NCBI RefSeq assembly: GCF_900113005.1 | Contig: NZ_FONW01000009.1 | Coordinates: 1-64,000, forward strand | Reading direction: 5' to 3' | Length of the DNA: 64,000 nt | Origin: Sunxiuqinia elliptica | GTDB taxonomy: Bacteria; Bacteroidota; Bacteroidia; Bacteroidales; Prolixibacteraceae | Shown: positions 1-64,000 of the stretch, piece after piece | Layout: each line of letters begins with the position of its first letter | Numbering within the stretch: position 1 is the stretch's first letter | Made by a program: the position numbers and the translations under genes | Notes under the pieces: generated by a model | Database searches by the model: none | What the model saw: only the letters and a program-made list of their open reading frames with translations | Told to the model about the DNA's origin: nothing

Positions 1-318
1 AAATGGTGCAAAGCCAACCAGGTTGATATACTGTACATACAACCTGGTCGTCCAATGCAAAATGCCTATGTAGAGCGGTTTAATAGGTTGTTCAGGGAAG
101 ATGTACTGGATGCTTATTTGTTTGAAGATATGAATCAAGTAAGAAATTTATCCTATCAATGGATGGAGGATTATAACACCAACCATCCTCATGATGCCTT
201 GGGAAAAGTAAGCCCGTGGAAGTATGCAAGCGATTTTTGTATTGGGGGATACCCTAATACAAAACCAGATAAACATTTAAAAGAAATGTCTAATTTAGAG
301 CTGTCTGAAAAGAGGTAA
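1..318 (+). CDS. IS3-family transposase (OrfB), C-terminal part, cut by window start
   Basis: The reading frame is open from base 1, so this is the 3' part of a longer gene. The visible 105 residues are the end of a DDE integrase-core (rve) domain: an upstream QPGRPMQNAYVERFN block carries the catalytic Glu of the DDE triad, and it is followed by NTNHPHDALGKVSPWKYA, typical of IS3-group OrfB proteins. The enzyme would cut and join IS ends during transposition. The two catalytic Asp residues lie outside the window, so activity cannot be judged. The stop codon falls inside the first copy of a duplicated 17-bp IS terminus. The family assignment is strong; the IS subgroup is not determined. Confidence 0.85.
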   Translation, partial: KWCKANQVDILYIQPGRPMQNAYVERFNRLFREDVLDAYLFEDMNQVRNLSYQWMEDYNTNHPHDALGKVSPWKYASDFCIGGYPNTKPDKHLKEMSNLELSEKR

Positions 319-342
319 GGCTACAAAAGAGGTAAGGCTACA
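308..342 (+). repeat. Tandemly duplicated 17-bp IS right end
   Basis: The sequence AAAAGAGGTAAGGCTAC occurs at 308-324 and again, without a gap, at 325-341, followed by A at 342. Read from outside, both copies start TGTAGCCTTACC and so fit the TG...CA ends of IS3-family elements. The first copy contains the transposase stop codon. Either copy could be the functional right end. The left end lies outside the window, so target duplication cannot be checked. Confidence 0.7.
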
Positions 343-383
343 GCAGTACTTATAATTATTTCTTTTTTGTCAAGTTCTTTCAT
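321..383 (-). pseudogene. Start of an ORF truncated by the IS insertion
   Basis: On the minus strand an ATG at 383-381 opens a frame beginning MKELDKKEIIISTA. After about 13 codons it runs into the IS end at base 342 and stops at 321-323. It lies 130 bases downstream of the end of the 516-1358 gene, on the same strand, as the next gene of the array would. The piece is too short to identify the family. Its rest may survive on the far side of the IS. Confidence 0.5.
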
Positions 384-515
384 AATTGCGTACAACGGTT
401 GCTACATGTTGTCGGGGCAGATTTCGGAGAGCGTTCCTGTCCGGAAAGACTGAACGATGATGCGAGAGCCACGGCTTGCACACCACCAAACCCCACTATG
501 CGATATGGCACTGTG
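384..515 (-). other. Spacer resembling a gene-cassette junction
   Basis: This 132-base non-coding spacer is clearly richer in G/C than the genes beside it. Read on the minus strand, it starts with TAACA, where TAA is the stop codon of the 516-1358 gene, and ends with GTAGCAACCGTTGTACGC just before the next ATG. The layout (stop codon fused to TAACA, structured G/C-rich spacer, AGCAAC-type motif, next start) is echoed at 2434-2608. The canonical integron attC consensus is not met, so the junction interpretation is inference. Confidence 0.35.
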
Positions 516-1358
516 TTAGCAAACGTTTTTTGTCATTATAAGTATTCTTTCTTTTAATCTATTTTCATAAAAATTCTCAGGCAAATCAATCATTGCAAAA
601 ACTAAAGGTTCGATTACTTCTACGAGGTATAGCAACAAAATTGGAATATATGTATAGAGATAACTCCATAAATTCTCGATATCATCTTGATTAGAGAAAA
701 TGAAATTTAGATTTTGTATTTCAGTCTTATTGTTTTTGTTTCGAGTTGTCGATAAATGCAATGCTTTATTTGTAAGATTAATTAAACTATCTGGGTTGTT
801 TTGATTAAAAATCCATTCATAAATTTCTTCTTCAGTCAATGATTTTGCACCTAAAAGAAGTGATAATGATTCTTTTATTAGTTCTTTCTTTTTTTCTTCC
901 TTAAGATAGTTTACGTCAAATGTTTCTTTGTTATTAAAGTTATTTAAGAATTCATCGTCAAATAATAATCTTAAAAATACTGGTAAATGATATACAAAAG
1001 GTTTGCGAAGCAATGAAAAAGTAACAGTTAATCTTTTTCTTTTGGAAGCTGCTAGCGCTTCTTGCAGAAAGTAACAAACATCTATTATTAATGCATCAAC
1101 AAGACTTTTTCTTACGAAATTGTCATGTTCCTCAAATTTTTCCTTCCTCAATAGATAATCAAAGATGTGTTCATCTTCTTTCAAATCATTTTCTGATTCT
1201 AAGTCAAACTTTTGATAGCGTAACTCATTGTAAGTTTCATCGACAATAAACTCTTCGATTTGGCGTACAAATAATTCACACTGCTTGTGTTTATTCCAGT
1301 ATTTTTCAGGTAAGTATAAGTATTCGTTATCTAAGTTCATCAAACAATCTATTTTCAA
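516..1358 (-). CDS. Hypothetical protein in cassette-like array
   Basis: A 280-residue protein that I do not recognise. It has no signal peptide. It is rich in Lys, Glu, Leu and Asn and mostly helical in appearance, with one strongly hydrophobic stretch near residues 233-258 (YTYIPILLLYLVEVIEPLVF) that could be a membrane segment or a buried helix. An alternative start is Met7. The gene is A/T-rich compared with the chromosome to the right, is followed by a cassette-like spacer, and is preceded by a 92-bp palindromic repeat. Its neighbours are a DUF2971 and an AbiJ-like gene in the same direction, so a defence-related role is possible, but only by association. Confidence 0.6.
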   Translation of the reverse strand: MKIDCLMNLDNEYLYLPEKYWNKHKQCELFVRQIEEFIVDETYNELRYQKFDLESENDLKEDEHIFDYLLRKEKFEEHDNFVRKSLVDALIIDVCYFLQEALAASKRKRLTVTFSLLRKPFVYHLPVFLRLLFDDEFLNNFNNKETFDVNYLKEEKKKELIKESLSLLLGAKSLTEEEIYEWIFNQNNPDSLINLTNKALHLSTTRNKNNKTEIQNLNFIFSNQDDIENLWSYLYTYIPILLLYLVEVIEPLVFAMIDLPENFYENRLKERILIMTKNVC

Positions 1359-1449
1359 ATTTTATTCTGGGATTATTCGTATTAAAAGTTTAAGAGGAGT
1401 TTATAATTATCCAGAACTACATCTATTGCGGAATCTTTTTCGTACTCCT

Positions 1450-1545
1450 CCGCTGGCGCAAATTTCCAATTTGAGCCTTGCCCTTCAAGGCAACTAACTT
1501 CTTGCTTTTACAAGCAAGGCAGGTTTATAAAACCGCGCCAGCAAG
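1450..1545. repeat. Long imperfect palindrome, copy A
   Basis: The outer arms GCTGGCGC (1452-1459) and GCGCCAGC (1535-1542) are exact inverse complements. Inside lies a second pair, GCCTTGC/GCAAGGC, and a small hairpin (CTTGCTT/AAGCAAG). The roughly 47-base core is identical to the one in copy B at 3604-3700, about 2.15 kb away. The minus-strand gene 1525-2433 ends inside it. It could be a mobile palindromic element or a recombination/termination site; its function is unknown. Confidence 0.8.
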
Positions 1546-2433
1546 AGGTAATTTTTTTCTATTAATTTGATTTGTATTTGGTTCATTAGTAATTTCATAG
1601 ATCTCAATATTTTCTGGCAAATGATTTGATATCAGCTTTAAATATTTCTGTCTTACATCTTGTTTACAGTTTAGCCCAAAAACAATTTCTTTCAGTTTAC
1701 CAGGGTAATTATAAAGACCAGATTTCTCTTCAACGTATCTCCATTCTCGCTCGTATGACCAACAGGTTGGTTTTGTTGCAATTGCCAATTGCAAAGTTGG
1801 ATCATTAAAACAGATTCTTTGAATATTCTCACCTGTCGCCATAAAATCAACTTGTACTAAAAAACCATCAGGATTATGCTTTGGTAATATATCACTATAA
1901 TTAACTTTTAAACAATGATCTTTATTAGCAAGTTTATTTCCTTTCTTGACTTCGAATCCTAATGCAATTCCTTTAGAATTTCCACCGTAATGGGACCACA
2001 TTAATTGATCTAATGAGGTTTCTGATAAACTAAATATGCCAACTTCATTTAATTGTTTATCAAAATTCATATAAGTATTGTTTGGGTTTGAAGTTATTCT
2101 GCCTGTTTTTCTAGTTATAAAATCCCTTGATGATTCGTATTGATGTCCAAAATCCCTTTTTAAGAATTTCTTTAAATATTCTTTAGTTTGTTTCGGAGTT
2201 AATCCGTAAAAATCTGATCTTTTATTAATAGACATTTGAGCACTATGAACAAATCCTGAAATATGACCCTGTTTAGATTCTAGAATCTTGTTATTTATCC
2301 AGTCTTTTGCAATTTCTTGTATTGAACACTCAAAAGGATCATTTAATCCAAGTGCATTTGAAAGCCAAACTTTCTTATCTGTAAATATTTTCTCTGTATT
2401 TTCGTTATCTTCTCTGTATTTATATAATATCAT
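1525..2433 (-). CDS. DUF2971 family protein
   Basis: A 302-residue protein with the pattern of DUF2971: an N-terminal ILYKYRED then WLSNALGLNDPFE (residues about 24-35), a central MWSHYGGNSKGIALGFEV, and a C-terminal SYEREWRYV. The start at 2433 is chosen because the family begins at the LYKYR block; 16 further in-frame codons lie upstream (to 2481) but run into the spacer. The biochemical role of DUF2971 is not established. The last codons (about KLPLAGAVL) are encoded by palindromic repeat copy A, so the natural C-terminus may have been replaced when the repeat inserted. Same strand as the flanking accessory genes. Confidence 0.75.
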   Translation of the reverse strand: MILYKYREDNENTEKIFTDKKVWLSNALGLNDPFECSIQEIAKDWINNKILESKQGHISGFVHSAQMSINKRSDFYGLTPKQTKEYLKKFLKRDFGHQYESSRDFITRKTGRITSNPNNTYMNFDKQLNEVGIFSLSETSLDQLMWSHYGGNSKGIALGFEVKKGNKLANKDHCLKVNYSDILPKHNPDGFLVQVDFMATGENIQRICFNDPTLQLAIATKPTCWSYEREWRYVEEKSGLYNYPGKLKEIVFGLNCKQDVRQKYLKLISNHLPENIEIYEITNEPNTNQINRKKLPLAGAVL

Positions 2434-2608
2434 AATATTCACCAAATATGCCTTCAAATTCTCCTTAACGGTCACTTGCAAGTTGTCGTTGCTGATTTCA
2501 AAAAATGTTAGTGTCCGCTAGGACATGACGGTCAAGAAAGAAGCACAGACAACGTCCCCCACCGTCCCCGCTATAAAATTTACACATTGTAACCAGCCGT
2601 ATTTTTTG
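2434..2608 (-). other. Spacer resembling a gene-cassette junction
   Basis: This is non-coding sequence between the AbiJ-like gene and the DUF2971 gene. On the minus strand it begins TAACA at the stop codon of the upstream gene, passes a G/C-rich segment and a segment with inverted TGTCC/GGACA, then reads CAGCAACGACAACTTGCAAG before the next gene. The resemblance to 384-515 in layout (TAACA start, AGCAAC motif near the end) is visible by eye but weak in sequence. Confidence 0.3.
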
Positions 2609-3442
2609 TTAGAAAGGTAAGTCATCTGTCTCTGTTTTTGGAGTTATTCCTCCGAGTTTTTTACCTAGATAAGTCGAAATTGCTGACGTTACTTCAACAA
2701 CTAATTCAACTTCTAAATATTCAGGTGCTTTCCCTTCTCTTAAATGTCTTCCTTGTTCTGACGTAAACCCCCAAATCTTTGTCACTGCTTGGTCAAGTGG
2801 AGGAGGAATCGCTCCGGGAAATTTTTTCATTAGGTCTCCAAGTGTTGATTTTTTGTCTCCAGTAAATTCTCTTGTGACACATTCTAAACAAGCTAATGAA
2901 TGTTGAATCGCTCCTGTTAGGTCAGGTGTTGGTCGTCTAGACAAGTCGTTAAGTGCTTCTCTAATCTCTATCTTAGCTGTTTGAAGTTCTGCTATTTCAA
3001 GAACTGCTTCGACTGTTTTTACAGCTATTTCAAATACGTCATCACCCCGGGTTTCAATCTGGTCATTTACAATTTTCCAGCCTATTCCATTTGTAATAAA
3101 GTATTCATTTATCTCATTTGTAAATGTTGCTTTGTCTTGTGGGTTTAGTTTCTGAATGATTGTTTCGATTATGTCATAAACTAAATACCATTCACAATAA
3201 TCTAAATGTTGTCCTACTTCATCGTCAATGTTTGGATATTCAGACCAGTTATTGTTGTCTGGGGGTATTTTTAGAACTCTTGTTGTTATTGCTCTTAAGT
3301 CAGATGGTTTCTTATTTAAGCCATAAAAAGCCATTCTTAAAAATCCGCGAAGTCCTATTGGAGCGTCTTCTCGAACAGTAATTTCTTTTTCTTCTATAGA
3401 AAAGAGTCCTTGTCTTTTTGAAAATGTTTCTTTATTCATCAT
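2609..3442 (-). CDS. AbiJ-like abortive infection protein (AbiJ-NTD4 type)
   Basis: A 277-residue cytosolic protein. The N-terminus (FSKRQGLF at 7-14, then a P-x-GLRGFLR block near 28-36) resembles the AbiJ N-terminal domain 4. The C-terminal third carries the pattern usual after it: a conserved ECVTREFTGDKKSTLGDL (187-204), then PPPLDQAVTKIWGFTSEQGRH, where R232-H233 occupies the place of the conserved GxRH of these HEPN-like domains. AbiJ proteins are linked to phage resistance by abortive infection; an RNase role for HEPN domains is known in general, but activity here is inference. The start could be Met1 or Met2. The gene sits in a cassette-like array beside DUF2971. Confidence 0.7.
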   Translation of the reverse strand: MMNKETFSKRQGLFSIEEKEITVREDAPIGLRGFLRMAFYGLNKKPSDLRAITTRVLKIPPDNNNWSEYPNIDDEVGQHLDYCEWYLVYDIIETIIQKLNPQDKATFTNEINEYFITNGIGWKIVNDQIETRGDDVFEIAVKTVEAVLEIAELQTAKIEIREALNDLSRRPTPDLTGAIQHSLACLECVTREFTGDKKSTLGDLMKKFPGAIPPPLDQAVTKIWGFTSEQGRHLREGKAPEYLEVELVVEVTSAISTYLGKKLGGITPKTETDDLPF

Positions 3443-3603
3443 TATCGTTCTTATTCTTTTAATGAGGCTGGCAATGTTCTAGTGTTTTATCCATCGTCCA
3501 TGCGAGGCATTAAATTAGTAATAATAATTGATATTGTTAGTTTGTTTTTATTTGAGTTGTAAATGATGGATAAAGTATAGTTGGAGAATTCTCCGGCGAC
3601 CCG
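3443..3603. other. Non-coding spacer upstream of the AbiJ-like gene
   Basis: This 160-base A/T-rich spacer holds no credible gene. A 70-codon open frame at 3487-3699 on the minus strand spans it, but its first third translates the palindromic repeat. It presumably carries the promoter of the AbiJ-like gene; no clear TAnnTTTG box was found. Confidence 0.4.
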
Positions 3604-3700
3604 CCGCTGGCGCAAATTTGCATTTTGTGCCTTGCCCTTCAAGGCAACTAACTTCTTGCTTTTACAAGCAAGGCACGGTTTGCAAAACCGCGCCAGCAAA
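3604..3700. repeat. Long imperfect palindrome, copy B
   Basis: This is the second copy of the element at 1450-1545. Outer arms are GCTGGCGC (3606-3613) and GCGCCAGC (3690-3697), with an inner pair GTGCCTTGC/GCAAGGCAC that is two pairs longer than in copy A, and GCAAA/TTTGC between them. It has the same orientation as copy A. It lies 14 bases downstream of the 3715-4350 gene and marks the right edge of the accessory island. Confidence 0.8.
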
Positions 3701-3714
3701 GAGGAAAACCAGTC

Positions 3715-4350
3715 TCAAAGCCCAATGAAATAGTAAATACTAACACCCACGTATGTGTTGGTGCGAACCTCCTTCATCCAATGATCTTTAAGCTTATACC
3801 TGATAAAGGGGGCAATTGAGACGGAATGTGCTGAACCTATTTGTTGCCTCGCCCCTGCAGACAAGCAAAGATCAGCCATGAATCTTGAGCTCTCGGAGTA
3901 GTTGCTATACTTCGTGACATCAATCCAGTTGGGGTTATTTTTATTCTGGCTTTCTGCTTTGCCGCTTATTAACCAGCCACAATATGTTCCAAACATCAGA
4001 AAAAATCTTTGTCCGATTGACTTTTCAATGAGCAAGGGAATAGCCAACTCATGGGCTGACCGCCTGAAATAAGTCGCCGTAGCGAATGTTTTCTTCCAAC
4101 GACTATACGAGTAGTTAACACCTGAAATAAGCGAGAGCTCATTCTTCAACGGATGTTTATAGAGCAATTCAAAGCCGGGATTAATCGGCATAAAATGCTC
4201 ATCATGCTCTCGGTCGTTCGAAATGTAATGAGCTAACTGCAGGTTAAATCCAAAAGCATGATTTGACTCTTGTCCAAAAGAATTGGAGCAACTAAGAAAA
4301 GCTAAAAACAGTATTCCGGTAAGATGTATCCAATGCCTGGCTGACTTCAT
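3715..4350 (-). CDS. PorT-like outer-membrane beta-barrel protein
   Basis: A 211-residue protein starting MKSARHWIHLTGILFLAFL with a signal peptide ending near NSFGQ. The body alternates short amphipathic strands (FGFNLQLAHYIS, SLISGVNYSYS, FLMFGTYCGWLISG, VSIAPFIRYKL) and ends in a membrane-type strand, TYVGVSIYYFIGL, as in small OMP_b-brl_2/PorT-like barrels of Bacteroidota. The ATG at 4350 is preferred over a longer frame to 4428 because it places the signal peptide at the N-terminus. A terminator lies between it and the upstream lipoprotein gene, so it is probably transcribed alone. Function unknown; general outer-membrane protein. Confidence 0.65.
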   Translation of the reverse strand: MKSARHWIHLTGILFLAFLSCSNSFGQESNHAFGFNLQLAHYISNDREHDEHFMPINPGFELLYKHPLKNELSLISGVNYSYSRWKKTFATATYFRRSAHELAIPLLIEKSIGQRFFLMFGTYCGWLISGKAESQNKNNPNWIDVTKYSNYSESSRFMADLCLSAGARQQIGSAHSVSIAPFIRYKLKDHWMKEVRTNTYVGVSIYYFIGL

Positions 4351-4446
4351 ATTTTCAGTTTTAGAGCTGACTGATCGTTGATTGAAGATAACTAATTCAT
4401 GGGATAAATACCTGATGTTAGCCAACATAGTTCAATGACGTCCTTA

Positions 4447-4489
4447 CAAAAGAGCTCCGACCTTTTCAATAAAGATCAGAGCTCTTGTT
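4447..4489 (-). terminator. Intrinsic terminator of the PliI-like gene
   Basis: On the minus strand AAGAGCTC (4486-4479) pairs with GAGCTCTT (4457-4450), the stem being extended by GATCTTT/AAAGGTC. It is followed by a short T run. It lies 20 bases past the stop of the 4510-5499 gene. Confidence 0.7.
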
Positions 4490-4509
4490 ACCTATATCTT
4501 CAGTAAAGC

Positions 4510-5499
4510 TTACGGCCGTTCAAACTCGTTCACGCTTTTCACTTTAAATACGCGGGAAGATTCCCCGTTGACCATTTCGTAGTTCACCTGGCGCATCTTG
4601 TTGGTTCCTGCAATGGGAAAGCGCTGGCTCAGGATCGTTTCAACAATGGCAAACTCATCGCCGCCCTCGTAGCCTTGGTTGATGGAAGAATCGAATTTGA
4701 TATCCTGAAAGTAAACATCGCTCATAGACTTGCGATTGTTTACCGAATAGGCAATCACCGTTCCTTTGGTGGTTTCTTCGTTGCGAATGAAAACCACCAC
4801 TTCGGGCGAGCCATCACTGTTCAGGTCTTCCACTTCGGCCCAAACCACCTGCCCATCCATTTCGTGCTCAACCGAACGGTTTGAGATCTCCAATCCAAAG
4901 GGTGCAATGGTTAGCCAGTTTTTACCTTCCTTCATTTTGCTCGATACGTGAAAGCCAATTCCCTGCAGTTGCAGCACCTGGCTAAAAAGGGTTTGATCAA
5001 CCTGCTCCGGATCCAACTCCTCCGCTATTTTCTGATAACTACCAGCAACGGTTGCTCCTCCTGAGCAATAGAAATACAACACGCCTTCATCTTCCGCCTT
5101 TTCAGTCTTAATGGTTAGTTGATCGCCTTCAAAAGCAAACAAAACCGGTTTTTCATCCACCACTGCACGAAAAACGCCTTCCGAGATCTCCCGGGCCGTA
5201 ACATCCCAGGTACAGGTTGGCCGCTTTTTATCCGCCCGTGAGCGAACAGCAATGGCAAGCTGCTTTTCATTCTTCTGTACAACCTTCACGCCCACCCAAT
5301 CATAGCCTTCACTTCGCTTGAAATAATCGGGCGTCACATAATTCCCAGCAATCGTCTTTTTGACCGTTTTTTCAACAGCGTTCTCCACAACCACCGACTC
5401 TTTTTCGGCTTCTGATTTATTCGCTTGAGGTCCGCAGGCAATCAGCATGGTCCCCACCAGTCCACTCAGTAATATTCTTTTTGATCGTTTCATCTTCAT
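4510..5499 (-). CDS. Lipoprotein with PliI-like C-terminal domain
   Basis: A 329-residue lipoprotein: basic n-region MKMKRSKR, hydrophobic core, lipobox LIAC with Cys22. Residues 50-150 form a small domain of unknown type with two Cys (96, 145). Residues about 170-325 resemble PliI, the periplasmic inhibitor of i-type (invertebrate) lysozymes: VLQLQGIGFHV, then FGLEI, then VVWAEVEDLNSDGSPEV (219-234), and a final GYEGGDEFAIVETILSQRFP. PliI proteins bind lysozyme; inhibition by this protein is inference. It would be anchored in the outer or inner membrane and face the periplasm. Two in-frame ATGs (5499, 5493) are possible starts. It is transcribed alone between two terminators. Confidence 0.55.
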   Translation of the reverse strand: MKMKRSKRILLSGLVGTMLIACGPQANKSEAEKESVVVENAVEKTVKKTIAGNYVTPDYFKRSEGYDWVGVKVVQKNEKQLAIAVRSRADKKRPTCTWDVTAREISEGVFRAVVDEKPVLFAFEGDQLTIKTEKAEDEGVLYFYCSGGATVAGSYQKIAEELDPEQVDQTLFSQVLQLQGIGFHVSSKMKEGKNWLTIAPFGLEISNRSVEHEMDGQVVWAEVEDLNSDGSPEVVVFIRNEETTKGTVIAYSVNNRKSMSDVYFQDIKFDSSINQGYEGGDEFAIVETILSQRFPIAGTNKMRQVNYEMVNGESSRVFKVKSVNEFERP

Positions 5500-5540
5500 C
5501 CGTTTTTACAATTTTCAAACCTGTAATACAATTTATATCG

Positions 5541-5574
5541 CAAATAAAAATCCGGCTTCTAAAAACCGGATTTT
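5541..5574 (-). terminator. Terminator of the lemA-TPM operon
   Basis: On the minus strand AAAATCCGG (5574-5566) pairs with CCGGATTTT (5555-5547), followed by TTATTT. It lies 27 bases after the stop of the 5602-6405 gene. Confidence 0.8.
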
Positions 5575-5601
5575 ATAAAATATCTTTTGTTGCAGTTGGT
5601 T

Positions 5602-6405
5602 TTACCAGCTTCCGCCAGCGCCGCCGCCACCGAAACCTCCGCCGCCGAAGCCACCAAAGCCTCCGCCGCCGAAGCTTCCACCACCACTGGAGAAGTTACC
5701 AAACGAACCACCATGACTCCGTCCGGATCCCATCATGCCGCCCATTAGCAACCAAAATGGCAGGCTACTTCCTCGTGCTCCGGTGCTATAATAACGTCGT
5801 CGTCCCCGAAAAATTGGAATGATAAAGAAGAAAATGATAAACAGCAAAAAGATAAACGGAAATCCGCCACTCCCTCCTGAGGCTTTCTCGTGATATTCCT
5901 GTGCCGAGAATTCACCTTTGGCCAGTCCCATAATGACCTGCGTTCCGGCATATAAGCCGCCAAAGGTGTCGCCTTGTTTAAACCGAGGAATCATCTCGTA
6001 GTCGATGATATCACGATTAGCGACAGCATCGGGAATCACCCCTTCCAAACCATAACCTACTGCGACAAATATCTGTCCACGTTCAGCATTGGTTTTGGGT
6101 TTAAACAACACAACAACTCCATTATCCTTGTCTTTCTGACCAATTCCCCACGCTTCGCCTAGTCGAAAAGCAAAATCAGACGCTGGATAACCATTCAGGC
6201 TAGGAACAGTTACAACTGCAATCTGATTTGATGTTTCGCGGGCAAACTGTGCGAGTTCCATTTCAAAACGTTGTTCCTCCGCATCGGACAACACATTGGC
6301 TAAATCATTAACCAACCGTGGCGGATTCGGACGTTCAGGAATCTCCTGTGCCCAACTGGTGAGACTTACAAAAAGTGTTAGTACAAGTATGATTTTTTTT
6401 AACAT
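5602..6405 (-). CDS. TPM-domain membrane protein with Gly-rich tail (YgcG-like)
   Basis: A 267-residue protein: signal peptide (to about SWAQ, residue 20), a TPM domain (about 30-175; VNDLANVLSDAEEQ, then TSNQIAVVTVPSL and KDKDNGVVVLF), a transmembrane helix around 185-200 (FPFIFLLFIIFFFIIPIF), an RGRRRYY basic stop-transfer, and a 45-residue tail made almost only of Gly, Ser and Phe. TPM domains face the periplasm and are named for roles in photosystem repair and membrane proteins; the bacterial function is unknown. The Gly-rich tail is usual for this subfamily. It is the last gene of an operon with a second TPM gene and lemA, a very common arrangement. Confidence 0.85.
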   Translation of the reverse strand: MLKKIILVLTLFVSLTSWAQEIPERPNPPRLVNDLANVLSDAEEQRFEMELAQFARETSNQIAVVTVPSLNGYPASDFAFRLGEAWGIGQKDKDNGVVVLFKPKTNAERGQIFVAVGYGLEGVIPDAVANRDIIDYEMIPRFKQGDTFGGLYAGTQVIMGLAKGEFSAQEYHEKASGGSGGFPFIFLLFIIFFFIIPIFRGRRRYYSTGARGSSLPFWLLMGGMMGSGRSHGGSFGNFSSGGGSFGGGGFGGFGGGGFGGGGAGGSW

Positions 6406-6410
6406 ATCCT

Positions 6411-6851
6411 CTATTTTTCACCAAACGAAATTTCGTCTGATAATTCATTTACATCATCCGTTTGATAGGGGAAATGAGCCTTAAGCTGTTCTCCGGCCAT
6501 CGTAATTCCCGCTGACAATCCATTGGCAAAATGGCTTTCCTTAAACTGTGTTAGCATGTTTGCCTTAATGGATTCCCAAAAGTTTTCCGGGACTTTCGCA
6601 TTGATTCCGGCATCTCCCAAAATGGCAAACTTACGATCTGCTACCGCCAAGTAAAACAGGACGCCATTGCGTAGTTCTGTTTTGTGCATACTTAGCTTCT
6701 CGAACCAATAAGCAGCACGATCCAATACATCTTCCGGGCATTTCCCTTCCACATGCACCCGAATCTCTCCCGAGGTGTTTAACTCGGCCTGCTTAATGGC
6801 ATCAGTTATTTGTTTTTTCTCTTTTTCTGAAAAGAATGTTTGTGCTGACAT
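6411..6851 (-). CDS. TPM-domain protein, short form
   Basis: A 146-residue protein consisting of one TPM domain without a signal peptide or clear membrane helix: FSEKEKKQITDAIKQAELNTSGEIRVHVE, then LRNGVLFYLAVADRKFAILGDAGINAKVP. The DxxFAILGDxGI block is characteristic of this short form. It is spaced 5 bases from the next TPM gene and 12 from lemA, and is surely cotranscribed with both. The molecular role is unknown. Confidence 0.85.
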   Translation of the reverse strand: MSAQTFFSEKEKKQITDAIKQAELNTSGEIRVHVEGKCPEDVLDRAAYWFEKLSMHKTELRNGVLFYLAVADRKFAILGDAGINAKVPENFWESIKANMLTQFKESHFANGLSAGITMAGEQLKAHFPYQTDDVNELSDEISFGEK

Positions 6852-6863
6852 ACACTTGCTTTT

Positions 6864-7457
6864 TTAGTCAAAACTTACTTCAGGTGCTTTCTCTGCTCCC
6901 TGATCTGCTTCAAAGTAGGCTTTCTTATCAAAGCCGAACAGATTCGCATAAATATTTTTTGGGAAAGTACGGATATACGTATTGAATGCGCGGGCACTTT
7001 CGTTAAACTTCCGACGCTCAACGGTAATCCGGTTTTCAGTTCCTTCCAACTGAGCCTGCAAATCCAAAAAGTTCTGGTTGGCTTTCAGGTCAGGGTAACG
7101 TTCCACAACCACCATCAATCGGCTCAAAGCCGAGCTCAAGCCCGATTGCGCTTGCTGAAACTGTTGCAAAGACTGCGCATTCAAATTCTCAGGCTTAACG
7201 TTTACAGCCGTTGCCTTTGAACGAGCTTCGATCACTCCTTCCAGGGTTTCCTGCTCATGAGCCGCATATCCTTTCACGGTATTCACCAAGTTGGGGATAA
7301 GATCTGCCCGACGTTGGTACACGTTCTCAACTTGTGCCCAGTTCGCATTGACCGCCTCATCCTGAGTCACCATATTATTATAAGTTCCTTTTACCGAGGA
7401 ATAAATCAACAACACCACAACGGCGATAACCGCTAAAATGATCCAAGTCTTCTTCAT
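6864..7457 (-). CDS. lemA: LemA family protein
   Basis: A 197-residue LemA protein: one N-terminal transmembrane helix (about residues 3-22, WIILAVIAVVVLLIY), then a long helical-bundle domain with the hallmark NLVNTVKGYAAHE, ANQNFLDLQAQLEGTENRI and ERRKFNESARAFNTYIR motifs, and a C-terminal FGFDKKAYFEA. The start at 7457 is chosen over a frame opening at 7484 because it places the helix at the N-terminus. LemA function is not established; it is routinely paired with TPM proteins, as here, and is the first gene of the operon. Confidence 0.92.
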   Translation of the reverse strand: MKKTWIILAVIAVVVLLIYSSVKGTYNNMVTQDEAVNANWAQVENVYQRRADLIPNLVNTVKGYAAHEQETLEGVIEARSKATAVNVKPENLNAQSLQQFQQAQSGLSSALSRLMVVVERYPDLKANQNFLDLQAQLEGTENRITVERRKFNESARAFNTYIRTFPKNIYANLFGFDKKAYFEADQGAEKAPEVSFD

Positions 7458-7907
7458 ATTTTCTAAATTAAAGCCAAGACGCAAGACTTTCTGATTCTCA
7501 AATTTCCGGATGGTAGCCCCAAACCCTTATTTTAAAACCGCTATCCTTTGTGTCAAAAAATCTTTTGTCCTGAGTGTTTTATTATTTTAAAACTATCTAT
7601 CCAAAATTCAATAAAAAACGATTGAACTCTCCCATATATTCCCTAACAATCCAATGAACGATTGGTGCATTCATCCTACCTTAAACTTCTCAATCTCTTC
7701 GATCTTCCCTTTATCCTTCCTCCAATAGTAAGCTTAAAATCTACCATTCAAAGTCGTCCGAATATTTGAGAAGCCATACATCTAAATCCAAATGTCCGAA
7801 GTATAAATATCACAAAACCGAACGAAAATCAATGTTTGTTTTCGGGGAAAGTCCCAATTTTGTCGTTAGAGCTAATTATTCAAAAGGTGAACCAAAAAAT
7901 TCCGGTT
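7458..7907. other. Divergent intergenic region lemA / hutU
   Basis: This 450-base A/T-rich region without a credible gene must carry the promoters of lemA (leftward) and hutU (rightward). I saw no perfect TAnnTTTG box; TATCCTTTG near 7549 is one base too long. No strong inverted repeat was seen. Confidence 0.5.
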
Positions 7908-9908
7908 ATGACAAAAATAGAATTTCAAGCAGCAATCCGAGAAGGTATTCCAAATCCACTTCCCCCCAAAAAAGCCTATGAACCGGCTATCAATCACGCC
8001 CCCAAGCGAAAAGACATTCTCTCGAAAGCTGAAAAAATTCAAGCATTAAAAAATGCACTGCGTTATTTCCCGGAAGAGCAACATGCCATTTTGGCACCTG
8101 AGTTCGCTGAAGAGCTCAACACTTATGGGCGGATCTACATGCTCCGACTGCGTCCGGATTACGAGATGAAAGCTCGGCCAATTAGCGACTACCCAGCTCA
8201 TTCAACTCAAGCAGCCAGTATCATGCTGATGATCCAAAACAACCTGGATTATGCCGTGGCCCAACATCCACACGAGCTCATTACCTACGGAGGCAATGGG
8301 GCTGTTTTCCAAAACTGGGCACAGTATCGCCTTTGCATGAAATACTTGTCTGAAATGACAGATGATCAAACCCTTGTTTTATACTCAGGCCATCCGATGG
8401 GACTTTTCCCATCCCATCCCAATGCGCCACGGGTAGTAGTCACCAATGGGATGGTGATCCCGAATTATTCGGGACGTGATGACTACGAACGTATGAATGC
8501 GCTTGGAGTCACTCAATACGGACAAATGACTGCAGGTTCATTCATGTATATCGGACCACAGGGAATTGTGCATGGAACCACCATTACCGTGATGAACGCC
8601 GCTCGCCTGCAAGGAGCCACCGACATGGCTGGAAAAATCTTCGTTTCTTCCGGCTTAGGCGGTATGTCAGGCGCTCAGCCCAAAGCAGCTAAGATTGCCG
8701 GTATGGTTGGAGTCGTTGCCGAGATTAACCCCAAAGCCACACAGGTTCGTCATGAGCAAGGCTGGGTTGACGAGGTTTATGAAAATCTGAATGAGCTAAT
8801 CGTTCGGATGCAGGAAGCCAAACAAAACAAGGAAGCGGTTTCAATTGCTTACCAAGGTAACATTGTTGATTTGTGGGAAAAATTTGCAGACGAAAATATT
8901 GCGGTTGATCTCGGTTCAGATCAAACATCACTGCACAACCCATTTGGAGGTGGCTACTATCCTGCCGGAATCGATTTTGAAACAGCCAAACAAATGCTTG
9001 CCGAACAACCTGAACAATTTAAAGAAGAAGTTTATAAAACCCTGCGCCGGCATGTTGCAGCAATCAATAAACTGACTTCAAAAGGCATGTATTTCTGGGA
9101 CTATGGTAATGCCTTCCTATTGGAAGCTGGCCGTGCCGGAGCGGATGTGTTTAAAGCGGATCAGCAATTCCGCTATCCATCCTATGTACAAGATATTATG
9201 GGCCCGCTGTTCTTCGATTACGGCTTTGGCCCTTTCCGCTGGGTATGTACCTCGGGAGATCCCATTGACCTGGCGCAAACAGATGAGATTGCAGCCGAAG
9301 TACTGCGCGAAATCTACCAACATTCTCCCGCTGAAATTCAATCGCAAATGCAGGACAACATTCATTGGATTGAAGAAGCAGGTAAAAATCAATTGGTTGT
9401 TGGTTCTCAAGCCCGCATCCTTTATGCCGATGCAGAAGGACGCATCAAACTGGCACAAGCTTTTAACCAAGCAATTCGGGATGGAAAGATCTCTGCTCCG
9501 ATTGTTCTGGGGCGCGACCACCACGATGTTTCAGGAACGGATTCACCTTACCGCGAAACATCAAACATCTATGATGGCTCGGCCTTTACGGCTGATATGG
9601 CCATCCAAAACGTCATTGGGGATTCATTCCGGGGAGCCAGCTGGGTTTCCATTCACAATGGTGGTGGCGTTGGCTGGGGCGAGTCAATCAACGGCGGCTT
9701 TGGGCTCACCATTGATGGCAGTGCCGAATCAGACAAGCGCTTAGCAATGATGCTTCATTGGGATGTGAATAATGGGATTGCCCGTCGTAACTGGGCTGGG
9801 AACTCATCAGCTGTTTTTGCCATTAAGCGAGCTATGGAAGCCAATCCCAACCTTAAAGTAACCTTACCTCATGAGAGCTCTGATGAGATGTTAGACGGTT
9901 TATTTTAG
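7908..9908 (+). CDS. hutU: Urocanate hydratase, long form
   Basis: A 666-residue urocanase, the second enzyme of histidine degradation: it hydrates urocanate to imidazolonepropionate using tightly bound NAD. Family blocks are clear: ELITYGGNGAVFQNWAQY, YSGHPMGLFPSHP, GQMTAGSFMYIGPQGIVHG, ARLQGATDMAGKIFVSSGLGGMSGAQPKAA and the C-terminal GRDHHDVSGTDSPYRET. At about 665 residues it belongs to the longer class seen in Bacteroidota and eukaryotes, not the roughly 555-residue class of proteobacteria. The ATG at 7908 is chosen because the upstream 24 codons to 7836 are low-complexity leader. No other hut gene is in the window. Its last four bases overlap the stop of the convergent histidine kinase gene. 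Confidence 0.95.
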   Translation: MTKIEFQAAIREGIPNPLPPKKAYEPAINHAPKRKDILSKAEKIQALKNALRYFPEEQHAILAPEFAEELNTYGRIYMLRLRPDYEMKARPISDYPAHSTQAASIMLMIQNNLDYAVAQHPHELITYGGNGAVFQNWAQYRLCMKYLSEMTDDQTLVLYSGHPMGLFPSHPNAPRVVVTNGMVIPNYSGRDDYERMNALGVTQYGQMTAGSFMYIGPQGIVHGTTITVMNAARLQGATDMAGKIFVSSGLGGMSGAQPKAAKIAGMVGVVAEINPKATQVRHEQGWVDEVYENLNELIVRMQEAKQNKEAVSIAYQGNIVDLWEKFADENIAVDLGSDQTSLHNPFGGGYYPAGIDFETAKQMLAEQPEQFKEEVYKTLRRHVAAINKLTSKGMYFWDYGNAFLLEAGRAGADVFKADQQFRYPSYVQDIMGPLFFDYGFGPFRWVCTSGDPIDLAQTDEIAAEVLREIYQHSPAEIQSQMQDNIHWIEEAGKNQLVVGSQARILYADAEGRIKLAQAFNQAIRDGKISAPIVLGRDHHDVSGTDSPYRETSNIYDGSAFTADMAIQNVIGDSFRGASWVSIHNGGGVGWGESINGGFGLTIDGSAESDKRLAMMLHWDVNNGIARRNWAGNSSAVFAIKRAMEANPNLKVTLPHESSDEMLDGLF

Positions 9909-12079
9909 GCTTGTTCAGCCCTGTATTTTTTTAGCGTAAAACTGAAGGTACTTCCGCGTCCTACTCGGGATTGAATTTCTAGTTTACCACCGTTCATTTC
10001 GATGAACTCGCGGCATAAAATCAGACCAAGTCCCGAGCCTTTTTCGTTGCCTGTACCATAAGTTGACAAGTGGTCGTTAGGATCTAAAAGACGAGGCAAA
10101 TCTTTCTCCGGAATTCCGACGCCATTGTCTTTAATACTTACCTCAATGAAGTCAGTATCCTCATCTTTTATCAGAATGTTGACCTTGCCTTCTTCCGGGG
10201 TAAATTTGATGGCATTTGAAAGTAAATTTCGGATAACCAAGTCAATCATGTTGTGGTCTGCGTTAACTAAAACATCATCAGAGATAGCCGATTTCAAAGT
10301 GATCTTTTTACGAGCAGCAATCCGGGTATTTAAAATGATGTTGTTTTTAATCACCAAATTCAGCTTCAGCTTTTCCGGTTTAAATTGAATGCTATTTTTC
10401 TGGGTTTTAGCCCATAAAAGCAAGTTGTCGAGCAAAAAATAAGTACTCTCAGCTTCATCACGAAGCTCCTCAAGGATTTGGTTCCGAAGTTCTTCATTGA
10501 ACATCTCTGGGAATTCAGCCAGCTGACTAACCATGTCTTTAAAAGCCCCAATCGGATTACGCAAATCATGTCCAATAATCGACAAAAACTTATCCTTGGT
10601 TTGATTTACCCGCAACAACTCTTCGTGCTGATCCGTAATCTGCTTATTCTTTTCCTGTAAAAGAATATTTGACTTTGTTCGGGCTTTGTTGTAACTCAAT
10701 GACAAAGCAATAACGACAATCAACAAACCAACAGCAATAATCAAGGTACGCGACTGTGTTTTTTGACGAGTTAATTGCAAATCTTTAATTTCATTATCCT
10801 TTTGCAACAGTTCAATCTCACTTTCCTTCTCTGAAATATTAACTTCAGCGCGGTGCAATGCCAGTTGATGGTGCTGCCTTTCACGAATCAACGAATCCGA
10901 AATGGCCACAAAGTGCCGATAGCTGCTCAGTGATTCCTGATAACGATTTTGAGCTTCGAGTATTTGAGATTTTAAGAGATAACACTCCTGAACTAATTCT
11001 TGGATTCCCATTGTTTCGGCTAACTGCAAACTATTTTCTGTCTGACTCAAGGCGCTATTCAAATTTCCTTTCTCAAAATCCAACTCTGCTAAAACCAATT
11101 GAGCATGCACAACACCTTCCTGCATGTTTGCCTGCTTAAATACCGTTAAGCACTCTTCTGCATATTGCTTGGCTTTCGCTCTTTCGCCTAACTTAAAATA
11201 GGTATCAGCCATACCAACCTTTGCTACCGCCATATAAAAAGCAGAAACTTCATGCTGGTCTGCCAAGTCAAAAATCTGGTCATAATACTTTAAGGCCATC
11301 TCGTAATGCCCTTGATCTTTGTAGATCTCTCCAATATTATTCAAGACCATGACTTTACCTAAATAATTGCTTTCCGCCTCGTAGGTTCTGAGTGTTCGTC
11401 GGTAATATTTTAATGCCAAATCATAATCTTTCCAACTATGATAGTTTACAGCAATGTTGTTTAAAATACGGGAAGAAATTGTTCGATTGCCAACAGATTC
11501 GAAATAGCGCAAGGCCTCAGTCATGTAACGTAGCCCTTCTGCCCGTTCGCCCGTGGTGGTATAAATGGCTCCTATGTTTAGGCGAGCTCGGGCTTCCCGG
11601 TCCTCCATCTTGTTAGCGATGGCTGTTTGCAAGGTTTCCTGAAAAAGATGCAGCGCCTGATCATAGTTGCCGATATTCATGTAATAAGCTGCCAGTGCAC
11701 TTTTACCTACACTTATGTACTTGGCATCTCCAAGCCCTTCAGCTCGCTCCAAGCCTCGATCAATATAAGGCTTCGCTTTTTGAAACTCACCAACATTGAT
11801 GTAGCCATTCCCAATAAGCAAATAGCTATAACACGTTTGCTCCAGATTAGCAACCGTATCAACAACGGCTAAAGCACGCTCAGCAAATTCAATACTTTTT
11901 AATGGATTGGTATAGCTATATACTTCCGATACTTCCAGGTAGAGGTCAGCCAATGCAGTTCCTTCTTTTCCGGGAACCAACGTCATTAAGCTGTCAATTT
12001 TGGAGTTTCCTGCCAACGAGACAAACTGAACCAATAGCCACAGGGCAGGCATGATGATACGAACCAATAACTTATTCAA
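9905..12079 (-). CDS. TPR-containing sensor histidine kinase
   Basis: A 724-residue membrane sensor. It has a signal peptide or first helix (residues 5-23), about nine TPR units in the periplasmic part (about 40-400; examples KAKPYIDRGLERAE, ALKYYRRTLRTYE, ALKYYDQIFDLAD), a coiled coil (about 400-440), and a transmembrane helix at 446-463. A HisKA domain follows with phospho-acceptor His504 in SIIGHDLRNP, then a HATPase_c domain with N box NLLSNAIKFTP, G1 DNGVGIP and G2 GSGLGL. TPR-histidine kinases are abundant in Bacteroidota. No response regulator gene is adjacent, so the partner is unknown. The signal is unknown; binding of a protein or peptide by the TPRs is inference. Confidence 0.9.
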   Translation of the reverse strand: MNKLLVRIIMPALWLLVQFVSLAGNSKIDSLMTLVPGKEGTALADLYLEVSEVYSYTNPLKSIEFAERALAVVDTVANLEQTCYSYLLIGNGYINVGEFQKAKPYIDRGLERAEGLGDAKYISVGKSALAAYYMNIGNYDQALHLFQETLQTAIANKMEDREARARLNIGAIYTTTGERAEGLRYMTEALRYFESVGNRTISSRILNNIAVNYHSWKDYDLALKYYRRTLRTYEAESNYLGKVMVLNNIGEIYKDQGHYEMALKYYDQIFDLADQHEVSAFYMAVAKVGMADTYFKLGERAKAKQYAEECLTVFKQANMQEGVVHAQLVLAELDFEKGNLNSALSQTENSLQLAETMGIQELVQECYLLKSQILEAQNRYQESLSSYRHFVAISDSLIRERQHHQLALHRAEVNISEKESEIELLQKDNEIKDLQLTRQKTQSRTLIIAVGLLIVVIALSLSYNKARTKSNILLQEKNKQITDQHEELLRVNQTKDKFLSIIGHDLRNPIGAFKDMVSQLAEFPEMFNEELRNQILEELRDEAESTYFLLDNLLLWAKTQKNSIQFKPEKLKLNLVIKNNIILNTRIAARKKITLKSAISDDVLVNADHNMIDLVIRNLLSNAIKFTPEEGKVNILIKDEDTDFIEVSIKDNGVGIPEKDLPRLLDPNDHLSTYGTGNEKGSGLGLILCREFIEMNGGKLEIQSRVGRGSTFSFTLKKYRAEQA

Positions 12080-12129
12080 GACAAACCCTTTATATTGTTA
12101 GGTAAAAATAAACTTATTTACCAGCTTGT

Positions 12130-12137
12130 CAAAAATA
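12130..12137 (-). promoter_or_regulatory. -7 box of the histidine kinase gene
   Basis: TATTTTTG on the minus strand matches the Bacteroidota -7 consensus TAnnTTTG, about 50 bases before the ATG at 12079. Confidence 0.35.
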
Positions 12138-12139
12138 AA

Positions 12140-12472
12140 TTAAGAAAACATCAGTTGATATGGACGTGAAATTTCATTTCGCAACTCTTCGACTCCAAAA
12201 CTGCGGCTTTTACGAAAATACTCATGCCCATCGAACAAAACGACGACGGTGGGTACTGTAAAAATCCGGTTCTGAGCCGCCACTTCCGGAGCTTGATTTA
12301 GGTTGACGTAGAGCGCTTTCATTTTGGGAAAATTTTCGGCAAGCATTTCACCTACTTTCGGCTTTAAGACATGACATACCTGGCACTCTTCAGTAGAATA
12401 ATAAACAAGAAGAGCTGACTCCTCAGCAAGCAGCTTAGCATATTCTTCACACGAAGTAACTGTTTCAAACAT
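12140..12472 (-). CDS. Thioredoxin-like protein with CQVC motif
   Basis: A 110-residue thioredoxin fold protein without signal peptide. The active site is C30-Q-V-C33 (TEECQVCHVLKP) in place of CGPC, and the cis-Pro loop is FTVPTVVVLFDG. The unusual dipeptide suggests a redox potential different from thioredoxin; the substrate is unknown. The ATG at 12472 puts the first strand (FETVTSCEEY) at the N-terminus. It lies 2 bases after the CoA-binding gene and ends the porV-ispF operon. Confidence 0.85.
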   Translation of the reverse strand: MFETVTSCEEYAKLLAEESALLVYYSTEECQVCHVLKPKVGEMLAENFPKMKALYVNLNQAPEVAAQNRIFTVPTVVVLFDGHEYFRKSRSFGVEELRNEISRPYQLMFS

Positions 12473-12474
12473 CT

Positions 12475-12840
12475 TTAATAAGCTCCTATACTTAATAAGA
12501 CCAACGTACAAGCCTCTTCAGCCTTAATTCCTCTATCTTCCAGTTTCTGAGCAAACTCTTTATTCTCAGTCCCCGGGTTAAAGATTACCCGCTGAGGCTT
12601 TAAGCTTAAAACATACTCATAATAACTTGGCTGATGCTGTGGTCCAACATAAAGCGTAACCGTATTGACATCATCATAGGTCTTTTGATCGGTGTCAAAA
12701 ACAACATCTTCCACTTCTCCTTTTCGGGGCGCAATCGCAACCACCTGGTGCCCATGCTTCCGCAAAGCCCGTATTGCTTTGTTCGAATACCGTTCGGGCT
12801 TCGTGCTTGCTCCTATTACCAATGTTTTTTTACTCATCAT
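12475..12840 (-). CDS. CoA-binding (Rossmann) domain protein
   Basis: A 121-residue single-domain protein of the CoA_binding_2 family: N-terminal KTLVIGASTKPERYSNKA (nucleotide-binding loop), then HQVVAIAPRKGEVEDV, TVTLYVGPQHQ, and a C-terminal EACTLVLLS. The role is probably to bind CoA or a related nucleotide; the actual ligand is not known. Two ATGs (12840, 12837) overlap the ispF stop codon, indicating translational coupling. Confidence 0.8.
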   Translation of the reverse strand: MMSKKTLVIGASTKPERYSNKAIRALRKHGHQVVAIAPRKGEVEDVVFDTDQKTYDDVNTVTLYVGPQHQPSYYEYVLSLKPQRVIFNPGTENKEFAQKLEDRGIKAEEACTLVLLSIGAY

Positions 12841-13322
12841 TTTTTCATTAATAGAACAACTGCATGTGCTGAAATTCCCTCTTCACGGCCCTCAAAACCG
12901 AGTTGTTCCGTTGTTGTTGCTTTGATTGAAATGGCATCCTCATCAGCAATACTCATGACCTCGCGTAATTTGGCAGCCATTGTTGGAATATGATCCTTTA
13001 GCTTCGGTTTTTGTGCTGCAACAGTAATGTCGGCATTTCCCAGCACATAGCCTTTTTCTGCAACAAGCTTCTGCACTCGCTCCAAAAGTATTTTACTGTC
13101 AATGGCTTTGTAGTCGTTGGAAGTATCCGGAAAATGGTAACCAATATCCCGCATATTTACTGCTCCCAACATGGCATCACAAAGCGCATGAATTAATACG
13201 TCGCCATCCGAGTGGGCAACCGTTCCTTTATCGTGTTGAATGAGAACACCGCCTAGCCAGAGGGTTTCTCCTTGGGCCAGACGGTGTACATCATATCCGT
13301 ATCCTATTCGAATTGGGTTCAT
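12837..13322 (-). CDS. ispF: 2-C-methyl-D-erythritol 2,4-cyclodiphosphate synthase
   Basis: A 161-residue IspF, which cyclises CDP-methylerythritol 2-phosphate to MEcPP in the MEP isoprenoid pathway, as a trimer in the cytosol. The zinc ligands are visible: D11-V-H13 (GYGYDVHRL) and H45 (SDGDVLIHALCDA). Further blocks are GYHFPDT, NADITVAAQKPKL and KATTTEQLGFEGREEGI. Full length. Its ATG overlaps the porV stop by 4 bases, so it is coupled to a type IX secretion gene although the two functions are unrelated. Confidence 0.97.
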   Translation of the reverse strand: MNPIRIGYGYDVHRLAQGETLWLGGVLIQHDKGTVAHSDGDVLIHALCDAMLGAVNMRDIGYHFPDTSNDYKAIDSKILLERVQKLVAEKGYVLGNADITVAAQKPKLKDHIPTMAAKLREVMSIADEDAISIKATTTEQLGFEGREEGISAHAVVLLMKK

Positions 13323-14485
13323 CGTCGTTGATTTCTAAATGACTCGAAGTCAAATGAGAGCGAAAACCGCAGGGTGTTTTCCAAGGGGTGATTTCGCTCT
13401 GTGGGTATTAAGTAGGCAAAATCCAGCGAAAAAACATTGAGTTTTAGGCCAGCTCCAGCCGTAATAAATTTTCGGTTTCCTTTATTTTCATGCTCGTAAA
13501 AGTATCCTGCACGCAAAGCAAATTGCTCATTGTACCAGTACTCTGTACCAAACGAAAAATTAATCTCTTGCAATTCTTCTTTAAAGCCTCCTGGCGCATC
13601 ACCAAAGGAGCTAAAAATACCTGAAATAACTGATTTATCTTCGCCGTAACGATTTCCGAAGATATCAGTAGTATCAACACTTGGGGTTGGAACCAACAGC
13701 TTGTTCACATCGAAATAAAACCCAATTGTATTGTAGCGATCCAGCTCAGTTTTATATCCAGCACCAAGTTTCAGGTTGGTTGGAATAAAGTCTTTCGTTT
13801 CCCCATCGGTATAAGAAATTTTACTACCAATATTCGAAATATTAATACCTGCTGAAATCGTTGACTCCTTCCGGTTCACCCGAATTTCATTTTGGTAATA
13901 AAAAGCGATATCTGCAGCGTAAGAATTTCCTGCCGTAGAAGGAACGCCATTCACCATTTGTCCACCGGTCAAATCGGACCGAATATAGCGTAATGCTACG
14001 GAACCTGAAAAATTATCTGATAGCAAACGGGTATAAGCAACATCAATAGCAAACTCATTCGGACTTTGCTGCCCTTCAAAATTACCTACATCACTCATAA
14101 ACGAGATATCTCCTAAAGCGAAGTAGCGCAATGAAGCACTGATTGTTTGTAAATCATCCAACCTTTTGTATCCTACTAAATAAGCCAGGTTAATGTCATC
14201 AACCAAATTACGCAACCAAGGTGTATAAGACAGGCCAATCCCCATCTCACTTTCAATAAATGCATACTTGGCCGCATTCCAATGCTGCGAATTCATATCT
14301 GGCGAAGATGCAACACCGGCGTCTCCCATTGCTCCAGCTCTGGAGTCAGGTGCAATAGACAAAAACGGTACCCCGGTTGAAATTGTGTTAGCCCCTGTTG
14401 TTGAGTTGTGATTTTGCCCAAAGGTCTTAATAGTCAAAAAACTAAGTCCAATAAAGACTGTAAGAACTGCGAATCGTCTTTTCAT
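13319..14485 (-). CDS. porV: Type IX secretion outer-membrane protein PorV
   Basis: A 388-residue barrel protein of the PorV/LptO family: signal peptide (MKRRFAVLTVFIGLSFL ... FGQ), then the characteristic N-terminus GVPFLSIAPDSRAGAMGDAGVA and SPDMNSQHWNAAKYAF, followed by barrel strands and a C-terminal LRFSLSFDFESF. PorV is the shuttle that carries cargo from the translocon to the sortase PorU in type IX secretion and O-deacylates lipid A in Porphyromonas. The ATG at 14485 lies 27 bases after a TATATTTG promoter box. PorU is encoded directly upstream on the same strand. Confidence 0.93.
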   Translation of the reverse strand: MKRRFAVLTVFIGLSFLTIKTFGQNHNSTTGANTISTGVPFLSIAPDSRAGAMGDAGVASSPDMNSQHWNAAKYAFIESEMGIGLSYTPWLRNLVDDINLAYLVGYKRLDDLQTISASLRYFALGDISFMSDVGNFEGQQSPNEFAIDVAYTRLLSDNFSGSVALRYIRSDLTGGQMVNGVPSTAGNSYAADIAFYYQNEIRVNRKESTISAGINISNIGSKISYTDGETKDFIPTNLKLGAGYKTELDRYNTIGFYFDVNKLLVPTPSVDTTDIFGNRYGEDKSVISGIFSSFGDAPGGFKEELQEINFSFGTEYWYNEQFALRAGYFYEHENKGNRKFITAGAGLKLNVFSLDFAYLIPTERNHPLENTLRFSLSFDFESFRNQRR

Positions 14486-14512
14486 GTATAAGTGTTTCAA
14501 AAAATTGAATTG

Positions 14513-14520
14513 CAAATATA
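14513..14520 (-). promoter_or_regulatory. -7 box of the porV operon
   Basis: TATATTTG on the minus strand, a perfect TAnnTTTG match, 27 bases before the porV ATG. It implies that porV-ispF-(CoA-binding)-(thioredoxin-like) can be transcribed separately from porU. Confidence 0.55.
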
Positions 14521-14601
14521 TATCATTGTAGCAGAGTTCCCAAGCAGGAAAACTCAAAAGTGAAAACGTTAGCTTAGCTAAAAAAGTATACTCTCACCCT
14601 A

Positions 14602-17600
14602 TTAATATTTTGAAATAATGATTTTTCCCGTTTTACTCGCTTCATATCCATCTTCCGATGTAATCATCACCCGATACAGGTAAGCTCCACTTCGAATGAG
14701 TGCCTGACTCTCGTTAATCTGCCAAACCAGCGGTAAACTTTGCCCTCCAGTCGAACCAATACGCTTATTGATAACTTCAATCAAGCTTCCCGCTAAATTG
14801 AAAACCTCAATTTTTGTATCAAATGATTCATCAGGCCGGTTATGGTAAAAAATAATCTCCGTTCTTTCTGTTGCCGGGTTTGGATAAGCTTCCACTTCGC
14901 TTATCTCTAATGACTCATTCACCACAAAACGAATTTCAACCTCCGTTGAATTGTTAACAACATCCCAAACTTTTAACTTCAAGCGATGTTCTCCCGCCGT
15001 CAGTCCACTCATTGGATACAGGATTTGTCCCTTGGTATAGCTATCCTTATCACTTAAGTAATAATCATTCAGTATTAGCATGTTGGTATAGTCATCATCA
15101 AGGACAGCTGTAATATCATGCCCAATGCCAACACCGATGGTATTGATTCCACTTGCATCTTCCACATCAGCAATCAGCAAGGCGTTTTTTCCAACTTCAT
15201 CGCCCGACTGAAAATCCGGACGATCCATGTATAAGTTTACAGAAGGTCCTTGCCGGTCGTCAACAACACTCCCGGAACTACCACCAATTTTGAAATCCTG
15301 AAATACCCCATGAGCATCAACTGTTCCATCATTGGCGTAATAGCTAATTTTCCCCTGCCCGATTGCATAAGAAATATCTTTAGGTACAATGAAGGTAAAT
15401 TCAAACTCCCCATTGGTTACTGTGGTAACTCCTTTGTAAATCACATTATTTTGAACGTCGAATTGAAAAGGATCTTCTCCCCCATTTCCGAGTGTTTCCA
15501 CTTCGTATTTTTTGTCGTAAACAACAGCAATCAGCTCGCCATCAAAATCAGACAATACCTGCCCCGCGTTCGTAGAGACATTTCCGGCAACCTTTACTAC
15601 CGATAAAGCGCCAATCGTATCGGTTAAACTTTCTACAGACTGCCCATTGATGGTTTCTGTTTCCACATGATACTGCGGAAAAGCTAGCCGCAGCGCTGGA
15701 TCTGCCAGTAGTGTGAAATTTCGCTTGTTAATACCGGTGTTTACCCCATTTTTTGCTCGCTTCAGAATATCTCCCATTCGCAGGTTATTTCCCTGTTCAT
15801 CCTGCTCGAAAACATGCTCATAGAATGATTTACTCAAAATAAAATTGGGAGTAGAATAAACCACCCGAGTGGTACTGAAAAGGCCAATTCCTCCGCCATT
15901 GGGATTAAACAGAATATGCTCCCCGCCCGAACTTTCATCGGCATCAAAACGACTGATTTCACAGGTTGCTGTTACAAATATCGGTAACTTATTCGTATTC
16001 GACCAATTATCGATTTCACTGGGACCAAGTACCTTTTCATGGGCCAAAGCAGTCTCATTTGCATGCCCAATGTAGTTCAAGATAAGCACTCCTTCTTTTA
16101 CCCGATTATTGATTGCCTCAGTAACTCCCGGATAACGTTCACCTCCCGTTGTCGACTTTTCTTCATAAGCATCAAAATAAATTTTGTCGGTGTAAAAGGA
16201 AGGATTCTTCTCATTAACCATATCTGCCAGGGCATCGGCCTGCCGCATGTGTGTGTTCACATCTTCATCATCACCAATGAAACAAATGGTGTTTCGCCAA
16301 TCCCCCAGAGCTTCAGGCAAAGCATAGCTTTTAATCTTATCAACAGCGATCTGGGCCTCCTCAACGGTATTTGCAGGAATTCGCCCAATTCCCAAGTCAA
16401 TCAGCCCAGTGTACTCCCCTTCTCCTGCATCCAGCAAAACAAAAAAGTCATCGGTTACAAACGATGATGTTGGCACCAACGAGTTTGGAGACTGATAAGT
16501 CAGGATGAAGTTGGTTGCATTGCCAGTAATGTTCTTATTATCGTAACTTCCATCTCCAAACAAAAGTACATACTTCAAGGAGCTTCCTGGTTGATCGTAC
16601 AAACATTTCAAGAAATTACGAATTCCTGCAACATCTGGAGCACCTCCAGAAAACTCATTGTATATTACAGCCGGAGTAAGCACCTTAGTTGTTAGCTGAT
16701 CATTCTCGAGGTGAAACTGAGCCAACTCGTTGGCTTGAGTCAAAAAATCAGGGTGAGAGATAATGACCATATCCACTCCTGACAATTGATGCAGGTTCTG
16801 ATTATTCACATCACCAACCAATTCAACTTCTGGCAAACTTCCGGTTGTTTTAAAAGCAACATATTCCTTTAGCTCATCTGAATGATCGTTAAAAACAACT
16901 ACTGAACCGCTTCCCGAAAACGAAATGTCTTTAGGGGAAACATGATTTGTAACATCCCAAATTGTCAAGTTTGTCCCTGAAGTTGACAAAGTGTAACGGC
17001 TGATATTCCCAGTACCAACACCCTTCACATCCCGGAAAAGTAATTGATTCCCCACTTCTATTTTGCTTCGGTAATTGATTGTAATGTAATCGAGCCAAGC
17101 GCGGGCATTACTATTCGAAGCCTGGTAGCTTAAGTTAACATCCAGTGTGCCTGTTACCCCATTTACTTCAAAGTCTCCCTCATTTAAAGAAGCATAAAGC
17201 CCAATTGCATCGCTTGTGTTCACTGCGGCAAAATCGATATTGCCAGCCAATGAGTTATTAAAACGAACGGCCATTTTTGAAGTGCTGCTAGACCTTGCAG
17301 CTCCAACAACAGAAACTCGAAGAGGACTCCCTGCTGCAACCGAATTTAATGGGATTGAAACCGACCGAGACTGATTGTTCAGAAACTTTTCACCAAACCA
17401 ACGACGTCCCGAATGAATCAAGTTTTCCAACTCCTGCTCATAAAAAGCCCTTTCTGAATAGCTTGTTGTTTCATAAGTAGGCGTTCCCGTGACTGCTTCA
17501 GCGGAAGGAACTGTTTTTACACTTCCCTGATCGGTTAAAAAATAATAAGCAGCATCCGCATAATCATTCCGTAGAGGAGTGAAGTTCCCAGTCTCTTCAT

Positions 17601-18288
17601 TGAGTTTCCAATCAACAGTTCCCGTTGCATAAAAGAAAATACAGCTGTTTCCGGCACCATCTTGCCCATGCATTATGGCATTTTGCTCCAAGTCATCAAA
17701 ATAGAAGGTATCATTCATCTTGGGAAGCATGTATCCTCCATTTCCATAAATGGATACTTTTGCAGGATCGCTAAATCCCCAGCTTTGTAACTGGCTATAG
17801 GGGATTTTATGCACCCCATTCTCTTTCGTTTTTATCTTAACCCATTTTCCTGATGCCAGTACCGATGAATTTTTCCAGCTTTCGCCAACTGCTGCTTGCA
17901 CGTTCTTTTGATAAGAACTTGTCACCTCCCAATCGAAACTCTTTAACCGTTGCTGCACGCCTTCCTTTTCAACCAGAGGAACAAACTCAACAATTGCCTG
18001 AAAACCATCTTTGCCTTGGACATAACGAGGACTCACCTCAATAACAGAACTCAAGCTACCCGCTACTTCCAACTCTTTCTCAACAGGCTCAAAAACCGGA
18101 TTAACCAATTTCAGTCGCTCAGTTCCTTTCTGCAAAACAACCGCCTCTTGATAAAGTGGCACCCCCTGATCATTCACATATAAACCACCAGTCGCACTTT
18201 TTATCCAATCAATTTCTCGATGAAGCTCTTGTCCTAAAACAACTCCGGTTAAAATAGCTAGTACTAAAATTAGTAGAGGTTTCTTCAT
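14602..18288 (-). CDS. porU: Type IX secretion sortase PorU (C25-family peptidase)
   Basis: A 1228-residue exported protease. PorU removes the C-terminal signal of type IX cargo on the cell surface and attaches anionic LPS. It has a signal peptide (to about VVLGQ), a large beta-rich region, then a gingipain-type C25 catalytic domain (about 500-880). Predicted catalytic residues are H742 in LNYIGHANE and C776 in TATCEISRFD. The C-terminus has an Ig-like stretch and YPNPATERTEIIFY ... IISKY, which resembles a type A sorting domain, as is known for PorU itself. Gene order gldJ / porU-porV is the conserved one in Flavobacterium. The start ATG at 18288 precedes a good signal peptide. Confidence 0.93.
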   Translation of the reverse strand: MKKPLLILVLAILTGVVLGQELHREIDWIKSATGGLYVNDQGVPLYQEAVVLQKGTERLKLVNPVFEPVEKELEVAGSLSSVIEVSPRYVQGKDGFQAIVEFVPLVEKEGVQQRLKSFDWEVTSSYQKNVQAAVGESWKNSSVLASGKWVKIKTKENGVHKIPYSQLQSWGFSDPAKVSIYGNGGYMLPKMNDTFYFDDLEQNAIMHGQDGAGNSCIFFYATGTVDWKLNEETGNFTPLRNDYADAAYYFLTDQGSVKTVPSAEAVTGTPTYETTSYSERAFYEQELENLIHSGRRWFGEKFLNNQSRSVSIPLNSVAAGSPLRVSVVGAARSSSTSKMAVRFNNSLAGNIDFAAVNTSDAIGLYASLNEGDFEVNGVTGTLDVNLSYQASNSNARAWLDYITINYRSKIEVGNQLLFRDVKGVGTGNISRYTLSTSGTNLTIWDVTNHVSPKDISFSGSGSVVVFNDHSDELKEYVAFKTTGSLPEVELVGDVNNQNLHQLSGVDMVIISHPDFLTQANELAQFHLENDQLTTKVLTPAVIYNEFSGGAPDVAGIRNFLKCLYDQPGSSLKYVLLFGDGSYDNKNITGNATNFILTYQSPNSLVPTSSFVTDDFFVLLDAGEGEYTGLIDLGIGRIPANTVEEAQIAVDKIKSYALPEALGDWRNTICFIGDDEDVNTHMRQADALADMVNEKNPSFYTDKIYFDAYEEKSTTGGERYPGVTEAINNRVKEGVLILNYIGHANETALAHEKVLGPSEIDNWSNTNKLPIFVTATCEISRFDADESSGGEHILFNPNGGGIGLFSTTRVVYSTPNFILSKSFYEHVFEQDEQGNNLRMGDILKRAKNGVNTGINKRNFTLLADPALRLAFPQYHVETETINGQSVESLTDTIGALSVVKVAGNVSTNAGQVLSDFDGELIAVVYDKKYEVETLGNGGEDPFQFDVQNNVIYKGVTTVTNGEFEFTFIVPKDISYAIGQGKISYYANDGTVDAHGVFQDFKIGGSSGSVVDDRQGPSVNLYMDRPDFQSGDEVGKNALLIADVEDASGINTIGVGIGHDITAVLDDDYTNMLILNDYYLSDKDSYTKGQILYPMSGLTAGEHRLKLKVWDVVNNSTEVEIRFVVNESLEISEVEAYPNPATERTEIIFYHNRPDESFDTKIEVFNLAGSLIEVINKRIGSTGGQSLPLVWQINESQALIRSGAYLYRVMITSEDGYEASKTGKIIISKY

Positions 18289-18434
18289 TCGTTTAAGTTA
18301 TTTATTACAAAGGAGTTTACAAGTACACGTCAAGGCAAACTCTCCTTATTCATGCCACTTCTGCTAATCATTTGTTTTCTGTCCAAACAACTGATATTGA
18401 AAAATAGGCTAACAGATTAGTTTAAAAACGTTGT

Positions 18435-18442
18435 CAAAAGTA
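18435..18442 (-). promoter_or_regulatory. -7 box of porU
   Basis: TACTTTTG on the minus strand fits TAnnTTTG. It would give a leader of about 140 bases, longer than usual here. Confidence 0.35.
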
Positions 18443-18586
18443 CATTATTGTAAATAAAGATATTTAATAAATCTGGATAAAAAATTCATTAACAATCTTT
18501 CAGAAAAGGCAAAAATACGAAGAGTAATCAACAATTTCTTCTGAAAAAGTTGTCAGATGCAAACAATAAGAATTGAACAATTTAGT

Positions 18587-18594
18587 TATATTTG
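18587..18594 (+). promoter_or_regulatory. -7 box of gldJ
   Basis: TATATTTG, a perfect consensus match, 29 bases before the gldJ ATG, giving a predicted leader of about 23 bases. Confidence 0.6.
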
Positions 18595-18623
18595 TGCATA
18601 ATAAAATCAAACTGTAAATACTG

Positions 18624-20078
18624 ATGATGAAATTTAAAGCCTTATTATTTCTAGGTTTGGCTGTCATGGTGACAGGCTGTGGATTGTTAGGTAAAGGTGG
18701 AAAAGGAGGCAAAAAAACATCCAGCACAACTGGTTGGGAATACAACAACCCCGACAATGGTGGTTTTCAGGCCGATGGAGATTACAACCAACTTACCGGA
18801 CCAGGCTTAACTTTTATTGAAGGTGGAACGTTCACCATGGGACGTGTTGAGCAAGATGTCATGTATGACTGGAACAACATGCCTCGACGGGTAACTGTCG
18901 CTTCCTTCTACATGGATGAAACAGAAGTTTCAAATCTTGATTACCGCGAATATATTTTCTGGCTGCAGCGAGTTTATCCCCAAAATCCGGAAAAATTAGA
19001 AGCTGCTTTACCCGACACTTTAGTTTGGCGGAAAGAGCTAGCCTACAACGAACCCTATATTGAAAATTATTTTCGTCACCCTGCATACAGCAACTACCCT
19101 GTCGTAGGTGTTTCTTGGCTCCAAGCTGATGCTTACTGCAAATGGAGAACGGACCGGGTAAACGAGAAAATATTGGTTGACCGCGGTGTCATTCAACACG
19201 ACGCCTCCCAAGGAGGACAAAATGTATTTACAACAGACACCTACCTTGCTGGTCTTTTCCAAGGAACAGATGGTGACAAACCCTACGAAGATGCATCAGG
19301 GAATCCTCGTCGCTTACAATGGGAAGATGGTGTGCTTTTACCAAGCTATCGTTTACCAACAGAGGCTGAGTGGGAATATGCCGCTTACGGCTTGATTGGA
19401 AACACCGATGGAGAGCTTTTAACCGAACGTAAACTTTACCCATGGAGCGGAAGCTACCTAAGAGATGATTCGAAAAAGAACCGAGGACAAATGATGGCTA
19501 ACTTCGTTCGTGGACGAGGTGATATGATGGGTATGGCTGGATCTCTTAATGACAATGCAGACATTACAGCTCCGGTTAATTCATACAATCCAAATGACTA
19601 TGGCCTGTACTGTATGGCTGGGAATGTCAACGAATGGGTTGCAGATGTTTACAGACCATTGAACCAAGAAGATGTTGAAGAATTTCAACCGTTCCGTGGA
19701 AACATATTTACCCAATACCGCCGCGATGATGATGGCAACTTACTCCGCAATGAGTTTGGTGAGCTGATTCAGGACACCATTGCAGATTATCGTAATTTCC
19801 GCGATGGAGACTACCGCTCTCAAATCATTGAAGGACAAAGCTGGGAGGATCAAAAAGATCAGCTGTCAACGCAGGACATGTATATCAAAGAAGATGAGGC
19901 CGGACAATTCTCCTCATTGATTTCAGACAATGTACGTGTATATAAAGGAGGTTCTTGGAAAGACCGTCCTTACTGGTTAATTCCTGGCACCAGAAGATAC
20001 CTGGAAGAAGATCAGGCCACAAACGATCTTGGATTCAGATGTGCCATGACGCGCGTTGGAAGTCCCCAAGGCTTATAG
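18624..20078 (+). CDS. gldJ: Gliding motility / type IX secretion lipoprotein GldJ
   Basis: A 484-residue lipoprotein with lipobox VTGC (Cys19) and an FGE-sulfatase (formylglycine-generating-enzyme-like) fold from about residue 55 to the end: FIEGGTFTMG, YPVVGVSWLQADAYCKW, YRLPTEAEWEYAA, YCMAGNVNEWVADVYRP and GGSWKDRPYWLIPGTRRYL. GldJ is structurally related to GldK and is required for type IX secretion and gliding in Flavobacterium. The choice of GldJ over GldK rests on the position beside porU and murF, since gldK would be next to gldLMN. Two adjacent ATGs (18624, 18627) are equally good. A terminator follows. Confidence 0.88.
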   Translation: MMKFKALLFLGLAVMVTGCGLLGKGGKGGKKTSSTTGWEYNNPDNGGFQADGDYNQLTGPGLTFIEGGTFTMGRVEQDVMYDWNNMPRRVTVASFYMDETEVSNLDYREYIFWLQRVYPQNPEKLEAALPDTLVWRKELAYNEPYIENYFRHPAYSNYPVVGVSWLQADAYCKWRTDRVNEKILVDRGVIQHDASQGGQNVFTTDTYLAGLFQGTDGDKPYEDASGNPRRLQWEDGVLLPSYRLPTEAEWEYAAYGLIGNTDGELLTERKLYPWSGSYLRDDSKKNRGQMMANFVRGRGDMMGMAGSLNDNADITAPVNSYNPNDYGLYCMAGNVNEWVADVYRPLNQEDVEEFQPFRGNIFTQYRRDDDGNLLRNEFGELIQDTIADYRNFRDGDYRSQIIEGQSWEDQKDQLSTQDMYIKEDEAGQFSSLISDNVRVYKGGSWKDRPYWLIPGTRRYLEEDQATNDLGFRCAMTRVGSPQGL

Positions 20079-20108
20079 ATAAAACAACAACGAATACAAT
20101 AACCCATT

Positions 20109-20141
20109 AAACCTCATTTGAAAAAATGGGGTTTATTTTTT
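20109..20141 (+). terminator. Terminator between gldJ and murF
   Basis: AAACCTCAT (20109-20117) pairs with ATGGGGTTT (20126-20134), followed by ATTTTTT. It sits only 8 bases before the murF start, so murF expression must come from readthrough or from an internal promoter. Confidence 0.7.
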
Positions 20142-20148
20142 CCCAAAT

Positions 20149-21444
20149 ATGAAAATAGAACAGCTTCATCAACTTTTCCTAAGTTATCCAACCGTTACGA
20201 CAGATAGTCGACAAATTACACCAGGGAGCCTCTTTTTTGCATTGAAAGGCCCCAACTTTGATGGAAACCAGTATGCCGCAGATGCCCTCACCAAGGGAGC
20301 TGCCTACTGTATTGTTGATGACCGTTCACTCCCTAACAACGAACAGTTCATTATCGTTGAAGATGTTTTAACAGCCTTACAGCAACTCGCTGCCTTTCAC
20401 CGCCAACAGTTCCAAATTCCAGTTCTGGGCATTACGGGCACTAATGGTAAAACCACAACCAAAGAACTAATCGTCGCAGTACTTCAACAAAAATACAAGG
20501 TCACTTATACGCAAGGCAACCTGAACAACCACATTGGCGTTCCTTTAACCCTGCTCTCGATAACCGAAAAAACAGAGGTGGCTGTCATTGAAATGGGAGC
20601 CAATCATCCCGGGGAAATAAAACTACTGAGCCAGCTCGCTGACCCAACATTAGGAATAATTACCAATATTGGAAAAGCACACCTTGAAGGCTTTGGTTCC
20701 TTTGAAGGAGTCATAAAGACCAAGTCAGAACTCTACGACCATCTACGCAAGCACGACCGAGCTTGCTTTATCAACACAGACAACCAACTCTTGACACAAC
20801 AAGCTGCAGGACTTGAACAGCTCAGCTATGGCCAACAAGAAAGTGCAGACTTACGTGGCGAAATTCAGGACTCGCCCTACTACTTGACAGTCAAAGCGCT
20901 GTTTCCAAAAGGCTGGCTTTATCTGAAATCAAAATTAATTGGAGCTTACAATACCGAAAATATTCTGGCTGCTGCCCGCATTGGTATGTATTTTAAGATT
21001 GACCCGCTGCTAATCCAAAAGGCAATTGAAAATTATGCTCCAACCAATAATCGGTCACAGCTAATGACGGTTGGAACAACCAAAATTATCATGGATGCAT
21101 ACAATGCCAATCCAACAAGTATGCATGCTTCCTTAGTCAATTTTGAAGCCATTAGTCACCCCAACAAAATTGTGATCCTGGGTGATATGCTGGAACTGGG
21201 GTCTCAATGCGAAGTCGAACATCAAAAGATTGCAGATGAAGTTGAAACCATGACTTTGGCTCATAAATTCCTAGTCGGGAAAGCGTTTGCTCAAACACGA
21301 ACTTCCTCAAAAACAAAGAAGTTCGACAATGTCGAACTTCTTTCTGACTACCTATATCAACAAAAACTAACAGAAAATAGTCTTGTTCTAATTAAGGGTT
21401 CCCGAGGAATTAAACTCGAAAAAGCCCTTGAAGTTTTAAAATAA
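20149..21444 (+). CDS. murF: UDP-MurNAc-tripeptide--D-Ala-D-Ala ligase
   Basis: A 431-residue Mur ligase that adds D-Ala-D-Ala to the UDP-MurNAc tripeptide, the last cytosolic step of peptidoglycan precursor assembly. The N-terminal domain reads TTDSRQITPGSLFFALKGPNFDGN; the ATP loop is GITGTNGKTTTK (94-105); next are LTLLSITEKTEVAVIEMGANHPGEI and the C-terminal domain (DAYNANPTSM, VILGDMLELG, VLIKGSRGIKLE). Full length. It follows gldJ on the same strand, a neighbourhood conserved in Bacteroidota. Confidence 0.96.
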   Translation: MKIEQLHQLFLSYPTVTTDSRQITPGSLFFALKGPNFDGNQYAADALTKGAAYCIVDDRSLPNNEQFIIVEDVLTALQQLAAFHRQQFQIPVLGITGTNGKTTTKELIVAVLQQKYKVTYTQGNLNNHIGVPLTLLSITEKTEVAVIEMGANHPGEIKLLSQLADPTLGIITNIGKAHLEGFGSFEGVIKTKSELYDHLRKHDRACFINTDNQLLTQQAAGLEQLSYGQQESADLRGEIQDSPYYLTVKALFPKGWLYLKSKLIGAYNTENILAAARIGMYFKIDPLLIQKAIENYAPTNNRSQLMTVGTTKIIMDAYNANPTSMHASLVNFEAISHPNKIVILGDMLELGSQCEVEHQKIADEVETMTLAHKFLVGKAFAQTRTSSKTKKFDNVELLSDYLYQQKLTENSLVLIKGSRGIKLEKALEVLK

Positions 21445-21469
21445 GACTATTGTTATAAACTATAGAAAA

Positions 21470-21838
21470 TTAATTTGCTGGTTTTTCAACGTTCAATACT
21501 TCAGCAATAGCTTGCTCCAAGGTCTCCTTTGGCAAAGCTCCCTGAGCCATTTGTGGCTGACTGTCTTTAGGAACAAACAACAAGCTTGGAATACTTTGAA
21601 TTCCAAACATAGCTGATAATTCACGCTGATCTTCAGTATCTACTTTGTAAATTTTAATGGTATCTCCATACTCTTTTTGAAGCTCTTCCAATACCGGAGC
21701 GATCATTTTACAAGGACCACACCAATCAGCGTAAAAATCAATCAAGCAGGGCTCGCTACCTTCGTACTTCCAATCTTTATTTTGTTCAAAATTGAAAACT
21801 TTCTCTTTAAATGTCTCTTTGGTTAAATGTTCTAACAT
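21470..21838 (-). CDS. trxA: Thioredoxin
   Basis: A 122-residue cytosolic thioredoxin with the classical active site W39-C40-G-P-C43 (DFYADWCGPCKMIAP) and cis-Pro loop IQSIPSLLFV. It reduces protein disulfides. About 15 residues longer than the E. coli protein at the N-terminus. Promoter TATATTTG lies 21 bases before the ATG. Converges with murF. Confidence 0.93.
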   Translation of the reverse strand: MLEHLTKETFKEKVFNFEQNKDWKYEGSEPCLIDFYADWCGPCKMIAPVLEELQKEYGDTIKIYKVDTEDQRELSAMFGIQSIPSLLFVPKDSQPQMAQGALPKETLEQAIAEVLNVEKPAN

Positions 21839-21858
21839 GACTTTCTATTTTTATTATG

Positions 21859-21866
21859 CAAATATA
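21859..21866 (-). promoter_or_regulatory. -7 box of trxA
   Basis: TATATTTG on the minus strand; predicted transcript start about 14 bases before the ATG. Confidence 0.55.
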
Positions 21867-21948
21867 TAAATTTTTAGATACATCAATATCAACTACCGTA
21901 CCAAATAATTTATAAGAATGATTTCCTGATAAGGTAGAGAAATAATTG

Positions 21949-21956
21949 TAATTTTG
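21949..21956 (+). promoter_or_regulatory. -7 box of cca
   Basis: TAATTTTG fits TAnnTTTG, 66 bases before the ATG of the CCA-adding enzyme. Confidence 0.4.
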
Positions 21957-22021
21957 GCACGATTTTAAACAATTTGTCATACTTTTTTCTTGTAATTAGG
22001 TTTGAAACCAGTTATTAATTC

Positions 22022-23431
22022 ATGAAACAACACTTACAACACCCTATATTTTCAATCATTTCAGAAGAAGCTGATGCCTTGTCACAACCCTGCTTTGTCA
22101 TCGGAGGTTTTGTCAGAGACTTATTATTAAAACGCAATTCACCGGATATCGACGTTGTCACCTTGGGTAGTGGCATCAACCTGGCCCAGCAAGTTGCCAA
22201 GCGAATTGGCCCCAAAACGCCGGTTAGTGTATTTAAGAATTTTGGAACAGCTATGCTCAAATACCAAGAGCTCGAAGTTGAATTCGTCGGTGCCCGCAAA
22301 GAATCCTACCAAAGCGACTCACGCAAACCAATTGTAGAAGACGGCACACTGGAAGACGACCAAAAACGACGTGACTTTACGATCAACGCTTTAGCCATTG
22401 GCCTAAATCAAAATAACTTTGGAGAACTGATCGATCCATTTGGAGGTATTGAGGATCTGCAAAACCAGATTATCCGAACGCCACTCGAACCCGGCATTAC
22501 CTTCTCCGATGATCCGCTTCGGATGATGCGTGCCATTCGCTTCTCCACACAACTTAATTTTAAAATTGAAGCCAATACTTTAAAGGCCATTTCGGCTAAT
22601 AAGAATCGCATCAAAATCGTCTCAAAGGAACGTATTATTGAGGAGGTCAATAAAATAATCATGTCTGACAAACCTTCAAAAGGATTCAAGCTATTGGAAA
22701 AAACAGGCCTGCTTGAACTCATTTTCCCGGAGCTTTTCCAGATGAAGGGACGCGAAGAAGTAAACGGCATCGGACACAAAGATAATTTTTATCATACCCT
22801 TGAAGTTCTGGATCGAATTGTTCCCAATACGGATAATCTTTGGCTTAGGTGGTCGGCAATTTTACACGATATTGCCAAACCACGCACCAAAAAATTCATC
22901 AAAGGACAAGGTTGGACCTTTCACGCCCACAACTTTATCGGAGCCAAAATGATTCCAGGAATCTTCCGCAGGATGAAACTTCCTCTGAACGAAAAGATGA
23001 AGTACATACAAAAGATGGTCTCCCTACACATGCGCCCCATTGTCCTTTCAGAAGAAGAAGTAACTGATTCTGCCATCCGCCGTTTATTATTTGAAGCTGG
23101 CGACGATATTGATGACCTCATGACCTTATGTGAAGCTGATATTACGTCGAAAAATGAAGCGAAGGTCAAACGCTATTTAAAGAATTTCCAACTTGTAAGG
23201 GAGAAACTAAAAGACCTGGAAGAACGCGATCATATTCGCAATTTTCAGCCTCCCGTTTCCGGCGAAGAAATTATGGAAGTATTTAATCTCCGCCCTTCGC
23301 GCGAAGTTGGTGACATAAAAAATGCCATCAAGGAAGCTATCCTGGAGGGGGAAATACACAATGACCATGACGAAGCGTACAATTACATGCTTAAAATTGC
23401 CGCAGAAATGGGCTTGAAGCCCGTCAAATAA
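22022..23431 (+). CDS. cca: tRNA CCA-adding nucleotidyltransferase with HD domain
   Basis: A 469-residue class II CCA-adding enzyme / poly(A) polymerase family protein. The head has GGFVRD (28-33) and the metal-binding D42-I-D44. Next are the RRDFTINALAI motif, the RNA-binding neck (DPLRMMRAIRFSTQLNF), and a C-terminal HD domain with H282-D283 (ILHDIAKPRTKKF) and further His residues. It completes or repairs the CCA end of tRNAs. The fused HD phosphohydrolase domain is common in Bacteroidota. Strictly, a poly(A) polymerase or A-adding activity cannot be excluded from sequence alone. Confidence 0.9.
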   Translation: MKQHLQHPIFSIISEEADALSQPCFVIGGFVRDLLLKRNSPDIDVVTLGSGINLAQQVAKRIGPKTPVSVFKNFGTAMLKYQELEVEFVGARKESYQSDSRKPIVEDGTLEDDQKRRDFTINALAIGLNQNNFGELIDPFGGIEDLQNQIIRTPLEPGITFSDDPLRMMRAIRFSTQLNFKIEANTLKAISANKNRIKIVSKERIIEEVNKIIMSDKPSKGFKLLEKTGLLELIFPELFQMKGREEVNGIGHKDNFYHTLEVLDRIVPNTDNLWLRWSAILHDIAKPRTKKFIKGQGWTFHAHNFIGAKMIPGIFRRMKLPLNEKMKYIQKMVSLHMRPIVLSEEEVTDSAIRRLLFEAGDDIDDLMTLCEADITSKNEAKVKRYLKNFQLVREKLKDLEERDHIRNFQPPVSGEEIMEVFNLRPSREVGDIKNAIKEAILEGEIHNDHDEAYNYMLKIAAEMGLKPVK

Positions 23432-23434
23432 GCG

Positions 23435-24451
23435 TTATTGATAGCTCAGCTTTAAAAGAACAGGAAGATGATCGCTAAAACCGCCTTGATAGCGAAAGCC
23501 ATTATAGGTTCGGTTTAGCTTCATTCCTTGGTATTTTGAATCAGGAATTAACAGGAATGGTAAATTCACAATAGTCGCACTTTGAGCGTGAACAAACCAA
23601 CCATTTGGCTCCATCAGCTCCTGTGACACCAGTATCTGATCAAAGACAAACCAACTTTGGCGGTACTTAAGTGTTCCTTGCTGCCAATTTCTGGAAAGGT
23701 TTGCCAAAGAAATTGAAACTGCAGAATCCGAATTAGCTGCCTTTTGCTTAGTTAACTCCAATAAGCTCGCACTTTCAGGACCATCATTAAAATCACCCAT
23801 AACAATAAGCTTTGCCTTAGGCGACTTCTCTCGTAGTTCCATAATAGCACTCAACAATGCCTGAGCAGCCCTCATTCGTTTGGGCGCAGTTTTGGCCTGT
23901 CCACTATACCTCGACGGCCAATGATTGACAAAGACGTGCACCGTATCATCTTTAGGAAATGCAAACCCAGCCTGTAAGATTTCCCGTGTTGACTCTATCC
24001 CTCCATTTCCGTCAGTAACAGGATGATAACTGAAATATAACGGCTTAACAATTTCGGGCCGAAACAACAGTGCTACATCAATTCCCCTTTCGTCCGGAGA
24101 ATCTTTATGAATAATGCGATAACCAAGCTTCTTCAATGGTGTTTCCTGAGTCAACTGCTCTAAAACGTAGCGATTTTCAACCTCACACAAACCAATTATA
24201 GCGGGAGGATTAAAACCGGAACAACTCAAAATAACTTTGCTAAGATGATTCACTTTTTGCTGAAACCGATTCCTCGTCCAATGCCGCTCACCATCAGGAA
24301 GAAACTCATCATCCAAAGTCAAGGAATCATTTTGAGTATCAAACAAGTTTTCAACATTATAAAACAGGATCGTTGGATTATCAGCAGGATGCTGTGCACA
24401 AAGCTCTATGCAAATAGAAAAAAGAAATAATAGCAGAAACTGCTTCCTCAT
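23435..24451 (-). CDS. Exported endonuclease/exonuclease/phosphatase-fold protein
   Basis: A 338-residue protein with signal peptide (MRKQFLLLFLFSICIELCAQ) and an EEP (DNase I-like) domain: FYNVENLFDT (Asn/Glu metal site), IGLCEVENR (catalytic Glu), SPDERGIDVALLF, VNHWPSRYSG, VMGDFNDGPES and the terminal SDHLPVLLKL (catalytic His). The active-site set is complete, so it should be a working metal-dependent phosphodiesterase in the periplasm or outside. The substrate (nucleic acid, phospholipid or other) is unknown. It is 9 bases downstream of the lipoprotein gene. Confidence 0.85.
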   Translation of the reverse strand: MRKQFLLLFLFSICIELCAQHPADNPTILFYNVENLFDTQNDSLTLDDEFLPDGERHWTRNRFQQKVNHLSKVILSCSGFNPPAIIGLCEVENRYVLEQLTQETPLKKLGYRIIHKDSPDERGIDVALLFRPEIVKPLYFSYHPVTDGNGGIESTREILQAGFAFPKDDTVHVFVNHWPSRYSGQAKTAPKRMRAAQALLSAIMELREKSPKAKLIVMGDFNDGPESASLLELTKQKAANSDSAVSISLANLSRNWQQGTLKYRQSWFVFDQILVSQELMEPNGWFVHAQSATIVNLPFLLIPDSKYQGMKLNRTYNGFRYQGGFSDHLPVLLKLSYQ

Positions 24452-24460
24452 AGAAGGCCG

Positions 24461-25897
24461 TTATTCCGATTGCTTCTCAATACGCTCAAATGCACCTAAG
24501 TCAGGCGCGTCATCAGCAGTGCGGCTCTGATTTAGTAAGTCAAACGGATAAAGCTGCCCCGTACTTCTCAAACCAGCATCTTTCGCTGGGCTCAAGGTAT
24601 CTAATTCGAAGTTCAGCTTCTCATAGGGATCTTTAAAACGAGGATCAACACCTTTGAGGATGTTCGTAAAAAAAGCCGTATTTGAAGTATTAAATGTATC
24701 AGCAAGTTGCAATAAGCAGTGATCAAACTTATAATTGAACACAGCTTCTTTTGACACTCCCAACTCAACTTCATTGCTCGATGAGATATTTCCGGTTACA
24801 ATGCTATTCGAAAAACTAGCATTGGTCAGATCCCCTTCATAGGTAACACTTCCGCTAGGCTTGTCAATAATCAACAAATTACTCAACACCAGTGATGATG
24901 AAGTTCGCGTACTGTTTGAATAACCGCCCCAGTAGTTTGCAATCGTGGTATGGTAAAAATCATAATCACCACCAACGAGTAAGGCAGCTCCATAAAAACC
25001 ACAATTCGCAATCAAACAGTTATAGGCCTTTATCTTCGACTTTAATGCAAAAATCCCGGCATAAGCATGGTTACATATTTTGGTGTTGGCAATTTCAACT
25101 TCTGCCTGCCCTTCATCCTCAATATTGCCCACTTGTAAACCTATATTCGCATTCTTTATTTCAGCATAATTAAACTGGTTTCCCTGGCTTCCAGCAAACA
25201 GCATAATGCCGTCCCACTGATCTGGGACATCCTGATAGACATCTTCCAGTCGATCGCCCTGAAAAATAACTGGCTGGCCAAACTCCCCCATCACCCGAAT
25301 TTTCCCTTTTACAAAAAGTCGGGCCTTATGGTGAAAATAGATTTTGGCTCCCGGCTCAATTGTCAAGACCTCTCCGGTATCAACATAGGCATAGTTATAA
25401 ACCAAGTATGGCTTATCAGCCGTCCAGGTTGTCGTCTTCAAATGAGCAGAGCGTATCAAGTTAATATCCTGCCCCCAAGCCACCAGGTCAACATCCTGCA
25501 AAGCCGCATTCGATGAAAACTCAATCGAATCTTTAACAACCATTGGCAAATTGTTTCCCGTAGGATCAACAGTTACTTCAACAAAGATGTAAATACTATC
25601 TTTCGGCAATATTTCAACATCAAACACTTCGTTGGCCGCAACACCATTGATATTTAACCTGAAGTTGGAATCGTCTCCTTTCGCCAAGCGAACCGACGAA
25701 ATAAGTAGTTTTTGATCGTATGGATTATACACCTTAAGGTGTTGCGTGGTAGAACCCACAGTTGTGAAAATGGTATCGAACATGACTGTATCCGAGGAAA
25801 ATTCCAACTGCACATCGTTGGAAGAGATGTATTTTTCATCTTCACATGCAACGACTACACAGAGCAGGACAACAACTATGTACAGTATTTTTTTCAC
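24461..25897 (-). CDS. Surface lipoprotein with right-handed beta-helix
   Basis: A 478-residue lipoprotein. The frame is open to 25924 with a TTG, but a GTG at 25897 gives VKKILYIVVVLLCVVVAC, a clean lipoprotein signal peptide with lipobox VVAC, and is preferred. Residues about 40-130 look like an Ig-type domain (FDTIFTTVGSTTQHLKVYNP). The middle (about 170-400) has the repeating short strands and Asn-rich turns of a parallel beta-helix (NIGLQVGNIEDEGQAEVEIANTKI, YAGIFALKS). A short C-terminal part ends DAPDLGAFE, as in choice-of-anchor proteins. Function unknown; carbohydrate binding is a guess from the fold. Confidence 0.65.
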   Translation of the reverse strand: MKKILYIVVVLLCVVVACEDEKYISSNDVQLEFSSDTVMFDTIFTTVGSTTQHLKVYNPYDQKLLISSVRLAKGDDSNFRLNINGVAANEVFDVEILPKDSIYIFVEVTVDPTGNNLPMVVKDSIEFSSNAALQDVDLVAWGQDINLIRSAHLKTTTWTADKPYLVYNYAYVDTGEVLTIEPGAKIYFHHKARLFVKGKIRVMGEFGQPVIFQGDRLEDVYQDVPDQWDGIMLFAGSQGNQFNYAEIKNANIGLQVGNIEDEGQAEVEIANTKICNHAYAGIFALKSKIKAYNCLIANCGFYGAALLVGGDYDFYHTTIANYWGGYSNSTRTSSSLVLSNLLIIDKPSGSVTYEGDLTNASFSNSIVTGNISSSNEVELGVSKEAVFNYKFDHCLLQLADTFNTSNTAFFTNILKGVDPRFKDPYEKLNFELDTLSPAKDAGLRSTGQLYPFDLLNQSRTADDAPDLGAFERIEKQSE

Positions 25898-25991
25898 AAA
25901 TGGTTTTAGGTTTAACGCTAACAATCCTCATCTTATTATATCAAAAATACAAAATGATTTTACAAATTTTAACATTTTTAACAAACAAAAG

Positions 25992-27437
25992 TTATTCTGC
26001 TCTTTTTGAGATCATAAATAAGCCAATAAGCATCAATAAACCATTCAAAATCAACAACTCAAATCCGAACTCGTAACCGTTAAATAATTGTTTCGAAAAT
26101 GATGATATTAAGAAAGTTAAGACAGGAGCAGCAACTGCCAGCCAAGGAACAAGGCGATCCTTTACAGTACGGCGGAAAAGAATGGCAAAAACAAACAGCC
26201 CTAAAATAGGTCCGTAAGTATAACTTGCTGCCTTAAAAAGTGCAATAACTACATTTTCATCGTTGATGATGTGAAACACAACAATAACCAGAACCAGCAA
26301 AGCCGAAAAGCCTAGATGAATCCACTTCCGATACTTCATTTTTGAGCTGTTCTGCTCCTGATCCATATGCAGAAAGTCAACTGAAAACGAAGTTGTCATT
26401 GAAGTTAGTGCAGAATCGGCGCTCGAAAAGGACGCAGCTGTAATCCCCAATAAAAAGGCGATAGCAACTCCTCCCCCAAGATAGTTTAAGGCAATAATTG
26501 GATACAGGTCATCCCCTGCTCCGGCAACATCGATTCCTGCTTGCTCAGCATATTGATAAAGCATTCCGCCCAAGCTCATGAATAGGATAACCACAAACAC
26601 AAAAAGCACACTGAAAACCAGCATATTTTTTTGTGCTTCCCGTTTTGATTTACACGTCAGGTTCTTCTGCATAATATCCTGATCCATCCCGTTAATGGCC
26701 AAGGTCATAAAGATACCGGCTAAGAATTGCTTCCAAAAGAAATTTGGCGAACGCCACTCCCAGAAAAAGACTTGCGATAAATCGCTATTAAATACCTGTT
26801 CAAATACACCACCTGCCGCAGAGCCACTATTTAACCGACTCAACGCCACAATCGTTAAAATGACAGCCAATACCAAGAACGTTGTCTGCAGCGTATCAGT
26901 CCACACAATGGTCTTAATTCCAGCGCGGTAAGTATACACCCAAATTAGCACAACCGTAATGCAGACATTCAACCAAAAAGGTACCCCAAAAGAATTGAAA
27001 AACGCGTACTGTAGCACAACCGCCACCAAATACAGACGAAAAGCAGCACCTATGAGCTTGGAAATAAGAAAGAAAAATGATGCTGTCTTCTGACTGAACA
27101 TCCCCATTCGGTCTTCCAAAAACGAATAGATTGAAATCAGCTTTAAGCGGTAATAAAATGGTAACAGCAAAAAGGCAACCAACCAATAGCCGACCAAATT
27201 ACCTAACACGAACTGCAGGTAGGAGAATGATGAATTTCCAACCTCTGCAGGCACGGAGATAAAAGTCACTCCCGACAAGGTGGCGCCCAACATTCCATAG
27301 GCAACCAAATACCAAGGAGATGATTGATTGGCATTGAAAAAAGAAAAGTTATCTGAATTTCGCGAGGTAAACCACGAAATAAGCATCAATAAGCCAAAAT
27401 AGGCAACAACAATGGTTAGCGATAGGTACGAGTCCAT
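25992..27437 (-). CDS. Sodium:solute symporter (SSS family)
   Basis: A 481-residue inner-membrane transporter with about 13 hydrophobic segments and the SSS signatures near the N-terminus (YGMLGATLSGVTFISVPAEVG, the sodium-site region) and centre (NGMDQDIMQKNLTCKS, then SSADSALTSMTTSFSVDF). The substrate is not visible in the sequence. It begins 6 bases after namZ, so it is cotranscribed with a peptidoglycan-sugar hydrolase; uptake of MurNAc, GlcNAc or a related amino sugar is a reasonable inference, unproven. Confidence 0.88.
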   Translation of the reverse strand: MDSYLSLTIVVAYFGLLMLISWFTSRNSDNFSFFNANQSSPWYLVAYGMLGATLSGVTFISVPAEVGNSSFSYLQFVLGNLVGYWLVAFLLLPFYYRLKLISIYSFLEDRMGMFSQKTASFFFLISKLIGAAFRLYLVAVVLQYAFFNSFGVPFWLNVCITVVLIWVYTYRAGIKTIVWTDTLQTTFLVLAVILTIVALSRLNSGSAAGGVFEQVFNSDLSQVFFWEWRSPNFFWKQFLAGIFMTLAINGMDQDIMQKNLTCKSKREAQKNMLVFSVLFVFVVILFMSLGGMLYQYAEQAGIDVAGAGDDLYPIIALNYLGGGVAIAFLLGITAASFSSADSALTSMTTSFSVDFLHMDQEQNSSKMKYRKWIHLGFSALLVLVIVVFHIINDENVVIALFKAASYTYGPILGLFVFAILFRRTVKDRLVPWLAVAAPVLTFLISSFSKQLFNGYEFGFELLILNGLLMLIGLFMISKRAE

Positions 27438-27443
27438 AACAGT

Positions 27444-28598
27444 TTAGTCAAAATCAGGGTATAATAAATAGTTTTTTCGCATGGTTTGATAGGCTTCCAG
27501 CTCGGGCTTCCAACTAGCTTCAATCATCTCTAAAGTTTGCCCAGCCCGAATAGCTTCGAGGACCTTATCGGTTCCCGACAATAAGTTAAACCAGCGCTCA
27601 CGAGTTAAAAATTCGGATTTATCTTCAAATTTATTGTAGAAATCAAGGAAGTAAGACAAGCTAAAACGCTCGTGACAGCTTGAAGTCCTTAAATCAATAC
27701 CATAACAAACTTTTCCCAGCTGCTTTGGATTTTTCGACATTCCTTCGATGCTCTCCGGCGTAAACTCGAAATCACCAAACCGTTTATCTGGATAGCCGAT
27801 GACTTGAAACGGAAAATAAGTTCCGCGCCCAATACTTGCGCTGGTGGCTTCAAAAAAGCACAACGAAGGATACAAACGAATTGATCGGTCATTGGGTAAA
27901 TTGGGAGACGGTTTAACAGGTAGTGAATACCCCATTTTATGCGAATAATTAGCAACAGGAATTACCGTTAAATCACATTGCTTTCCTTCTGCCAGCCATC
28001 CTTCACCATTAATCATTCGAGCCAACTCGCCAACAGTTAGGCCATGTACAATCGGAATAGCATGCATGCCCACAAACGAATGAAAGTCCTCTTTCAAAAC
28101 CGGACCAGCAATATAATCGCCATTTGGATTTGGTCGATCAAACACCACTACCGGCTTATTGTTTTCAGCACAGGCTTCCATAACATAGTGCATCGTACTG
28201 ATGTAGGTATAAAACCGAACACCAACATCCTGAATATCGAAAATCAACACATCTAAGTCTTCAATTTGCTCAGGCTTCGGTTTCTTATTGTCACCATACA
28301 AGGAAACAATGGGTAAGCCAGTTTTTGAATCCCGTTGGTCAGAAACCTGCTCCCCTGCATCTGCATTACCCCGAAATCCGTGCTCCGGACTAAAGATTTT
28401 TTTAACCTGAACATCATTTTCCAGTAAAAAGTCCAATAAATGTTGTTCTTTCACTACAGATGTATGATTTATTACCAATCCCACATTCTTTCCTTCCAAT
28501 AAAGGTAAATATTCCTTTGTCCGTTCGGCTCCTGGCCTGATTTCCTGCGCCGTTACCTGCAACGACATCAAGAATACAAGAAGTAATACAATACGCAT
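27444..28598 (-). CDS. namZ: Exo-beta-N-acetylmuramidase (NamZ, DUF1343)
   Basis: A 384-residue exported protein with a signal peptide (MRIVLLLVFLMSLQVTAQ) and one DUF1343 domain. The N-terminal Rossmann-like half has GKNVGLVINHTSV and KIFSPEHGFRGNADAGE; the middle has VLIFDIQDVGVRFYTYIST and VFDRPNPNGD; the C-terminal half has RSIRLYPSLCFFEATSASIGRGT. Characterised members of the family (NamZ of Bacillus subtilis and of Tannerella, GH171) release MurNAc from the non-reducing end of peptidoglycan fragments. It is divergent from a fused NagZ/AmiE-like enzyme, the same three functions that are clustered in B. subtilis. Confidence 0.88.
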   Translation of the reverse strand: MRIVLLLVFLMSLQVTAQEIRPGAERTKEYLPLLEGKNVGLVINHTSVVKEQHLLDFLLENDVQVKKIFSPEHGFRGNADAGEQVSDQRDSKTGLPIVSLYGDNKKPKPEQIEDLDVLIFDIQDVGVRFYTYISTMHYVMEACAENNKPVVVFDRPNPNGDYIAGPVLKEDFHSFVGMHAIPIVHGLTVGELARMINGEGWLAEGKQCDLTVIPVANYSHKMGYSLPVKPSPNLPNDRSIRLYPSLCFFEATSASIGRGTYFPFQVIGYPDKRFGDFEFTPESIEGMSKNPKQLGKVCYGIDLRTSSCHERFSLSYFLDFYNKFEDKSEFLTRERWFNLLSGTDKVLEAIRAGQTLEMIEASWKPELEAYQTMRKNYLLYPDFD

Positions 28599-28709
28599 AA
28601 TAATTAATCGTTGTGTTTAGGGCGAAGGTAGCAAAACATCGTTTAAAAGCATGGAAAAATTTACGCTTTCGTCAATCTTTATTAATTTTAGCCCCGAAAG
28701 AATACAATT

Positions 28710-31655
28710 ATGAAAACCCTGAACCAACTTCTTTATTTGGTGTTTCTATGCCTATTTGTTAGCGTTTCACAGGCACAGAACAGACCAGAATTTCTAAAAT
28801 ACATGAACGACCAGTGGGTGGACTCTACCTTAAGCAAAATGACGCTGGAGGAAAAGGTCGGACAATTATTTGTCATACAAATGTACTCCAAGGAACCACT
28901 ACCGATTGATCATCCCGTTTTAGACAAGATCTCAAGACACCACATTGGTGGAATTATTTTCATGCAAGGACTCCCGGAACAACAATTGGAAATCACCAAC
29001 CAACTCCAGGCAGCCAGCAAAACACCGCTGCTCATTACAATGGATGGCGAATGGGGGCCAGGCTTCCGCTTAAAGAATACGCCCAAATACCCGGTACAAA
29101 TAGCCCTGGGAGCGATCCAACAAGACAGCCTCATTTATCAAATGGGCTATGAAATTGGATCACAAATGAAGCGACTGGGAGTTCACGTCAACTTCGCGCC
29201 CGTAGCCGATGTCAACAGCAATCCTTCGAATCCAGTAATTAATTACCGTTCTTTCGGAGAAGAGCCGCAGAAAGTTGCCCACAAAACCTGGCTATACGCC
29301 AAAGGCATGCAAGATGCTGGAATTTTGGCGGTAGCCAAGCACTTTCCCGGACATGGAGACACCAAGACCGATTCTCACCTGGGACTTCCGGTTATTCGGC
29401 ATGATTTTGCCCGTTTAGAGCAAGTTGAACTTTATCCTTTCAAACATTTAATCAATGAAGGTATTGGAGGTGTCATGACTGCCCACCTCCACGTTGAATC
29501 CTATGATCCCGACAACAGCTTACCCGCATCACTATCAACAAACCTCATCCAAAACAAACTAATTGATGACTTGGGCTTTGAAGGCATTGTGGTTACCGAT
29601 GCGATGAACATGCACGGGGTCAGCAAACAATTTTCGGCAGGCGAAGCCACCGTAAAAGCTCTTCAAGCGGGCAATGATCTCTTGGAAATTGTTCCCAACC
29701 TAACCGAACGCATTGAAGCCGTAAAAACAGCTATTCAAAAAGGAGAACTAAGCGAAGCGGCTATTACCCACAAGTGTCGAAAAGTTCTGGCATTAAAAAA
29801 ATGGCTCAAACTGGACCACTATCAACCAGCATCTCCGGATCACCTTCATGAGGATTTGCACCAGCCGGAATATCGACTAACAAAACGTCTACTTCATGAA
29901 CAGTCTTTAACTTTACTGAAAAACGAAGACCAATTGCTTCCGCTACAAGAACTGGACACTTTGAAGATTGCTGCAGTTTCGGTAGGTACAACGAGAGAAA
30001 CTCATTTTCAACGCATGTTGGCGAATTACATGTCTGTCGATTTCTTTACCCTTCCGGAGAAAGCAACAACCAATGACCTCAACTCTCTGAATGCTAAGCT
30101 AAGCTCCTACAACCTGATTATTTACGGAATACACGATATGCGACTAAGTGTTTCCGGGAAATACGGAACAACGTCAATCATGAACGATGCAATAGCTAAA
30201 CTCCCCGGAAGGAAACAAGTTGTTGCACTTTTTGGCAATCCCTATGCCTTAAACTATTTAACGAATGCCAGCCAAGGAAACGCTCTGCTTGTAACATATC
30301 AAGAAAACCGAATTACGGAAGAACTAGCAGCTCAAGCCATCTTTGGTGCAATCAATGTATCGGGCAAACTTCCCGTCAATGTCAACCAAACGTTTCGCCT
30401 TAATCAAGGCCTTCTGCTAAAAAAGAATGGCCGCTTTAAGTACACCGTTCCGGAAGAAGCTGGATTTTCATCGGTTAAACTAAAAACGCAAATTGACAGC
30501 ATTGTCAACCTAGGAATAAAAGAACAAGCTTTCCCCGGCTGCCAGGTACTTGTTGCCAAAAATGGAAAAATCGTTTTTCATGAGGCTTATGGCTATTTCA
30601 CCTACGACAAAAAACGTCCGGTAAAGCAAACCGATATTTACGACTGGGCTTCACTCACCAAAATAACCGGACCACTTCCTGCTTTAATCAAACTACACGG
30701 CGAGAAAAAATTCAAGCTCGACATGCCTTTCTCCTTTTACTGGCCCGATTTTAGAAATACGGACAAGGAAAAAATTACCAGTCGGGAAATATTGGCTCAC
30801 CAAGGACGGCTAAAGCCATACATCGCCTACTACCAAGAGGCAATGCGAAAAGATGGACACTTAAAAACATCCGTATTCAGAGATCATCCGACAACCCTGT
30901 TCAACCTCCGGGTTTCCACAAACCTATACATGAACAACCACTATATTGATAATATTTATAGTGAGATTCGCGACTCCGAACTGCTACCATCCAAGAAATA
31001 CGCTTACTCTGGGCTGGCTTTTTTTCTATACCCCCGAATCATTAAGGACCTCACAGGCCAAGACTACGAAAAGTACCTGCAAAGCCAATTTTACAAGCCG
31101 CTTGGAGCAAACACCGTAACTTACAACGCCTACAAACGCTTTCCAAAATCGATCATTGTTCCAACCGAACAAGACAACTTATTCCGAAAAGAATTACTGC
31201 AAGGATTTGTTCATGATGAAGGAGCTTCGATGATGGGCGGTGTTTCTGGGAATGCGGGCCTGTTTGGCAACGCCACCGACCTCGCCAAAATTATGCAAAT
31301 GTATATGCAATATGGAGAATATGGCGGCGAACAACTCATGGATTCTGCCAGCGTTCGAGAATTTACGCGCATTCAATATCCTAAGAACAAGAATCGCCGC
31401 GGACTAGGCTTCGATAAACCCTATATTGACAACCAGAAAAAGAAACTGAAAGATGCATATCCTGCCGTTGAAGCCAGCCCTGAGAGCTTCGGTCATAGTG
31501 GATTTACAGGAACATTTACCTGGGCTGATCCAAAAGAACAGCTCTTATTTATTTTCTTTTCAAACCGAATTTATCCCAGCCGCGACAACACTAAACTATT
31601 CAAATTAAACATTCGCCCAGCTCTGCATCAGGCCATCTATGACAGTTTATTTTAG
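28710..31655 (+). CDS. GH3 beta-N-acetylglucosaminidase fused to a beta-lactamase-fold hydrolase
   Basis: A 981-residue exported two-domain enzyme with a signal peptide (to about SQAQ, residue 23). Residues about 30-370 form a GH3 domain of NagZ type: KHFPGHGDTKTDSH (K210-H211 ... D217), with a probable nucleophile D297 in VVTDAMNMHG; the flexible-loop Asp/His of NagZ lies in the KHFPGHGDT block. Residues about 390-590 are the GH3 C-terminal alpha/beta sandwich. Residues about 600-981 are a class C beta-lactamase/AmiE-like serine hydrolase with S648-L-T-K651, a YSG motif and FGHSGFTGT. Predicted role: release of GlcNAc and perhaps cleavage of the MurNAc-peptide bond. Neighbours NamZ and a symporter support peptidoglycan recycling. 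Confidence 0.88.
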   Translation: MKTLNQLLYLVFLCLFVSVSQAQNRPEFLKYMNDQWVDSTLSKMTLEEKVGQLFVIQMYSKEPLPIDHPVLDKISRHHIGGIIFMQGLPEQQLEITNQLQAASKTPLLITMDGEWGPGFRLKNTPKYPVQIALGAIQQDSLIYQMGYEIGSQMKRLGVHVNFAPVADVNSNPSNPVINYRSFGEEPQKVAHKTWLYAKGMQDAGILAVAKHFPGHGDTKTDSHLGLPVIRHDFARLEQVELYPFKHLINEGIGGVMTAHLHVESYDPDNSLPASLSTNLIQNKLIDDLGFEGIVVTDAMNMHGVSKQFSAGEATVKALQAGNDLLEIVPNLTERIEAVKTAIQKGELSEAAITHKCRKVLALKKWLKLDHYQPASPDHLHEDLHQPEYRLTKRLLHEQSLTLLKNEDQLLPLQELDTLKIAAVSVGTTRETHFQRMLANYMSVDFFTLPEKATTNDLNSLNAKLSSYNLIIYGIHDMRLSVSGKYGTTSIMNDAIAKLPGRKQVVALFGNPYALNYLTNASQGNALLVTYQENRITEELAAQAIFGAINVSGKLPVNVNQTFRLNQGLLLKKNGRFKYTVPEEAGFSSVKLKTQIDSIVNLGIKEQAFPGCQVLVAKNGKIVFHEAYGYFTYDKKRPVKQTDIYDWASLTKITGPLPALIKLHGEKKFKLDMPFSFYWPDFRNTDKEKITSREILAHQGRLKPYIAYYQEAMRKDGHLKTSVFRDHPTTLFNLRVSTNLYMNNHYIDNIYSEIRDSELLPSKKYAYSGLAFFLYPRIIKDLTGQDYEKYLQSQFYKPLGANTVTYNAYKRFPKSIIVPTEQDNLFRKELLQGFVHDEGASMMGGVSGNAGLFGNATDLAKIMQMYMQYGEYGGEQLMDSASVREFTRIQYPKNKNRRGLGFDKPYIDNQKKKLKDAYPAVEASPESFGHSGFTGTFTWADPKEQLLFIFFSNRIYPSRDNTKLFKLNIRPALHQAIYDSLF

Positions 31656-31996
31656 GCATATCAAAACGCCTTTTTGAAAATTCATCCACTTCGATAGGAA
31701 CACAAATTATCACCTTTTCAAAGAGGCATAACCCAGTCAGATATCGGCCAAATTTGCTAAAAAATGTTAAAATGTTTTGTAACACTTTTGACTAAGAAAC
31801 AGCCATATAAATACACTAATCACGCATCGGACAAGGCTTTTGCACTTTCCTCTTAAAAATCCATTTCAATAAATCCAAAGCTTCTTTTAAAAATTCAAAT
31901 ATGACCGGCGTAATATCCTTACGTTATTAATTTATTAATTTTAACTTTAAAGGAGTTTTAAGAATCTTAGTTAATAACCTATAAAATTTTACTGCC
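31656..31996. other. Intergenic region
   Basis: This 341-base A/T-rich region holds no credible gene on either strand. It should carry the promoter of the 31997-32251 gene; no perfect TAnnTTTG box was found. A weak 4-bp stem at the left end is not a convincing terminator. Confidence 0.4.
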
Positions 31997-32251
31997 ATGG
32001 ATAAAAAAATCACTTTTAACGAATTGCGTAAAATTAAAGACAGTTTACCTGACGGCTCAATTCGCCAGCTTGCGCAGGAGTTTGATCTTGAAGTGGAGAC
32101 CGTCAGGAACTATTTTGGAGGCGCAAATTACGACCGTGGAAAATCAGTAGGTATTCATATCGAACCGGGCCCAAACGGTGGAGTTGTATTAATTGACGAC
32201 ACAAAAATTCTAGAACGAGCCAAAGAGCTTATCGCAGAACAAGTTCATTAA
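31997..32251 (+). CDS. Small helix-turn-helix protein
   Basis: An 84-residue protein with a probable HTH at residues about 6-40 (LRKIKDSLPDGSIRQLAQEFDLEVETVRNYFGG: two helices with the turn FDLE). A short strand-turn segment (HIEPGPNGGVVLIDD) and a C-terminal helix (ILERAKELIAEQV) follow. It is a small protein family that I associate with Bacteroidota but cannot name. DNA binding is inferred from the HTH. It is monocistronic with its own terminator 23 bases downstream, which suggests a separately controlled, perhaps abundant product. Confidence 0.6.
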   Translation: MDKKITFNELRKIKDSLPDGSIRQLAQEFDLEVETVRNYFGGANYDRGKSVGIHIEPGPNGGVVLIDDTKILERAKELIAEQVH

Positions 32252-32273
32252 ACCAGTTAAAATATTATTTTTG

Positions 32274-32310
32274 AAACTGCCTTGGTTTTCTAAGGCAGTT
32301 TTTTTTTTAC
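32274..32310 (+). terminator. Strong intrinsic terminator
   Basis: AAACTGCCTT (32274-32283) pairs perfectly with AAGGCAGTTT (32292-32301) and runs into a tract of nine T residues. Ends the small HTH gene. Confidence 0.9.
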
Positions 32311-32324
32311 TTAAACCACGATTT

Positions 32325-33116
32325 ATGACCAAAAATTTATTCCTCACCTTAACATTGGCCTTACTTTGCTCACTGCAGGTAGACGCCCAAAAGATGAAAC
32401 CAATTTTCAATGGGAAAAACCTCTCAAACTGGGACGTTTACATTGGCTCGGCCCTTAAAGGTTTTGAAAACGAAAAAACTCTAGCAACTCCTGAAAGCGT
32501 ATTTTCTATCGTCGAACAAGATGGCGAACAACTCCTACACATTGCCGGCAATGTTAATGCTTCAATCGCCACAAAAAAGGCCTACAAAAACTACCACCTT
32601 CGCATTGAATTCAAATGGGGAGAAAAAGTATACACCACAAGAAATAGCGGACTTCTTTATCATAGCTATGGGCCTTTTGGCGTAGGAATAGACACCTGGA
32701 TGAGTTCGATCGAGTTCCAGCTAATGCACGACAATCTGGGAGACGCTTACATGATGGCCGATACATATGCCGAAATTCCCGTTGTTGCTTCTGGTTCAGA
32801 CCAAGTTTACCAAACAGGAAAATCTCCGCTCCCTTTCGGGAATGAACAAGAAGGCGGCAAGATTGCCAGAAAAGATCAAGACCGAGAGAAAAAAATAGGA
32901 GAATGGAACACCTTGGACCTCTATTGTATTGGGCAAAAAGCCATTCATGTTGTAAATGGTGTAAAAGTGATGGAATGTCAAAATACATGCAAACTAGTTG
33001 ATGGCATTCCTCAACCACTCAACAAAGGAAAAATTCAACTTCAATCAGAAGGGGCTGAATTGTATATCCGCAAAGCCGCTATCAAAAAGATAAAATCATT
33101 CCCGGAAGGATTATAA
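32325..33116 (+). CDS. DUF1080 (3-keto-disaccharide hydrolase-type) exported protein
   Basis: A 263-residue protein with signal peptide (MTKNLFLTLTLALLCSLQVDA) and a DUF1080 concanavalin-like domain: IFNGKNLSNWDVY, ESVFSIVEQDGEQLLHIAG, NYHLRIEFKWGEK, NSGLLYHSYGP, MSSIEFQLM, EWNTLDLYCIGQKAIHVVNGVKV and GKIQLQSEGAELYIRKAAI. The start at 32325 lies 15 bases after the terminator. Family members include enzymes acting on 3-keto-glycosides, but many are uncharacterised, so the activity here is open. It shares a bidirectional terminator with the helicase gene. Confidence 0.85.
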   Translation: MTKNLFLTLTLALLCSLQVDAQKMKPIFNGKNLSNWDVYIGSALKGFENEKTLATPESVFSIVEQDGEQLLHIAGNVNASIATKKAYKNYHLRIEFKWGEKVYTTRNSGLLYHSYGPFGVGIDTWMSSIEFQLMHDNLGDAYMMADTYAEIPVVASGSDQVYQTGKSPLPFGNEQEGGKIARKDQDREKKIGEWNTLDLYCIGQKAIHVVNGVKVMECQNTCKLVDGIPQPLNKGKIQLQSEGAELYIRKAAIKKIKSFPEGL

Positions 33117-33121
33117 AAACA

Positions 33122-33152
33122 AAAGGCGATGCTAAATGCATCGCCTTCTTAT
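33122..33152. terminator. Bidirectional terminator
   Basis: AAGGCGATGC (33122-33131) pairs with GCATCGCCTT (33137-33146). T-rich tracts lie on both sides, serving the DUF1080 gene (+) and the DEAD-box helicase (-), whose stop is 6 bases away. Confidence 0.8.
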
Positions 33153-34844
33153 TTATCGTTTACTGCGTTTTCTCTTCGCTCCTCTTCGCCCGTCAGCCTG
33201 ATTTCTTTTTGGGCTTTTTATTTTTGGGCGCGATACCCTTTCTTCTCCGGTAACCCGGTCCACCTGTAGTTGATGCCCGTCAAGGTCACTTTTGCCCATC
33301 GAGCTGATCAAATCTTTTTCATAACGGCTATCAATCTCAAAGAATGAAAATTTCCGCTGAATGTCAATCTTTCCGATCTCAATATTTTTACGCTTGGCAT
33401 GTTCATTAATCAATCCTAACAAGCGTGCTGCATTCAAATTTTGCTTCTTCCCTGCATTAATAAACAGACGGCTGAATGCGATGTTTCCGCGCTTCTCGTA
33501 TGCCTTCTTTTCTTTCCCTTTAACATTTAAGTCTGGCGCATTTTTATAATAGGCCAAAAAGCGGTTAAACTCAGTAGACACAAATCGCTTCAGTATTTCC
33601 TCGCCGCTTAAACCTGCAAACTTCTCCATAATTTCGGGCATGTACGGATCGATATTCGAATCATTCACCTCCACATCAGCAACTCGATCAACCAAATGCA
33701 TCAACTGCACTTTACAGATCTCTTCACCTGCGGGTACATCTTTCCGTTCAAATTTCTTGCTCGAAACGCGCTCTATTTGTTTCAGCTTACCTGTTTCGCG
33801 CATGTGGACAATCGATACTGAAATTCCACTTTTCCCAGCCCTTCCGGTACGTCCACTACGGTGAATATACGCTTCCGGATCATCCGGCAAACTATAATTG
33901 ATTACGTGACTTAAGCTGTTCACATCCAAACCTCTTGCGGCCACATCCGTTGCCACCAACATTTGCAACTGACCTGAACGGAAACGACTCATGACGTAAT
34001 CGCGCTGTGCCTGCGACAAATCACCATGCAAAGCATCAGCATTGTAACCATCAGCCATTAACTTTTCGGCAACATCCCGGGTTTCCATTCTTGTTCGGCA
34101 GAAAACAATAGCATAGCAATTCGGATAATTATCGGCAACTCGCTTCAATGCCAGATATTTATCTTTGGCATGCACCACGTAATAATGGTGCTCGACATTA
34201 GCTGCTCCTTCATTTTTACGGCCAACAGCAATCTCTTCAGGCATATTTAAATACTTAGTTGCCATCTGCGCAATTTCCTTAGGCATAGTTGCTGAGAACA
34301 ACAAAGTTTGCTTAACTGCTGGAGTTTCAGCTAAAATATTATCCAGCTCTTCTTTAAAGCCCATGTTCAGCATCTCATCTGCCTCATCAAGCACCATCCA
34401 CCGGATTTGACTTACGTTAAGTACCTTCCGACGAATTAAGTCATAAACACGTCCTGGTGTTCCTACAACCACTTGACCTCCTGCACGCAATTCGCGCATT
34501 TGCTTGCCAATATCAGCACCACCATAAACAGCAATATTCTTTGAACCTGCCAGATTTTTCGAGAATGCATCCAGGTCGCGGCTAATTTGCAAGCATAGCT
34601 CTCGGGTTGGACACAAAATCAAAGCCTGCACTTCTTTCTTCTTCACATCGCAATTGTGCAGAATCGGCAAACCAAAAGCTGCCGTTTTACCAGTACCTGT
34701 TTGCGCTAAAGCAATCAGATCGTTTGAATTATGAATTAAATGTGGAATGGTTTTCTCCTGAATAGGAGTAGGTTGAACAAAGCCCATTTCTGAAATGGCG
34801 CTAAGTAACTCGGGTTTAATCCCCGTTTCTTCAAATGTCATCAT
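33153..34844 (-). CDS. DEAD-box RNA helicase with DbpA-like C-terminal RNA-binding domain
   Basis: A 563-residue cytosolic RNA helicase. The Q motif (PTPIQ), motif I AQTGTGKT (47-54), Ia PTREL, motif II D153EAD, motif III S184AT, motif V DVAARGLDV and motif VI HRSGRTGRAG are all intact. The C-terminal part (about 430-535) is an RRM-like DbpA RNA-binding domain (IGKIDIQRKFSFFEID), followed by a basic tail (RRGAKRKRSKR). A role in ribosome assembly or cold adaptation (DeaD/CsdA type) is likely by family. A long 5' leader of about 100 bases is predicted, which is common for such genes. Confidence 0.93.
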   Translation of the reverse strand: MMTFEETGIKPELLSAISEMGFVQPTPIQEKTIPHLIHNSNDLIALAQTGTGKTAAFGLPILHNCDVKKKEVQALILCPTRELCLQISRDLDAFSKNLAGSKNIAVYGGADIGKQMRELRAGGQVVVGTPGRVYDLIRRKVLNVSQIRWMVLDEADEMLNMGFKEELDNILAETPAVKQTLLFSATMPKEIAQMATKYLNMPEEIAVGRKNEGAANVEHHYYVVHAKDKYLALKRVADNYPNCYAIVFCRTRMETRDVAEKLMADGYNADALHGDLSQAQRDYVMSRFRSGQLQMLVATDVAARGLDVNSLSHVINYSLPDDPEAYIHRSGRTGRAGKSGISVSIVHMRETGKLKQIERVSSKKFERKDVPAGEEICKVQLMHLVDRVADVEVNDSNIDPYMPEIMEKFAGLSGEEILKRFVSTEFNRFLAYYKNAPDLNVKGKEKKAYEKRGNIAFSRLFINAGKKQNLNAARLLGLINEHAKRKNIEIGKIDIQRKFSFFEIDSRYEKDLISSMGKSDLDGHQLQVDRVTGEERVSRPKIKSPKRNQADGRRGAKRKRSKR

Positions 34845-35225
34845 CGTTTTTATTTAACCGGAAAGCAACACACCTTCCGAACCCAATAAGCACTGATGAC
34901 AACAAAATTTACTTTTCAATACACCCCTTGCCACCTGCGCCAAAAATTGAGCTGCAAAGATAGTTTTATTTCTTTCACCTACCGGACTAGCCCCTCGCAT
35001 GTAAACTCCGTGTTAAGACAGCTTCTGCAAAACACAAACTAAAAACCTCTAAAAACCTCTATTAACAAGCACATTACACTCAAAAACGAAGAAGAAACTC
35101 CATTGGCCTTATCGGCACATAACAAAGAATTAGCGAACACTTCAACAATTGTCATTAGGTTGAAAAAGGCCACATTTTTCTGCAAGACTCATTTTAATTA
35201 CTAGTTTTACTTCAAACTATTTCCC
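34845..35225. other. Divergent intergenic region
   Basis: A 381-base A/T-rich stretch without a gene, between the helicase (-) and a small membrane protein (+). It holds the helicase promoter box at 34955-34962. A short direct repeat AAAAACCTCT occurs twice at about 35040-35060. Nothing else was seen. Confidence 0.5.
34955..34962 (-). promoter_or_regulatory. -7 box of the DEAD-box helicase
   Basis: TATCTTTG on the minus strand, perfect TAnnTTTG. The predicted leader of about 100 bases could be a control point. Confidence 0.5.
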
Positions 35226-35486
35226 ATGAAGTTATTACTAGTAACCCTATTGGTTTTCCTTATCAATCTTCCATTCGGAGCACTTCGAGCAAAACACAAA
35301 AAATTCACCCTGATGTGGTGGATTTATATTCACATTCCAGTGCCATTCGTCATTTTATTAAGAATATACAGCGACATTGGCTTTGCTCTTTACACCTACC
35401 CTTTGCTCGTAGGAGCATTTTTCGGAGGACAATTGATTGGTCGTAAATACCTCGCCAGAAAGAAAGACTCTTCAAACAAAGCCTAA
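35226..35486 (+). CDS. Small inner-membrane protein
   Basis: An 86-residue hydrophobic protein with about three membrane segments: MKLLLVTLLVFLINLPFGAL, WWIYIHIPVPFVILLRIY and LYTYPLLVGAFFGGQLIG, then a basic C-terminal tail (RKYLARKKDSSNKA) that should stay in the cytosol. I do not recognise a named family. It is monocistronic and convergent with the nucleotidyltransferase gene. Coding status is supported by the start after an A/T-rich leader and by a consistent topology. Confidence 0.6.
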   Translation: MKLLLVTLLVFLINLPFGALRAKHKKFTLMWWIYIHIPVPFVILLRIYSDIGFALYTYPLLVGAFFGGQLIGRKYLARKKDSSNKA

Positions 35487-35531
35487 AAGCGATCCACACA
35501 CTAACGCGAACACCGTTTTCACCTTACCCTA

Positions 35532-36653
35532 TCACACTTCTCTTCTAAAAAAACGGGAATACAGTCGAGCATGATCGCCATACCACTTTCGATCAACAAG
35601 CCGCTTAAAAATATACGAACGGCTTTCTTTCAAATAAAATGCTTTGAAAATCTGTAACAAATACCCCTTCAAAATACGCTGCCCTAGAAAGATCGTATGA
35701 CTAAACACACGCCGAAACAAGTCTGATTTTAAGTTTAAGGCGTGTTTATTTTTCAACCACCATGAAGCAAATCCCGGGTTAAAATGCTTACTTCCTTCCC
35801 CCAGAAGCAGCTTATTCACCAATGAGAAGTACGCTACCGCTTTTTGCTTCTTCTTTATTAGTGGTAAAGTCTCGGGTAGAGGAAATCGCTTGGCCAGCAA
35901 TAACAAATCGAAAGCAGCCCGCAAAGAAATCCGACCAAACAAATCTCCCTCGTTAGACAGCTGGCTATGAATAAAGTTATGCACAATTTTATGCCGATCG
36001 GAAGGCACGAAGCATCCATCCAAGGACTTCACCTCAACTTGTTCTCCCCGAACCTGAGAGGAGCTAAACCAGCTGGCAAACTCCGCATCAACCGGAATTC
36101 GGTGCACTTCAACAGACGCGACATAATGAGGATGAAAAAGACGAGGGTAATGCTTGAGTTCTTCTACCTTCGAATAGGATGAAACCGGGCGATCCTGTAA
36201 GTAACCTGCATTCAACAAAATTTCAGCTGCAGGCAAATAAGACGCTTCGTCAACCAAAAAATCAATATCGCTCATCATGCGATCTCCTAAATCATCGTAA
36301 ACACAATCCAGCAAGTGTGCGACTCCTTTCAAAAAAGTGGGTTTAATGCCATGCTCATTCAGCAAGGCCACAATTTTCTCCACTTGCGCCAAGATCGCTT
36401 CATTTCGTTCTACATTCAAGACATACACCTCATGTAGATGCTCCACCAAGTCATTAGGAAGATAACTTAACAACTGATGCTGCTCAAAACGCCGAAAGAT
36501 GGCTGGTAATATCAAGTGATTACTACAAAGCCTAACAAACTCTTCCCAATCTATGGTTGACGCTAATCGTATAACCTCATTCCTGAAACCTGGCTGCTCA
36601 TCCAGAGCCAAACATCCACCAACAAAATAAAAAAGATCCTTCTTATTCATCAT
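35532..36653 (-). CDS. Nucleotidyltransferase family protein (NTP_transf_5)
   Basis: A 373-residue protein of the uncharacterised nucleotidyltransferase family PF14907. The N-terminal helical part (WEEFVRLCSNHLILPAIFRRF) leads to the nucleotide-binding core FLKGVAHLLDCVYDDLGDRMMSDIDFLVDEA, where the DID motif supplies metal ligands, and then a VEVHRIPVDAEF strand. Family members occur in lasso-peptide and other peptide-modification clusters beside HPr-kinase-like genes. Its ATG (36653 or 36650) lies within the last codons of the upstream gene, so the two are translationally coupled. The substrate is unknown. Confidence 0.8.
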   Translation of the reverse strand: MMNKKDLFYFVGGCLALDEQPGFRNEVIRLASTIDWEEFVRLCSNHLILPAIFRRFEQHQLLSYLPNDLVEHLHEVYVLNVERNEAILAQVEKIVALLNEHGIKPTFLKGVAHLLDCVYDDLGDRMMSDIDFLVDEASYLPAAEILLNAGYLQDRPVSSYSKVEELKHYPRLFHPHYVASVEVHRIPVDAEFASWFSSSQVRGEQVEVKSLDGCFVPSDRHKIVHNFIHSQLSNEGDLFGRISLRAAFDLLLLAKRFPLPETLPLIKKKQKAVAYFSLVNKLLLGEGSKHFNPGFASWWLKNKHALNLKSDLFRRVFSHTIFLGQRILKGYLLQIFKAFYLKESRSYIFKRLVDRKWYGDHARLYSRFFRREV

Positions 36654-37791
36654 CAAAGAGCTTTTCAACAATCTTCAAAGCCTTAGGCGTATTGGAATAA
36701 TTCAACTCATAAAACGAAACTCCATCAATCCACTCAAAAAAAGTTTCAACACGATCAGCAAAAGGAGGCACCCAAACCTGATCAACAAGTCGCTTCATTG
36801 CATCGGCACTGCTCAGGGGAATAAACTCACAATCAGTACGCTCATCATAGGTTATAAACAGAATCTCCTTTAACGGGAACACCATACCCATTTTATCATT
36901 CTTGATTGGCCAGTAGCGAACCTTTTTTTCTGGAGTTGCATTTACGATAGGAGTTTCCTCTAAGGCAGGGTAATGCGATTTCAACACATCCAACGCCCCC
37001 TCTTTTACCGACATGGCGATCGGAAACGGATGCGCTTTAAACATCGTTTTATCAACAGGCACAAAGTCATCGGAGATTAAATGATAGCCCTTGGCCTGCA
37101 ACAATGCAGCCATCGTTGTTTTTCCACTTCCGGGAGCTGCCGAAAAAAGAACGGTCTTTTTCTCATTCGTTATTGCTGATGCATGTACGGTCATTAACCA
37201 ATCGTTCTCTGTTTTATCATGCAACACATTAACAAACTCAAGAAATATCCGCCCTTTCACCCAATGACTCTCGCCGGCACCCCATATCCCCATCACTTTT
37301 CCATTCATCCGAAAAACGACTTCGCCGTTATAAGCAAACAATTCAAAATCAAGCACCTCTTTACAGTCGCCATCTCCTATTACTAAATGCTTAACTAGCG
37401 GATGAATATAACGCTCAAGCGCTGGGCCACTATAACGAAAACGCACACACTTATCTTTCAACAAATAAGTGTGCTCCGAGAACGGCATAAACCGATAATT
37501 ATCCAAGTCTTGCTCAAAGTCCAAATCATGATCCATGGGAACCATTTCATTAAACGAGCTTATTCTCTCCTTCATCTCACTTATAAAAGTTCGACTCTCC
37601 CCTGCTGTCATCTCATACCGGCCGACAAGCTCCTTTTCGATTGCTTGAGGGGCGTGATTTCCCGTAATTTTATCAAAAACAAACCAAGCAGGTCCTTCCA
37701 ATAAAAAATACGAATTACTATTCTTGAGCCACACCAAGTGAGTTTCCTCTAACTGCTTCTTCACATAAGGAATAGAAACTATTTTAGCCAT
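36643..37791 (-). CDS. PqqD-like domain fused to HPr-kinase-like domain
   Basis: A 382-residue protein. Residues about 15-80 resemble a PqqD-type RiPP recognition element: HLVWLKNSNSYFLLEGPAWFVF, a turn, then helices ending SEMKERI. Residues about 110-380 match the HprK/serine-kinase C-terminal fold: H203 in VHASA, a Walker A loop SAAPGSGKTT (217-226), then LISDD (238-242) as in HprK. In the family such proteins phosphorylate Ser residues of HPr or of lasso-peptide precursors. HPr itself is an unlikely target because no PTS gene is nearby. It overlaps the nucleotidyltransferase gene by 8-11 bases and is divergent from a small Gly/His-rich exported protein. Assignment of the PqqD part is moderate, of the kinase part good. 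Confidence 0.7.
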   Translation of the reverse strand: MAKIVSIPYVKKQLEETHLVWLKNSNSYFLLEGPAWFVFDKITGNHAPQAIEKELVGRYEMTAGESRTFISEMKERISSFNEMVPMDHDLDFEQDLDNYRFMPFSEHTYLLKDKCVRFRYSGPALERYIHPLVKHLVIGDGDCKEVLDFELFAYNGEVVFRMNGKVMGIWGAGESHWVKGRIFLEFVNVLHDKTENDWLMTVHASAITNEKKTVLFSAAPGSGKTTMAALLQAKGYHLISDDFVPVDKTMFKAHPFPIAMSVKEGALDVLKSHYPALEETPIVNATPEKKVRYWPIKNDKMGMVFPLKEILFITYDERTDCEFIPLSSADAMKRLVDQVWVPPFADRVETFFEWIDGVSFYELNYSNTPKALKIVEKLFDDE

Positions 37792-38194
37792 TGTTTAAAA
37801 TCATTACATCATTCAACACCTAATAAAGATAACAAACATTCATTGGGTGATTGATTAACGTAATAAACACACTACACAAATTTGCAACTTACACTAAGCG
37901 GTCTCCATGCTCAATACTTTTTCAGCAACCATTTGCATCGGCTCTAAAACACTAGGCAAACAGCCTATTACAAAGGAAATATCGAAAAATATCAGAGTTC
38001 AATTTAGCCTTCATCTCAACAGGTAAAAGCAAAAAACAGAATTGCTCTCGTGCATAAATTACGTAAAATTACCCATTGTTCACTTCAGCTATGACTCAGA
38101 TATTTACACCATAAAATCTTCGTAACTTCCACTAGGAAGCTTTAGTTGTATCTCAACCCTAAAAGATTTAATATTAATTAATACTACAAATGCA
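37792..38194. other. Divergent intergenic region
   Basis: A 403-base A/T-rich region with no gene. It must carry the promoters of the kinase-like gene (-) and of the small exported protein (+). No perfect TAnnTTTG box was found on either strand; a short hairpin AGGC-AAACA-GCCT lies near 37955. Confidence 0.5.
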
Positions 38195-38524
38195 ATGAAA
38201 AAGAAGGACACACAAACAACTAAACCCCTCGACTCCAAAAATTCAGGAAAGAAAATGACGAGGAAAGAAGCCATTAAAAAAACAGGTTATGCAGCAGCTT
38301 CTGCCGCTACGATGATGCTACTGCTGAACAACCAAGCTCAAGCTAACGGCAACCAAGGAAACAATGGTTACAAAATCGGTGGCCAGAACAACAACAATCA
38401 ATACAAAATTGGAGAAGGACATCAAGGAAGCCACCCAAACCATGGCAACGGCCGTGGAAATGGGAATGGCCATGGACACGGTTACGGACATGGCAAGGGG
38501 CCTTCATCATCTCCATGCTTCTAA
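38195..38524 (+). CDS. Small exported Asn/Gly/His-rich protein, possible modified-peptide precursor
   Basis: A 109-residue protein that I do not recognise. Residues 1-23 are Lys/Thr/Ser-rich. Residues 21-50 form an export-signal-like segment: basic MTRKEAIKK, hydrophobic AAASAATMMLLL, and a cleavage site AQA near 50. The predicted mature part (51-109) holds two YKIG units separated by an Asn tract (QNNNNQ), then a Gly/Asn/His-rich region (GHGHGYGHG), ending SSSPCF with the only Cys. It could be a metal-binding (His-rich) secreted peptide or a substrate of the divergent PqqD/HPr-kinase-like and nucleotidyltransferase pair; both are inference. Alternative start: Met21. A strong terminator follows. 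Confidence 0.6.
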   Translation: MKKKDTQTTKPLDSKNSGKKMTRKEAIKKTGYAAASAATMMLLLNNQAQANGNQGNNGYKIGGQNNNNQYKIGEGHQGSHPNHGNGRGNGNGHGHGYGHGKGPSSSPCF

Positions 38525-38555
38525 CAAAGATGAAAATAGCCCTCTCGATTATTTT

Positions 38556-38594
38556 GCCCTGGTAAAAACCACTAGCACCAGGGCTTTTCTTTCC
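38556..38594 (+). terminator. Terminator of the small exported protein gene
   Basis: GCCCTGGT (38556-38563) pairs with ACCAGGGC (38577-38584), followed by TTTTCTTTCC. Confidence 0.8.
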
Positions 38595-38713
38595 TTGTTG
38601 CAAATCGCTAGTAATCTTCTACTTTCCCCACCCTCACGCGATTCTCGACAAATCAAAAATCAAAATCTTTCAATTTTTTTCGCATTCTCTTTACGCCAAC
38701 AAAAAATAAATAC

Positions 38714-38721
38714 TATATTTG
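38714..38721 (+). promoter_or_regulatory. -7 box of the tRNA-Met gene
   Basis: TATATTTG, perfect TAnnTTTG, 19 bases before the 5' end of the mature tRNA. Confidence 0.6.
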
Positions 38722-38739
38722 CAACCGCAAAAATGCTAC

Positions 38740-38813
38740 GGCGAGGTAGCTCAGCTGGTTAGAGCGCATGATTCATAATCATGAGGTCGGCGGTTCAAGC
38801 CCGCCTCTCGCTA
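38740..38813 (+). tRNA. tRNA-Met (anticodon CAT)
   Basis: A complete 74-base cloverleaf: acceptor GGCGAGG pairs with TCTCGCT (G-T at both ends), D arm with AGCTCAGCTGGTTAGAGC, anticodon stem CATGA/TCATG with anticodon CAT at 38774-38776, T arm GGCGG-TTCAAGC-CCGCC, discriminator A. CCA is not encoded. The initiator features (unpaired first position, three G-C pairs in the anticodon stem) are absent, so it is the elongator type; an Ile tRNA with modified CAT cannot be fully excluded. It has its own promoter and terminator. Confidence 0.93.
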
Positions 38814-38814
38814 C

Positions 38815-38847
38815 AAAAAGGAAATAACAAATGTTATTTCCTTTTTT
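38815..38847 (+). terminator. Terminator of the tRNA gene
   Basis: AAAAAGGAAATAAC (38815-38828) pairs with GTTATTTCCTTTTT (38833-38846) around an AAAT loop and ends in T residues. Confidence 0.85.
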
Positions 38848-38921
38848 GTTTCCATCCTGCTCTTTTCAAACTGATTGTTAATTTGGGACTTATTCGTTAT
38901 ATTGCGCAAAACGAAAAAAGA

Positions 38922-39299
38922 ATGTCAGACAAAATAAAAATTCAGTTGGAGTACCCGATGAACTGTTCTCCCAAAGTTCTTTACAACCGACTCAGCACAG
39001 CCTCTGGTCTGGCTGAATGGTTTGCTGATGATGTGCGGGTAAAAGGCAATTTATTTACCTTTATCTGGGAAGGATCTGAGCAACAAGCAGAAAAAGCCCT
39101 GCAACGAGAAGATCAGTTTGTTCGCTACAACTGGCTTGATGAAGAAGATGGCTTTTTCGAGTTCCGGATTACCAAAGATGATTTGACTGGAGATGTTTCA
39201 CTCATCGTTATTGACTCAACAGACGAAGACGAACAAGAAGAAGCCAAGGGGTTATGGGATTCTCAGATTTCCGATTTAAAACACGTTCTGGGCTGTTAA
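38922..39299 (+). CDS. START-like domain protein
   Basis: A 125-residue cytosolic protein of the Bacteroidota START-like (SRPBCC superfamily) type: IQLEYPMNCSPKVLYNRLSTASGLAEWFADDVRV, then FTFIWEGSEQQA and EFRITKDDLTGDVSLIVIDSTDEDEQEEAKGLW, ending in the long helix usual for the fold. The ATG at 38922 follows an A/T-rich leader; the frame further upstream overlaps the tRNA and is not used. The fold binds hydrophobic ligands in other families; no ligand is known here. Confidence 0.85.
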   Translation: MSDKIKIQLEYPMNCSPKVLYNRLSTASGLAEWFADDVRVKGNLFTFIWEGSEQQAEKALQREDQFVRYNWLDEEDGFFEFRITKDDLTGDVSLIVIDSTDEDEQEEAKGLWDSQISDLKHVLGC

Positions 39300-39333
39300 G
39301 ACTTTTTTAACTTTCAATTTCTCCAAAATAACT

Positions 39334-39341
39334 TAGCTTTG
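39334..39341 (+). promoter_or_regulatory. -7 box of the lptF/G-type gene
   Basis: TAGCTTTG fits TAnnTTTG, 22 bases before the ATG. Confidence 0.5.
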
Positions 39342-39363
39342 TATTCGTTTCCAAAGTACCAAT

Positions 39364-40845
39364 ATGAAACGACTGCATTTATTTGTTTTAAGAACTTTTC
39401 TGGGGCCATTTTTTATGACCTTTTTTATCTGTGTGTTTGTATTGCTGATGCAATTCTTGTGGAAATACATCGATGACATGGTCGGTAAAGGTCTCGAGTG
39501 GGGGATCGTAGCAGAATTATTACTCTACGCATCATTCGCGTTAATTCCCATGGCTTTTCCACTAGCTATGCTGCTCGCATCAATTATGACCTTCGGGAAT
39601 TTGGGCGAAAACTATGAACTTGTAGCCATTAAAGCTTCAGGTATTTCCTTGTTTAAGATTATGCGCCCATTGATTGTTGTTGCTTTGGCACTAACCATGT
39701 TTGCATTTTATTTTTCCAACAATATCCTGCCCAAAACCAACTTAAAGTTCGGAGCCCTGCTCGTCAGTGTGAAACAACAAAAGCCCGAAATGGTTATTTC
39801 TGAAGGAGTTTTCACCAACGAAATTGACGGCTACAGCATAAAAGTTGACCGAAAGGCTAGCAAAGGAAATATGATGTATGGGTTAATGATATATAATCAT
39901 ACGAAAAACTCAGGGAATGCCAATGTTACCGTTGCCGATTCAGGCTTCATGAAGATATCGGAAGATAAAAAATACATGATCATGACCTTGTTCAATGGGC
40001 AATCTGCAACTAACACAAAACCCAATCAACGAGGCAAAAAACGGACGTTTCCATTTCGACGGGAACGTTTTAGCAAACAAACAATTACCATTCCTCTAGA
40101 GGGATTTGATTTTCAAAGAACTGATGAAAACCGGCTGCGTAATGCATACAAAATGATGAACCTTACGCAGCTCGAACATCGGGAAGACTCCATGTACAGC
40201 GATTACCACGTGCGGGTAAGACGTTTTGCAGCGTCCATGAATTATCCAAATCCACTAACTCAAATGGTGCTGAATCAAACACAAACGGTTGATTCCCTAA
40301 AAAAAGAAACGCATTTCACGCCTGACACCCTCGTCAAATTTGATGAAGTCTATCACACTCTTGATGACCATATTCAAAACGAGGTGATCAATATGGCTAT
40401 TGGGCAAGCGAGAACAAATCATCAAACGATCAACCAAAACCTTCATGAGCTATACAATCAGAAAAAGTCAATCAACAAACTCACCATGGAGAAGCACAAA
40501 AAATTCACGTGGTCCATTGCCTGCTTTATTTTCTTTTTCATTGGAGCTCCCTTAGGCGCAATTATTCGAAAAGGTGGCTTGGGAATGCCGGTCGTTGTAT
40601 CCATTCTCATGTTTATCACCTACTACATGGTTTCAATCACCGGTGAGAAATTTGCCCGCGAAGATATGTGGGTCATGGCTAATGGGATGTGGTTCTCAAC
40701 ATACATTTTCTTGCCCTTGGGAATTTTCCTAACCTACAAGTCAGCCAATGATTCGGCGCTACTAAATCTGGAAACTTACCAACTAAAACTGAAACGTCTT
40801 TTTGGCTTCTTATTCAAATCGAAAGATAAAAAGGATAAATCCTGA
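39364..40845 (+). CDS. LptF/LptG family permease
   Basis: A 493-residue inner-membrane protein of the YjgP/YjgQ family. Three N-terminal helices (FFMTFFICVFVLLMQFLW, LLLYASFALIPMAFPLAMLLASIM, LIVVALALTMFAFYFS) carry the family block MTFGNLGENYELVAIKASGISLFKIM. A large periplasmic jellyroll-type domain (about 120-380) is followed by three C-terminal helices, including GAPLGAIIRKGGLGMPVVVS. LptF and LptG form the export channel for LPS in the LptB2FGC machine. Which of the two this is cannot be told. The next two genes are glycosyltransferases in close spacing, so an envelope role for the operon is consistent. Confidence 0.9.
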   Translation: MKRLHLFVLRTFLGPFFMTFFICVFVLLMQFLWKYIDDMVGKGLEWGIVAELLLYASFALIPMAFPLAMLLASIMTFGNLGENYELVAIKASGISLFKIMRPLIVVALALTMFAFYFSNNILPKTNLKFGALLVSVKQQKPEMVISEGVFTNEIDGYSIKVDRKASKGNMMYGLMIYNHTKNSGNANVTVADSGFMKISEDKKYMIMTLFNGQSATNTKPNQRGKKRTFPFRRERFSKQTITIPLEGFDFQRTDENRLRNAYKMMNLTQLEHREDSMYSDYHVRVRRFAASMNYPNPLTQMVLNQTQTVDSLKKETHFTPDTLVKFDEVYHTLDDHIQNEVINMAIGQARTNHQTINQNLHELYNQKKSINKLTMEKHKKFTWSIACFIFFFIGAPLGAIIRKGGLGMPVVVSILMFITYYMVSITGEKFAREDMWVMANGMWFSTYIFLPLGIFLTYKSANDSALLNLETYQLKLKRLFGFLFKSKDKKDKS

Positions 40846-40847
40846 TT

Positions 40848-42053
40848 ATGCAAATCCTTCAGCTATGCAATAAAGTCCCTTGGCCTCCCAAGGATGGAGG
40901 AGCCATTGCAACCTTAACCATGAGCAAAGGCTTTTCCCTTTTAGGTCATCACGTTCATGTTTTGGCCATGAACACACAAAAGCATCAAATTACGCTGGAG
41001 GAAATACCCGAAACACTAAAAGAAAAGGTAGATTTTGAGTTGGTTGACGTTCCTGCTAAAATCAGCTGGAATGGCCTTTTGAGTAACTTGTTGTTCTCAA
41101 AACAACCATACAATGCCAGCCGTTTTATCGATGAGCGTTTTAGCAAAAGGCTAATTCAGCTGCTCAAAACCAATGAGTTTGACATTATCCAGTTGGAAGG
41201 ACTGTACCTCTGCCCTTACATCCCTTTAATCCGGACTTATTCAAAAGCCTTGATTGTTTACCGGGCTCACAATGTTGAACATGAAATATGGGAGCGAACA
41301 GCTGCGGTAACACCCGGGTTGAAACGACTCTATCTAAAAATATTAGCCAAAAGAATCAAGAAATTTGAACTTAACCAGCTAAACGAATATGATGTATTGG
41401 TTCCTATTACCGACCGTGATGGCGAACTGCTTGATCAGTTAGGCAATACGAAGCCACGACATACCACACAAACTGGAATCGATCTGGCCACCTTGGTTCC
41501 TAAAGCAGGGAATCAGGAATACCCTTCGGTTTTTCACATCGGAGCTTTAGATTGGGCGCCTAACCAAGAGGGGATCCTTTGGTTTTTGGAGCACTGTTGG
41601 CCAACACTTCACAAGCAGCATCCCACACTCTCTTTTTACATTGCCGGAAGAAATGCTCCAGAGTGGCTCGTCGACAGGCTCAAAGGTCCCAATGTCGTTT
41701 ATCTGGGAGAAATTGAAGATGCCTATTCATTCATGAACTCAAAGGCAATCATGCTGGTGCCACTCCTGTCAGGAAGTGGTATGCGAGTAAAAATAATTGA
41801 AGGGCTTGCGCTGGGTAAAGCCATTGTATCAACGCATATTGGAGCCGAAGGGATTGCCGTAGAACATGGCAAACATTTGGTATTAGCAGATTCGCCCAAA
41901 GATTTTAGCGCTGCTGTTAGCCAATTAATTTCCGACCGGGAACATTACAATCAACTCTGTAAACATGCCATTGACTTCATTCATGACAAGTTTGATAACT
42001 TGGAAATTGCAGAATCTCTAACCGATTTCTACAAGCAATATCTCCATGCCTGA
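40848..42053 (+). CDS. Glycosyltransferase, GT4-like
   Basis: A 401-residue cytosolic GT-B glycosyltransferase: N-terminal NKVPWPPKDGGAIATLTMSKGF (acceptor-side glycine loop), VYRAHNVEHEIWERTAA, and the C-terminal donor domain FHIGALDWAPNQEGILWFLEH ... FYIAGRNAPEWL ... VPLLSGSGMRVKIIEGLALGKAIVSTHIGAEGI, which holds the E-x7-E-like nucleotide-sugar site. The sugar and acceptor are unknown. Two bases separate it from the permease gene, and it overlaps the next glycosyltransferase by 8 bases. Confidence 0.9.
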   Translation: MQILQLCNKVPWPPKDGGAIATLTMSKGFSLLGHHVHVLAMNTQKHQITLEEIPETLKEKVDFELVDVPAKISWNGLLSNLLFSKQPYNASRFIDERFSKRLIQLLKTNEFDIIQLEGLYLCPYIPLIRTYSKALIVYRAHNVEHEIWERTAAVTPGLKRLYLKILAKRIKKFELNQLNEYDVLVPITDRDGELLDQLGNTKPRHTTQTGIDLATLVPKAGNQEYPSVFHIGALDWAPNQEGILWFLEHCWPTLHKQHPTLSFYIAGRNAPEWLVDRLKGPNVVYLGEIEDAYSFMNSKAIMLVPLLSGSGMRVKIIEGLALGKAIVSTHIGAEGIAVEHGKHLVLADSPKDFSAAVSQLISDREHYNQLCKHAIDFIHDKFDNLEIAESLTDFYKQYLHA

Positions 42054-43233
42054 AACCTTTTTTTGGATATTATTTGTCATTGTTGCTTATACCTATGGGG
42101 GCTATGCAGCAGTCATCTGGTTTTTGGTGCTTGGTAAGCGAATCATCAGCGGCAAATCATCACAAAGTCCGCCACTCCCGGACGACCTTCCATTTGTGTG
42201 TTTTTTTGTAACGGCTTACAATGAAGTTGATTTTATTGATCAGAAAGTTGAAAATTCATTCAACTTAAACTACCCCAAGGAAAAAATTCAATATCTCTGG
42301 TTAACGGACGGATCAAATGATGGCACACCAGAACGCTTAAAGCAATTCTCCAGTCTTCAGATTGAGCACCATCCAGAGCGCCGGGGGAAGATCCATGCCA
42401 TGAATCGCGGCATGCAGTATGTTAGCGCTCCTATCGTCATCTATTCAGACAGCAATACCCTACTTGCCCCGGACACGATCCTTGAAATAGTCAGGCAATT
42501 TGAAAGCAAAACGGTTGGCTGTGTTGCCGGTGAAAAACGCATTGTAGAGAACTTGCAGGATACAGCCGCCGCATCAGGAGAAGGCTTTTATTGGAAACTG
42601 GAGTCATTTATTAAACGTATGGATGCGGAATTAAGCTCAGCTGTTGGAGCTGTTGGAGAGCTTTTTGCCATTCGAACCGAGCTGTATGAGCCCGTGGAGC
42701 CTGACACCTTGCTTGACGATTTTATCATTTCCCTGCGAATTGCCTCGAAAGGTTATCGCATTGCATACGCCCCAAAAGCTTACGCCATTGAAACGGCATC
42801 AGCCAATGTTAAAGAAGAATTAAAACGTAAAACACGCATTGCCGCCGGTGGGATGCAAACCTTTTTCAGGCTTCCAGATCTTCTTAATCCGTTTCGCTAT
42901 GGCTGGCTCAGTTTTCAGTACTTTTCACACAAAGTTTTAAGATGGACCCTTGCGCCATTTGCACTATTTCTGCTATTTCTTTGTAATCTGTTCGTTGTAA
43001 TAGCGCATACAGGCTGGGCTCCCGACAACTTTTATACGGCTTTTTTCTACCTGCAAGCTTTTATGTATCTCCTTGCTCTGATCGGATGGTTGTTGGAAAA
43101 TCATCGCTTTCAATTCAAATTCCTTTTTATTCCCTACTACTTTGTTATCATGAATTATGCTTCAATTCGAGGAATCATTCGCTACCTGAAAGGCCAGCAA
43201 TCAGTTGTTTGGGAAAAATCTAAACGCGCTTAA
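42046..43233 (+). CDS. Membrane glycosyltransferase, GT2-like
   Basis: A 395-residue protein: an N-terminal helix (residues 4-28), a GT-A catalytic domain ([56 protein letters not shown] with the DxD-like site, and [16 protein letters not shown] near the QxxRW-type region), then two or three C-terminal helices. It resembles processive or polyprenyl-linked GT2 enzymes. The product is unknown; the operon context suggests cell-envelope polysaccharide. Translation is coupled to the upstream GT4 gene. Confidence 0.88.
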
Positions 43234-43268
43234 GTGTAATTTGTCATTTATAAATCGATATTTTTCCG

Positions 43269-43276
43269 TAGTTTTG
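43269..43276 (+). promoter_or_regulatory. -7 box of ribBA
   Basis: TAGTTTTG fits TAnnTTTG, 31 bases before the ATG; a TTTG at 43241-43244 may serve as the upstream element, although the spacing is slightly long. No FMN riboswitch is visible in the short leader. Confidence 0.5.
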
Positions 43277-43306
43277 CACCTGCATTTTGGAAACCAGAGA
43301 ATTATA

Positions 43307-44530
43307 ATGGACGAGTTCAAATTAAATACCATACCTGAGGCAATTGACGCTATCAAGAATGGTGATCTGATCATTGTTGTTGATGATGAGGATAGGGAAA
43401 ACGAGGGCGACTTTATTGCAGCCGCTGAATTAATTACCGCCGAGAAAGTAAACTTTATGGCTACCCACGGACGCGGGTTAATCTGTGCTCCGCTGACAGA
43501 AAGTCGATGTGAAGAATTGGAACTTGACTTAATGGTCGGGAAAAATACCTCTTCGCATCAAACCCCTTTCACGGTATCAGTTGATTTAATTGGACACGGC
43601 TGCACGACCGGAATTTCGGCAAGTGACCGCGCAAAAACCATCCAGGCTTTAGCCAATGATGATACCGATCCGGAAGAATTGGGACGTCCTGGCCACATTT
43701 TTCCGCTAAAAGCAAAGGACCGTGGCGTGCTAAGGCGTGCTGGGCACACCGAAGCAGCTGTTGACTTGGCTCGTTTGGCTGGCTTAAAACCTGCAGGAGT
43801 TTTGGTCGAAATTATGAATGAAGATGGAACAATGGCACGACTTCCTCAGCTAATGGAAGTTGCCGAAAAATTCCAACTAAAAATCATTTCCATAAGAGAC
43901 TTAATCGCCTACCTTTTGCAAACAGAAAGCCTGATTGACCAAGGAGAAGAAGTGAGCATGCCAACCAAATACGGTGACTTCAGAATCATTCCTTTCCGCC
44001 AAAAATCAAACGGTGCCGAACATGTTGCACTTATCAAAGGCGAATGGAAACCTGATGAAGAGATCTTAGTTCGCATGCATTCATCTTGTATGACTGGAGA
44101 TATTTTCGGATCCTTCCGTTGCGAATGTGGCGATCAATTGCACAAATCAATGGAGCTTATTGAAAAGGCCGGAAAAGGTGTCATTGTTTACATGATGCAA
44201 GAAGGTCGCGGAATTGGGCTCATGAATAAGATTGCAGCATACAAACTACAGGATGAAGGCTTGGATACCATCGATGCTAACATCCATTTAGGATTTCAAG
44301 CTGATGAGCGCGATTATGGCGTAGGAGCCCAAATCTTACGAGATGTTGGTGTTTCAAAAATGAAATTGCTGACCAACAATCCTGTTAAGCGAGTAGGAAT
44401 CGAAGGTTATGGACTGACAGTAACCGAAATCATCCCTGTTGAAGTAGCCCCCAATGAATACAACCAGCGCTACCTGAAAACGAAGCGTGACAGAATGGGA
44501 CACTTCCTTCAGAAGTTTAAATACGATTAA
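43307..44530 (+). CDS. ribBA: Bifunctional DHBP synthase / GTP cyclohydrolase II
   Basis: A 407-residue riboflavin-pathway fusion. Residues about 1-205 are Rib[65 protein letters not shown] and [14 protein letters not shown]. Residues about 210-405 are Rib[25 protein letters not shown] (zinc cysteines), [15 protein letters not shown] and [17 protein letters not shown]. Both sets look complete, so it should make both dihydroxybutanone phosphate from ribulose 5-phosphate and the pyrimidine precursor from GTP. The ATG at 43307 is preferred to upstream frames that lie in the glycosyltransferase gene. Confidence 0.96.
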
Positions 44531-44541
44531 ATTACCATTTC

Positions 44542-44763
44542 ATGGGTCTATTTGATCACCTGTTTCCTGACAGCTACGATGACTCTGTCGAAGGGGAAGA
44601 TTATTACCTAACCAAAGAAGGTTACCGGGTAATGACCGAAAGCTATTTGGTAAAACGAGGTTATTGCTGTGCCAATGGGTGCAGGCACTGTCCTTATGAT
44701 CCGAAAGCGCAAAAAGGAAATCGAAAATTACGCCACGATGTGGCCAAAAGATATAACAAGTAA
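44542..44763 (+). CDS. DUF5522 small cysteine-rich protein
   Basis: A 73-residue protein with a conserved Cys cluster, KRGYCCANGCRHCPYDPKAQKGN, which is the core of the DUF5522 family and looks like a metal or Fe-S site (four Cys plus His). The N-terminal half (EDYYLTKEGYRVMTESYLVKRGYC) matches the family as well. Function unknown. It starts 11 bases after ribBA and is followed by a terminator, so it is probably cotranscribed with ribBA. Confidence 0.85.
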   Translation: MGLFDHLFPDSYDDSVEGEDYYLTKEGYRVMTESYLVKRGYCCANGCRHCPYDPKAQKGNRKLRHDVAKRYNK

Positions 44764-44770
44764 ACTTGGG

Positions 44771-44806
44771 AAAAGAGCAGTTAATTATTAGCTGCTCTTT
44801 TCTTTT
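44771..44806 (+). terminator. Terminator of the ribBA-DUF5522 unit
   Basis: AAAAGAGCAG (44771-44780) pairs with CTGCTCTTTT (44792-44801), followed by CTTTTC. Confidence 0.8.
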
Positions 44807-44811
44807 CAACT

Positions 44812-44819
44812 TATCTTTG
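44812..44819 (+). promoter_or_regulatory. -7 box of fmt
   Basis: TATCTTTG, perfect TAnnTTTG, 15 bases before the ATG, predicting a leader of under 10 bases. Confidence 0.55.
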
Positions 44820-44834
44820 CAAAAAACAGAAAGT

Positions 44835-45797
44835 ATGAGCGGAAAAAATTTACGTATCGTTTTTATGGGAACGCCTGATTTTGCGGTAGCCAGTTTGAAA
44901 GCTTTAGTTGAAAACAACTACCAAGTGGTTGGAGTAATTACAGCTCCTGACAAACCTGCCGGAAGAGGACGAAAACTACACGAATCAGCCGTAAAAAAAT
45001 ACGCTCAAGAACAAGGACTGAAAATTTTACAACCCGAAAAGCTCAAGAACCCGGACTTTATTAAAGAGCTTGAAGCGTTAAATGCCGATCTTCAGATTAT
45101 TGTTGCCTTTAGAATGCTTCCGGAAATAGTATGGAGAATGCCTCGTTTAGGAACATTCAACCTCCATGGCTCTTTACTTCCACAATACCGGGGAGCGGCA
45201 CCTCTGAATTGGGCAATCATTAATGGCGATAAGGAAACTGGCGTAACCACCTTCCTGCTCTCGCATGAGATTGACACCGGAGCCATTCTTTTCCGCGAAA
45301 CGACTCCGATTAATGATAACGACACGGTTGGAGATGTCCATGACCGATTGATGGAAATTGGAGCCAAACTGGTTCTAAAAACCACCGATGCTATCGGGGA
45401 TGGGACCTATACTGCAATTGAACAGGATTCCATTTCAGCAACTGAATTAAAGCCTGCTCCTAAAATTTTTAAAGACGATTGTCGAATTGATTGGAGCCAA
45501 TCGGCCCTTCAAATTCGAAATCTGATTCGGGGCTTGTCGCCCTACCCTGCCGCTTGGACCGAGCTACTTACACTAGACGGACAAAGTTTGCCAACAAAAA
45601 TCTATTTTGCTGATATTGAACCGGCAAGCAAACTACAACCAGGAACAGTTGAATCGGATGGAAAAAGCTATTTAAAAATAGCTGCAGCTGATGGATGGCT
45701 TCGAATTACCGACCTTCAACTTTCGGGCAAAAAAAGAATGCACATTGCTGACCTTCTTCGTGGATTTCATCAAACAGAAGGACTTCAGGCAAAATAA
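44835..45797 (+). CDS. fmt: Methionyl-tRNA formyltransferase
   Basis: A 320-residue enzyme that formylates initiator Met-tRNA using 10-formyl-THF. Blocks: LRIVFMGTPDFAVASLKALVEN, TAPDKPAGRGRKL, FNLHGSLLPQYRGAAPLNWAIINGDKETGVTTFLL (SLLP binding loop and catalytic Asn/His), DTGAI, and the C-terminal tRNA-binding OB-like domain (IRNLIRGLSPYPAAWTEL). Complete. The ATG at 44835 fits the promoter box 15 bases upstream; the frame open to 44766 contains the preceding terminator. Confidence 0.96.
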   Translation: MSGKNLRIVFMGTPDFAVASLKALVENNYQVVGVITAPDKPAGRGRKLHESAVKKYAQEQGLKILQPEKLKNPDFIKELEALNADLQIIVAFRMLPEIVWRMPRLGTFNLHGSLLPQYRGAAPLNWAIINGDKETGVTTFLLSHEIDTGAILFRETTPINDNDTVGDVHDRLMEIGAKLVLKTTDAIGDGTYTAIEQDSISATELKPAPKIFKDDCRIDWSQSALQIRNLIRGLSPYPAAWTELLTLDGQSLPTKIYFADIEPASKLQPGTVESDGKSYLKIAAADGWLRITDLQLSGKKRMHIADLLRGFHQTEGLQAK

Positions 45798-45821
45798 AGA
45801 ATACCTATCGAACAAAAAAGG

Positions 45822-45863
45822 AAAAGTCTGCTTCTCAAGTAAAAAGCAGACTTTTGTTTTTTA
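45822..45863. terminator. Bidirectional terminator fmt / LysM glucosaminidase
   Basis: AAAAGTCTGCTT (45822-45833) pairs with AAGCAGACTTTT (45844-45855), with T tracts on both sides (GTTTTTT to the right; CCTTTTTTG on the minus strand). Confidence 0.85.
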
Positions 45864-45909
45864 TATCTTTTTAGCACTCAATTCTTGTGCTCATTTCAAT
45901 TGGCAATAT

Positions 45910-46851
45910 TTAATTTTTAGGCTTTTTCTTCCGCAGAAAAATGAAAGAACCAATCTCTGGTCGTTCACCTGGCTTAAGCCTGTTTAAACGATACAAGCGC
46001 TTCAATTTGACACCATAACGTTGAGCAATATAGTGCATCGTGTCATCTGCCTCAAAACGGTGTGTTTTATGTTTCTTCTCTGCCTTCCGTCGCTTCGACT
46101 CAACGTACAGAATTTCGTTTTCGCGAGGCTGTTTTCCCTTCTTATAGTCATTATAAGCATAAACCTCCCACTCTTTCAACCCAAACTCCTGTGCAATACC
46201 TTGAAAAGTATCTCCCTCTTTTACGACGATCGACTTCAGACCATTGCGTAAGACGACTTTTCGGGTTTGATACGGATTAATTAAACTACGTCCATCAGCA
46301 GGCACATGTTTTCGCTGGATTCTGGCAATTTGTGATTGATTCAACCCCTCATCGTACAGGTAAAGTTTGTGCTCTTCTATAATTTTAATCAAGTGGTTGG
46401 CATAGTGAGGATTCGTTGCATATCCGGCTTTTTTTAGCCCTCTCGCCCAACCTTTATAGTCCGTCAACTTCAAGTCGAATAGGCTTCCATATCTGGGATT
46501 GACCATTAAAAAATCAGAGTGATCAATAAATGATTCTTCAACGGACTTATACCGCCGAAAACATTCCCCCTTGGCATCATCATCATGGTAAACGCGTTTG
46601 CCACGCCAGCTACTTTTACACTTAATCCCGAAATGGTTATTACTTTTTACACTTAACTCTGAATTTCCATTTCCTGATTCCAGGCAGGCTTGTGCCAAAG
46701 TAATACTTGCAGGAATCCCGCTTCGAATCATTTCACTTACGGCTAGCTCAGCATATTTCTTTATGTATTCTTCACGAGTATAAATTCGTTGAGCTAGCCC
46801 AACTACAGTCAACACGATAAAAAAGCTACTAAGCAAAGTCTTTCTGATCAT
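45910..46851 (-). CDS. Exported glucosaminidase with two LysM domains
   Basis: A 313-residue protein with signal peptide (to about VGLAQ). Residues about 28-160 are a mannosyl-glycoprotein endo-beta-N-acetylglucosaminidase (FlgJ-type) domain: ASITLAQACLESGNGNSEL (catalytic Glu in LESG), NNHFGIKC and HYANHLIKIIEE. Two LysM peptidoglycan-binding motifs follow (VVKEGDTFQGIAQEFGLKEWEVYAYN, about 208-250; and ADDTMHYIAQRYGVKLKRLYRLN, about 265-310). It likely cleaves glycan strands during wall turnover. Converges with fmt; divergent from cdd. Confidence 0.9.
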   Translation of the reverse strand: MIRKTLLSSFFIVLTVVGLAQRIYTREEYIKKYAELAVSEMIRSGIPASITLAQACLESGNGNSELSVKSNNHFGIKCKSSWRGKRVYHDDDAKGECFRRYKSVEESFIDHSDFLMVNPRYGSLFDLKLTDYKGWARGLKKAGYATNPHYANHLIKIIEEHKLYLYDEGLNQSQIARIQRKHVPADGRSLINPYQTRKVVLRNGLKSIVVKEGDTFQGIAQEFGLKEWEVYAYNDYKKGKQPRENEILYVESKRRKAEKKHKTHRFEADDTMHYIAQRYGVKLKRLYRLNRLKPGERPEIGSFIFLRKKKPKN

Positions 46852-46866
46852 AAATCAAATTTTTAG

Positions 46867-46874
46867 CAAAAATA
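46867..46874 (-). promoter_or_regulatory. -7 box of the glucosaminidase gene
   Basis: TATTTTTG on the minus strand fits TAnnTTTG, 16 bases before the ATG. Confidence 0.45.
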
Positions 46875-46922
46875 TAAAAATAGGTGGCATTTCCCGGATT
46901 GGCATAACTACACAAAAAAATG

Positions 46923-46930
46923 TAAATTTG
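46923..46930 (+). promoter_or_regulatory. -7 box of cdd
   Basis: TAAATTTG, perfect TAnnTTTG, 15 bases before the cdd ATG. Confidence 0.55.
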
Positions 46931-46944
46931 GACAAAGCCTCCAA

Positions 46945-47436
46945 ATGAAAACGAAAGAAATTAAAATTAGTATATCAGAATTCGACAAATTAGATGAATT
47001 GTCGGCCGCTGATCAGGAATTAATCCAAGTAGCACGCGAAATTGCGCAACAAGCTTACGCCCCTTATTCCAACTACCAAGTTGGATCCGCCCTCCGATTA
47101 GAAGACGGCACCATCGTTTCCGGGAATAATCAAGAAAATGCTTCTTCTCCTTTAGGGAATTGCGCTGAACGCACGGCGATTTTCTGGGCTAATGCCAACC
47201 ATCCGAATCTATCCATTGACACCATAGTTGTTACTGCAATCGATCAAAGTAGGAAAGCAGCACTCAAGGTTAGTCCGTGTGGAGCTTGCCGCCAAGTTAT
47301 GCTCGAGGCAGAACATCGTTATAAAAAACCGATCCGGGTCATCCTGGATAGCGCCAATAAAATTGAAATTTTACAGAGTGCCAGTCATCTACTCCCCTTG
47401 AGCTTCAATGGAGACTCTTTAAAGTCAATGGGATAA
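46945..47436 (+). CDS. cdd: Cytidine deaminase
   Basis: A 163-residue zinc enzyme that deaminates cytidine and deoxycytidine to uridine forms in pyrimidine salvage. The zinc and catalytic residues are C73-A-E75 (GNCAERTA) and C112/C115 (PCGACRQ), with YSNYQVGSAL and the NNQENASSP substrate loop. The length fits the homotetrameric class with a slightly extended N-terminus. Converges with the pseudouridine synthase gene at a distance of 4 bases. Confidence 0.94.
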   Translation: MKTKEIKISISEFDKLDELSAADQELIQVAREIAQQAYAPYSNYQVGSALRLEDGTIVSGNNQENASSPLGNCAERTAIFWANANHPNLSIDTIVVTAIDQSRKAALKVSPCGACRQVMLEAEHRYKKPIRVILDSANKIEILQSASHLLPLSFNGDSLKSMG

Positions 47437-47440
47437 AATC

Positions 47441-48139
47441 CTACTCCTTCAGTTCCTTAATTTTAATTAGCTCATCCCAAATTGCGTCTCCTTTAGGCGG
47501 TTTAGCTACAATTTTGACTGGCTCTTTCCGCACAGGATGCATCAGTTCCATTTTTCGAGCATGCAAATGAATTCCGCTATCATAATTGCTGCGTGCTGCA
47601 CCATATTTTAAGTCGCCCTTAATATGACATCCAATTTTGGATAACTGTACACGAATTTGATGGTGACGTCCTGTTTGCAGATCAACTTCAAGCAAGTGAT
47701 AACGATTCAGGCTGGCACGATGGCGGTAGCTCAAACTACAAAAACGAGCGCCCTTTTTAGGTTTGGGCGTTTCTGAAGCGTAGCTTTTATTTTTCCCTTC
47801 ATCTTTCCACAAATAATGTTCAAGTGTATCTTCCAGATTCTCTGGCAATACATCAACAACGGCCCAATAAGTCTTCTTAATGGCATCTTTCGACTTAAAC
47901 ATCTCGCTCAAACGAGTTAACGCTTTGCTCGTGCGAGCAAAAAGCACAACACCGCTGGTCGGACGATCCAACCGATGTGGAGATCCCAGAAACACATCGC
48001 CAGGCTTGTTGTACTTCTTTTTAATGTATGCTTTTACTTGGTCGATCAAGGTTTCATCCCCGGTCTTGTCTCCTTGTACAATCTCCCCACACGCCTTATT
48101 TACGGCTATCAGGTGATTGTCTTCATATATTACTTCCAT
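47441..48139 (-). CDS. RluA-family pseudouridine synthase
   Basis: A 232-residue RNA pseudouridine synthase with the catalytic block HRLDRPTSGVVLFART (Asp58), then TYWAVV, the LQTGRHHQIRVQLSKIG motif, and IHLHARKMELMHPV. There is no S4 domain, so it belongs to the compact RluA group; the target (23S rRNA or tRNA site) cannot be told. It lies downstream of panB on the same strand, separated by 89 bases with a hairpin. Confidence 0.92.
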   Translation of the reverse strand: MEVIYEDNHLIAVNKACGEIVQGDKTGDETLIDQVKAYIKKKYNKPGDVFLGSPHRLDRPTSGVVLFARTSKALTRLSEMFKSKDAIKKTYWAVVDVLPENLEDTLEHYLWKDEGKNKSYASETPKPKKGARFCSLSYRHRASLNRYHLLEVDLQTGRHHQIRVQLSKIGCHIKGDLKYGAARSNYDSGIHLHARKMELMHPVRKEPVKIVAKPPKGDAIWDELIKIKELKE

Positions 48140-48175
48140 GGCAAACTCCTCCTTTTATAATTATTTGAGTAACAA

Positions 48176-48207
48176 CAGAGCCTGATTGAACAAACGATCA
48201 GGCTCTG
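48176..48207 (-). terminator. Hairpin after panB
   Basis: CAGAGCCTGAT (48176-48186) pairs exactly with ATCAGGCTCTG (48197-48207). On the minus strand only a weak T tract (TTGTTACTC) follows, so it may be a partial terminator or a mRNA 3'-end stabiliser between panB and the RluA-type gene. Confidence 0.5.
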
Positions 48208-48228
48208 AATTGCTCTATATTGTATCGC

Positions 48229-49047
48229 TTAATACTGTTCCCTTTCGCTTGGGAAATTCACTGACTTTACATCGTCAATATAGCTTCCTACTGCTCCTTT
48301 TATTTCAGCAGCTAAGTTATGATAACGTCTTAAAAAACGAGGAGAAAATTCCTGAGTGATTCCCAGCATGTCATGGATAACCAAAACTTGCCCGTCAACA
48401 CCGCTTCCTGCACCTATACCAATGATTGGGATACGAACAGCTTCAGCAACCTTTTTTCCTAGTTCCGCTGGAATTTTTTCCAAAACAATAGCAAAACATC
48501 CGGCTTCTTCTAACAAGCGAGCATCTTCCAGCAACTTTTGAGCTTCCTCTTCTTGTTTCGCTCGCACGGTATAGGTTCCATACTTATGAATAGACTGTGG
48601 CATTAAGCCCAGGTGCCCCATTACTGGAATACCGGCAGAAAGAATACGATCCACAGATTCAATAATCTCTTTTCCGCCTTCCAGCTTCACCGCGTCGGCG
48701 GCAGTTTCCTTCATAATTCGAATAGCTGAGCTCAAGGCTTTTTTACTGTTTCCCTGGTAAGTTCCAAAAGGTAAGTCAACAACGACTAAAGCACGTTGGG
48801 CAGCTTTGACCACCGAAGTACCGTGATAAATCATTTGATCCAACGTAATAGGCAGCGTTGTTTCATTCCCCGACATGACATTCGAGGCCGAATCTCCTAC
48901 CAAAATCACATCGACTCCTGCTTCATCTACTAACTTGGCCATGCTGTAGTCGTAACTGGTCAACATGGATATTTTTTCCCCTTTCAACTTCATTTCGGAA
49001 AGCACATGGGTAGTCACCCGCTTTACTTCTTTTTTATGTACTGACAT
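48229..49047 (-). CDS. panB: 3-methyl-2-oxobutanoate hydroxymethyltransferase
   Basis: A 272-residue PanB, which transfers a hydroxymethyl group from 5,10-methylene-THF to ketoisovalerate, the first committed pantothenate step. Blocks: [66 protein letters not shown] and [23 protein letters not shown]. The Asp and Glu metal ligands are in place. Full length. No other pan gene is in the window. Confidence 0.96.
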
Positions 49048-49071
49048 AACAATTCAAATTCGATTGAGCTA

Positions 49072-49079
49072 CAAAAGTA
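49072..49079 (-). promoter_or_regulatory. -7 box of panB
   Basis: TACTTTTG on the minus strand fits TAnnTTTG, 25 bases before the ATG. Confidence 0.5.
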
Positions 49080-49236
49080 AGAATTTATGCATTGACTTAT
49101 TCATTTTTACGAAATGCATACCGAAACTCCTACTCTTCTAACAATCATTTAAGTATCCGATCTATTTTTAATAACATATCATTTATTATCATGCAATATA
49201 TTATTATATTTATCTTGAACAATAAAAACATTAATC

Positions 49237-50544
49237 ATGAGAACAGTACTTTCGTTTCTGCTGATAGTGGCACTTTCACTGCCTACATTGGCACAGGACA
49301 AGAACTTTGATCTTTCAAAGTACAAAACCCCCGACTATAAACGTCATGAGTTAAACACCTTTTTCAATCTCGGGGGAACAAACAATCAGTTTTCTCAATC
49401 AGGGGAGGACTACAAACAAGCCAATTTCTCATCAACGGTCAATTTAAACTACAGTTATGTAGCCAATACCAGACAACAACAAACCTATTTTAGGACCAGC
49501 CTACTTCCGCGGTACGTTTACGAAATGGATAAACAAGGAACCCAAGAGGTAAAGATCAACAAAACAAATTTCAATTTTGACATCACAGGGTTTCATAAAT
49601 ACTACCTGACAGAAGATCATCTCTTTCTAAAGGTTAGCCCGGATTTTAACTGGTATTCCAGCAACCATGATCAAAAAAATTCATCACTTGATCAAAATAA
49701 CGCAACACTTTCAATGCAATTGGGGCTAGGGGCCGGCATCGGACGAATTGAGCCTGTTAGTGATTATTGGCAGTCGTACTACATTTTACAATCGTTAGAT
49801 AACCAAGGGCTACTGAAACGTGCCCTAACAGAAGAGGACTTTCTAAACTTTGCTTCCTTAGCAACCAAACTAAAAAACAAGCGCTTTTTTGACCACCGTC
49901 TCCGAAAAATTTCAGAGTTGACAGCCTTGGATTCATTAATGCAGGAAGAAGAATTACTATCGAATAATTCAATCGCCTATTTCGCCACATTAAATGACTA
50001 CTGGAGCTTTGCAAACATTGCCGAACGTCATGCCGGAAGGGAGTTGAGCATCATGCTTACACCTGAATATATGCATAACAGCTATGAGTACGGAGACTAT
50101 CCAAAACAAGAATCTCATTATACCGTCATCTCTCCATCCATAAACTATTCCTGTTCAAAACCACTTAACCTACATTGGGATCGTGTTTTCAACGCAACAG
50201 TTGCCCGCCAGTTTAAACTTGATGAGAGTGAAATAACCTATGGCAACTTAAACAGATCTCTTGTATCGTCATCAATTGGATTCAATTATTATCCTAACTT
50301 CCGAACCTCTGCTCAAATCTCTCTGAATTATTTGGGCCTTGAAATACCAGAATCCATGATGAACAATGAGAAAGTCTGGCAAAACAACCTCAACTTAAAA
50401 GGAGCGATGTATTACTATCTCTCTCCTCAATTGCGGATTCAAGGAAGCTTAGAGATCAATTATACAGATAAAAGCACTGATGATATCCAAGATGAGCACT
50501 TCCGATTAACGGGATCATTAGGACTCAGCTACGCCATCTTCTAA
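49237..50544 (+). CDS. Putative outer-membrane beta-barrel protein
   Basis: A 435-residue protein with a signal peptide (MRTVLSFLLIVALSLPTLAQ). The rest has the alternating Tyr/Phe-rich strands of a barrel: SSTVNLNYSYVAN, YFRTSLLPRYVYEM, NFNFDITGFHKYYL, FLKVSPDFNWYSS, ..., LRIQGSLEINYTD and a terminal LTGSLGLSYAIF. Residues about 190-250 are a non-barrel charged helical insert (LTEEDFLNFASLATKLKNK). I do not recognise a named family; function unknown. Monocistronic, ending in a bidirectional terminator. Confidence 0.6.
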   Translation: MRTVLSFLLIVALSLPTLAQDKNFDLSKYKTPDYKRHELNTFFNLGGTNNQFSQSGEDYKQANFSSTVNLNYSYVANTRQQQTYFRTSLLPRYVYEMDKQGTQEVKINKTNFNFDITGFHKYYLTEDHLFLKVSPDFNWYSSNHDQKNSSLDQNNATLSMQLGLGAGIGRIEPVSDYWQSYYILQSLDNQGLLKRALTEEDFLNFASLATKLKNKRFFDHRLRKISELTALDSLMQEEELLSNNSIAYFATLNDYWSFANIAERHAGRELSIMLTPEYMHNSYEYGDYPKQESHYTVISPSINYSCSKPLNLHWDRVFNATVARQFKLDESEITYGNLNRSLVSSSIGFNYYPNFRTSAQISLNYLGLEIPESMMNNEKVWQNNLNLKGAMYYYLSPQLRIQGSLEINYTDKSTDDIQDEHFRLTGSLGLSYAIF

Positions 50545-50585
50545 AAATAAAGGCGGATCCAAATCAGATCCGCCTTTATTTTTAT
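50545..50585. terminator. Bidirectional terminator
   Basis: AAATAAAGGCGGATC (50545-50559) pairs with GATCCGCCTTTATTT (50567-50581), with A/T tracts on both sides; serves the barrel gene (+) and the DUF5009 gene (-). Confidence 0.88.
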
Positions 50586-51691
50586 ACTCGTAAGAAAACT
50601 TGTTTTCGATACATGTAGTACAACACACCCCAGATAAGAGCTAAATAACCAACGTTCCAAACAAACTGTCCGAAAGTGCCCATCACTTGAGGTGCCCATC
50701 CCAACACGAAATTAACCAATCGGCCAACATCAACAAACCGGCCAAACAAATACACAAAAATGGAGTTCATTCCGATAACACGGAAATAGAACGACCATTT
50801 TTGCCACTTCAATACATCAATAATCATATAAAACAAAGCCATTAGCAAAAAGCTAATGCCTCCTGCCGCCAAGTTGAAGCTAGTTGTCCAACATGATTTA
50901 ATAATAGGGTAAACCGGATGCAAAGCAACGCCAACAATCAACAAGGCAGTACCAATGCCTGACAATAAATAGATTTTTTGCCATGGTGTCCGACTCTGAT
51001 CCCTCAAAAAATGGCCAGCAACTGATCCCATCAACGTAATTCCGGCTGCAGAGATAATGCAAAGCAATCCTTCCGGATCAAATACACCACCATGCAAACG
51101 CCCTGGCAACAACATCCGGTCAACATAACCATTGATACATCCTTCAGGGGTTAAAACACCGGCACCAACGCCCGGCACCGGGACAAAAAGCTGTAAGCCC
51201 GCATAGCCAACCAATAAGCCAACCAGCCAGTACAAGCGACTTTTAAACGATTTGGTATAAATGACAATTAACGAAGCAAAAAAGTAGGCCAAGCCAATTT
51301 GCGCAAGCACACTGGCAAAGCGAATATTGGTAAGATCACCTGCCAATGCTCCATTATATAAAAGACCTAGAACAACAAGGATGACCATTCGCTTGGTAAC
51401 CTTGGCGGTTAGTGTTCGTTTTGGTACCTTCTTCTCCAACTTTGAAACAATGGCATACGGAATAGCGACTCCTGCAATAAACATGAAAAGCGGAAAGATC
51501 AGGTCATACATATGCAATCCGGCCCACTCTACGTGTTCCATCTGCCGGGTTAACCACTCAAATCCAGTCAACTTTCCCAAGAATACAGCAAACATGCCAC
51601 CTCCGGTAATCCAAAACATGTCAAATCCTCGAAGGGCATCAAGAGACAATAAGCGTTCTTGCTTAGGGGTTCTTATAGCATCTGATTTCAT
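50582..51691 (-). CDS. DUF5009 / heparan-alpha-glucosaminide N-acetyltransferase-like membrane protein
   Basis: A 369-residue inner-membrane protein with about ten helices. The N-terminus RLLSLDALRGFDMFWITGGG is the hallmark of the HGSNAT/YeiB-type family, followed by LHMYDLIFPLFMFIAGVAIPYA (conserved Asp and Phe), IRFASVLAQIGLAYF and FDPEGLLCIISAAG. Human HGSNAT acetylates terminal glucosamine across a membrane. Bacterial members are proposed to acylate sugars; the substrate here is unknown. It is monocistronic and lies head-to-head with dnaK. Confidence 0.85.
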   Translation of the reverse strand: MKSDAIRTPKQERLLSLDALRGFDMFWITGGGMFAVFLGKLTGFEWLTRQMEHVEWAGLHMYDLIFPLFMFIAGVAIPYAIVSKLEKKVPKRTLTAKVTKRMVILVVLGLLYNGALAGDLTNIRFASVLAQIGLAYFFASLIVIYTKSFKSRLYWLVGLLVGYAGLQLFVPVPGVGAGVLTPEGCINGYVDRMLLPGRLHGGVFDPEGLLCIISAAGITLMGSVAGHFLRDQSRTPWQKIYLLSGIGTALLIVGVALHPVYPIIKSCWTTSFNLAAGGISFLLMALFYMIIDVLKWQKWSFYFRVIGMNSIFVYLFGRFVDVGRLVNFVLGWAPQVMGTFGQFVWNVGYLALIWGVLYYMYRKQVFLRV

Positions 51692-51917
51692 CTGTTATAA
51701 TGATTTAATTAGGTAATATTAGTTGCCTAAAGATAGGAAAAAAACAGATCGCTGTCTTTTTGTCACCAAATATGTCAGGATGAAATTGACAGCGTTTCTT
51801 TTCTGTGTCAAATTTTCACTTCCGCCTCCTATTTCTCCCTTGGCATAATCATTGATCTTCCCTGATCGTGATTTTAGAATCAACATTGAAATAATTAAAA
51901 ATAAAAATACAATTACA

Positions 51918-53843
51918 ATGGGAAAAATAATTGGAATTGACTTAGGAACTACCAACTCATGCGTTTCCGTAATGGAAGGAAACGAACCAGTGGTAATTCC
52001 TAACAGCGAAGGAAAAAGAACAACTCCCTCAATCGTAGCTTTTGTAGAGAATGGAGAACGGAAAATTGGAGACCCTGCCAAACGTCAGGCAATCACCAAC
52101 CCACAAAAGACCATTGCCTCTATCAAACGGTTTATGGGAGAAGGCTATGACAACTTAAATAAAGAAGTTTCACGTGTGCCATACACTGTTGTTAAAGGTG
52201 ACAACAATACGCCACGCGTTCAGATTGACGATCGTAAATATTCTCCTCAAGAGATTTCAGCAATGGTACTTCAGAAAATGAAGAAAACAGCGGAAGATTA
52301 TTTGGGACAAGAAGTTACTGAAGCCGTAATTACAGTACCTGCATATTTTAATGATGCCCAACGTCAGGCTACGAAAGAAGCTGGTGAAATCGCTGGTTTA
52401 CAAGTTCGCCGGATCATCAATGAGCCAACAGCTGCCTCATTGGCATATGGCCTTGACAAAATGGATCGCGACATGAAAGTGGCCGTATTTGACCTTGGTG
52501 GTGGTACTTTCGATATTTCAATTCTGGAATTAGGTGACGGAGTATTCGAAGTAAAATCAACAGATGGTGATACGCACCTTGGTGGTGACGATTTTGACCA
52601 AGTGTTGATTGACTGGTTGGCCGACGAGTTCCAAAAAGAAGAAGGTCTTGACTTACGGAAAGACCCAATGGCTCTTCAACGTTTGAAAGAAGCTGCTGAG
52701 AAAGCAAAAATTGAACTTTCAAGCTCAACGCAAACAGAAATCAACTTGCCATACATTATGCCGGTTGATGGTGTGCCAAAACACTTGGTAAAATCATTGA
52801 CTCGTGCAAAATTTGAGCAATTGGCAGACAGCCTGATCAATGCAACCATTGAACCTTGTAAAAAAGCGTTGAAAAACGCTGGACTTTCAGCTTCTGATAT
52901 TGATGAAATCTTATTGGTAGGAGGTTCTACACGTATTCCTGCTATCCAGGAAAAAGTTCAGTCATTCTTCGGGAAAGCTCCTTCAAAAGGGGTAAACCCT
53001 GACGAAGTAGTAGCAGTTGGAGCAGCCATTCAAGGTGGTGTTTTAACAGGTGAGGTTAAAGATGTATTGCTTCTTGACGTAACTCCACTTTCATTGGGAA
53101 TTGAAACCATGGGTGGTGTAATGACCAAATTGATTGAAGCCAACACAACCATTCCAACAAAGAAAGCTGAAACATTTACAACAGCTGCTGACAATCAGCC
53201 ATCTGTTGAGATTCACGTGTTGCAGGGAGAGCGCCCAATGGCTAATGGCAACAAAACAATTGGACGTTTCCACTTGGATGGAATTCCACCAGCACCACGC
53301 GGAGTGCCTCAAATTGAAGTATCATTTGATATTGATGCCAACGGAATTCTTCATGTTCACGCCAAAGATAAAGCGACCGGAAAATCACAATCAATCCGTA
53401 TCGAAGCTTCTTCTGGTTTGAGCGATGACGAAATCAAGAAAATGAAAGCTGAAGCAGAAGCAAATGCTGATGCCGATAAGCAAGCTCGCGAGAAAGTGGA
53501 TAAAATGAACCAAGCAGATGGTTTAATTTTCCAAACTGAAAAGCAATTGAAAGAGTTTGGCGACAAACTTCCAGCTGATAAGAAAGCTCCAATTGAGGAA
53601 GCTCTTAATAAACTGAAAGAAGCTCACAAGGCTGAAGACTTGGCAGCGATCGATGCAGCAACTGCGGAATTGAACCAAGTGTTCCAGGCAGCTTCTCAGG
53701 AAATGTACAATGCACAAGCTCAAGCAGGTGGTCAACAACAACAAGGACCTACTGCCGGAGGTGCTCAAGACGGAGGTGCTCAATCATCAGGTGCAAGCCA
53801 GGATGGTGAAGTAACTGACGTTGACTTTGAAGAAGTGAAATAA
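51918..53843 (+). CDS. dnaK: Molecular chaperone DnaK
   Basis: A 641-residue Hsp70. ATPase domain (1-385): [61 protein letters not shown]. Substrate domain: [49 protein letters not shown]; then the lid helices and a disordered Gly/Gln-rich tail ending TDVDFEEVK, the DnaJ/NEF-contact end. The ATG at 51918 starts the universally conserved [10 protein letters not shown]; frames further upstream are leader. grpE and dnaJ are not adjacent. No obvious heat-shock operator is seen in the 226-base upstream region. Confidence 0.98.
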
Positions 53844-53864
53844 GTTTCACCAACAATAAAAATC

Positions 53865-53898
53865 AATCCCCGGAGTAATTCTTCGGGGATTTTTTTTT
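53865..53898. terminator. Terminator of dnaK
   Basis: AATCCCCG (53865-53872) pairs with CGGGGATT (53884-53891), the stem extended inside by GAG/CTT, ending in a tract of nine T residues. It touches the 3' end of the convergent oxyR gene. Confidence 0.88.
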
Positions 53899-54841
53899 AC
53901 ATCTTCGTATCTAAAGGAGTATTGGAAGGCTTCTCTAGCATTCGCCGCGGCACAGTTTCTTGAATCAGCTCAACAAATGCCCGAACCAATTTTTTCATCC
54001 CGGTATTTTTCAAATACACTACGCTCAATTCCCGATAGGGTTCTGGACTTTTAAAACGCTTAATCAGGTCTTCATATTCCGTTGAAACACTCAATGTTGC
54101 CAATTCTGGGATAAAGGTGATTCCCCCTTGCGTTTCCACAATTCGTTTCAACGACTCAATAGAATTGGAAATGTATCGAAAGTTTCCTTTTACCGTGTCA
54201 AACGGCGGAATTGAACAAACAGCATTGACCTGGTTTTGGAAACAGTTCCCTTCCGTAAGGTACCACAACTCTTCTGAAGGAACTTCTCCCACCTGAATTA
54301 AACTGTGCTGATACAGTGGATGATTTTCGGCCACATAAAGGTAGAACCGCTCATAAAAAAGTGGAGCAAAAGCATACTGTCCGGAACTTCGTATGGGCGT
54401 TGAAATAATTCCGGCATCAATTGTATTGTAATTGAGTTCGCTCAAAATAGACTCCGTGACCATTTCAACGACCTCCACTTTCAGGTCAGGATACCTGGAA
54501 GATGCCAACTCCATCACCAGTGGAACCAGGTAAGGCGATAAAGTCGGGATAATGCCAATCCGGATTTGGCCGGCCACCTCATCTTCTAATTCGACACTCA
54601 GCTGATCTAAATCGTTCATAAGCTGAATGATCTGCTGAGCCTTTTCCAAAAACAATGCTCCTTCGGCTGTAATGCTTATCGGCTTGGTGTTGCGATCAAC
54701 CAATAAATAACCAAACTCCTCTTCCAATTTTTGAATTTGTAAACTGAGTGCAGGCTGGCTCACCTCCATATTTTTGGCCGCTTTTGAAAAACTCTGCATG
54801 CGGCACAATTCCACAAAATATTTTATCTGGCTGACATTCAT
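53897..54841 (-). CDS. oxyR: OxyR-type LysR regulator
   Basis: A 314-residue LysR-family regulator. N-terminal winged HTH (IKYFVELCRMQSFSKAAKNMEVSQPALSLQIQKLE), linker helix, then a periplasmic-binding-type sensor domain. Cys200 and Cys209 in EGNCFQNQVNAVC have the same spacing and place as the redox pair C199/C208 of E. coli OxyR, so it should sense hydrogen peroxide by disulfide formation. It is divergent from dps, a classical OxyR target. The 110-base shared region holds a candidate operator. Nearly leaderless transcript predicted. Confidence 0.92.
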   Translation of the reverse strand: MNVSQIKYFVELCRMQSFSKAAKNMEVSQPALSLQIQKLEEEFGYLLVDRNTKPISITAEGALFLEKAQQIIQLMNDLDQLSVELEDEVAGQIRIGIIPTLSPYLVPLVMELASSRYPDLKVEVVEMVTESILSELNYNTIDAGIISTPIRSSGQYAFAPLFYERFYLYVAENHPLYQHSLIQVGEVPSEELWYLTEGNCFQNQVNAVCSIPPFDTVKGNFRYISNSIESLKRIVETQGGITFIPELATLSVSTEYEDLIKRFKSPEPYRELSVVYLKNTGMKKLVRAFVELIQETVPRRMLEKPSNTPLDTKM

Positions 54842-54851
54842 ATCGTATAAT

Positions 54852-54859
54852 CAAAACTA
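54852..54859 (-). promoter_or_regulatory. Possible -7 box of oxyR
   Basis: TAGTTTTG on the minus strand fits TAnnTTTG but lies only 10 bases before the ATG, which would make the transcript nearly leaderless. Confidence 0.35.
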
Positions 54860-54864
54860 ATAAC

Positions 54865-54885
54865 GATATAAAATTAATAAATATC
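54865..54885. promoter_or_regulatory. Candidate OxyR operator (dyad)
   Basis: GATAT (54865-54869) and ATATC (54881-54885) form an A/T-rich dyad spaced by 11 bases in the oxyR-dps divergent region, overlapping the place of the dps upstream promoter element. OxyR sites are A/T-rich with such spaced half-sites. The base composition makes chance dyads common, so this is tentative. Confidence 0.35.
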
Positions 54886-54893
54886 ACTAATAG

Positions 54894-54901
54894 TATCTTT
54901 G
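54894..54901 (+). promoter_or_regulatory. -7 box of dps
   Basis: TATCTTTG, perfect TAnnTTTG, 51 bases before the dps ATG. Confidence 0.55.
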
Positions 54902-54951
54902 AACTAAAGAAAAATAAATCAACAAGAGATAACCATTAAAAATTAAATAAG

Positions 54952-55416
54952 ATGAAAACACAAGAACAAACTCAAGCAGCCAACCAAGTATTAGTTGAAA
55001 GAATGAATGCATTTCTAGCCGACTTGCAAGTACATTATCAAAACCTACGCGGATTCCATTGGAATGTTGAAGGAAGCCTGTTTTTCGTACTTCATGCCAA
55101 ATTTGAAGAGTTCTACAACGAGGCCTCAGAAACTGCCGATGAAGTAGCAGAACGCATTTTAATGCTTGGAGGTCAACCTTTGCACTCATTCAGTCAATAC
55201 CTTCAAGTAGCCGAAATTCCGGAAGTTACCGACCTTCGTGATGGCAAAGAAGCGGTACAAACAGTGATTGATCAATCTGAAATTCTTTTAAGAAAAATGA
55301 ACGAGCTGCTGGAACTTGCCGGCGATCAAAACGATGAAGCAACAACCAGCTTATTCAGCGATCAAATCAGCAGTACTGAAAAACGCCTATGGATGCTAAA
55401 AACATTTCTTCGCTAA
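54952..55416 (+). CDS. dps: DNA-protection ferritin-like protein Dps
   Basis: A 154-residue Dps: four-helix ferritin fold with the inter-subunit ferroxidase ligands H36 (RGFHWNV), H48 (LHAKFEEFY), D63 and E67 (TADEVAER). It forms dodecamers that oxidise Fe(II) with peroxide and store iron, protecting DNA. The N-terminus is short and weakly charged, so DNA binding is not obvious. Divergent from oxyR, which fits peroxide control. Ends in a strong terminator shared with the GH15 gene. Confidence 0.94.
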   Translation: MKTQEQTQAANQVLVERMNAFLADLQVHYQNLRGFHWNVEGSLFFVLHAKFEEFYNEASETADEVAERILMLGGQPLHSFSQYLQVAEIPEVTDLRDGKEAVQTVIDQSEILLRKMNELLELAGDQNDEATTSLFSDQISSTEKRLWMLKTFLR

Positions 55417-55437
55417 AGGGAAAGAAACCAAAAAGAG

Positions 55438-55467
55438 AAAAGGGACTTAACTAAGTCCCTTTTTTTC
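55438..55467. terminator. Bidirectional terminator dps / GH15
   Basis: AAAAGGGACTTA (55438-55449) pairs with TAAGTCCCTTTT (55452-55463), with T tracts on both sides. The GH15 stop codon (55447-55449) lies inside the hairpin. Confidence 0.88.
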
Positions 55468-57300
55468 GTGAATATAATCTTTTAACATCTCTTCGTCAGA
55501 GAGTTGTGACTCCGAAACATTGATAGCCGTTTCAATCAAAGCCAGATGCGAATAGGCCTGCGGAAAGTTCCCTAGCATGCGTTTCGTCTCGAAATCCAAA
55601 TCTTCGCTAAACAAGCCCAAATGATTGGAATAACTCATCAGCTTATGAAATTTATCAATTGCCTCCTTTTTACGACCAATCTTAAACAAAGCATTGGTCA
55701 GCCAAAATGAACAAATTGTAAAAGCCGACTTTGGCATTCCAAAATCATCTTGATTGCGATAACGGAACATCAGTCCATTCTTCTCCAAATCTCCTTGAAT
55801 GGCTATAACTGTACTGACATATTTTTGATCGGTCGCATTAATAAAACCGTAAGACTCCATAAGCAATACCGAAGCATCTAAATCGTCAGTACCGTAAGCT
55901 TGCGTAAAAGCCTGCTTCTTTTCTGACCATGCCTTTTTGTATATATCTTTATGAATCTTGTCTCTTAAGCGAGTCCATTGCTCAATATACATTCCACGGC
56001 GAAGTAAGGTAGCAATCTTCACCGCTCGATCTACGGCTGCCCAACACAGTACCTTGCTGAAGGTAAAATGCTTGTTTTCGTTCCGGATCTCCCAAATCCC
56101 CCGATCCGGTTTTTTCCAGTTGTTTTCAACCACTTTAATGATGTTACGCACAATGGTCCATAGTTCTTCGCTATGCTCCAAGCTGATATCGTAAATTTCC
56201 AGCTGTTGATAAATAACATCCAGCAAGATACCGTAGATATCATTCTGCTTTTGTTTATAAGCTGCATTTCCAATTCGAACCGGCACTGAACCTTCGTAGC
56301 CTGCAAAGTGCTCCAGTTCCTGTTCCTTCAAGTTCTTCTCACCATTAATGCCATACATGATTTGCATCTTCTCGTCCTTGTCCGGCAAAATATTGATAAT
56401 GAACTTCAAGTACCGATTAGCCAAGCGATAGTGACCTAAGGAAGTCATAATCTTCACCACCATGGATGCGTCCCGAATCCAACAAAACCGGTAATCCCAA
56501 TTTCGTTCCTCCCCGATTGTCTCTGGTAAAGAAGTCGTTATTGCGGCCAAAATTGCCCCGCTCTTATCAAAGCTGAGCATTTTCAACGTCAAAGCACTCC
56601 GCATGATCTCGTCGTTATACAACTTATAGGAGGTCGTCCGTTCTGCCCAATTCAACCAATACACTTTTGTCCGTTCCAATTTCAGTTTCGAGCGGCGGGT
56701 ATCCTGGGGCAACAACTTCTGATTATAACTCAATAAGCAATATTCATCTTTGGTCAGTTTAATTGGCTCACTTTCCAAAATTGCCTGATAATCGAAACTG
56801 GAATAAAGGTAAAGTGAATCATAAGTTCCCTTTAAGGTCTGCGACTTGATGTAGCAAGTTTCCTTCACTCCCTCGTAACAGCCATCTTCCACAAAATTTT
56901 GCGTTTCATGCTTCGCATATTCTAATCTTGGATCATACTTAATTACAAACTCAGGCTGCCCCTCAACCAAACTAAAATAACGTACGATATCCGGCGGAAT
57001 GTAATAACCGCCGTTATCCGAATTCCGATATCGAGGCATAAAATCCTTCACCACAAACACCCCATCCTCACACTCAAAACGAGTTTCCAAGATGTTCGTC
57101 CGGTCAATATAACTTTGCTTTACCTGCTTCAGCTTTGTTGGAACAATCTGAAAGCTTCCCCCTTTTTCGGTATCCAACAGTGACGCAAATACCGACGAAG
57201 AATCAAACTGTGGTAAACACAACCATTCGATCGATCCTCTCTCTGATATTAAGGCTGCACTTCTGCAGTTTCCGATAACCCCGTAATTCAAATTCTTCAT
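55447..57300 (-). CDS. GH15 family glycoside hydrolase (trehalase or glucoamylase)
   Basis: A 617-residue cytosolic enzyme without signal peptide. N-terminal beta-sandwich (about 1-230: YGVIGNCRSAALISERGSIEWLCLPQFDSSSVFASLLD) then the (alpha/alpha)6 catalytic barrel: TSLPETIGEERNWDYRFCWIRDASMV, YGINGEKNLKEQELEHFAGYEGSVPVRIGNAA, QNDIYGILLD, and near the end GLFSEDLDFETKRMLGNFPQAYSHLALI, which holds the second catalytic Glu. GH15 includes glucoamylases and bacterial trehalases. Its position back-to-back with a trehalose-synthesis gene favours trehalase or control of trehalose level; this is inference. Confidence 0.88.
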   Translation of the reverse strand: MKNLNYGVIGNCRSAALISERGSIEWLCLPQFDSSSVFASLLDTEKGGSFQIVPTKLKQVKQSYIDRTNILETRFECEDGVFVVKDFMPRYRNSDNGGYYIPPDIVRYFSLVEGQPEFVIKYDPRLEYAKHETQNFVEDGCYEGVKETCYIKSQTLKGTYDSLYLYSSFDYQAILESEPIKLTKDEYCLLSYNQKLLPQDTRRSKLKLERTKVYWLNWAERTTSYKLYNDEIMRSALTLKMLSFDKSGAILAAITTSLPETIGEERNWDYRFCWIRDASMVVKIMTSLGHYRLANRYLKFIINILPDKDEKMQIMYGINGEKNLKEQELEHFAGYEGSVPVRIGNAAYKQKQNDIYGILLDVIYQQLEIYDISLEHSEELWTIVRNIIKVVENNWKKPDRGIWEIRNENKHFTFSKVLCWAAVDRAVKIATLLRRGMYIEQWTRLRDKIHKDIYKKAWSEKKQAFTQAYGTDDLDASVLLMESYGFINATDQKYVSTVIAIQGDLEKNGLMFRYRNQDDFGMPKSAFTICSFWLTNALFKIGRKKEAIDKFHKLMSYSNHLGLFSEDLDFETKRMLGNFPQAYSHLALIETAINVSESQLSDEEMLKDYIHEKKGLS

Positions 57301-57430
57301 AGACGAATGTTAAACATCATTTAAAAACCAGTCTTTCCCCTATTCTCTTTTGATAAATTAAGAAAATTAAGCGAACTTTAAAGGAGATCAAAGCAATCAA
57401 AAAACCGCTATGAACAACCCATTCAGTCCT

Positions 57431-57438
57431 CAAATGTA
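57431..57438 (-). promoter_or_regulatory. Possible -7 box of the GH15 gene
   Basis: TACATTTG on the minus strand fits TAnnTTTG, 131 bases before the ATG. Confidence 0.3.
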
Positions 57439-57581
57439 AAAATATTTAAGAAGAAGCAAATTGTAGCCTTTCCTATTCAATCGCTACAAACACTTTAACA
57501 ACAATTCATTTGGGATTGTGTTGGTAATTATTAGACCGACTTATTAATAGAAATTTAAAATTCACACATAATAAAGAAGTT

Positions 57582-59792
57582 ATGAGTAAAATTCACATCG
57601 TTTCAAACCGATTACCGTTAAGCATAAAGAAAGAAGATGATTCCTTCAACCTGTCACCAAGTGTTGGAGGATTAGCGACAGGCATGCGCTCCATATACAA
57701 AGAATATGGTGGAAAATGGATCGGATGGCCCGGCTTGTCCAAGGATGACCTGACCGACGATGAGCTGCTTACCATCGATGAAAAACTGGTTAGCGAAGAT
57801 TGCCTGGCCGTACACCTCACCAGCGAAGAAATAAACCTTTACTATGAGGGGTTTAGCAACAATGTCATTTGGCCACTGTTTCACTATTTTGCCCAATTTA
57901 TCGACTATAACCCAGAGTACTGGGAAGCCTATCAAAAGGTCAATCACAAATTTGCCCAAAAGGCACTTGAAATTGTTGAAGATGGCGACATTGTCTGGAT
58001 TCATGACTACCAATTATTGCTAGTCCCGGAAATGATCAAATCCGTAAAACCCAATGTTACAATCGGATTTTTCCTGCACATCCCTTTCCCGTCTTTCGAG
58101 GTATTCCGCATACTTCCTTGGCGTAATGAATTAATCAAAGGCATGTTGGGTGCTGACTTAATTGGATTTCACACCTATGATTACGAACGACACTTTTTCA
58201 GCTCGGTCCGTCGTTTGCTGGGGTACGAAATATCGTTCAATGAAATTCACCTCGAAGACCGAATCATTTTGGCCGATGCTTTCCCCATGGGAATCGACTA
58301 TGAGAAATTTGAAACGAAGGCGAAGGCTATTGCCCACAAATCCCTTCAGGAAAGATCAGAACTACATCGCGAACTGGAAAAGTACTTTCTCGTTTCCCCC
58401 GATCGCAAACTCATTCTGTCAATCGACCGGCTGGATTACACCAAAGGAATCCCCAACCGACTGAATGCCTTTGAGAAGTTCCTCAACAAATATCCCGAGT
58501 TCCGCAACAAGGTCTCTCTAATTATGCTGGTTGTTCCTTCGCGAGACGAAGTTGAACAATACAAACTACTTAAAAGTGAAGTGGATGAATTGGTTGGACG
58601 CATCAACGGACAATATGGAGGTGTGAACTATACCCCGGTTTGGTATTTTTACCGTTCCTTGCCTTTCGACAACCTCATTGAATTGTACAGCACTTCCGAT
58701 GTGGCCCTCATCACCCCCGTTCGGGATGGTATGAACCTCGTTGCAAAAGAATATATCGCCTCCCGAATCAATCAAAGTGGGGTACTCATCATCAGCGAAA
58801 TGGCTGGGGCTGTAAAAGAAATGGGAGAAGCCATTATCATCAACCCCAATAACGAAGAAGAAATTGCAGACAGCATCCACCAGGCTCTAACCATGGAAAT
58901 GGAAGAACAACGCCGCCGCATGCGCTACTTGCAAGACCGCATTAGACGCTACGATGTATTCAAATGGTCGGGCGAATTCATTAAGAGTTTGAAAAAAGTA
59001 GAAGATATCCAACAAAACTTCTTGGCCAAGAAAATTACTCCCGCCCTTAGCAAAGAGCTGGTTGCTCGGTTTGATAAGGCTGAAAAACGAGCTATTTTTC
59101 TGGATTATGACGGAACACTTGTCAACTTCAAGAATGATCCGCAGGCAGCAAGCCCCGATGAAGAGCTGCACAAGCTCATCACCCAGCTAGAGGAGGACGA
59201 ACGTAACACGGTCACCATCATCAGCGGACGAGACCGTGACACGCTGCAAAAATGGCTTGGCGACCATCAAGTCAACCTGATTGTTGAGCATGGCGTTTGG
59301 CTGAAAAAGCTCGATGAAGACTGGCAAATGTTGGATAATATCAGTAGTTCATGGAAACCTACCATCCGTCCGATCCTTGAAAACTTTGTTGATCGTACCC
59401 CTGGAACCTTTATTGAAGAGAAAAATTACTCTTTGGTTTGGCACTACCGAAATGCAGAACCCGAACAGGGAGAGCTACGTGCCAACGAGCTGAAAGACGA
59501 ACTTCGTAACATGATTGCCAACCACAACCTTGAAATTATGGAAGGCAACAAGGTCATTGAAGTGAAGGCTGGCGGTATTAACAAAGGTGTTGCTGCTTCG
59601 CGATTCTTACGCGACAACCAATATGATTTTATTGTGGCCATTGGTGACGACTGGACTGATGAGTACATGTTCCGCGAACTACCAACAAGTGCTTACACGA
59701 TTAAAGTAGGATTGAAGAAAACGGCTGCAGCCTATAAAGTAGAGTCCGTAAAAGCGGTTAGAAACTTATTAAAAGCGTTGGGTGGCAAATAA
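57582..59792 (+). CDS. Bifunctional trehalose-6-phosphate synthase/phosphatase
   Basis: A 736-residue fusion. Residues about 1-475 are the GT20 synthase (OtsA): VSNRLPLSIKKED, GGLATGM, WIGWPGL, WPLFHYF, VWIHDYQLLLVPEMI, FFLHIPFPSFEVFRILPWR, LSIDRLDYTKGIPNRL, and the donor site TPVRDGMNLVAKEYIA. Residues about 500-736 are the HAD phosphatase (OtsB): nucleophile D508-Y-D510-G-T, IISGRDRDTL, and VAIGDDWTDEYMF. It makes trehalose from UDP-glucose and glucose 6-phosphate in two steps, for osmotic and desiccation protection. Divergent from a GH15 enzyme. Confidence 0.95.
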   Translation: MSKIHIVSNRLPLSIKKEDDSFNLSPSVGGLATGMRSIYKEYGGKWIGWPGLSKDDLTDDELLTIDEKLVSEDCLAVHLTSEEINLYYEGFSNNVIWPLFHYFAQFIDYNPEYWEAYQKVNHKFAQKALEIVEDGDIVWIHDYQLLLVPEMIKSVKPNVTIGFFLHIPFPSFEVFRILPWRNELIKGMLGADLIGFHTYDYERHFFSSVRRLLGYEISFNEIHLEDRIILADAFPMGIDYEKFETKAKAIAHKSLQERSELHRELEKYFLVSPDRKLILSIDRLDYTKGIPNRLNAFEKFLNKYPEFRNKVSLIMLVVPSRDEVEQYKLLKSEVDELVGRINGQYGGVNYTPVWYFYRSLPFDNLIELYSTSDVALITPVRDGMNLVAKEYIASRINQSGVLIISEMAGAVKEMGEAIIINPNNEEEIADSIHQALTMEMEEQRRRMRYLQDRIRRYDVFKWSGEFIKSLKKVEDIQQNFLAKKITPALSKELVARFDKAEKRAIFLDYDGTLVNFKNDPQAASPDEELHKLITQLEEDERNTVTIISGRDRDTLQKWLGDHQVNLIVEHGVWLKKLDEDWQMLDNISSSWKPTIRPILENFVDRTPGTFIEEKNYSLVWHYRNAEPEQGELRANELKDELRNMIANHNLEIMEGNKVIEVKAGGINKGVAASRFLRDNQYDFIVAIGDDWTDEYMFRELPTSAYTIKVGLKKTAAAYKVESVKAVRNLLKALGGK

Positions 59793-59817
59793 GCCACCCG
59801 GCGACTAGCCGGTTTCT
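59780..59817 (+). terminator. Tandem hairpins after the trehalose gene
   Basis: GGGTGGC (59780-59786) pairs with GCCACCC (59793-59799) across the stop codon, and the overlapping CCGGC/GCCGG (59798-59802/59808-59812) forms a second stem, followed by a short TTTCTC. A weak intrinsic terminator. Confidence 0.4.
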
Positions 59818-59830
59818 CACAAAAAAATAA

Positions 59831-59838
59831 TAGTTTTG
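59831..59838 (+). promoter_or_regulatory. -7 box of the MORN-repeat gene
   Basis: TAGTTTTG fits TAnnTTTG, 20 bases before the ATG at 59858. Confidence 0.5.
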
Positions 59839-59857
59839 GATCTCAAGAATGAAAGCT

Positions 59858-60667
59858 ATGATGAAACAATTTTTGCTGATCCTTCTCCTACTGAGTACAT
59901 CTATTGGGTGGGCTCAAAATCAGTTAAACCAGACAGATTCCCAAGGACAAAAACAGGGACCTTGGATTAAAAAATCGCCAACGGGTAAAAAGATTTACGA
60001 AGGCCATTTTAAAAACGACCGTCCAATCGGAGAGTTTAAGCGCTACCATTCCAGTGGAATCTTAAAAGCTCGCCTTCACTACCAAGAAGGTTCAGATACA
60101 ATTGCTGCAGAATTGTTTGACTCATTAGGGAAGTTGATTGCTAAAGGGAATTACCTAAGTCAATTAAAAATAGGTGAATGGCAATATTTCAAAAAAGGAC
60201 AACTGGTCGCTTCCGAGCAATTTCAGAACAACCAAAAACATGGGCTATCGAAGACTTATTACCCCACTGGGAAGTTGTTTGAAGAAATTAACTGGAAATA
60301 TAATCAGAAAAATGGCATCTACCGTGCTTTTTTTAAAAACGGAAAACCCTACCTGGAATGCCAGATGGTTAATGACCAACGCGATGGTGTTTGCAAAGTA
60401 TACCACGAAAATGGCCAACTTGAGCTGGACGCACTTTACAAGCGAGGCTTACGAAATGGCGACTGGCGGTATTATCATGCCAATGGCGACTATTCGCATA
60501 CGCTGATCTACAATATGGGTGAACTCGTCAATCAACGGGTTCTCGACAGTATTCAAAACATCCAGTTTAAAGCGATAGAGCAAAACAAAAATAAGCTTGT
60601 AGATCCAGAAAGCTTCATGAATGATCCGGTGCAGTACATGCAAAAGAACAACATGTTACGGCGCTAA
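59858..60667 (+). CDS. Exported MORN-repeat protein
   Basis: A 269-residue protein with signal peptide (MMKQFLLILLLLSTSIGWAQ) and about seven MORN_2-type repeats of 20-24 residues: GPWIKKSPTGKKIYEGHFKNDRP, GEFKRYHSSGILKARLHYQEG, GEWQYFKKGQLVASEQFQNNQKH, GLSKTYYPTGKLFEEINWKYNQKN, and so on to GDWRYYHANGDYSHTLIYNMGE. The start at 59858 is chosen over 59849 because the predicted transcript start is at about 59845. MORN_2 proteins in Bacteroidota are often lipoproteins or exported proteins of unknown function; they probably form an elongated beta surface for protein or lipid contact. Confidence 0.8.
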   Translation: MMKQFLLILLLLSTSIGWAQNQLNQTDSQGQKQGPWIKKSPTGKKIYEGHFKNDRPIGEFKRYHSSGILKARLHYQEGSDTIAAELFDSLGKLIAKGNYLSQLKIGEWQYFKKGQLVASEQFQNNQKHGLSKTYYPTGKLFEEINWKYNQKNGIYRAFFKNGKPYLECQMVNDQRDGVCKVYHENGQLELDALYKRGLRNGDWRYYHANGDYSHTLIYNMGELVNQRVLDSIQNIQFKAIEQNKNKLVDPESFMNDPVQYMQKNNMLRR

Positions 60668-60846
60668 ATGACTATAGATAACTCATCGTTACTTAGCTTC
60701 TTAAGCGACAATGATTTTTGTCAACGGCAAACCTATTTTCCTTTGAATTTAGCTAACTTGTTCACAAAAATCATTCAGAAAAACTGAACCGGCTTCCAAA
60801 CAATGCACTTGCTGGCTCGTTAAATTGAAGCAGTAAACCCAAAAGT

Positions 60847-62301
60847 ATGGCAGTTACACAACTTTCGTTATCAGAACTCAACAAGCAAATCAAAGCACAG
60901 CTGGATGACGCTTTCCCGGGCTTAATCTGGATTAAAGCAGAAATTAGCGAGCTAAACATCAACCGAACCGGGCACTGCTACCTGGAACTCGTTGAACTTG
61001 ATGAAGCAACGAAAGAAGTACTTGCCCGTTGTCGGGCGACCATCTGGTCCTACTCGTTCCGAATGCTGAAGCCTTTTTTCGAGACAACCACCGGACAGGC
61101 TTTTGCCGAAGGAATTAAGATTCTGGTTAATGCCAAGGTTGAGTTTCACCCTGTTTATGGACTCAGCCTCAACATTCGCGATATCGATCCCAGCTACACC
61201 ATGGGCGACATGGCCAGAAAAAGACGAGAAATCATCCGTCAGTTGGAAGAAGATGGTGTGCTCGACATGAATAAAGAGTTGGAATTACCCTTGGTGCCGC
61301 AGCGTATTGCCATTATTTCATCGCCTACTGCAGCAGGCTTGCAAGACTTTCTTGAGCAGCTGAGCCATAACCCGTACCAGATTCGTTTTTACACCAAACT
61401 GTTTCCGGCCATTATGCAAGGTAAAGAAGCAGCCAACTCCATCATGCTGGCACTCGAACAAGCTTTTCAATACGAGGAGTTCTTTGATGTCGTTGTCATC
61501 ATTCGGGGAGGAGGAGCACAGGTTGATTTGGCAAGCTTCGATCATTATGAGTTGGCCTATCATATCACCCAGCTTCCCATTCCGGTTATCACAGGAATTG
61601 GCCACGACAAAGACGAAACAGCGGTTGACCTGGTTGCCCATACCAAACTGAAAACACCAACTGCTGTTGCTGAATTTTTGGTTAGTGGAGCTGCTGCCTT
61701 TGAGCAAACGCTTGATGAACTCAAGAACCGCTTTGTTGATATAGTCGAAAAACAAATCCAGACAGAAAAAGAATACCTTCAACGAACACTTCAGAATTTC
61801 AAACTTGGTGTTCGACAATTGGTGAATGAGGAAAACAACCGCTTTAAACTAACTTCCGTGAAATTAGAAAAATCGGTTCCTGCATTCTTATCATCCAAAT
61901 CGCAACTCTTAAACCGGCACCGCTATTTGCTCGAAAAAGCTGGCACCAGCCATTTATCCGAACAAAAGCACGAACTGGACCGTCAGCTTAATCGACTCGA
62001 CTTCTTTACACAACGGCAGTTTCGAATTAAACGGACCAGTCTTGAACAGGTGAATGATAAACTAGCAAGCCAATTGAACAACTTGCTGAAAAACCAGCAA
62101 AAAAGGCTTGAACACATTGAAGGAAAAGTGCGTTTAGTTGATCCAAAAAACGTCTTGAAACGAGGCTACAGTTTAACCTTCAGCAATGGGCAACTGGTTA
62201 AGTCTGTCCATCAGTTGCAGCCCGGAGATGAGCTGACAACGCAACTAGCTGATGGCAAAGTAACAAGTAAATTATTAAAACAAAATAACCATGGCAAGTA
62301 A
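60847..62301 (+). CDS. xseA: Exonuclease VII large subunit
   Basis: A 484-residue XseA. N-terminal OB fold (LSLSELNKQIKAQLDDAFPGLIWIKAEISELNINRTGHCYLELVE), catalytic core (PQRIAIISSPTAAGLQDFLEQLSHN, VVVIIRGGGAQVDLASFDHYELAYHI, PVITGIGHDKDETAVDLVAHTKLKTPTAVAEFLV) and a long coiled coil (about 290-430) that binds XseB, ending VLKRGYSLTF. With XseB it degrades single-stranded DNA from both ends. Overlaps xseB by 11 bases. Confidence 0.96.
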   Translation: MAVTQLSLSELNKQIKAQLDDAFPGLIWIKAEISELNINRTGHCYLELVELDEATKEVLARCRATIWSYSFRMLKPFFETTTGQAFAEGIKILVNAKVEFHPVYGLSLNIRDIDPSYTMGDMARKRREIIRQLEEDGVLDMNKELELPLVPQRIAIISSPTAAGLQDFLEQLSHNPYQIRFYTKLFPAIMQGKEAANSIMLALEQAFQYEEFFDVVVIIRGGGAQVDLASFDHYELAYHITQLPIPVITGIGHDKDETAVDLVAHTKLKTPTAVAEFLVSGAAAFEQTLDELKNRFVDIVEKQIQTEKEYLQRTLQNFKLGVRQLVNEENNRFKLTSVKLEKSVPAFLSSKSQLLNRHRYLLEKAGTSHLSEQKHELDRQLNRLDFFTQRQFRIKRTSLEQVNDKLASQLNNLLKNQQKRLEHIEGKVRLVDPKNVLKRGYSLTFSNGQLVKSVHQLQPGDELTTQLADGKVTSKLLKQNNHGK

Positions 62302-62491
62302 AAAACCAAGCTATCAGGAAGCAGTAAACGAGATTGATGATATTCTTCAGAAAATTGAAAATGAAGAACTCGATGTTGATGAGTTAGCCGCCAAAGTAAA
62401 ACGAGTATCCACCCTCATCAAACTATGTAAAGACAAACTACACAAAACTGAGGCAGAAGTTGAAAACATCCTCAAAGAAATGGAAGACTAA
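62291..62491 (+). CDS. xseB: Exonuclease VII small subunit
   Basis: A 66-residue XseB: SYQEAVNEIDDILQKIENEELDVDELAAKVKRVSTLIKLCKDKLHKTEAEVENIL is the typical small subunit made of two antiparallel helices. Several copies coat the XseA coiled coil. The ATG overlaps the end of xseA, which indicates translational coupling. Confidence 0.94.
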   Translation: MASKKPSYQEAVNEIDDILQKIENEELDVDELAAKVKRVSTLIKLCKDKLHKTEAEVENILKEMED

Positions 62492-62564
62492 TCCTTCGTC
62501 CTTCATTCAAAATAATTATTGGAACAGGATAGTATCCCGGGGCGATACGAGCAAAAAAATAAGC

Positions 62565-62597
62565 AGCCGGAAAAGCGAAGATCGTGCTTTCCCGGCT
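62565..62597. terminator. Hairpin between xseB and the convergent barrel gene
   Basis: AGCCGG (62565-62570) pairs with CCGGCT (62592-62597), extended inside by AAGC/GCTT around a mismatch. No long T tract, so terminator strength is doubtful. Confidence 0.4.
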
Positions 62598-62640
62598 ATC
62601 TCTATTTACGTGTTAAATACATGTGCAGCTAGTAGGGTCA

Positions 62641-63273
62641 TTAAAATTTTAAGCCCGCATACAGTCTGATAACAGAGTTTTTAGCATCATCCAAGAAAGC
62701 ATAAGAATACCTGTTATCCTTTGCGACAGGAGTTAGACCGAAGGAATAATTAAATCCAACGACGACCATTTGCAGGTCAAAGGCTAAACCGGCTGACAAG
62801 CCAAAATCCAGAGAATGAAAGTTATCGCGGTCAATCTCATCTTCTGACTCAAACGCAAAAGCATCCAACACTTCAGCTTCTGTTTTAAAATTGGCATTTG
62901 CCAAATAACTCAGATAAGGCCCAAACTGAAACTCAAAATCCCGGGAAAGATTATAGACCAAATACACGGGCAAATCAATGTAATTCAAATTGAATTTGGT
63001 ATCACCTCCTCCAATTCCATTTGTTTCAAAACTCTGCTTCATTCCTTTTGATGAATAAAGTAATTCTGGCTGAATAGCAAATTTTGAATTAAGCGGGATC
63101 TTATTAAAAACACCAACATGAAAACCAAACTTTAAATTTTCATCGTTGTTGCCATCAATTGTCAAAGTTGTCAGGTTAACGCCACCTTTTATTCCAGTCA
63201 CCGGCTCTTGCGCCACGACGTTATGGGTAACCAACAAACACACAACGCTAAACAATAAAATAATCTTCTTCAT
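62641..63273 (-). CDS. PorT-like outer-membrane beta-barrel protein
   Basis: A 210-residue protein with signal peptide (MKKIILLFSVVCLLVTHNVVAQ) and the OMP_b-brl_2 pattern: GIKGGVNLTTLTI, KFGFHVGVFNKIPL, FAIQPELLYSSKGMKQ, LNYIDLPVYLVYNLSRDFEFQFGPYLSYL, LDFGLSAGLAFDLQMVVVGFNYSFGL and the closing SVIRLYAGLKF. An eight-stranded outer-membrane barrel of unknown function, very common in Bacteroidota. It lies downstream of an OmpA-type gene on the same strand, 115 bases apart. Confidence 0.85.
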   Translation of the reverse strand: MKKIILLFSVVCLLVTHNVVAQEPVTGIKGGVNLTTLTIDGNNDENLKFGFHVGVFNKIPLNSKFAIQPELLYSSKGMKQSFETNGIGGGDTKFNLNYIDLPVYLVYNLSRDFEFQFGPYLSYLANANFKTEAEVLDAFAFESEDEIDRDNFHSLDFGLSAGLAFDLQMVVVGFNYSFGLTPVAKDNRYSYAFLDDAKNSVIRLYAGLKF

Positions 63274-63388
63274 TTATTCTTTCAATTAATAGTTCCACAC
63301 TGGTCAGTCCTTTCTTTATAAGCGACCTTTTTTGTTGGTTGCTTGAGTTTATTTCATGTTTCGCATTTTTCAGAATTTTCAGTGAAGC

Positions 63389-64000
63389 CTAGTTCGTTAC
63401 CGAACCAATATCTCCACGCTTAGCAGCCCGCTTTAACTTGTCATTCGCAAAAATGGCCACTTCCACACGCCGGTTTAACCGTCGACCTTCGTCTGTTGCA
63501 TTATCTGCCACGGGTTGCAACTCGCCATAACCTTGTTCAACAACTCGCGTCCCTAACACGCCTTGTCGCATGAGCAAGTTTGCAACAGAACCAGCGCGTT
63601 GCTCCGACAACTTTTGGTTATAAGCCTCACTTCCTCGATCATCGGTATGGCCTTCAATCAACACCTCCGTATCTTCATACTTTTTTAAGGTTTCAGCCAA
63701 GGCCATAATGTTTTCCTGCGAACTTGCCGTTAGCGTAGAAGAATCAAAACCAAATAGAATTCCCGAGTCGAAAGTAATTTTGATCCCTTCTCCTATTCGC
63801 TCAACCGACGCTCCCTCCAAATCTCGACGTAATTCTTCGGCCTGCTTATCCATATAGTTTCCCACCAAGGCTCCAGCTGCTCCGCCAATTACTGCCCCCA
63901 GAATTGCTCCCTTGGCTGTATTGTCTGATTTAGATCCAATCAAACCGCCAATCGTTCCTCCTGCACCTGCACCGATGGCTCCTCCACGCAAAGTTCGCGA
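63389..64000 (-). CDS. OmpA-family protein with glycine-zipper segment, cut by window end
   Basis: The frame is open to the last base, so the N-terminus is missing. The visible 203 residues begin with a glycine-zipper (GGAIGAGAGGTIGGLIG ... GAILGAVIGGAAGALVGNYMD), a membrane-associated segment, then the OmpA-like peptidoglycan-binding domain: FGFDSSTLTASSQENIMALA, EVLIEGHTDDRGSEAYNQKLSEQRAGSVANLLM, VVEQGYGELQPVADNATDEGRRLNRRVEVAI. The Asp and Arg that bind diaminopimelate are present. This resembles the YiaD/Pal-type lipoproteins; a lipobox would lie upstream, outside the window. Confidence 0.9.
   Translation of the reverse strand, partial: SRTLRGGAIGAGAGGTIGGLIGSKSDNTAKGAILGAVIGGAAGALVGNYMDKQAEELRRDLEGASVERIGEGIKITFDSGILFGFDSSTLTASSQENIMALAETLKKYEDTEVLIEGHTDDRGSEAYNQKLSEQRAGSVANLLMRQGVLGTRVVEQGYGELQPVADNATDEGRRLNRRVEVAIFANDKLKRAAKRGDIGSVTN

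Follow-up and report, generated by a model that had tools for sequence, protein, structure and literature searches.

The locus examined here raises the question of whether two overlapping genes, one encoding a kinase-like protein with a PqqD-like N-terminus and the other a nucleotidyltransferase-like protein, act on the small, apparently exported protein encoded opposite them, and what kind of product they would make. The window, a 64,000-nucleotide stretch of a Sunxiuqinia elliptica contig, contains the following features at this locus.

35532..36650 from an ATG start, or to 36671 from a TTG start, minus strand: PF14907 nucleotidyltransferase-like protein (E 2.5e-33)
36643..37791, minus strand: 382-residue fusion of a predicted RRE (PqqD-like) domain and an HprK-like kinase (sequence and structure model)
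37549..37767, minus strand: predicted RRE domain, fusion residues 9-81 (model, Foldseek matches to TfuB1/TbiB1, PDB profile match)
36652..37200, minus strand: HprK/PEPCK-like kinase core, about residues 198-380, with Walker A at 217-226
38195..38524, plus strand: 109-residue small precursor, putatively exported (open reading frame and leader family)
38195..38344, plus strand: leader with export segment, residues 1-50 (alignment of 14 leaders)
38345..38521, plus strand: Gly/His/Asn-rich core, residues 51-109 (sequence)
38429..38431, plus strand: candidate modified Ser79 (SHP; S.?P is common after the leader)
38504..38512, plus strand: candidate modified Ser104-106 (SSSP; chosen by the same motif)

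A check of the open reading frames placed all three genes where the initial annotation had them, and its sequence landmarks were found in the translations: SAAPGSGKTT as the Walker A motif at fusion residues 217-226 and, in the small protein, two YKIG units, a GHGHGYGHG stretch and a C-terminal SSSPCF. The fusion and PF14907 genes overlap by 8 nt (ATG start) or 29 nt (TTG start) and are probably co-transcribed. The small-protein gene is divergent from the fusion gene, with a 403 bp gap to the fusion start.

A confident structure model of the fusion (pLDDT 87) clearly predicts an RRE fold (winged-helix, PqqD-like) for the N-terminus, with residues 9-81 modelled as three strands followed by three helices. 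Foldseek matched this domain to leader-bound lasso B1 proteins (TfuB1/TbiB1), with TMt 0.72 and rmsd 1.9 for TfuB1 (6jx3_B) and TMt 0.75 and rmsd 1.7 for 5v1v_A; the probability of these matches is 1.00, with E-values of just 0.007-0.012. TfuB1 (6jx3_B) was also the top PDB profile match of the fusion (E 0.0013). The Pfam PqqD family matched the window fusion N-terminus weakly (E 0.15), and reached E<=0.1 in 4 of 21 relatives, at best 1.8e-4. An NCBIfam scan of the same N-terminus returned no family at E<=1, TIGR04353 (PqqD) included. Because profile comparison of the domain with five stand-alone PqqD-like (lasso PqqD) proteins was weak (probability 9.9), the RRE assignment rests on the model and the PDB matches. 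The PqqD-like N-terminus proposed in the initial annotation is thus borne out as a predicted RRE fold, whereas similarity to PqqD by sequence is weak.

The kinase half is matched over residues 199-378 by TIGR04352 (HprK_rel_A) with E 4e-18, although the score of 65.5 bits falls far short of the 200-bit cut-off of that family. Structure comparison identifies an HprK/PEPCK fold in the same model, and H203, K224, D241 and D242 are invariant across 9 homologues. The neighbouring gene product scores 116 bits with PF14907, whose cut-off is 31, and its K108, G109, D128 and D130 do not vary among 12 homologues.

Leaders are conserved and cores variable in the family to which the small protein belongs, and a single genome can carry several members (G334 and G556 have six each, G644 has eight matches). 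An alignment of 14 leaders gives MTRKEAIKKTG...TMMLLL...AQA as the conserved part, which by its sequence would be a Tat/Sec-like export signal cleaved after AQA; the Tat route is uncertain because RK replaces RR. None of the 14 aligned leaders has a Y/WxxP motif, and residues 1-50 of the window precursor lack one too. Downstream of the leader, an S.?P motif is present in 28 of 30 family members. A Ser occurs within the first six core residues in 13 of 30 by a crude cut-site rule, and the window protein has no Ser near its core start.

The small gene follows the kinase at the level of the genome. It is present in 19 of the 20 genomes with a full-length fusion kinase, the exception being G099, and strong leader matches are confined to genomes with the kinase, in one instance a kinase fragment (247 genomes of the order and 395 of the phylum; Fisher p 2.6e-13 and 1.3e-11, respectively). 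These counts exclude leader matches weaker than E 1e-10 (order set: G055, G120, G139, G190 and one place in G064; phylum set: G267, G477, G530, G565 and G587) and kinase matches that are not full length. The latter left out 26 of 35 matching genomes in the order set, including G007 (two pieces, one stop, no RRE part), G038 (a 571-aa frame), and G154 and G244 (contig fragments), and 132 of 137 in the phylum set, nearly all with short matches around the Walker A motif. Three duplicate loci were removed (L086, L091 and L092, on contigs shared with L032, L033 and L034). Adjacency is looser: of the 19 kinase loci that could be assessed, 7 have no small gene adjoining the kinase, L034 being unassessable at a contig end. 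The initial annotation looked to conservation of the small gene beside the pair in related genomes, and there the small gene does accompany the kinase and PF14907 genes, consistently by genome and in part by position. Neither of the two conditions that the initial annotation named as refuting its proposal therefore holds.

We consider it rather probable that the locus encodes a RiPP-like pathway whose product is an exported peptide decorated with phosphate, and which works in a manner similar to that of the linear polyphosphorylated peptides (LPPs). The fusion RRE, a fold taken from the model, would bind the small precursor through its conserved leader. By analogy with PadeK, PsmK and LppK, the HprK-like domain would then place one or more phosphates on a core Ser in the cytoplasm. 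In the lasso peptides paeninodin and pseudomycoidin, the accessible text of PMC9266682 describes a Ser of the precursor as the target of an HprK-like kinase, and links the nucleotidyltransferase homologue PsmN with attachment of a hexose to this Ser once it is phosphorylated; the PF14907 protein may similarly extend the phosphate with a hexose or nucleotide. Since the leader would at the same time be an export signal of Tat or Sec type, general machinery could export the precursor and cut after AxA, and the product would presumably act at the cell surface. Several observations weigh against this reading: the weak PqqD similarity in sequence, the kinase score far under the HprK_rel_A cut-off, the leaders without YxxP, the window core without a Ser near its start, the kinase of G099 without a small gene, the kinase loci without an adjacent one, and the RK pair where Tat is concerned. 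The small protein proposed in the initial annotation as substrate is supported as pathway partner by its co-occurrence with the kinase and PF14907 genes; the Ser-rich C-terminus then suggested as target is present in the window protein but is not a feature of the family, where S.?P is the general motif.

The initial annotation knew of no described system with this make-up, but the LPPs and the NCBI-named HPr-rel-A cassette are close precedents. As far as the available portion of Popov et al. 2026 (PMC13381572) describes them, LPPs share an RRE, an HprK-like kinase (here within the fusion), an NTP transferase gene (here the PF14907 match) and a small precursor whose N-terminus is conserved and whose C-terminus varies. 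LPPs have no cyclase, and none was seen among the ORFs read near the window locus; their signal-peptidase-like cleavage has its parallel here in the AxA export-type leader. They differ in having a discrete RRE protein rather than one fused to the kinase, and a leader YxxP motif (as in lasso leaders) where the leaders described here lack YxxP and carry an export signal. Six scanned ORFs neighbouring the window locus gave no family match to an LPP-type SpI-like peptidase or MsbA-like exporter, the other ORFs being inspected by eye. For LppN, which in LPPs corresponds to the PF14907 protein, the same portion reports no activity in its test host, a further point against our reading. LPPs are stated there to be restricted to Bacillota; here the hosts are Bacteroidota, and the precursor genes are dispersed, mostly behind type IX secretion system (T9SS) cargo genes. 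If our reading is correct, linear phosphate-modified RiPP-like pathways extend to Bacteroidota and, in a related form, to Proteobacteria.

The second precedent, the HPr-rel-A cassette (TIGR04352, TIGR04353), is known from NCBIfam annotation alone and has in common with the window locus an HprK-related kinase, a PqqD-family protein and an adjacent PF14907-type nucleotidyltransferase family gene. PqqD is separate there and fused to the kinase here. The Sphingomonas kinase scores 228 bits with TIGR04352, where the window kinase fails the cut-off, and the Sphingomonas PqqD protein reaches 60 bits against a TIGR04353 cut-off of 35, where the window N-terminus has no match. In Sphingomonas a protein with a twin-arginine signal precedes the cassette. 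Among 12 plasmid records read out of 23, from alphaproteobacteria or Vibrio, 10 loci have related leaders beside the cassette, and the profile match made with 7 of these 10 leaders has E 1.9e-7. No paper naming the cassette was found in literature without preprints and most subscription journals, and kinase terms are absent from the RRE-Finder paper. The pathway proposed here would assign substrates to an enzyme cassette whose database annotation lists none.

Most family members show a further association, not visible from the window alone. The small gene lies directly downstream of a T9SS cargo gene in 25 of 30 collected genes, the five exceptions being the window, L085, L090, one copy of L089, and L037. 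TIGR04183 matches all 24 distinct linked cargo tails, and all 9 distinct further tails obtained from 13 additional loci (L201 and L203 yielded no ORF with the pattern used); of the neighbour tails, 19 of 26 downstream were scanned, plus one upstream on the opposite strand. TIGR04183 cargo is shared with the system of PMC7468200 and PMC12618676, in which T9SS cargo with a type A sorting domain receives an aminoacyl linking sugar, but of the linked sorting domains 23 of 24 lack the PNP motif. The parts of these two papers available to us do not describe cargo genes linked to a gene for a small exported peptide, and no paper joining the T9SS with PqqD was found in the literature covered (again without preprints and most subscription journals). 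No pair of cargo and small gene was found in the window's genome. That genome has 17 matches to the linked-tail profile, and 11 of the 12 read have an ordinary PNP domain, with one exception, which speaks against the window copy having a partner in the T9SS.

For the family at large we infer a T9SS-related role of the peptide, which could take two forms. The product may be a free secreted one (a signal, matrix component or competition factor), with the T9SS protein as a carrier, receptor or co-regulated partner to which it is not joined. We regard this as a serious candidate, at somewhat less than even chances: variable cores behind conserved leaders, in multiple copies per genome, are consistent with it, and for LPPs a biofilm role is only suggested in the accessible text of PMC13381572. 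No observation, however, separates it from the second form, in which the modified peptide serves to anchor or accept the PNP-less cargo. The sortase would cut the sorting domain and join the cargo to the phosphate-sugar peptide encoded alongside, a ribosomally made equivalent of the aminoacyl linking sugars that Porphyromonas and Tannerella use; each cargo gene would have its own peptide gene, a single RRE-kinase/PF14907 pair would serve all, and the window would hold a form of the pathway without linked cargo. The gene pairing and the PNP-less tails favour such attachment, as does the amide bonding of known cargo to N-seryl or N-glycyl linking sugars described in the available part of PMC7468200. 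We nevertheless judge it improbable. Five small genes have no cargo gene directly upstream, and the window's genome offers a single PNP-less domain of the linked type among those read. Moreover, the related cassette occurs in alphaproteobacteria, where to our knowledge the T9SS is not known. The pairing of substrate genes with large T9SS cargo genes of unusual sorting domain makes the question of the peptide's role directly testable.

It is very unlikely that the small protein has nothing to do with the kinase/PF14907 pair and is, for instance, an exported protein that is rich in His and binds metal. The divergent orientation, the intergenic gap and the His-rich core in the window would fit such a protein, as would the kinase loci without an adjacent small gene, but the divergent arrangement is repeated in L085, L089 and L090, and the genome-level co-occurrence and conserved leader argue against a chance neighbour.

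Modified lasso peptides carry a C-terminal Ser and have a lasso cyclase and B2 leader peptidase; here, no macrolactam cyclase was seen among the ORFs read near the locus, and B2 (NF033537) is unmatched in the window's genome, in agreement with the initial annotation that a lasso protease gene is missing, so that a lasso pathway is disfavoured. Descent from such a pathway by loss of cyclase and protease has in its favour that lasso-type clusters within this order (L043-L045, L047) can contain the kinase and PF14907 genes as well, yet it is extremely unlikely given the unmatched B2, a leader family unlike the precursors of those clusters, and the recurrence of the three-gene set without a cyclase in many genomes.

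The initial annotation placed three genes in the window, a fusion gene, a PF14907 (nucleotidyltransferase-like) gene and a small gene, and these three have the coordinates and arrangement it described; they are listed here with two features beside them:

35226-35483, plus strand: 86-residue hydrophobic ORF without a family match, adjoining the PF14907 gene
35532-36650, minus strand: PF14907 gene, a secure match (E 2.5e-33)
36643-37791, minus strand: fusion gene (RRE and HprK-like kinase), overlapping the PF14907 gene
38195-38524, plus strand: small gene (109-residue exported precursor), divergent from the fusion gene and 403 bp apart
38740-38814, plus strand: tRNA-Met (CAT), 3' of the small gene

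By sequence, the N-terminus of the fusion shows just a faint form of the proposed PqqD likeness, with a Pfam PqqD match at E 0.15; such a match reached E<=0.1 in 4 of 21 relatives, and comparison with a profile of five stand-alone PqqD-like proteins was weak (probability 9.9). The best PDB profile match is TfuB1, a lasso leader-binding protein (E 0.0013). A structure model of the fusion was built with 11 sequences (pLDDT 87.1, pTM 0.84). Residues 9-81 are predicted to form three strands and three helices, and this modelled region matches TfuB1 and TbiB1 (target TM 0.72-0.75, rmsd 1.7-1.9, E 0.007-0.012, probability 1.00), both solved with leader peptides bound, which bears out the proposed domain at the level of the model. 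The kinase half falls far short of HprK_rel_A (65.5 bits, cut-off 200) and has a match to the HPr(Ser) kinase structure 3tqf (E 0.0022); its predicted structure is similar to PEPCK (20 structure matches at E<=0.001) and, to a lesser degree, to HprK. Residues H203, K224, D241 and D242 are invariant across nine homologues, in agreement with the His-Lys-Asp-Asp motif of lasso kinases described in PMC9266682.

Of the 19 full-length kinase loci that could be assessed, 12, the window among them, have a small gene near the kinase. A gene with the same leader is found upstream on the same strand at L033, L035, L036, L037 and L038, and upstream or divergent at L082, L084, L085, L089, L090 and L093; the remaining seven (L032, L039, L081, L083, L087, L088, L094) have no small gene near the kinase. 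The leader reads [ST]R[KR][EDQ]A[IL], followed by a Lys and a Gly; next comes a hydrophobic segment, in many cases containing TMM.LL, and usually AxA after it. An alignment of 14 leaders shows its R, A, K and G unchanged throughout; one of the 14 has D at the S/T position. The region that follows is variable and mostly short, with an S.?P motif in 28 of 30 small proteins and an aromatic residue within the last six positions in 26; the window, L085, L089 and L090 instead have a longer Gly/His/Asn/Ser-rich tail. Ser79 or Ser104-106 of the window protein are candidate modification sites, judging by sequence.

As the initial annotation anticipated for relatives, small gene and kinase go together: 19 of 20 genomes have both, in a set screened for near-identity only by the removal of three duplicates. 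In the order sample, strong leader matches (E<1e-10) occur in 9/247 genomes, all with the kinase, which is full length in eight and a contig-end fragment in G244 (Fisher p 2.6e-13, G244 scored as kinase-negative); genome G099 has a full-length kinase, and a genome search found no leader match. Among 395 genomes of the phylum, the same five carry full-length kinase and strong leader match (p 1.3e-11). Seven more genomes, picked via the kinase, all have the leader; one of them, L093, has a kinase whose N-terminal part is diverged (11% identity). The leader profile was built in part from kinase neighbours, but eight genomes that contributed no sequence to it (G058, G197, G244, G334, G556, G639, G640, G644) all have copies away from the kinase. 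Six copies are present in each of G334 and G556, and G644 has eight matches, one with a stop. Two kinase relatives are irregular: G007:C55:40307-41001 is in two pieces with a stop and without the RRE part, and L041:1807-3510 is a 571-residue frame with extra sequence inserted between RRE and kinase.

Searching plasmids with the kinase as query brought up 23 records, all with query coverage below 80%. At 10 of the 12 loci read, a small or mid-sized protein with RR leader and AxA site is encoded no more than ~2 kb from the gene for the kinase or the nucleotidyltransferase. These RR-leader proteins are Gly-rich in Rhizobium, Ensifer and Novosphingobium; in Vibrio one precedes kinase and nucleotidyltransferase, and in Sphingomonas a twin-arginine protein precedes separate PqqD and kinase. 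On Methylobacterium tardum plasmid pMt-1 (L175:5118-5402), an unannotated 94-residue ORF with Tat-like leader lies directly before an RRE-kinase-like fusion. The nucleotidyltransferase is annotated in only five records because most lack a gene table. Bacteroidota and plasmid leader profiles match (probability 93.7, E 1.9e-7; 7 of 10 plasmid leaders used), and ten small proteins scanned gave no NCBIfam family above cut-off. TatC is present in 14/14 Bacteroidota genomes tested, which says little since 11/14 controls also have it.

The nucleotidyltransferase homologue PsmN is a PF14907 member. PMC9266682 describes HprK-like kinases that (poly)phosphorylate a precursor with a leader on one of its Ser residues; it also describes PsmN as required for hexose on the phosphorylated Ser, nucleotidylation not being excluded. 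The linear polyphosphorylated peptides (LPPs) of Bacillota show the same chemistry on linear precursors, LppK targeting Ser3 of the core; PMC13381572 reports that LppN was without effect in the host tested and describes the biological role as unknown. By this precedent, the fusion RRE would most likely bind the leader of the small precursor, the HprK-like domain would phosphorylate it, and the PF14907 protein would act in a second step. Export by the leader's signal, Tat or Sec, would precede a surface function.

The window system is related to, though diverged from, the cassette that NCBI names HPr-rel-A (TIGR04352, TIGR04353), whose kinase and PqqD models its proteins fail; our literature search found no paper naming that cassette, and none treating both T9SS and PqqD. 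It works like the LPP pathway, with the same logic, but falls outside that class because a discrete RRE and a YxxP leader, both looked for, are absent. Relative to LPPs it shows three changes: its RRE is fused to the kinase, its leader carries an export signal, and its precursor genes are scattered across the genome, most of them after a T9SS cargo gene; six neighbouring ORFs scanned include no SpI-like peptidase or exporter. A lasso pathway was rejected on one test, the leader peptidase B2 having no match in the window's genome.

Pairing with cargo is frequent: 25 of 30 collected small genes come after a same-strand gene for a protein with a C-terminal T9SS sorting domain, at gaps of 7-272 nt, apart from the second member of one tandem pair, which has a gap of 535 nt. 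TIGR04183 is matched by 24/24 distinct cargo tails and 9/9 further ones, as against 3/20 contrast tails. With 79 and 84 T9SS domains in G334 and G556 (27 in the window's genome), adjacency by chance would be ~2% in these two, assuming ~4000 genes each. The PNP motif of sorting domains occurs in 1/24 linked domains versus 27/30 unlinked ones (29/30 if any residue is allowed before PNP), the latter being the best-scoring TIGR04183 matches of G000 (the window's genome), G334 and G556 and biased accordingly. No cargo gene directly precedes the small genes of the window, L085, L090 and L037 or the divergent copy at L089. The window's genome has 17 matches to the linked-tail profile, and 11 of the 12 read are ordinary PNP domains, hence the pathway can apparently exist with no linked cargo. 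Known T9SS anchors use seryl and glycyl linking sugars (PMC7468200), and by analogy the small peptide might anchor its paired cargo, a role we consider improbable.

In the order sample, L043, L045 and L047 hold, by eye, lasso-type clusters with kinase, PqqD, B2, cyclase-like and sulfotransferase-like proteins. The arrangement of peptide and T9SS cargo may recur there, as the tails of the large proteins that follow match TIGR04183 (E 2.9e-10, 9.6e-13 and 2e-10). Close to small-gene/T9SS pairs lie secreted proteins (L033:13470-15215, L134:2182-2838, L136:1592-2251) whose sequences look like those of phage tail-collar or microcystin-dependent proteins.
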